A DNA stretch of 20,945 nucleotides from a virus. This document shows positions 1-20,945 of the stretch, piece by piece (the first letter of the stretch is position 1; each line of letters opens with the position of its first letter). A program made the translations under genes and the position numbers. The DNA lies in IMG/VR virus record IMGVR_UViG_3300030060_000526, positions 1 through 20,945 of that record; one strand, written 5' to 3'. The notes beneath the pieces were generated by a model. That model worked only from the letters and a program-made list of their open reading frames with translations. It did no database searches and had not been told where the DNA came from.

Positions 1-2
1 AT

Positions 3-1166
3 CTTATAAAGCATGCGCTAACTTGTGAGTTGCCAAGGCCGCGAGTTGCGTTTGTGGCACCTACTTTTACGCAAGCCAAGCGTATTGCGTGGGATTATGT
101 GAAGTATTATGCTTCTGTAATACCTGGCGTGAATTTTAATGAAACTGAGTTACGGGTTGACTTCCCTAATGGCGGTAGGCTCATGCTTTTATCAGCAGAA
201 AATCCAGATAGTCTGAGAGGTATATATCTTGATCTATGTGTATTCGATGAATTTGGCATGCAAAATCCCAGGGTGTGGGGGGAGGTTGTACGTCCTGCCC
301 TATCCGACAGAGAGGGTGCGGCTGTATTTCTAGGCACCCCAGCGGGGCATAATCATTTTTTTGATCTATTGGAACAGGCCAAGTCAGAAGAGGAGAATGG
401 ATCTGACCAATGGTATTGGAAGGTAGTGCGTGCATCCCAGAGTGAGTTGGTCAAGAAAGAAGAGCTAGAGGCTGCTAAAGCGCAGATGACGCCAGAGCAG
501 TACGAGCAAGAGTATGAATGTTCGTTCACTGCTGCTATCATAGGTGCCTATTATGGAAAGCTGCTTTCTGATGCCGATGATAACGGAAGGGTTACTAGGG
601 TTCCATATGACCCTGCTTATCCTGTGCATACCGCATGGGATCTGGGTATAAACGACTCAACAGCTATCTGGTTTGCGCAAGTATTTAGAGGCGGTTCGAT
701 CAATGTTATTGACTACTATGAAAACAGCGGTGTTGGGCTGGATCACTACGCTGAGATATTACGTCAAAAAGATTACCACTACGGCGATCACCTTGCTCCG
801 CACGACATTGAAGTAAGAGAGCTTGGTTCTGGCAAGTCTAGGCTGGAGACTGCGTTCAGTCTTGGCATACGCTTTCGTGTTATTCCAAAGATGAAGGTTG
901 CCGATGGTATCAATGCCGCACGCATGATGCTGCCCAAGTGTTTTTTTGATAAGGAAAAGACATACGATGGCTTGGAGATGTTACGACAGTACAGGCAAGA
1001 GTGGGACGAACGCAAAAAAGTTTTCAGAGATCATCCAAGGCATGATTACACGAGCCACTCTGCGGATGCGTTTAGGTATCTGGCTGTTGGGCTGGAGAAT
1101 AGACAAGCTGCTGTTCGTCCTCCGCAGAAGATGGCGATGAACGAGTACAATCCATTTATGTTATGA
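3..1166 (+). CDS. terL: Phage terminase large subunit (5'-truncated by the window)
   Basis: ATP-driven DNA packaging motor and headful/end-cutting nuclease, acting at the portal of the prohead. The frame is open from base 3, so the true start and the Walker A ATP-binding motif lie upstream; the TTG at 30 is not a credible start because coding sequence runs through it (the PRPRVAFVAPTFTQAKRIAW segment is an internal ATPase motif). Visible landmarks are Walker B VFDE at 240-251, the coupling-type motif GTPAGHNHF at about 333-359, and the nuclease domain beginning WDLGINDS near 636, with a second acidic position in APHDI near 795-809 and the C-terminal HDYTSHSADAFRY at about 1044-1082. That Asp pattern is typical of the RNase H-fold terminase nuclease. 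The stop overlaps the next start (ATGA at 1163). The identification is secure; the fragment has 387 codons. Confidence 0.95.
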   Translation, partial: LIKHALTCELPRPRVAFVAPTFTQAKRIAWDYVKYYASVIPGVNFNETELRVDFPNGGRLMLLSAENPDSLRGIYLDLCVFDEFGMQNPRVWGEVVRPALSDREGAAVFLGTPAGHNHFFDLLEQAKSEEENGSDQWYWKVVRASQSELVKKEELEAAKAQMTPEQYEQEYECSFTAAIIGAYYGKLLSDADDNGRVTRVPYDPAYPVHTAWDLGINDSTAIWFAQVFRGGSINVIDYYENSGVGLDHYAEILRQKDYHYGDHLAPHDIEVRELGSGKSRLETAFSLGIRFRVIPKMKVADGINAARMMLPKCFFDKEKTYDGLEMLRQYRQEWDERKKVFRDHPRHDYTSHSADAFRYLAVGLENRQAAVRPPQKMAMNEYNPFML

Positions 1167-1552
1167 TTAACGAAAGAGAACGTATAGTTGAGTTGGTGGA
1201 GGGTAGCGAGTACCACAAATGGTGGGGGCAGGAAGAGTTTGATAGCTTTGTAGAGAAACCCATGCGCCTAAATCAGTATGTGCTTATGGACGAAGGCTTT
1301 GCAACTTGGGCATTTCCAAACGAGTGGCAGGTGCAAGATTACCTTATAGAAAATAAGTTTCCTGTGGGTGGGTTTGATGGCGGCGGTCAGGCCATTTGGA
1401 TTGTAGACTTTATTTGTTTGGACGGAAAGAGTAGCATTACCAAAGTTTTTAGGCGACTGCGTGAGATATTTATTAACTTGGGGCATGACAGAGCTATCTG
1501 GCTACGCACTGAGACAGGCAAGATAGGCTTTCATAAGCTAAAGGAGAAGTAA
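1163..1552 (+). CDS. HlyC/ApxC-like lysine acyltransferase (toxin-activating acyltransferase family)
   Basis: Family members move a fatty acyl group from acyl-ACP to internal lysines of RTX toxins. From memory, E. coli HlyC has His23 and Asp92 as catalytic residues. Here His18 (SEYHKWW) is followed 19 residues later by NQY, exactly the spacing I recall in HlyC (His23 to NQY). Next come GFATWAF, matching the SWA/TWAF strand, and WIVDF with Asp82, matching WFIDW with Asp92. The end, RAIWLRTETGKIGF, resembles the RAIR...GKV strand. At 129 aa it is shorter than HlyC (about 170 aa) and lacks the C-terminal extension. It starts within the terL stop (ATGA), so it is translationally coupled to terL. 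No RTX toxin is in the window, so the substrate is unknown; a virion or host protein is possible. The family call comes from a by-eye alignment, and activity is inferred. Confidence 0.72.
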   Translation: MINERERIVELVEGSEYHKWWGQEEFDSFVEKPMRLNQYVLMDEGFATWAFPNEWQVQDYLIENKFPVGGFDGGGQAIWIVDFICLDGKSSITKVFRRLREIFINLGHDRAIWLRTETGKIGFHKLKEK

Positions 1553-1553
1553 G

Positions 1554-2603
1554 ATGGGATCAGGAGGAGGCGGTGGCGGCGGCGGTGGCGGCGGCTCACC
1601 CAAACCAAGACCAAGGCCAGGCGTAGAGCGTGGGCGCAGAGCAGAGCCAGCTAGGCCAGCACCATCTAAACCAAAGGCTGCGCCAAAAGCCACAAAGCCT
1701 AGTGCGCCTAGAGAGAAGCCTAGTGACAATAAATTTGGCGTAACTAAGCGTAAGGTAGCCACAACAAAACCTGCTGCTCCTGCGCCAAAGGCAAAGCCGC
1801 CAACTCGTAGACCAGACGCACTTGATCCACCATCAACGGCTAGGCCGCCAGCTAAGACTGGTGCAAAGTTGGGTGATACAGGCGGTGCAGCATCTGAAAA
1901 GATGCGCGAGGTTGGTGTAAGATACACGCCTACGTCAACGCCTGATGGCGGTCTTACTATGAAGGCTGACATAAGAAAGACAGGGCCAAGTGGCGATTTA
2001 GCAAGAATAAGAGGCGCAAGTCCAGGTGATGTGCTTGCTACTGTTGGCACCCTGCCTACTGTTAGCGCAGATGTTGCCGCAGCTAATATTGCTGGGCGTC
2101 CAGGTTTGAATAGAGATGTTCTGGGTGATCTTGCCAAAAGAGCTAGGGTTGGGCAGTTACCACCAGGAAAGGTGCAGATACCAGGCGTTGGCACAGCAGC
2201 TTTGAACATACTAAACATTGCTGGCAAAAAATCAGCAATGACACTGCTTACAGCATTAGCCAAAGACCAGCCCACAATGAAAGATGGCAAGATAGAATAC
2301 GGCACTGAAATAGTAAAAGATGAAAGGGGCGGTGTAGCTGGCCTAGTAGATAAAAGCACAGGCCGATATACAGGACGTCCAGACTTAGACCCTACTACAC
2401 CAGTAGTTGAAAAAGATCCAGACTCGGTTACACAGCCAGAGATTACACCAGAAATAACGCCAGAGAGAGATGATGAGCCTGTTCTTTTGCGTGGGCGTGG
2501 TGCCGCTGCAAAACGCCGCACAAGAAGCGCGAGGTTTGGTCAAGCTGGTTTTGGTGAAGAAGGTATTTTGCTACGCGGTGCATCTAGTTCATACGGAGGA
2601 TAG
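1554..2603 (+). CDS. Gly/Pro/Lys-rich, largely disordered phage protein
   Basis: No family recognised with confidence. The 349-aa product opens with MGS, then 11 consecutive glycines, followed by a basic Pro/Ala/Lys/Arg-rich stretch to about residue 105 that should be disordered. A more ordinary, possibly folded middle (about 115-275) is followed by an acidic/Pro linker and a C-terminus with two LLRG motifs around an Arg-rich segment (AAAKRRTRSARFG). A good ribosome site (AAGGAG, 1541-1546) lies 7 bases before the ATG. It sits between the acyltransferase-like gene and the small pre-portal gene, in the packaging/head block, so a minor virion, internal or DNA-binding role is plausible. Its lysine-rich N-terminus makes it one candidate substrate of the upstream acyltransferase; that is inference only. 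Confidence 0.75.
   Translation: MGSGGGGGGGGGGGSPKPRPRPGVERGRRAEPARPAPSKPKAAPKATKPSAPREKPSDNKFGVTKRKVATTKPAAPAPKAKPPTRRPDALDPPSTARPPAKTGAKLGDTGGAASEKMREVGVRYTPTSTPDGGLTMKADIRKTGPSGDLARIRGASPGDVLATVGTLPTVSADVAAANIAGRPGLNRDVLGDLAKRARVGQLPPGKVQIPGVGTAALNILNIAGKKSAMTLLTALAKDQPTMKDGKIEYGTEIVKDERGGVAGLVDKSTGRYTGRPDLDPTTPVVEKDPDSVTQPEITPEITPERDDEPVLLRGRGAAAKRRTRSARFGQAGFGEEGILLRGASSSYGG
1563..1595 (+). repeat. Glycine-codon tract (11 consecutive GGN codons)
   Basis: Eleven GGN codons, mostly GGC and GGT, encode the N-terminal polyglycine run. Such tracts can change length by whole codons through replication slippage, and they are also prone to assembly errors. Confidence 0.9.
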
Positions 2604-2605
2604 AT

Positions 2606-2815
2606 ATGTCATTTTTAACACCAAAAATACCCGCACCACCGCCACCACCAGAGCCACCAGCTATGCCAGACCAAACAGAAATGGCACGCGCATCTGCAAG
2701 AGCAGAGGAGGCTATGGGCGCAAGAGTGCGCAGACGTAAGGGCAGGGGTTCAACTATTGTTGCTGGCGCATTGGGACAGAGTGCATCAGGACAAACACCA
2801 ACCTTGTTAGGATAA
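2606..2815 (+). CDS. Small Pro/Arg-rich conserved phage protein preceding the portal
   Basis: A 69-aa product with a Pro-rich N-terminus (PAPPPPPEPP), a short charged helix (EMARASARAEEAMGARVRRR), then KGRGSTIVAGALG and a terminal TLLG. From general familiarity, small proteins with this plan (Pro run, Arg-rich helix, R-G-x-S-T-I, terminal LLG) sit just upstream of portal genes in many short-tailed phages. Their function is not established, but a minor head or connector role fits. A purine-rich site (CGGAGGA, 2594-2600) lies 5 bases before the ATG. The C-terminal motif resembles the end of the preceding 349-aa protein. Confidence 0.75.
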   Translation: MSFLTPKIPAPPPPPEPPAMPDQTEMARASARAEEAMGARVRRRKGRGSTIVAGALGQSASGQTPTLLG

Positions 2816-2819
2816 AATC

Positions 2820-4406
2820 ATGGATGCCATCAAAGAAATAGTATCGCGCTACGACTATATGGAAATGCGCAGAGGCAACTGGGATACACATTACCAAGAA
2901 CTTGCCGATTACATGCTGCCCAGAAAGGCGGACATTGTGCGCAAACGCAGTCGCGGCGAAAAGCGCATGGAGCTTATCTTTGATGGTACTGCACTGCAAG
3001 CTGTAGACCTTTTGTCTGCATCCCTTCATGGCATGCTTACGAGTGGTGCAACGCCTTGGTTTCACCTTGCGATGAAAGACCCAGACATTGGACGCAACGA
3101 TGATGTGCAGCGATGGCTAGAGGATAGTAGCAAGCGCATGATACGCGCTTTCAATCAGTCAAACTTTGAGACTGAGGTGCATGAGTTATATGTAGACCTG
3201 GTTGTGTTTGGCACAGGTTGCATGTTTGTCGAGATGGATGGCAGTGAGCTACGATTTAGCACACGCCACATATCAGAGTTTTACATTGCAGAAAACCAGT
3301 TTGGTCTGGTTGATACTGTTTTCCGTAAGTACAAGATACCAGCGCGGCAAGCAGTGCAAAGGTTTGGCTTGGAGAATGTTGGCGAGTTTATTGCCAAAAA
3401 GTTTCAAAAGAACCCTGATGAAGATGTCACCATGTTGCACGCTGTGCTGCCGCGCACAGACAGAGATCCGCAAAAGGTAGACAACCTCAACATGCCATTT
3501 GCTTCTGTTTACATCTGTATGCAGACAAAGATGCCTGTAAGCATCAGTGGCTTTGAGGAGTTTCCGTATATCGTGCCACGTTTCTTGAAAGCCACAGGTG
3601 AGGTGATGGGAAGATCACCAGCCATGATTGCGTTGCCTGATGTAAAGATGCTGAACCTGATGTCAAAGACAATCATACAGGCTGCACAGAAGATGATTGA
3701 TCCACCTCTGTTAGTACCAGATGATGGGTTCATGCTGCCTGTGCGCACACAACCTGGTGGTTTGAACTTTTTTAGAAGTGGTACAAGGGATACCATTACG
3801 CCACTGAATACGGGCGCAAACATACCTATTGGCTTGTCGATGGAAGAGCAAAGACGCGCGGCAGTACGTTCTGCGTTTTATGTTGACCAGATATTGTCAG
3901 CAGCAACACCAAACATGACGGCAACAGAGGTTGTGCAAAGGCAAGAAGAGCGTATGCGAGTCATTGGTCCTGTGCTTGGCAGACTTATGAATGAGATGCT
4001 GCGTCCTTTGATTGACAGAACATTTGCCTTGATGCTGCGTGAAGAGATGCTTGCCATACCGCCAGAGTCATTGCAGGGCAGAGATATTGATATTGAGTAT
4101 GTGTCTCCTCTAGCACGCGCACAAAAGTCAAGCAGCCTCAACAGCACCATGAAGGCTTTGGAGATATTGTTGCCGCTTTCACAGAGCTTGCCTGTTGGCG
4201 ATCACCTCAACCCAGATGGCTTGGTCAACCATGTTGTTGATACGCTTGGCGTGCCAAAAGAAGTGCTGTTCCCGCAGGCACAGATTGAGCAAACAAGACA
4301 GCAGCGTGCAGCTATGGAAGCAGAACAGATGCAACGTCAGCAAGACGCAGAGGATGTATCTAATGTAGCGCAAGCAGCACAGGCTGTTCGGATGGTAAAT
4401 AAATGA
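2820..4406 (+). CDS. Portal (head-to-tail connector) protein, T7 gp8-like
   Basis: Forms the dodecameric portal at the capsid vertex through which DNA is packaged and ejected, and which docks terminase and tail. The 528-aa length matches the T7-type connector family (Head-tail_con, PF12236). Its usual N-terminal features are present: RRGNWDTHYQELADYMLPRK, then FDGTALQAVDLLSASLHGMLT and TPWFHL. The late signature DIEYVSPLARAQ is at residues 424-435. The C-terminus is Gln/Ala-rich and helical, as is common in the family. The gene starts 4 bases after the preceding stop with a modest AGGA site, and its TGA overlaps the next ATG. Identification is strong. Confidence 0.93.
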   Translation: MDAIKEIVSRYDYMEMRRGNWDTHYQELADYMLPRKADIVRKRSRGEKRMELIFDGTALQAVDLLSASLHGMLTSGATPWFHLAMKDPDIGRNDDVQRWLEDSSKRMIRAFNQSNFETEVHELYVDLVVFGTGCMFVEMDGSELRFSTRHISEFYIAENQFGLVDTVFRKYKIPARQAVQRFGLENVGEFIAKKFQKNPDEDVTMLHAVLPRTDRDPQKVDNLNMPFASVYICMQTKMPVSISGFEEFPYIVPRFLKATGEVMGRSPAMIALPDVKMLNLMSKTIIQAAQKMIDPPLLVPDDGFMLPVRTQPGGLNFFRSGTRDTITPLNTGANIPIGLSMEEQRRAAVRSAFYVDQILSAATPNMTATEVVQRQEERMRVIGPVLGRLMNEMLRPLIDRTFALMLREEMLAIPPESLQGRDIDIEYVSPLARAQKSSSLNSTMKALEILLPLSQSLPVGDHLNPDGLVNHVVDTLGVPKEVLFPQAQIEQTRQQRAAMEAEQMQRQQDAEDVSNVAQAAQAVRMVNK

Positions 4407-4606
4407 ACGAAGAGATGATAAAGTTGCGCCAGATGTACTGTGATATATTTAGCACAGAGACTGGCAAGAAACTTTTACACGATCTTGAGATGCGTTGTAA
4501 TTACAATGCCTCAAGTTTTGTGGCTGGAGATACAAATGCCACATCCTACGAAGAGGGCAAACGTGCTGTTGTCCTTTATATTCACAACATGATGAAAGAG
4601 GAATAA
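4403..4606 (+). CDS. Bbp19-like small phage protein
   Basis: A 67-aa product. The pattern IFSTETGKKLLHDLEMRC, FVAGDTNATSYEEGKRAVVLYI matches what I recall of the Bbp19 family (named from Bordetella phage BPP-1): F-S-T-x-x-G-K, then F-x-x-G-D-x-x-x-T-x-x-x-E-G-x-R. These small proteins lie in virion-morphogenesis regions, usually close to portal and scaffold genes, and their precise function is unknown. The start overlaps the portal stop (ATGA), and the stop TAA directly abuts the ATG of the scaffold gene, so the three genes should be translated together. Confidence 0.75.
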   Translation: MNEEMIKLRQMYCDIFSTETGKKLLHDLEMRCNYNASSFVAGDTNATSYEEGKRAVVLYIHNMMKEE

Positions 4607-5443
4607 ATGTCAGAACAAGTAGCTGAACAGGTAGCCCAGCCTGAGTTGCCAACGCTGGAAACACCAGCAGAGGTAGCACAAGGCGGGTCTGGTAACGACT
4701 TCTTGAGTTTGGTTCCAGAAGAACTGAGGGATCACCCAAGCCTATCACCAATCAAAGATGTGCCAAACCTGGCGCGTTCATACATTAACGCACAGCGTTT
4801 GATAGGCACAGACAAACTGCCACTACCAGCAAACCCAACAGATGAGGACTTAGATAATATCTTTGGACGTTTGGGCAGGCCAGAAGAACCAGACGGATAT
4901 GCTATACAAGCTGATGGCAATATTCTTACAGAAGATGACACAACAAGATTTAAGGAAGCCGCACACGCTCTGCGTCTTACGCCAGATCAAGCAACTGGTA
5001 TTTTGAATTACTATCTGTCAGAGGCGTCTAACTCTGCTGAAGGCATGCAGGTTGCAATCAAAGAGCAGGCAGAGCAAACAGAGGCATCACTACGTCAAGA
5101 GTGGGGCCAAGCGTATGACACCAAGCTACAAGCTGCACAGTCAGCTATCAAAGAGTTTGATGGTGATGGCGTGCTTGGAATGGACCTGGCTGATGGTACA
5201 AAGGTTGGCAATCATCCCGCGTTTGTCAAAGTGTTTGCTGCTATTGCTGATTTCAAAAAGACAGTGACAAGTGAGGACTCTATTGCAGAACCAGCCATGG
5301 CAAATGTTATGACAAGGCAACAAGCGCAATCAGAGGTTGATGCAATCATGCGTTCACCAGAATACACAGACAGAAAGAATGTGGTTGCGCGTGAGCGTGC
5401 GATTGCGCGTGTATCAGAACTGATGAGCATGATACATGACTAA
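4607..5443 (+). CDS. Capsid assembly scaffolding protein
   Basis: A 278-aa acidic, helix-rich protein placed between portal and capsid genes, the usual position of the scaffold that directs procapsid assembly and then leaves the head. It has an acidic Gln/Glu/Pro N-terminus, LVPEELRDHPSLSPIKDVPNLARSYINAQ (a motif often seen in podophage scaffolds), GRPEEPDGYAI, a long Ala/Gln/Glu helical region at about residues 105-190, and a charged C-terminal helix ending RVSELMSM. There is no cleavage signature. The ribosome site is AAAGAGG just upstream. Its 3' end overlaps the next gene by 8 bases. The call rests on position, composition and recognised motifs. Confidence 0.85.
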   Translation: MSEQVAEQVAQPELPTLETPAEVAQGGSGNDFLSLVPEELRDHPSLSPIKDVPNLARSYINAQRLIGTDKLPLPANPTDEDLDNIFGRLGRPEEPDGYAIQADGNILTEDDTTRFKEAAHALRLTPDQATGILNYYLSEASNSAEGMQVAIKEQAEQTEASLRQEWGQAYDTKLQAAQSAIKEFDGDGVLGMDLADGTKVGNHPAFVKVFAAIADFKKTVTSEDSIAEPAMANVMTRQQAQSEVDAIMRSPEYTDRKNVVARERAIARVSELMSMIHD

Positions 5444-5666
5444 ACAAGAGGAAATAGACCTGCGTTTAGAGTGTTTGCGTATTGCCATTGAGTTTGGTAC
5501 ACAACGTGATATGATGGAACCTGACCAACTTGCAGAAAAGTATTACAAGTGGGTCGTGCAGGGTAGCGGTGAGGACCGTCCTGCTGACAATTCGGAAAGA
5601 CGAAAGCCCGATGCTGGCAAAAAAGCTAGGAGTGTCCGAAAGGGTAGCACGCCGCGATTAGTGTAA
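5436..5666 (+). CDS. Small basic protein between scaffold and capsid genes
   Basis: A 76-aa product. The N-terminal half is predicted helical (EEIDLRLECLRIAIEF, then LAEKYYKWVVQG), a pattern seen in small proteins at this site in other podophages. The C-terminal half is Lys/Arg-rich and probably disordered. No function is established. The start lies 8 bases inside the scaffold gene, so translation is probably coupled. It may be a minor head-assembly factor, but nothing in the sequence proves that. Confidence 0.65.
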   Translation: MTKQEEIDLRLECLRIAIEFGTQRDMMEPDQLAEKYYKWVVQGSGEDRPADNSERRKPDAGKKARSVRKGSTPRLV

Positions 5667-5681
5667 ATGTCAACGTAGAAC

Positions 5682-5688
5682 AGGAGGT
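5682..5688 (+). promoter_or_regulatory. Strong ribosome binding site of the capsid gene
   Basis: AGGAGGT lies 6 bases before the ATG at 5695. It is one of the two best Shine-Dalgarno matches in the window and fits the need for high capsid output. It sits in a 28-base gap, one of the few true intergenic spaces. Confidence 0.8.
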
Positions 5689-5694
5689 AGGCTA

Positions 5695-6573
5695 ATGTCT
5701 ACTCAAGTAACTACGGCATTTGTGCAACAGTATTCTGCAAACGTGCAGATGCTATCACAGCAGATGGGTTCTCGTCTGCGTGATGCGGTGCGAATTGAGA
5801 ATGTTGTTGGTAAAAATGCCTTCATAGACCAAATCGGAGTTGCAACTGCTGCCCTGCGTAGCAGCCGTCACGCCGATACACCACAAATGGACACACCTCA
5901 TGCGAGGCGGCGTCTTTCCCTAGCGGATTATGAGTATGCAGATCTGATCGACGATCAGGACAAAGTGCGTATGCTTATTGATCCAACATCATCTTATGCA
6001 CAGGCAGCAGCCGCTGCTATGGGTCGTGCGATGGACGATGTGATTATTACTGCCGCTACAGGCACAGCCTCTACTGGTGAGACTGGATCTGGCAGTGCAA
6101 CACTGGATGCAACAGCAAACTCTGTTGGTTCATCCTCATCAAACGATGGCCTGACTATCGCCAAGCTCACAGAAGCAAAGCGTAAGATGGACCTCAATGA
6201 TGTTGACCCATCAATCCCACGCTACATTGCTGTAGGGCCAAAGCAGATTGAAGACTTGCTTGGCACAACACAGGTTACTAGCTCGGATTTCAACACAGTC
6301 AAAGCTCTGGTACAGGGTGATGTGGATACCTTTATGGGGTTCCAGTTCATCATGACCAATAGGTTGTCTGTAGATAGCAACGACATCAGAACATGCTTTG
6401 CATGGGCTGAAGATGGTTTGACCCTCGGTGTCGGTAAAGACATCGCTGCACGCATTGATGAGCGTGCTGACAAGGGATATGCAACCCAAGTTTACTATTG
6501 CATGAGCATCGGAGCGGTGCGCATGGAAGAGTCAAAGGTTGTTCAAATCTTCTGTGATGAAACCCCAGACTAA
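5695..6573 (+). CDS. Major capsid protein
   Basis: A 292-aa shell protein. The N-terminus TTAFVQQYSANVQMLSQQMGSRLRDAV, followed by RSSRHADTPQMDTPHARRRL and the DYEYADLIDDQDKVRMLIDP segment, is characteristic of podophage capsid proteins I recognise (phage capsid family with a presumed HK97-like fold). The middle carries an Ala-rich helix (YAQAAAAAMGRAMDDVII), then a Gly/Ser-rich loop. Length and position (after the scaffold, before a decoration-like gene) agree. No fused protease or N-terminal delta domain is visible, consistent with a separate scaffold. The AGGAGGT site just upstream suggests strong translation. Confidence 0.92.
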   Translation: MSTQVTTAFVQQYSANVQMLSQQMGSRLRDAVRIENVVGKNAFIDQIGVATAALRSSRHADTPQMDTPHARRRLSLADYEYADLIDDQDKVRMLIDPTSSYAQAAAAAMGRAMDDVIITAATGTASTGETGSGSATLDATANSVGSSSSNDGLTIAKLTEAKRKMDLNDVDPSIPRYIAVGPKQIEDLLGTTQVTSSDFNTVKALVQGDVDTFMGFQFIMTNRLSVDSNDIRTCFAWAEDGLTLGVGKDIAARIDERADKGYATQVYYCMSIGAVRMEESKVVQIFCDETPD

Positions 6574-6587
6574 GAGAGGAGTAGAAA

Positions 6588-7097
6588 ATGGCTAATGTAA
6601 ATACGACTCTCGTATCCAACTTGCTAGCACTGCCCCAGGTGGCATCATCATCTAGGACTCTGCATGGCTCTAAGCGGGTTGCAATGGGTACAATCGCACT
6701 GGCTGCTGGAGATCTTTCAGCAACAGACACAGTGATGCTTGCACCTATTCCTTCAAACGCAGGGATCGTGAGCATCAAACTTTTCAATGATGACCTCGAC
6801 TCTGGCACAACCAACACTTGCGATGTTGGCATTTATTCAGAGAGTGACGGTACATTTACCGCGCTTGATGATGATGCCTACGCATCTGCAATCACTGACC
6901 TACGCGGTGCCGTAGGTGGTGTTGGTACTGATGTCACGTTTGAAGCGCGTAACATCAACCTGCTTGGTCAACGAATATGGGAAGATGCAGGGCAGTCATC
7001 AGATCCGGGTGGCTACCTTTTCATCGGCCTTTTGTTCGATGCGGCAGGTGATACGGCAGGTGATCTTTCATTCGTGATTGAGTACGTTGTCAACTAA
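6588..7097 (+). CDS. Probable head decoration or minor capsid protein
   Basis: A 169-aa product directly after the capsid gene with a good ribosome site (AGAGGAG, 6576-6581). It is rich in Gly, Asp, Thr and short hydrophobic strands, with no long helices, which suggests a beta-sandwich fold. Motifs include LAAGDLSATDTVMLAPIPSN, DVGIYSESDGTFTALDDDAY and a C-terminal LSFVIEYVVN strand. Proteins of this type and position in marine phages are usually labelled hypothetical or decoration proteins. The role is inferred from position and composition. It is the last gene before the hairpin at 7103. Confidence 0.65.
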   Translation: MANVNTTLVSNLLALPQVASSSRTLHGSKRVAMGTIALAAGDLSATDTVMLAPIPSNAGIVSIKLFNDDLDSGTTNTCDVGIYSESDGTFTALDDDAYASAITDLRGAVGGVGTDVTFEARNINLLGQRIWEDAGQSSDPGGYLFIGLLFDAAGDTAGDLSFVIEYVVN

Positions 7098-7102
7098 ACA
7101 AC

Positions 7103-7131
7103 AGAGGGGGCGGCAACGCCCCTTCTTCTCT
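7103..7131 (+). terminator. GC-rich hairpin with pyrimidine tail, probable (partial) terminator
   Basis: GGGGCG (7107-7112), loop GCAA (7113-7116) and CGCCCC (7117-7122) form a perfect stem with a GNRA tetraloop. The stem extends outward through G7106-T7123 (wobble), A7105-T7124, G7104-C7125 and A7103-T7126. The tail TTCTTCTCT is pyrimidine-rich but not a pure T run. It falls exactly between the head and tail genes, where phages often place a leaky terminator to raise capsid output over tail proteins. Confidence 0.7.
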
Positions 7132-7141
7132 GGAGGGTGAC

Positions 7142-7738
7142 ATGCCATCGGTTGTGGATATTTGTAACGAGGCAATGGATTTGTTGGGTGCCGCCACTAT
7201 CACTGCCCTCACAGAAAACTCTAAAGAAGCAAGATTGTGTAATCGCAGGTTTGAAACTGTAAGAGACTCAGTGTTGCGTGCACATCCTTGGAACTGCGCG
7301 ATCACAAGAGCAACGCTTGCACAGAACAGTGATGCACCAGCTTTTGGTTTTAACTTTCAGTATAATTTACCAGCAGATCCATTTTGTCTGCGTGTGTTGT
7401 CGTTTTGGAACACAAACGTAGACAATGAGCTATCCGCATATGATAGCAACATTATGTTTAAGATTGAGGGGCGCAGGGTTCTAAGCAACGAAAGCACATG
7501 CAAGATTATCTATATATCTAGGGTCACTGACCCAGAACAGTTTGACAGCCTGCTTTCATCTACAATAGCGCATCGTCTGGCCTCTGAGACAGCCTACGCA
7601 ATCACAGGCAGTAACAGTGTGGCACAGGCTATGGTTGCGCTGTATGACGCACGACTCAAAGAAGCGCGTAGCATGGATGCTATGGAAGGATTCCCAGACC
7701 AAATACGGGCAGATGAGTTTATAAATATAAGGTTCTAA
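7142..7738 (+). CDS. Tail tubular protein A-like head-tail adaptor (T7 gp11-like)
   Basis: A 198-aa product that should form the ring between portal and nozzle. Family-like features are the N-terminal helix VVDICNEAMDLLGAATI, SKEARLCNRRFETVRDSVLRAHPWNCAI (the usual 'R..y...r..vL..hpWnfA' pattern), then LPADPFCLRVLSF, a strand-rich middle, and the helical C-terminus FDSLLSSTIAHRLASETAYAI followed by YDARLKEARSMDAM. Length matches T7 gp11 (about 196 aa). It has a GGAGGG ribosome site after the hairpin and ends one base before the nozzle gene, the usual pairing. Confidence 0.82.
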   Translation: MPSVVDICNEAMDLLGAATITALTENSKEARLCNRRFETVRDSVLRAHPWNCAITRATLAQNSDAPAFGFNFQYNLPADPFCLRVLSFWNTNVDNELSAYDSNIMFKIEGRRVLSNESTCKIIYISRVTDPEQFDSLLSSTIAHRLASETAYAITGSNSVAQAMVALYDARLKEARSMDAMEGFPDQIRADEFINIRF

Positions 7739-7739
7739 T

Positions 7740-10490
7740 ATGGCGCGTGTATCAACGATTATAACAAACTTTCGCGCTGGAGAGTTTTCGCCAAGGCTTG
7801 AAGGCCGTATTGATCTTCAAAAGTACAACGAAGCGGCAAAAGAGCTTACCAACATGATAAGTTTTCCACAGGGTGGCATCACACGCCGCCCTGGTTCTTA
7901 TTTTGCTGGTGCGTCAAAGGCTGGCGGCAAAGTGCGCCTTGTAAACTTTGAGTTTAGTGATGAGCAAGCATATGTGCTGGAGTTCGGTGAAAACTACATA
8001 CGCTTTTTCAAAGACGAGGGCATACTTACTGAGACTGCCAAAAACATCACGGCTGTTACGCAAGCAAACCCAGCAGTCGTAACGTCAAGCTCTCACGGCT
8101 TTTCCAACGGTGACACGGTATTCATCACTGGCGTTGTTGGAATGACAGAGATCAACAACACAGAGTTTACCGTAGCTGGCGCGACAACAAATACTTTTCA
8201 GCTTTCTGGCATCAACAGCAGTGCGTTTACAGCTTACGGTTCCGCTGGCACAGTTGGAAAAATAGTAGAAGTTACAACTACTTACACAGAAGCGCAGGTG
8301 TTTGAGTTGAATCATGTGCAGTCTGCTGACGTTTTGTTTCTTGCGCACAAAGACCATGAGCCAGCAAAGCTAACAAGAACTACGGCAACCAGCTTTACCT
8401 TATCTGACATTGATTTCATTGATGGCCCGTATGAGGATGAAAACTCTACGACTACAACCATAACCTCAGACGCAAACACTGGCACAGTAACGCTTACCGC
8501 ATCTGCCGACTTATTTGACGCATCAAAAGATGTTGGTTCTATATTCCGGTTCCGTGATGTTATTGAGGTGTCTCACCCAGCGTGGGCAACTGGTGATTCA
8601 TATTCACAGAATGACATCGTGCATCACAACGGTAACGTCTACAAAAAAACAGACGCTGGCACAAATGAGTCAACTGGCGCACAGGCTCCTGTGCATCTGT
8701 CTGGTTCAGAGGTTTACGGTAATCATACTTGGCAGTTTCAGCACAATGGCACTGGCTTTGTGAAAATTACTGCTGTGACTAACGCAACAACAGCAACGGC
8801 AGTGGTACAAAACAGCGGCACAAACAGTGTGATAGACAACCTTGTGCTGCCTAAAAACGCAACAGATGGCACAACTAGATGGTCAAGGGGTGCGTTCAGC
8901 ATTAGAAACGGCTTTCCTCGCGCTGTGGCCTTCTATGAGCAGCGTTTGTACTACGCAGGTACCACAGCCCAGCCACAGACCATCTTTGGCTCTGTAAGCG
9001 CAGATTTTGAGAACCATACTCCTGGCACTACAGATGACGCAGCCATCAATGTAACGATTGCGTCAGATCAGGTGAATGTCATCAAGCATTTGTTGCCTGC
9101 ACGTTTCTTGCAGATATTGACTACAAGCTCTGAGTTTACCTTGTCTGGCGGTGCTGGCAGTGAGCCTGTGACGCCCACCAACGTCAACGTGCTAAGAGAG
9201 ACAACCTTTGGCAGCTCTGATGTGCGCCCTTTGCGTGCAGGAAACAGCACCATCCTTGTGCAAAAGGGTTCTGAAAAAGTCAAAGAGATTACCTTTGATC
9301 TTGATACAGACGGTTTGTTGGGGATTGATCTGACTGTTTTAGCAGATCATGTAGCGCGTGGCGGCCTTACAGATATGGTTTGGCAGCAAGAGCCAGAACT
9401 TATCCTGTGGTTTGTGCATACCGATGGCACGCTTGTTGGTCTTACATACGACAGGGCAAACGGAGCAGTTGGCTGGCATCAGCATGTCTTGGGCGGTGTA
9501 AGTGCAAACTGCACAATAACTGTAAGCGATTATGCAAACATAGCTGTTGGCACAACAATTACATTTACCAAGAGTGATGGCACGACTGTTACATTTACAT
9601 CAGAGGCTGCTGGTAGCTCAGACCCAGCATCATCATTAGGCTTTCGCCCGAACACATCAAATAACGTAACAGCAGACAATATCTTCACCGCTATCAATGC
9701 GCATGATGATTTTGTAGTTGCAAATCCAAGTGCGGCAGTTGTTACTGTGCAGGAAAGCAGCCCAACGCCTGGTGGGTTGTTGTCATGTGTAAGCTCTGAC
9801 ACTACACGCCTTGCAACAACTAACGAGGCAGCACCGATAGTAGAAAGCATAACAGCAATACCAAGCGGTGCAGAAGATCAGGTGTATCTGTCTGTCAAAC
9901 GTATCATCAATACCAGCACTGTGCGTCACATTGTATATCTCAAGTCAGTTGACTTTGGCACAGCGGTAAGTGATGCCTTCTATGTGGACAACGGCCTCAC
10001 ATACAGCGGATCAGCAACAACAACCATATCAGGTCTGAACCACCTTGAGGGGGAGGTTGTATCAATACTTGCAGATGGCGCAGCGCACGCTGTAAAGCAG
10101 GTGTCTGGCGGCAGGGTAACGCTGGATGTTAGCACAACAAAGGCGCAGATTGGGTATAGTTACCAGTCATTTGTTGAGACTTTGCGCCTAGAAGCTGGTG
10201 CAGAGGACGGCATATCACAGGGCAAGATCAAAAGAATACATGGTGTTACAGCGCGTTTCTTGAACAGTGTGGGCGCAGAGGTTGGGCCAAGCCTTACCAG
10301 CCTAGATAGAATACCATTCAGAGATAGCAGCATGGCAATGGACGAGGCCGTGCCTATGTTTACTGGCGATAAAGAAATATCTTTCCCATCTGGGTACGAC
10401 AATGACGCGCATGTGGTCGTGCGCCAGAACCAGCCATTGCCTATGACAATCCTTGCAATCATGCGGAGGTCAAACACTTTTGATGCTTAG
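7740..10490 (+). CDS. Tail nozzle / tail tubular protein B-like protein with inserted modules
   Basis: A 916-aa product, probably the nozzle below the adaptor. The N-terminus (TNFRAGEFSPRLEGRIDLQKY, FPQGGITRRPGSYF) is the recognised start of podophage nozzle/stabilisation proteins. Middle hallmarks are GFPRAVAFYEQRLYYAGT and TPTNVNVLRETTFGSSDVRP. Three extra modules are visible. Residues about 105-172 look like the 'E1 FCCH-like' beta unit common in phage tails (SSHGFSNGDTVFITGV). Residues about 279-320 resemble a CBM5/12-type motif (WATGDSYSQNDIVHHNGNVY). Residues about 588-697 look like a Thr-rich inserted domain. At 916 aa it is longer than T7 gp12 (about 794 aa), consistent with insertions. 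The gene ends overlapping the next one. The nozzle role is inferred from order and motifs. Confidence 0.78.
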   Translation: MARVSTIITNFRAGEFSPRLEGRIDLQKYNEAAKELTNMISFPQGGITRRPGSYFAGASKAGGKVRLVNFEFSDEQAYVLEFGENYIRFFKDEGILTETAKNITAVTQANPAVVTSSSHGFSNGDTVFITGVVGMTEINNTEFTVAGATTNTFQLSGINSSAFTAYGSAGTVGKIVEVTTTYTEAQVFELNHVQSADVLFLAHKDHEPAKLTRTTATSFTLSDIDFIDGPYEDENSTTTTITSDANTGTVTLTASADLFDASKDVGSIFRFRDVIEVSHPAWATGDSYSQNDIVHHNGNVYKKTDAGTNESTGAQAPVHLSGSEVYGNHTWQFQHNGTGFVKITAVTNATTATAVVQNSGTNSVIDNLVLPKNATDGTTRWSRGAFSIRNGFPRAVAFYEQRLYYAGTTAQPQTIFGSVSADFENHTPGTTDDAAINVTIASDQVNVIKHLLPARFLQILTTSSEFTLSGGAGSEPVTPTNVNVLRETTFGSSDVRPLRAGNSTILVQKGSEKVKEITFDLDTDGLLGIDLTVLADHVARGGLTDMVWQQEPELILWFVHTDGTLVGLTYDRANGAVGWHQHVLGGVSANCTITVSDYANIAVGTTITFTKSDGTTVTFTSEAAGSSDPASSLGFRPNTSNNVTADNIFTAINAHDDFVVANPSAAVVTVQESSPTPGGLLSCVSSDTTRLATTNEAAPIVESITAIPSGAEDQVYLSVKRIINTSTVRHIVYLKSVDFGTAVSDAFYVDNGLTYSGSATTTISGLNHLEGEVVSILADGAAHAVKQVSGGRVTLDVSTTKAQIGYSYQSFVETLRLEAGAEDGISQGKIKRIHGVTARFLNSVGAEVGPSLTSLDRIPFRDSSMAMDEAVPMFTGDKEISFPSGYDNDAHVVVRQNQPLPMTILAIMRRSNTFDA

Positions 10491-10905
10491 AGTATGCAAG
10501 TTTTCAAGAGAGCATATAGATCATCTGAAACTGATGTTTGAGTTTTCAGATGCTGGCAGAAAGGCATTGGTAGAACACAAAGATATGAACGGATATTCAC
10601 TATTCGATCAAGATGAAGTAATAGGTATAGGTGGCATACACAATATATGGGATCATGTGGGTGAGGCATGGCTGCTGTTGGGCAAAGATGCCGTAACAAA
10701 GCCCACATCTGTGGCAAGGCATACCGCGTATATGTTTGATTATTTGCAAGAAGAGTTTGATTACAAAAGAATACAGGCAAGTATCGCTGTAACTGATAAA
10801 ACTGCAAAGCGTTTTGCTGAGTGGCTTGGCTTTCAAAATGAGGGTGTAATGAAGAAGTATGGGCCAGATGGCACAGATTATTACCGTTACGCAAGGGTGA
10901 TGTAA
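10483..10905 (+). CDS. GNAT-fold protein resembling T7 gp13
   Basis: A 140-aa product with a GNAT (N-acetyltransferase-like) plan: an N-terminal strand and helix, VIGIGGIHNIWDHVGEAWLLLG (central strands), an Arg-led helix region, then RIQASIAVTDKTAKRFAEWLGFQNEGVMKKYG, the typical late GNAT helix and strand. T7 gp13, needed for virion assembly, has a matching late segment and the same location before the internal virion proteins. A strict acetyl-CoA P-loop (Q/R-x-x-G-x-G/A) is not evident, so it may be non-catalytic. I choose the ATG at 10483, which overlaps the nozzle gene by 8 bases; GGAGG at 10465-10469 is 13 bases away, so TTG at 10480 is a possible alternative. The stop overlaps the next ATG by one base. 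Confidence 0.75.
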   Translation: MLRVCKFSREHIDHLKLMFEFSDAGRKALVEHKDMNGYSLFDQDEVIGIGGIHNIWDHVGEAWLLLGKDAVTKPTSVARHTAYMFDYLQEEFDYKRIQASIAVTDKTAKRFAEWLGFQNEGVMKKYGPDGTDYYRYARVM

Positions 10906-11414
10906 TGGAGGCAACCACCATTGCCGCAGCAGCCACGACTGCAAGCACTATACTTCAGTTTAAGGGCAATATGGCATCTGCCAAAGCCACGAGGCAAGCC
11001 GCCGAATACAATGCGCAACTTGCTGAAAACGAAGCTGTTGTTCTGCAAACGGCTAAAATAGATCAGGAAGCAAACCTTAGACGGGCAAACGAGAGGCTCA
11101 CTGGTCAGCAAGTAGTAGCCACCGCAGCGTCTGGCGTTGAGGTATCAGGAAGCCCCTACTTAGCTTTGGCTGACTCATACTTTGCCATGGAGCGTGATGC
11201 TTTACGCATACAGTACGCGAGTGATGTTGAAACAGCAGGGCAGTTAGCACAAGCAGCTATGGCGCGTGCGGCTGGAAACGCAAGGGCATCAGCGTTCCGC
11301 ACAGCAGCTTACACAACCCTTCTGGACGGTGCGGGGCAGGCGGCAAGCATAAGGCAGCAACAAGACTTTTTTGAGCTTCAAGACAGATACAGACAACAAG
11401 AGTTGGATAGATAG
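10905..11414 (+). CDS. Internal virion (ejection) protein, T7 gp14-like
   Basis: A 169-aa Ala/Gln-rich, nearly all-helical protein. It opens with a small-residue apolar segment (TIAAAATTASTILQF), then long helices: KATRQAAEYNAQLAENEAVV, a turn VEVSGSPYLALADSY, and DVETAGQLAQAAMARAAGNA. Size and position match T7 gp14 (about 196 aa), which is ejected ahead of the DNA and inserts in the outer membrane. Internal-protein families share the 'GV..sGSp' turn seen here. The start overlaps the preceding stop by one base, so it is translationally coupled to the gp13-like gene. Confidence 0.75.
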   Translation: MEATTIAAAATTASTILQFKGNMASAKATRQAAEYNAQLAENEAVVLQTAKIDQEANLRRANERLTGQQVVATAASGVEVSGSPYLALADSYFAMERDALRIQYASDVETAGQLAQAAMARAAGNARASAFRTAAYTTLLDGAGQAASIRQQQDFFELQDRYRQQELDR

Positions 11415-11416
11415 AG

Positions 11417-14062
11417 ATGCCAAAGATTCCTTTGTATGCAAGAGGTATGGGTTCACAAGTAGACCTTGCTACAGGGTCTTTGGGGCCAAGTGCGCCAACA
11501 GAAGCCTTTGCAGCACCAGGACAGGCAATGGCTAGGGCTGGGCAAGCTATAGGGCAGACTGGCAGACAGTTTGCCAAAAATATGATGGAGTTTGATAACG
11601 CCAGTAAAGACCTTGAGTTTAAGTTTCAGAAAGCAAGAAAAGACGAGCAGACCAAAACCTTGGCTCAAAAATATTCTGCTCAAGCATACGAACAGTCTGA
11701 CACCTATACCTTGGAAAGCACTGAGTCAGACATGGACAAAATGGTTAGTGGGCTGACAGACTCTGTGCAAACGCCAATACTAAATGAAATCAAAGGGTTG
11801 GGGCTAACACCATCTCAGACAACAGCGATTAGCGACTCTGTTTTGCAAACAATGCGTTTTAAGACTGCTGATGCAAAGAAGGTGTCTTTCCAAAACATGA
11901 GGCGCGAAGGATCTGCTGCCTCAAATGCCGCGCTTGAAGCAGATTTTCAAGAGGCAAGCAGGGCCGTGACTCTTGAGGATCTTAGTGCCATAACCGCAAA
12001 TGGGTTGTCTGTCATAGATGATGGAGCGGAAAAACAATACAGCCTAAATTACTCAAGAAAGTCCTTTACGGCAGAGGTGCAGTCAAGGTTTTTTAATGGG
12101 AGGCTTAGGTCTGTAGATAATTTTGTCGATCTAAAGGAAATGGATGACTTTGTTTCGGCAAGCTCAGCGTTTGCTTCTGAATCAATAAAACAAGGCATCT
12201 TGAGTGGCATTGAAGCAAAGCGAACAGAGCTTGAAGATAACAAGAGAGATGAGGTTCGGGATATTTTGCTTGGCGCAAATTTGACTGGAGATGAAAAGGC
12301 ACAGGCTTTGGTGCAGATGAGAGATGTTGAAGCTAAGTTTGTATCAATAGAAAGAGAAGATGAAATTATAAATATTGACTTGCGAGAAACAGGTGCAAAA
12401 TTTCGTACTGCATTGGCAAGTCAGTTTGAGCAAGATTTTAAAAACTCACAAGCAACAGCAGAGAAGCAGTTGGTTGATACGATTTTCCCCACGATTGTTA
12501 GTATGAATCGTAATGAATTAAATGCTTTAAAAGATGAAGCGGAGACCCTTACTGGGCGTCTTGATGGTGCGGATCGTGGTGTGGCAAAGCTGTTGATAGG
12601 CGATGTAAATGACCGTCTAAAAAAGATGGATGCCGAATTAGAAGATCAAATAAGAGCAGACACTGATGCAATAAAAACAAAAATTGTCAGCAGCAAAGGT
12701 GTAATTGATGAATCAACCGAAAAAATGATTCAGAAGGTTTCGCAAAGCCTTGGTATTTTAGGCGAGGACAATATGGTTCCGCAAAATACATTCAACGAAA
12801 CCATGGATGGTTTGCGTGGGGCTGGTGTTTTGTACTCTAGCATTAAGTTTGGCGGCCCAACTCAACTTGCCGCAGCAAGGCGTGCTATTAAGGATGAAAT
12901 AACCAATGCGTCTACTGGAGAAGAGACAAGGATTGCAGGTGAAAAGTCAAAAAGTTTTGAGGGGATGGTCAGCTCCAGAAAGACAGAAATTGAAAACGAC
13001 CCTGTTAAATTTATTCAAGAAGATTTTAAAGATCAAGAAAAAGACCCTGCCACTACCGATGATCTTATATCTTTGCAGAGGCAAATGGGCATAGCCCCAA
13101 TAGACATAAGACTAACATCAAATGCAGAGCTTACAGCTTTTCAAGCACAATATAATGCCCCAGAGTTGACCGCAAAAGAAAAGTCAGAGCTTGGGATTGC
13201 TTTTATTTCAAAGTTTGGCATTGAAAATGAAGATAGAATTATGCGGAATCTTATGGCGTCAGGAGTTTTTGGCTCTGCTGAAACAGCCCTGTCAAATTCT
13301 TTCATAATTGCCAACCCTGATAATGTGGGTAGCTTTGATGTAGAGGCAGCAAATCGCCCAGAAGTTGTTAAAAGTTTAAAAGACCAGTTAGGCTCAACTA
13401 CTATCAAAGAAATAACCGCTGAAGTTATGACGCAAAACGCAGAATACACAGGCAGTGTTATAGGCGGCATGTCTGACAGCGTTGTTTCAAGAGGTGCCAC
13501 AGGATCACGCATGTTGCACACAGCGGCTATGAATGGGATGATTTCAAACGTAGCCGCTTATTACATGCAAACTGGATTAAGTGTTGAAAAAGCTGTTGAG
13601 AAAGCCTTGGATACTGTGGTTTACAGTCAGTTTTCTTTTGCTGAGGTAAATGGCAAGCCTCTACGCATGGTTAAAGGTTTTGAAAACTCATCAGCAGAAA
13701 TTGGTAATGTTTTGAACTCCCTTGTGAGTGACGAAAAGTCCAGAGAGATGATCGTTGGTTTTGCAAACATACCGCCTGTAAGCGGCAATGTTGATGTAAA
13801 CCAGAAGTACAAAGAAGATTTAGCGCAGGGTTATTGGGTGACAACCTCAGATCACAAGGGCGCATACCTTGTAGACCAAACTGGCAACATGGTTACAAGA
13901 AGAATTGACCCTGGCCCAACAGCTATTTCACCAGACCAAGCGTTTGTAACGGTGAAGTTTTCTGACATCCTGCCTTTGATTGCAGAAATAGAGCAAGCCA
14001 CAGGAACGGCGGCGCAAAAGATAACACGGCGCAACGAGATAGCCAGAAGGCTGCTACAGTAA
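11417..14062 (+). CDS. Large internal virion (ejection) protein, T7 gp15-like
   Basis: An 881-aa, mostly helical, charged protein without signal peptide or clear membrane segment. It sits after the gp14-like gene and before the gp16-like pair, the place of T7 gp15 (about 747 aa), which helps form the DNA-ejection conduit across the periplasm. Visible features are GQAMARAGQAIGQTGRQFAKN at about residues 35-55, a helical FDNASKDLEFKFQKARKDEQ, and long Glu/Lys/Asp-rich helices through about residue 600. No lytic or protease motif was found. Sampled rows in the interior (about 12,360-13,260) are clearly more AT-rich than the portal and capsid genes. The stop overlaps the next ATG by one base. The role is based on order, length and composition. 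Confidence 0.72.
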   Translation: MPKIPLYARGMGSQVDLATGSLGPSAPTEAFAAPGQAMARAGQAIGQTGRQFAKNMMEFDNASKDLEFKFQKARKDEQTKTLAQKYSAQAYEQSDTYTLESTESDMDKMVSGLTDSVQTPILNEIKGLGLTPSQTTAISDSVLQTMRFKTADAKKVSFQNMRREGSAASNAALEADFQEASRAVTLEDLSAITANGLSVIDDGAEKQYSLNYSRKSFTAEVQSRFFNGRLRSVDNFVDLKEMDDFVSASSAFASESIKQGILSGIEAKRTELEDNKRDEVRDILLGANLTGDEKAQALVQMRDVEAKFVSIEREDEIINIDLRETGAKFRTALASQFEQDFKNSQATAEKQLVDTIFPTIVSMNRNELNALKDEAETLTGRLDGADRGVAKLLIGDVNDRLKKMDAELEDQIRADTDAIKTKIVSSKGVIDESTEKMIQKVSQSLGILGEDNMVPQNTFNETMDGLRGAGVLYSSIKFGGPTQLAAARRAIKDEITNASTGEETRIAGEKSKSFEGMVSSRKTEIENDPVKFIQEDFKDQEKDPATTDDLISLQRQMGIAPIDIRLTSNAELTAFQAQYNAPELTAKEKSELGIAFISKFGIENEDRIMRNLMASGVFGSAETALSNSFIIANPDNVGSFDVEAANRPEVVKSLKDQLGSTTIKEITAEVMTQNAEYTGSVIGGMSDSVVSRGATGSRMLHTAAMNGMISNVAAYYMQTGLSVEKAVEKALDTVVYSQFSFAEVNGKPLRMVKGFENSSAEIGNVLNSLVSDEKSREMIVGFANIPPVSGNVDVNQKYKEDLAQGYWVTTSDHKGAYLVDQTGNMVTRRIDPGPTAISPDQAFVTVKFSDILPLIAEIEQATGTAAQKITRRNEIARRLLQ

Positions 14063-15843
14063 TGGTAGATTTTTTTGTACCAGAGCAAAAATACGATCAA
14101 AACGCTTTTGACAACTATTTTGATGTGTCAAAGGCTGGCACTCTTGATGTGCTTGGCGCAACGCTTGATGAAACCCTGTACTATAACCCTCTAAGCGCAT
14201 TGAACCGCACGTTTGACCAATACTTAGGGCCAGGTGCAAATGGTCGGGTGCTATCTTCTGATGAGTTTCGTGGCAGTCAATACTTTCGTGAAGGCATAGA
14301 AGTAGATGAGAACGGCATCACAGAGGGTTTGGCAAACTTGCTTTCGGAGCGTCACGACAGGCGCGAGAACTTTAGATTTACCCTAAACAGATCACGCGGA
14401 GGCTTTGGGCTAGGTGCGGCGCAGTTTGGCACAATGCTGGCTGGCTCTGTGCTTGACCCCCTCAACGTGGCATCAGCGTTTATCCCAGCCGTAGGTCAGG
14501 CGCGTATGGCTACTATGGCAGCACGTTTTGGCAAGACTGGCAGCAGATTGATGGCTGGTGCGATAGATGGTGCCGTTGGCGCAACCGTGCTGGAGCCACT
14601 TGTCATCGGTCAGGCTTATTTGGAGCAAGATGCTGACTATGGCCTCATGGACAGCTTTTTAAACGTCACATTCGGTTCAGTACTTGGCGGTGGCTTGCAC
14701 GTTGGATTCGGCAAAATATCTGACAGGATAGAGGCCAGCAGGGTAAGCGATGAGGCTTTGGCACGCAGCGTTGCACAAGCAGTCACGGATCAGCCAATAA
14801 CCGCTGGTCGATTAGTCGAGCAACAAGAAGCAGCAAAAGACGCAGACATTATTGCTAGGGCAAACGAGCGTTTAGCCCAGGATCGCTCTGTGAGGGGCGT
14901 AGAGCGTAGGTTTGACCCTGAGACTGGTGATATTATAGAAGAAACTGTTTTGCGCGGTGATGAGCCTCGCCAGCGGCCAGCAGAGCCAAGACGCAAAGGC
15001 AGGGCGCGTCCACCACAGTTGCGTGTTGAAGAGCCAAAGACACTGATACAATACATCAGGGCAAAGGGTGGAATAGATCCTAACAGCACGGGTGCCGCTG
15101 ACTTAAAAAAAGACATCCCAGCGGCAAAGGCTGGTAAGTTTTATGTAAGCGCAGCAAAGGGTGGACGTTCTGTTGATGACATGCTTACAGCCGCTAGAGA
15201 GGATGGCTATTTACCAGCAGCTATTGAGGGCGTGCCTGATGAGATTGATATAAACGATTTTATCAAAGCTGTGCGAGAGGACAAGGCTGGAAACAAACAA
15301 TATTCAGCAGCAGATCAAAATGCTGTAGATGCCTATAAAGCTGCACAAGACCTTCAAGAGTTTTTGAATAGGCGTGGGATTGACCCAACAGGCTTGAGCG
15401 AGACAGAGCTTGATCGCGTAATTGCAGAAACTGAGTTGCTTGAATACAACCAAAATGCTGTATCTGGCTTAGAGCAACGTGATGTGGAGCCGCAGTCTCT
15501 TGAAGGCTCACCGCTTACCCAGCAAGAGTCTTTGAACGCTCAGAATGAGACGCGTATTCAAGATTACAACCTTGGCGTTGATGCAGACCAAAAGCCGAAA
15601 CTTGACGAGATGGACGCTGCTGGCATGGATCTAACAATCCAAGAGTTTCAAGATACTGTTGATGAGATAGCGTTGCTTGAACAGGATTTAGAAATATTGC
15701 GTGCTGATGTTACTATACCCGCTGACATAGATGAGGACATTCGTATAGCAGATGAGGCTTTGCGCCGTGCAGATGAATATATGGATGAAGCTGCTAGAAC
15801 AGCCGCAGTCTGTGTAAACAGAAATGGCAGGAGCGTAGGATGA
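14062..15843 (+). CDS. Ejection protein, N-terminal part of a gp16-like pair
   Basis: A 593-aa product. A charged N-terminus leads into a long Gly/Ala-rich apolar region at about residues 113-217 (RGGFGLGAAQFGTMLAGSVLD, MAGAIDGAVGATVLEPLVIG, FLNVTFGSVLGGGLHVGFG) that looks membrane-active and recurs in podophage internal virion proteins. After about residue 225 it is charged and disordered or helical, ending in a coiled coil (about 525-590). I see no transglycosylase motif, unlike T7 gp16, whose N-terminus is a lytic transglycosylase. With the next gene it totals 1,425 aa, close to T7 gp16 (about 1,318 aa). It is coupled by ATGA to the 832-aa gene, which suggests matched amounts. The role in membrane crossing is inferred. 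Confidence 0.72.
   Translation: MVDFFVPEQKYDQNAFDNYFDVSKAGTLDVLGATLDETLYYNPLSALNRTFDQYLGPGANGRVLSSDEFRGSQYFREGIEVDENGITEGLANLLSERHDRRENFRFTLNRSRGGFGLGAAQFGTMLAGSVLDPLNVASAFIPAVGQARMATMAARFGKTGSRLMAGAIDGAVGATVLEPLVIGQAYLEQDADYGLMDSFLNVTFGSVLGGGLHVGFGKISDRIEASRVSDEALARSVAQAVTDQPITAGRLVEQQEAAKDADIIARANERLAQDRSVRGVERRFDPETGDIIEETVLRGDEPRQRPAEPRRKGRARPPQLRVEEPKTLIQYIRAKGGIDPNSTGAADLKKDIPAAKAGKFYVSAAKGGRSVDDMLTAAREDGYLPAAIEGVPDEIDINDFIKAVREDKAGNKQYSAADQNAVDAYKAAQDLQEFLNRRGIDPTGLSETELDRVIAETELLEYNQNAVSGLEQRDVEPQSLEGSPLTQQESLNAQNETRIQDYNLGVDADQKPKLDEMDAAGMDLTIQEFQDTVDEIALLEQDLEILRADVTIPADIDEDIRIADEALRRADEYMDEAARTAAVCVNRNGRSVG
15829..15833 (+). promoter_or_regulatory. Ribosome site supporting a real start at 15840
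   Basis: AGGAG lies 6 bases before the ATG at 15840, within the end of the 593-aa gene. It argues that the split between the two gp16-like genes is a true reinitiation junction rather than a sequencing frameshift. Confidence 0.65.
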
Positions 15844-18338
15844 GCATTAAGATCTGTAGTGCAGAGCTACGCAAGATTGCGCAGGACAAAGATATAGCTG
15901 TCGCGCAGGATGAGATAGATGCCATCCTTAAAATCATGCAAGACAAGATTGATCGCCGTGACGGTGTGTACGGTGACAGTGAGCTTGGCGAACTCATTGA
16001 AGAGGCCAAAGAATTAGCCAAAAGAGCAAGGATTGAGTCTGCTATACAAAAGCGCAACCGTCTCATCAATGCACGCGCATACGCAACGGTGATGACTGCA
16101 TTGCGTCAGGAGCCTAATGATCCTGGTAAAGCGTTGTCTGCTATCCTTGTTGGCGATGCAAGGCGCAGTCTGTATAGCATTGACGCCAAGCAGCGTAGTA
16201 TATTTTTAGACAACACGGGCGCATTGGTAGGCGAGTTAAAACGAAATGATTTGCTAGATATTTTCCGCTCCAATGAGCTAGATGAAAAAATTTATCAAGA
16301 AATGTTTGATGGCCTTGGAAGCAGTGGCAGCAAGGAGGCGCGTCAAATTGCAGAGACAATTAAAAAGGTACAGAAGCGTCTGTTAGACCGCAAGAATAGA
16401 AACGGTGCAAACATTGGTGAGCTTGAGAATTATGTCGTGCGCCAGCACCATGACCCATTGTTGATACGCGGCAAAGGCACAGAAGAAGATAAACAAGCGT
16501 GGATTACTTTTGTATCTGAAAACATGGACATAGAAAAAACTATGGCTAACAAGCCAGACGACATGACTGAGGTTGAGTTTCTTGGCTCTATGTATGACAA
16601 CCTTGTTAGCGGCAACCATATGAAGGCTGACGGTGTGGGCGGTATGGGCGGTGTGCAGCCAGAGTTTAAGGGGCCAGTAAACCTTGCCAAACGCCTAAGT
16701 GCGCAGCGCATAATCCACTTTAAAAATGGCAAGTCTGCGCTGGCATACGCAAACAGATTTAGCCGCATGAAACTTTCTGAGGCCGTCTACCAAGGCATCT
16801 CTCATGATGCGCAAGCCATAGGTTTGCTTGAAACTTTTGGCACAAACCCAAAAGCCATGTTCGACAGAATAATTACAGAAATAAAGCCAAAGGGCGTTGC
16901 AAAGCCCATAAAAGAAGGACGCTTGAGAAACCAGTTTGCAGAGTTGGATGGAACAACCCGCGCACTAGGCGCAACCCAGCCCATACTGAATACAACGGTT
17001 ACTTACGCTGGCATAGCTGCTGGCTTTCGTATGTTGCAATCAATGGCAAAGCTAGGGTTTGCCACGATTTCATCGTTTTCAGACATTGCAACCAAGGCAG
17101 CGTTTATAAACGCAAACACAGAACGGAACATTTTTGGTGCTTACGCTTCTGCTTTGCGTGACACATTCCGTTTGTTCAACAGTAAAGAGCAAAAAGAGTT
17201 GGCATACCTGCTAAGTGTTGGTGTTGAAAACGAGTTAGCAGACGTTCACGCCAGATTTGGTGCAAATGATAGCGGCCCTGGAATGATCTCCAAGGCACAT
17301 CAGTTGTATTTTAAGCTGAATGGTATGCAATGGTGGAACAGCACACAAAAGGTTGGCATTGCGCGTATGTTATCTGCTGACCTTGCTAACTACAGCAACA
17401 GATCCTACAACGCGATACCACCAGAAACACGTAGGTTGCTTAGTCTTTACGATATAAATGAGGCAGAGTGGTCTTTGTTCCGTGGCATGGACATGAAGGC
17501 GGCTGATGGGCGCAAGTATCTGGTGCCTGATATCGCTGATGAAATAGCTGTTGAAAAGATAGACCCGTTGATCGCGCAACGCACAGGACAGCTTGATATA
17601 ACAGACAAGATGCGCCAACAGTTTCGTGATGACCTACGCAGTAAAATATCAGCTTACTACGCTGATAGTGCAGACACGGCTATCCCAACCCCAGGCGCAA
17701 GAGAGCGTGCTATTATGAACCAAGGGTTGCCACGCGGTACAGTTATGGGTGAAGCAATACGAATGATTATGCAGCTTAAAGGCTTTCCAATCACCTATGT
17801 TACAAAAGGTTTGAGCAGGCAAAAAGCCTCATCTGGATATTATGGCGTTGCAAAGATGATGGTTGGCTCAACAATGATGGGGTATATGTCCGTTACGCTG
17901 AAAGACATTTTGAAGGGCAAGGAACCTGCGGAAGTTTTTAGTGATGATTACACCTTAAATAAAGAGCTGTTGTTCCGTGCCTTTACACAAGGTGGTGGTG
18001 CAGGAATCTACGGAGACTTCATATTTGGTGAGTTTAACAGGTATGGTCAGGGACCGCTTGAAACGCTTGCTGGCCCTACCTTTGGCACCGCGGCAGATGT
18101 GTTAAAGATTTACGGCAAGTTTCGCAGTGGTGACGATGCGGCAGCGGAAACAGTAAGGTTGGCTATGCGCAACATTCCTGGCGCAAACTTGTTCTATGCA
18201 AAGTTGGCGTTAGACTACTTGTTCATGTATGAGCTTACAGAGTTTGCAAATCCAGGCTACTTCAAGCGTATGGAAAGGCGCATGAAGAAGGACACAGGGC
18301 AAGAGTTTTACTTTCCACCATCACAGTATGTACGATAA
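15840..18338 (+). CDS. Ejection protein, C-terminal part of a gp16-like pair
   Basis: An 832-aa product beginning at ATGA within the previous stop. Its N-terminal 100 residues are helical and highly charged (EIDAILKIMQDKIDRRDGVY). Next comes a domain recognised in marine podophage internal proteins: LENYVVRQHHDP, RLSAQRIIHFKNGKSALAYANRF and a following IGLLETFGTNPKAMFDRI. Apolar helices are near residues 397-420 (MLQSMAKLGFATISSFSD) and 668-692 (AKMMVGSTMMGYMSV). The C-terminus is compact, ending FYFPPSQYVR. Together with the 593-aa partner it corresponds to the last and largest ejection protein before the fibre gene, which probably crosses the inner membrane during DNA entry. No enzyme motif was found. 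Confidence 0.72.
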   Translation: MSIKICSAELRKIAQDKDIAVAQDEIDAILKIMQDKIDRRDGVYGDSELGELIEEAKELAKRARIESAIQKRNRLINARAYATVMTALRQEPNDPGKALSAILVGDARRSLYSIDAKQRSIFLDNTGALVGELKRNDLLDIFRSNELDEKIYQEMFDGLGSSGSKEARQIAETIKKVQKRLLDRKNRNGANIGELENYVVRQHHDPLLIRGKGTEEDKQAWITFVSENMDIEKTMANKPDDMTEVEFLGSMYDNLVSGNHMKADGVGGMGGVQPEFKGPVNLAKRLSAQRIIHFKNGKSALAYANRFSRMKLSEAVYQGISHDAQAIGLLETFGTNPKAMFDRIITEIKPKGVAKPIKEGRLRNQFAELDGTTRALGATQPILNTTVTYAGIAAGFRMLQSMAKLGFATISSFSDIATKAAFINANTERNIFGAYASALRDTFRLFNSKEQKELAYLLSVGVENELADVHARFGANDSGPGMISKAHQLYFKLNGMQWWNSTQKVGIARMLSADLANYSNRSYNAIPPETRRLLSLYDINEAEWSLFRGMDMKAADGRKYLVPDIADEIAVEKIDPLIAQRTGQLDITDKMRQQFRDDLRSKISAYYADSADTAIPTPGARERAIMNQGLPRGTVMGEAIRMIMQLKGFPITYVTKGLSRQKASSGYYGVAKMMVGSTMMGYMSVTLKDILKGKEPAEVFSDDYTLNKELLFRAFTQGGGAGIYGDFIFGEFNRYGQGPLETLAGPTFGTAADVLKIYGKFRSGDDAAAETVRLAMRNIPGANLFYAKLALDYLFMYELTEFANPGYFKRMERRMKKDTGQEFYFPPSQYVR

Positions 18339-18374
18339 GGCCAAAATCGCGTATAAAGGTGCAAGGAGCGAAAA

Positions 18375-20369
18375 ATGACAGTTAGCAGCACAACCAAAAG
18401 GAATAGCTATACAGGGGATGGATCTACCACCACCTTTGCTTACTCCTTCAAGATATTTGATGATGACGATATTACTGTCATCCTGCGCACCACAGCTACT
18501 GGCACAGAGACTGTTCAGACTAAGACAACGCACTACAGCGTTACGGGGGTTGGCAGTGCAAGCGGTGGTAATGTGGTGTTTGGCAGTGCGCCAACATCTG
18601 CGCAAACAGTGGTGCTGCTACGCCAGACTGCGCAGACACAGGCCACAGACTACACTCCTAACGATCCGTTCCCTGCCGCCTCACATGAGGACGCGCTTGA
18701 CAAGCTAACGCTTATAACACAAGACCAGCAAGACGAGCTTGACCGCTCCATCAAGCTATCTCGCACAAACACCATGACATCCACAGAGTTTACAGTTGGC
18801 GCAACAGATCGTGCTAACAAAATTCTTGCATTTGATAGCTCTGGTGAATTGTCTGTTACTCAAGAGCTTGGCACCAATAGAGGGGATTGGGCGGCATCTA
18901 CGTCCTACAACCAGCGCGATATTGTCAAAGACACAAGCACAGGCAATATCTTTTTTGTAAATGAGGCACACACATCTAGCGGCTCTCAGCCTCTTACGAC
19001 AAACACAAATAGTTCCAAATATGACTTGCTGATTGAGAGCTTGTTTTCTGGCGTTACGGCAGGAACCGTATCAGCAAGCAAGGGCGTTCTAGTTGATGGC
19101 AACAAAGACATCACGGGCTTCCGCAACATAACACTGTCAGGGGAACTCACGCTTGGCTCTGGGGCAGTTATCAATGAGGCTGAGTTAGAAGCTATTGATG
19201 GCGTTACAGCAGGTACAGTGGCGGCGTCTAAGGCTGTAGTAGTCGATAGCAACAAAGATGCTGCCAGCTTCCGTAATATCACGCTTACTGGCGAGTTAGA
19301 TGCTGGATCTCTGGACGTGAGCGGTGATGCAGATATTGATGGCACGCTAGAAGCTGACGCTATGACGCTGAACGGCACGGCTATCACAGCCACCGCCACG
19401 CTAGACACAGGCATCTCAAACAACAATGTGCCAAAGTTCACTAGCGGTGTTGCAGACAATGATTTCCTGCGCGTGGATGGCACAGCTATTGAGGGGCGTT
19501 CTGCATCAGAGGTGTTGTCTGACATAGCAGCGGCACCAGCGGCTGGAAGCTCAAACATCGTCACAACAGGCGCACTCAACTCTGGCTCTATCACAAGCGG
19601 CTTTGGCGCAATTGACAACGGTTCTAGTGCTATTACAACGACTGGCACCATAACTGGTGGTGTCGTGGACGTTGATGGCCTCACATGCAGCGGTACAGCC
19701 ACTATTGAGGGTACCTCTACATTTGGAACATCCAGCGGCGACACGAGATTTAACTTTGATGGTCCAAATCAGTACAGAGCCGTGTTCAAACACTCAGGAA
19801 ATATTGCAGGACAAATCGGTGGTGGTGGGGCAGACGAATTGCGATTTAGTAATGCGGCTGGGGCAATCGTTGCTTCTATTACGGGTGGCGGCCTTACCTT
19901 TAACGGCGACACAGCTACAGCCAATGCGCTAGATGACTACGAAGAAGGTGATTGGACGCCCGACATTAGACAGAGTGGCACAGCAGTCAGCGATGCAGCT
20001 TACAACACCAGTTTTACTGCTGGTCAATACACCAAAGTAGGTCGAATCGTACACATGACTTGTTCAATTCGCTTGACCAGCAAAGGAAGTCCTACCTCGT
20101 CGAACAACTTTCAAATCGGGGGCCTGCCTTTTACATCAACCAACAATATTAAAGCTAGAACAGCAGTGAGTTTGTTCGACCACGTTGGTGCTGGCTTTGA
20201 CACGTCAGGCAATACAAACGGCACCCTTATGGGTATTTTGTCACACAATGCGGACGAGATAACTTTTAGAGTAACTGACGTTTCGGGAACTACTGGTGAA
20301 GCTATACAATACGCAGATGTTGGAGACACTCTATATCTTCAACTAGCCTTTTCATTCATAACAGGATAA
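18375..20369 (+). CDS. Tail fibre with T7-type N-terminal attachment domain
   Basis: A 664-aa receptor-binding fibre. Residues about 8-135 form the T7 tail-fibre N-terminal domain (PF03906 type: SYTGDGSTTTFAYSFKIFDD, HYSVTGVG, VVLLRQTAQTQATDY, HEDALDKLTLITQDQQDELDRSI), which attaches it to the tail. A CBM5/12-like motif follows at about 169-205 (WAASTSYNQRDIVKD). Two copies of a repeat are at 226-263 and 276-313. The shaft continues with Gly/Thr/Ser-rich beta repeats. The C-terminal domain starts at the DDYEEGDWTPDI motif (about 520-531), followed by QYTKVGRIVHM and a beta-rich end ending LQLAFSFITG, typical of marine phage fibre tips. AAGGAG sits 6 bases before the ATG. The C-terminal domain is the likely host-range determinant. 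Confidence 0.9.
   Translation: MTVSSTTKRNSYTGDGSTTTFAYSFKIFDDDDITVILRTTATGTETVQTKTTHYSVTGVGSASGGNVVFGSAPTSAQTVVLLRQTAQTQATDYTPNDPFPAASHEDALDKLTLITQDQQDELDRSIKLSRTNTMTSTEFTVGATDRANKILAFDSSGELSVTQELGTNRGDWAASTSYNQRDIVKDTSTGNIFFVNEAHTSSGSQPLTTNTNSSKYDLLIESLFSGVTAGTVSASKGVLVDGNKDITGFRNITLSGELTLGSGAVINEAELEAIDGVTAGTVAASKAVVVDSNKDAASFRNITLTGELDAGSLDVSGDADIDGTLEADAMTLNGTAITATATLDTGISNNNVPKFTSGVADNDFLRVDGTAIEGRSASEVLSDIAAAPAAGSSNIVTTGALNSGSITSGFGAIDNGSSAITTTGTITGGVVDVDGLTCSGTATIEGTSTFGTSSGDTRFNFDGPNQYRAVFKHSGNIAGQIGGGGADELRFSNAAGAIVASITGGGLTFNGDTATANALDDYEEGDWTPDIRQSGTAVSDAAYNTSFTAGQYTKVGRIVHMTCSIRLTSKGSPTSSNNFQIGGLPFTSTNNIKARTAVSLFDHVGAGFDTSGNTNGTLMGILSHNADEITFRVTDVSGTTGEAIQYADVGDTLYLQLAFSFITG
19050..19313 (+). 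repeat. Two-copy protein repeat in the fibre shaft
   Basis: GVTAGTVSASKGVLVDGNKD...FRNITLSGELTLGSG (19050-19163) and GVTAGTVAASKAVVVDSNKD...FRNITLTGELDAGSL (19200-19313) are spaced 50 residues apart. They suggest duplication of a shaft unit. Confidence 0.85.
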
Positions 20370-20402
20370 CCCCACCAGCCGGTGCGGGTCGGACAGTCCG
20401 AT
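20370..20402 (+). other. Two adjacent small hairpins in the leader of the post-fibre gene
   Basis: Stem 1 is CCC and CACC paired with GGTG and GGG around AGCC (20370-20388, one unpaired C). Stem 2 is TCGGA and TCCGA around CAG (20389-20401). There is no T-run after them, so they do not look like an intrinsic terminator. They occupy the longest intergenic gap in the window (50 bases). The RNA structure is seen in sequence; a function such as mRNA stabilisation or RNase processing is inferred. Confidence 0.5.
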
Positions 20403-20408
20403 AGCCAT

Positions 20409-20414
20409 AGGAGG
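20409..20414 (+). promoter_or_regulatory. Strong ribosome site for the 90-aa post-fibre gene
   Basis: AGGAGG is 5 bases before the ATG at 20420, placed just after the two hairpins. Confidence 0.8.
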
Positions 20415-20419
20415 TAAAA

Positions 20420-20692
20420 ATGGCGCTAACTAAAGAATTTGAATACGACTGCGAAGTGCGTGGCCCATACAAAAAAGTGCAAGTTCGTAAAGCAACTATA
20501 ATAAAAGATGACGATGTAGAGATTAGCCGTAATTATCACCGTCATGTTTTGAATTGTTCATCTAAGGTTGATAATTCGTGGACTGACACAGACATCAGCG
20601 GTGAGTCAACAGAAGTGAAAGCCGTGTGTAACGCTGTGTGGACAGATGCAGTCAAGACAGCATATCAAACTATGAAAGATGCTGCGGAATAA
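20420..20692 (+). CDS. Conserved small phage protein following the tail fibre
   Basis: A 90-aa product of unknown function. It opens MALTKEFEYDCEVRGPYKKVQVRKATIIK, then ISRNYHRHVLNC and a helical VKAVCNAVWTDAVKTAYQTM. I recognise the pattern (MALTKE, then VQVRxATxI, then ISRxYHRHV, then a helix with VxAxxNAVxTxxxxxAY) as a recurring protein located after tail fibre genes in marine phages, but know no assigned role. Two internal Cys are present. A strong ribosome site and structured leader suggest high expression and perhaps a virion or assembly role. That is inference. Confidence 0.75.
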   Translation: MALTKEFEYDCEVRGPYKKVQVRKATIIKDDDVEISRNYHRHVLNCSSKVDNSWTDTDISGESTEVKAVCNAVWTDAVKTAYQTMKDAAE

Positions 20693-20694
20693 TA

Positions 20695-20913
20695 ATGGAC
20701 CTTGTTCACATAATAGACGGCTTGATTGGCGTCCTAGTCATGGCTGGCGGCTGGTTTCTTGGCACACAAGCGCGTGAGGTCAAACGGCTGGATATCTTGA
20801 TAAACAGAACACGCGAGGACTTTGTGTCACGCGGTGAGTTGCGTAACGATTTGCAAAGAATAACTGACAGTCTACAGCGTCTTGAGGACAGGCTAGAAAG
20901 GCTTAGTAGTTAA
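20695..20913 (+). CDS. Small membrane-anchored coiled-coil protein (holin- or inner-spanin-like)
   Basis: A 72-aa product. Residues about 3-22 (LVHIIDGLIGVLVMAGGWFL) form one apolar membrane segment. The rest is highly charged and helical, ending in a coiled coil (ELRNDLQRITDSLQRLEDRLERL). This layout fits small phage lysis proteins (holin with coiled-coil tail, XhlA-like, or inner spanin), but no family is certain. I choose the ATG at 20695, two bases after the previous stop, because an upstream in-frame ATG at 20638 lies within the 90-aa gene and would add a polar stretch before the membrane segment. Its stop overlaps the next ATG by one base. Confidence 0.65.
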   Translation: MDLVHIIDGLIGVLVMAGGWFLGTQAREVKRLDILINRTREDFVSRGELRNDLQRITDSLQRLEDRLERLSS

Positions 20914-20945
20914 TGTGGAAACGATTGTTGCCTTTGCTTTGTATG
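20913..20945 (+). CDS. Start of a gene with a signal-peptide-like N-terminus (truncated by window)
   Basis: Eleven codons remain in the window, reading MWKRLLPLLCM: two basic residues and then an apolar run, as in a signal peptide or signal anchor. The ATG overlaps the preceding stop (TAATG). If a lipobox follows, it could be an outer spanin or other lipoprotein, paired with the membrane protein just upstream. Too little is visible to decide. Confidence 0.45.
   Translation, partial: MWKRLLPLLCM

Follow-up and report, generated by a model that had tools for sequence, protein, structure and literature searches.

The ejection proteins closest to those considered here are built from different numbers of chains. 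In T7, gp16 is a single chain of 1318 aa encoded between the tail fibre gene and the gene for gp15, the tunnel protein. It carries an N-terminal SLT domain (PF01464, 1.7e-31) and contains no cysteine, as is the case for all T7-type single-chain gp16 proteins compared (6/6). A large ejected protein of another kind, the N4-type virion RNA polymerase, is also reportedly cysteine-free, a property that PMC3915230 explains by passage through the tail; this polymerase differs in being a single chain with no paired cysteines.

A two-gene organization is found in the Salmonella phage epsilon15 (Uetakevirus), in which gp16 and gp17 are encoded by adjacent separate genes, in the order found in the locus described below and behind a gp15-type protein. 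The profile of the downstream protein of this locus, p832, matches epsilon15 gp17 (5.5e-87), which has a single cysteine, C5; epsilon15 gp16, unmatched by the profile of the upstream protein, p593, also has one, C629 of 634 residues. Epsilon15 differs in its gp15, annotated by HHpred as lytic transglycosylase-related and containing two cysteines, and it lies on a long branch of the tree. The pelagiphage HTVC100P has the same gene order, its split pair being labelled there as two internal virion proteins, and both halves are matched in Skadi and other pelagiphages. Homologues of p593 and p832 in pelagiphages of the HTVC100P/Skadi type are only about 25-40% identical, and their annotation does not mention cysteines. 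Both the split pair and the cysteine pair are shared by Pseudomonas phage Ab31 (gp15/gp16) and Vibrio phage 1.182.O (genes 16/17), the latter differing by an ART-PolyVal domain in its upstream half.

Among the top-ranked literature matches, a coverage that leaves most subscription papers outside, no mention of a cysteine pair in ejection proteins was found. The words "cysteine," "disulfide," and "split" are all absent from the main text of PMC8954989, as are the first two from that of PMC11784390.

Gene layout and relation to T7 gp16

The window, the whole 20,945-nucleotide stretch analysed (positions 1 to 20,945 of IMG/VR virus record IMGVR_UViG_3300030060_000526), contains the p593/p832 pair in a run of putative ejection genes (Table 1). 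The open reading frames and their coordinates bear out the first-pass annotation, which had described products of 593 and 832 aa from separate genes joined at ATGA, with an AGGAG 6 nt upstream. The profiles of both halves, as well as the gene order, match a phrog_684/phrog_3003 pair.

Table 1. Features of the ejection-protein locus (window coordinates)
Feature	Position	Strand	Details
gp14-like internal virion protein, cysteine-free	10905..11414	+	phrog_418 1.1e-14
p881, cysteine-free, gp15 position, probably periplasmic tunnel	11417..14062	+	AlphaFold2 model, Foldseek, VIA-align
p593, N-terminal half of split gp16-like ejection protein	14062..15843	+	593 aa; ORF, phrog_3003 1.2e-36, phrog_342 9.2e-12
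Conserved N-terminal domain of p593	14125..14775	+	residues 22-238; matches gp16 region behind transglycosylase
Variable region of p593	14878..15801	+	about residues 273-580; no recognised domain found
Cys584 codon, sole cysteine of p593	15811..15813	+	9 residues from C-terminus
AGGAG ribosome-binding site of p832	15829..15833	+	6 nt 5' of ATG
ATGA stop-start overlap, p593/p832	15840..15843	+	
p832, C-terminal half of split gp16-like ejection protein	15840..18338	+	832 aa; ORF, phrog_684 1.5e-152 over 6-829
Cys6 codon, sole cysteine of p832	15855..15857	+	

The view, already taken at first pass, that a gp16-like protein is here split in two is strengthened by HHalign comparison of p593 with the gp16 family (Prob 94.3, E 9.7e-8; p593 22-238 to T7 gp16 221-440) and by natural fusions of both parts. 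For p832, homology to the C-terminal half of gp16 is no more than possible, with Prob 14.3 and E 0.0019 in a colinear alignment (p832 69-798 to gp16 555-1282). The match in length to T7 gp16 that had also been claimed is a rough one (1425 vs 1318 aa) and in part fortuitous: p593 and p832 together miss some 220 residues at the start of gp16 and gain a variable region of some 300. The pair lies where gp16 does in T7, between gp15 and the tail fibre. It is unlike T7 gp16 in consisting of two ORFs and in the absence of an N-terminal SLT domain. The conclusion that p593 and p832 are two halves of one gp16-like ejection protein, each half predicted to be a chain of its own translated from one of the two overlapping genes, is supported by the p593 match and the fusions.

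The neighbouring p881, in the gp15 position, is probably the periplasmic tunnel protein. Its AlphaFold2 model (pLDDT 86) gave 7k5c_A, the T7 ejectosome tunnel, as the first-ranked Foldseek match (E 3.9e-3, prob 0.66), and VIA-align gave Z 8.2 to the T7 core chains 9jyy_G and 7eyb_A and Z 7.7 to 8vb2_E, with unrelated rows reaching Z 9.0. For the p593 model (pLDDT 76), VIA-align placed 8hd0_C, a chain of FtsEX-EnvC, first at Z 5.6, below the level meaningful for helical matches. The alignments used for the two models had 61 and 46 rows.

The split and the cysteine pair among relatives

Whether relatives have one fused gene, a question raised by the first-pass annotation, has a twofold answer: the nearest relatives are split, and fused forms exist in a separate clade. 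The nearest relatives found, G001 and G008 (p593 identity 92.8% and 97.1%), have separate genes, as do 12/12 of the relatives first examined, three phage records among them. Two scans, each covering its best 80 loci, showed no fusion at 152 loci holding both parts (duplicates included) and left at least 105 distinct p593/p832 junctions. With the p832 start taken as the one nearest the p593 stop, the genes overlap by 4 bases at 60/105 distinct junctions and by 1 base at 22/105; a strict Shine-Dalgarno core lies within 20 nt upstream at 28/105 junctions vs 114/5250 random 20-mers from the same loci. A few starts may be off, as all were chosen by a script that took the p832 start closest to the stop and the p593 start closest to where the profile begins. 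Judged by sequence comparison, the split into two genes is old and common, epsilon15 gp16/gp17 being alike.

These junctions are marked by an unusual distribution of cysteine. The 105 junctions provided 101 complete p593 homologues, each with exactly one cysteine 3-9 residues from the C-terminus (101/101); once the last 14 residues are set aside, the remaining 60,370 contain none. Among the 98 p832 homologues over 780 aa, 94 have exactly one cysteine, at residue 3-12, and four have two; beyond residue 16, only 4 cysteines occur in 81,789 residues. Proteins at the 881-aa position are cysteine-free in 95/95. As a control, the other same-strand open frames of at least 250 aa in the same loci contain 435 cysteines in 104,742 residues, and 60/196 of these frames have none, so that cysteine-free long ORFs are no rarity in these phages. 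Both cysteines occur together, flanking the break, at every junction (105/105), and when the p593 set is reduced at 85% identity to 72 proteins, four columns are invariant, C584 among them. The earlier reading of the junction saw the split and overlooked this pair, which is the junction's strongest feature; the pair was found in this analysis and is not part of the published phrog_684 and phrog_3003 families.

The pattern extends beyond the main set. Both cysteines are present in all eight further phage records (8/8), of which MW202510 looks metagenomic. When epsilon15 is included, every downstream partner (9/9) is matched by the p832 profile, and in 6/9 the upstream partner keeps its C-terminal cysteine with no match to the p593 profile. 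Among 26 prophage loci, both cysteines are found in 20/20 with a recognisable upstream ORF, the p832 start of L222 being uncertain; upstream frames were here read from stop to stop, so that a cysteine ahead of the start may be counted in and "exactly one" is not implied. L233 and L237 have both cysteines as judged by eye, L230 is fused, L234 is without the upstream part, and L241 and L243 are partial. Extra cysteines occur in p832 of TPWB-05, in the 881-position protein of phiv142-3, and in epsilon15 gp15. The C-terminal AAxxC of p593 resembles a lipobox, yet stands at the wrong end of the protein for one, and lipidation was set aside on this reasoning.

The fused clade comprises 9 loci and 5 distinct proteins, L246, L247, L249, and L251 being copies or near copies. 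In L244, L245, L248, and L250, all from IMG/VR, the p593 N-domain, a cargo, and the p832 domain form a single ORF; L230, from a Burkholderiales MAG, is fused but cut, and the p593 domain is absent from the part seen. The four complete proteins measure 1818-2304 aa from the first Met, and ART-PolyVal was found in 4/5 fused proteins scanned. Release of this cargo by a built-in peptidase was considered and rejected, with HExxH present in 0/5 fused proteins and in 0/72 split p593 proteins. From the first Met on, none of the five distinct proteins has a cysteine (L230 being cut), and the p832 cysteine column holds Tyr in 5/5 fused vs Cys in 67/67 split proteins. As the clade forms one group on the tree (support 100), lying among split rows, the loss of cysteine with fusion is essentially a single case, to which T7-type gp16 adds a remote second.

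Readings of the cysteine pair

The reading favoured here, with some reserve, is that the lone cysteines are probably bonded in an interchain disulfide, which would hold the p593 and p832 halves together at the split. The C-terminal cysteine of p593 and the N-terminal cysteine of p832 would then be bonded where a peptide bond would otherwise be. Both proteins are presumably virion-borne and ejected, and the bond could form in the virion once this is released, or when the proteins reach the periplasm. The periplasm is oxidising and the cytoplasm reducing; if the junction ended up in the latter, a disulfide at that place would be short-lived. Chains otherwise free of cysteine would suit passage through a narrow tail.

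An account that is possible, if rather unlikely, is that both cysteines are functional without being paired with each other, and instead link homodimers by disulfides, bind a metal in the core, or serve in redox-sensitive docking to a third protein, with AAxxC as a docking or packaging signal. The survival of the C-terminal cysteine in the six upstream partners without a p593-profile match is in its favour, as is the fact that partners are not assignable from sequence, in which a p593-p832 bond, bonds within homodimers, and a metal site would all look alike. Sequence searches of the PDB gave nothing better than E 0.09. Against it stand the two cysteines flanking the break at 105/105 junctions and the change of the p832 cysteine to Tyr in 5/5 unbroken proteins, a combination that mutual pairing fits best.

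Hydrolases, weaker alternatives, and cargo

A transglycosylase had not been visible at first pass in p593, p832, or the 881-aa protein, and Pfam likewise found no SLT or other hydrolase in these three and no hydrolase in 17 other window proteins scanned (small overlapping ORFs left out). PF01464 has no match in the 21,315-base record holding the window, itself a fragment. The accompanying claim, that an unrecognised domain or another enzyme is indispensable for the phage to get through peptidoglycan, goes too far: the gp16-like proteins of P22 and Sf6 are also without a transglycosylase. By length and alignment, gp16 of the T7-like phage ICP3 appears to begin behind this domain. A hydrolase encoded elsewhere is possible by analogy with those relatives in which an M15 peptidase or a phage lysozyme occurs as a free enzyme. 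Some have SLT or M15 inside the 881-position protein or, once, SLT in the 593-aa position, so that predicted hydrolases in relatives are sporadic, whether at these positions or as free endolysins. PF01464 matched 0/12 records in one scan and 2/50 in another, one of them under the curated cut-off; PF08291 matched 5/50, where the frames measure 152-166 aa in four cases and the fifth match lies inside an 833-aa frame of the 881 position. From the 881-position set, reduced to 66 proteins at 75%, 59 were aligned, and Pfam found one SLT and one M15 over these 59.

That an unrecognised peptidoglycan hydrolase is hidden in p593, p832, or p881 is improbable. The SLT and M15 domains in related slots of some phages, together with a p593 variable region without a recognised domain, lend the idea some plausibility, but the Pfam families matching the 72 p593 homologues (E up to 0.001) include no hydrolase profile, and p881 resembles the T7 tunnel protein instead. 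A structure search for hydrolase folds, as proposed at first pass, gave no Foldseek match in the PDB at E up to 0.001 for the full-length p593 and p881 models, an absence that is no proof. The locus can be explained with no hydrolase in any of the three proteins.

The cysteines might also merely follow from the limits that the overlap of start, stop, and ribosome site sets on the nucleotides, and the Arg found three residues past the p593 cysteine in 46/72 proteins seems in many cases to be read from the AGG of that ribosome site. This is very improbable and largely refuted by loci in which the pair is kept at gene spacings of 192-289 nt (L094, L102, L218, and L240); in the window, moreover, the cysteine codons lie outside the overlap, and the invariance of C584 across 72 non-redundant proteins also speaks against it. 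An artefactual split, in which sequencing, assembly, or a frameshift has broken up a gene that is really fused, is scarcely credible, for although fused relatives exist, separate genes are found in 12/12 relatives, including three phage records, and at the 105 or more distinct junctions.

In p593 homologues and same-position proteins, the slot of the variable region holds ADP-ribosyltransferase, NUDIX, ddrB-ParB, and, once, SLT domains, and BFVD gave matches to DdrB-like proteins. In p593 itself, Pfam recognised none of the enzymatic effector domains, several of which polyvalent proteins (Iyer et al. 2017) combine in a single injected chain. An extension of the disulfide reading, offered as distinctly speculative, would make the bond a reversible tow-line, formed in the released virion and reduced in the host cytoplasm. 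The proteins of 593 and 832 residues would exit the tail joined in a single chain, which fixes their order and ratio, and reduction would free the upstream half with its cargo, which in relatives includes ADP-ribosyltransferase and other effector domains. If so, these chains, free of cysteine but for one redox switch, would be the phage equivalent of those two-chain toxins that come apart on reduction.

For short-tailed phages, the passage of large ejection proteins through the tail and their reassembly is an open problem. A disulfide staple, if real, would account for a split gp16 working as a single unit and may reveal the time and place at which its halves meet. Since the pair is kept at every intact junction examined and is absent without the break, it offers a simple testable handle of two residues in a family whose members already in culture include epsilon15, Ab31, and pelagiphages.

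Division of the gp16-like protein

The 593- and 832-residue products (p593 and p832) had been read in the first-pass annotation as a gp16-like ejection protein divided between separate genes, joined by ATGA with AGGAG six bases upstream. The split is real: the overlapping ORFs and their junction can be read in the sequence, and homologous pairs occur in relatives. Whether one fused gene is found depends on the clade: the two genes are kept separate in all 12 relatives first examined, and a fused form is present in another clade (loci L244, L245, L248, and L250). In a wider survey of the best 80 loci from each of two scans, fusion was seen in 0 of 152 loci holding both parts (duplicates and first relatives counted), and at least 105 distinct junctions include 4-base overlaps in 60 and 1-base overlaps in 22. 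The split is old and common. Pelagiphage HTVC100P, Ab31, and Vibrio 1.182.O carry the same gene pair; gp16/gp17 of epsilon15 is the same kind of pair, more distant from that of the window, with gp17 matching the p832 profile (5.5e-87) but gp16 showing no match to the p593 profile.

In PHROGs, p593 matches phrog_3003 (1.2e-36) and, more weakly (9.2e-12), phrog_342, the T7 gp16 family, in the region behind the endolysin domain; the phrog_342 match of T7 gp16 itself spans the whole length, with SLT at residues 15-127. Full-length p832 falls in phrog_684 (1.5e-152), and the gp14-position protein matches phrog_418. HHalign comparison of the p593 family with six gp16 sequences aligns p593 22-238 to T7 gp16 221-440 (Prob 94.3, E 9.7e-8); p832 69-798 is colinear with gp16 555-1282, but only at Prob 14.3, E 0.0019. 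For the 881-aa protein in the gp15 position, a Foldseek search with the predicted model (pLDDT 86) ranks 7k5c_A, the tunnel chain of the T7 ejectosome, first (E 3.9e-3). This likeness to gp15 is suggestive, not conclusive, because the model is helical and a designed protein (Z 9.0) ranks above the T7 core chains (Z 8.2).

Natural fusions illustrate how the halves belong together. Locus L230, from a Burkholderiales MAG, is the one frame among the prophage loci in which p832 lacked a separate upstream partner and which was more than a partial match; this open-ended frame spans 1162 aa and places about 316 residues before the p832 domain. As a query it retrieved 27 IMG/VR loci, eight with the p832 domain. 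Among them, L244, L245, L248, and L250 are four distinct complete ORFs (L248 is duplicated in L246 and L251, L244 in L247, and L249 is 98% identical to L250); because they join both domains in a single chain, they show that the two halves are parts of one unit. A tree built from 90 p832 domains (quick method, midpoint root) gathers all seven fused rows, of which two are identical, into a single group (support 100) within a 23-row set that includes 16 split rows, so that a single fusion from a split ancestor is the simplest reading.

Elsewhere in the window (see table), the 129-aa protein has a sub-threshold match to HlyC, the RTX toxin acyltransferase family, and T7 gp13, which shares phrog_308 with the GNAT-type protein, may be a degenerate acetyltransferase.

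Coordinates of features in the window and in related loci
Source	Position	Product	Observation
Window	1163-1552	129-aa protein	sub-threshold HlyC match (2e-4, 21.7 bits; cut-off 25); lies in the terminase-portal interval beside a 349-aa protein rich in Gly/Pro
Window	7740-10490	Tail tubular B-like	E1_FCCH, 1.4e-10; CBM_5_12 below cut-off; ~800 aa in several relatives, best alignment first 585 residues only
Window	10453-10905	GNAT-type acetyltransferase	phrog_308
Window	10905-11414 (+)	gp14-like	
Window	11417-14062 (+)	881-aa protein	
Window	14062-15843 (+)	p593	
Window	15840-18338 (+)	p832	
L205	574-3957	ICP3 gp16	1127 aa
L215	5561-5779	vB_EcoM_APEC gp5	annotated start 73 codons 3' of in-frame GTG at 5561
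L218	4966-5265	possible small protein between halves	probably membrane-bound
L222	5762-5998	possible small protein between halves	probably membrane-bound
G001	21455-21904	free M15 peptidase	
G006	1309-1758	free phage lysozyme	
G009	8528-8977	free phage lysozyme	

Hydrolase and cargo domains

The reported lack of a visible transglycosylase is borne out, as Pfam finds no hydrolase domain in either half or in the 881-aa protein, and PF01464 has no match in the whole 21,315-base IMG/VR record, of which the window is 1-20945. It does not follow that the phage "must" use an unrecognised domain or an enzyme encoded elsewhere: most relatives lack a recognised hydrolase here, as do P22 and Sf6, for which a section of PMC8954989 describes no conserved hydrolase, so absence from p593/p832 is ordinary. 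Within this system the hydrolase is a movable component. At the 881 position, SLT occurs in L117 and in BUCT708 (9.7e-16) and M15 once, in L092, and of 59 proteins scanned from this position one has SLT and one M15; at the 593 position, SLT occurs in TPWB-05 (1.3e-6), with no recognised hydrolase among 72 p593 homologues. Lysozyme activity is noted, in the same section, for gp15-like proteins of K1E and K1-5. Free endolysins are exchanged in type among relatives (M15 in one, phage lysozyme in two), and none was noticed by eye in G004. The gp16 of the T7-like Vibrio phage ICP3 appears to start behind the transglycosylase domain.

The variable part of p593 carries an ADP-ribosyltransferase exoenzyme domain in six of 72 homologues and ART-PolyVal in one; ART-PolyVal is also found in four of five fused proteins scanned. 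The six exoenzyme-bearing homologues (L090, L093, L095, L097, L103, L122) are 1113-1183 aa long; NUDIX is also present in one, and a HipA-like match below threshold is seen in one. Such cargo fits the idea of injected polyvalent effectors as presented in parts of PMC5512222 and PMC9503650; Pfam recognises no cargo domain in the p593 of the window.

Cysteines at the break

The new feature of this system is a cysteine pair at the break between p593 and p832. In the window, Cys584 is the sole cysteine of p593 and Cys6 that of p832; no cysteine occurs in the 881-aa protein, the gp14-like protein, or the scaffold, and 2-5 occur in each of the capsid, portal, two tail tube, fibre, and terminase proteins. 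Exactly one cysteine, 3 to 9 residues from the C-terminal end, is found in 101/101 complete p593 homologues (non-independent counts; 55 single-linkage clusters at 70%, 28 at 50%), and 94 of 98 related p832 homologues likewise have a single cysteine, located between residues 3 and 12 (36 clusters at 70%, 14 at 50%), the remaining four having two. Cys584 is among four invariant columns in 72 non-redundant p593 proteins. Proteins at the 881 position are cysteine-free in 95/95 and at the gp14 position in 73/82; in other long same-strand frames of these loci, which serve as the control, cysteine makes up 0.415% of residues (435/104,742), with 60 of 196 frames cysteine-free.

Eight additional phage records have the pair, and in these plus epsilon15, six of nine upstream partners lack a p593-profile match yet have the C-terminal cysteine. 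One of the eight, phage APEC, shows the pair if the GTG at L215:5561, which restores the N-terminal cysteine, replaces the annotated start. Among 26 prophage loci, both cysteines are present in each of the 20 whose upstream ORF can be recognised (the L222 start is uncertain). In some prophages small proteins may be encoded between the halves; in L218 the pair is kept. Exceptions are a second cysteine (844) in TPWB-05 p832 and two in the 881-position protein of phiv142-3; epsilon15 gp15 also has two.

In the fused loci, cysteine is absent from the first Met onward in 9/9 (five distinct proteins, four complete). The p832 N-terminal alignment has Cys in 67/67 split and Tyr in 5/5 fused proteins at one column, with the adjacent pattern retained; by this alignment the fused proteins keep the site of the p832 cysteine with a different residue. 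On inspection of the fused chains, the p593 C-terminal tail with its cysteine is not recognisable. Single-chain T7-type gp16 is likewise cysteine-free (6/6), as are P22 gp7, gp20, and gp16. The N4-type virion RNA polymerase is also reported to lack cysteine, which a passage in PMC3915230 explains by transit through the tail.

Pairing of the two lone cysteines is, we infer, the simplest account of this pattern. Alternatively, the cysteines could make homodimer bonds or form a metal site. A by-product of gene overlap is largely ruled out, since the pair survives with 192-289 nt between the genes. Under cysteine pairing, the p593 and p832 halves would be rejoined either in the released virion or in the periplasm. 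Elsewhere cysteine is nearly excluded, perhaps because threading would be blocked by a stray disulfide.
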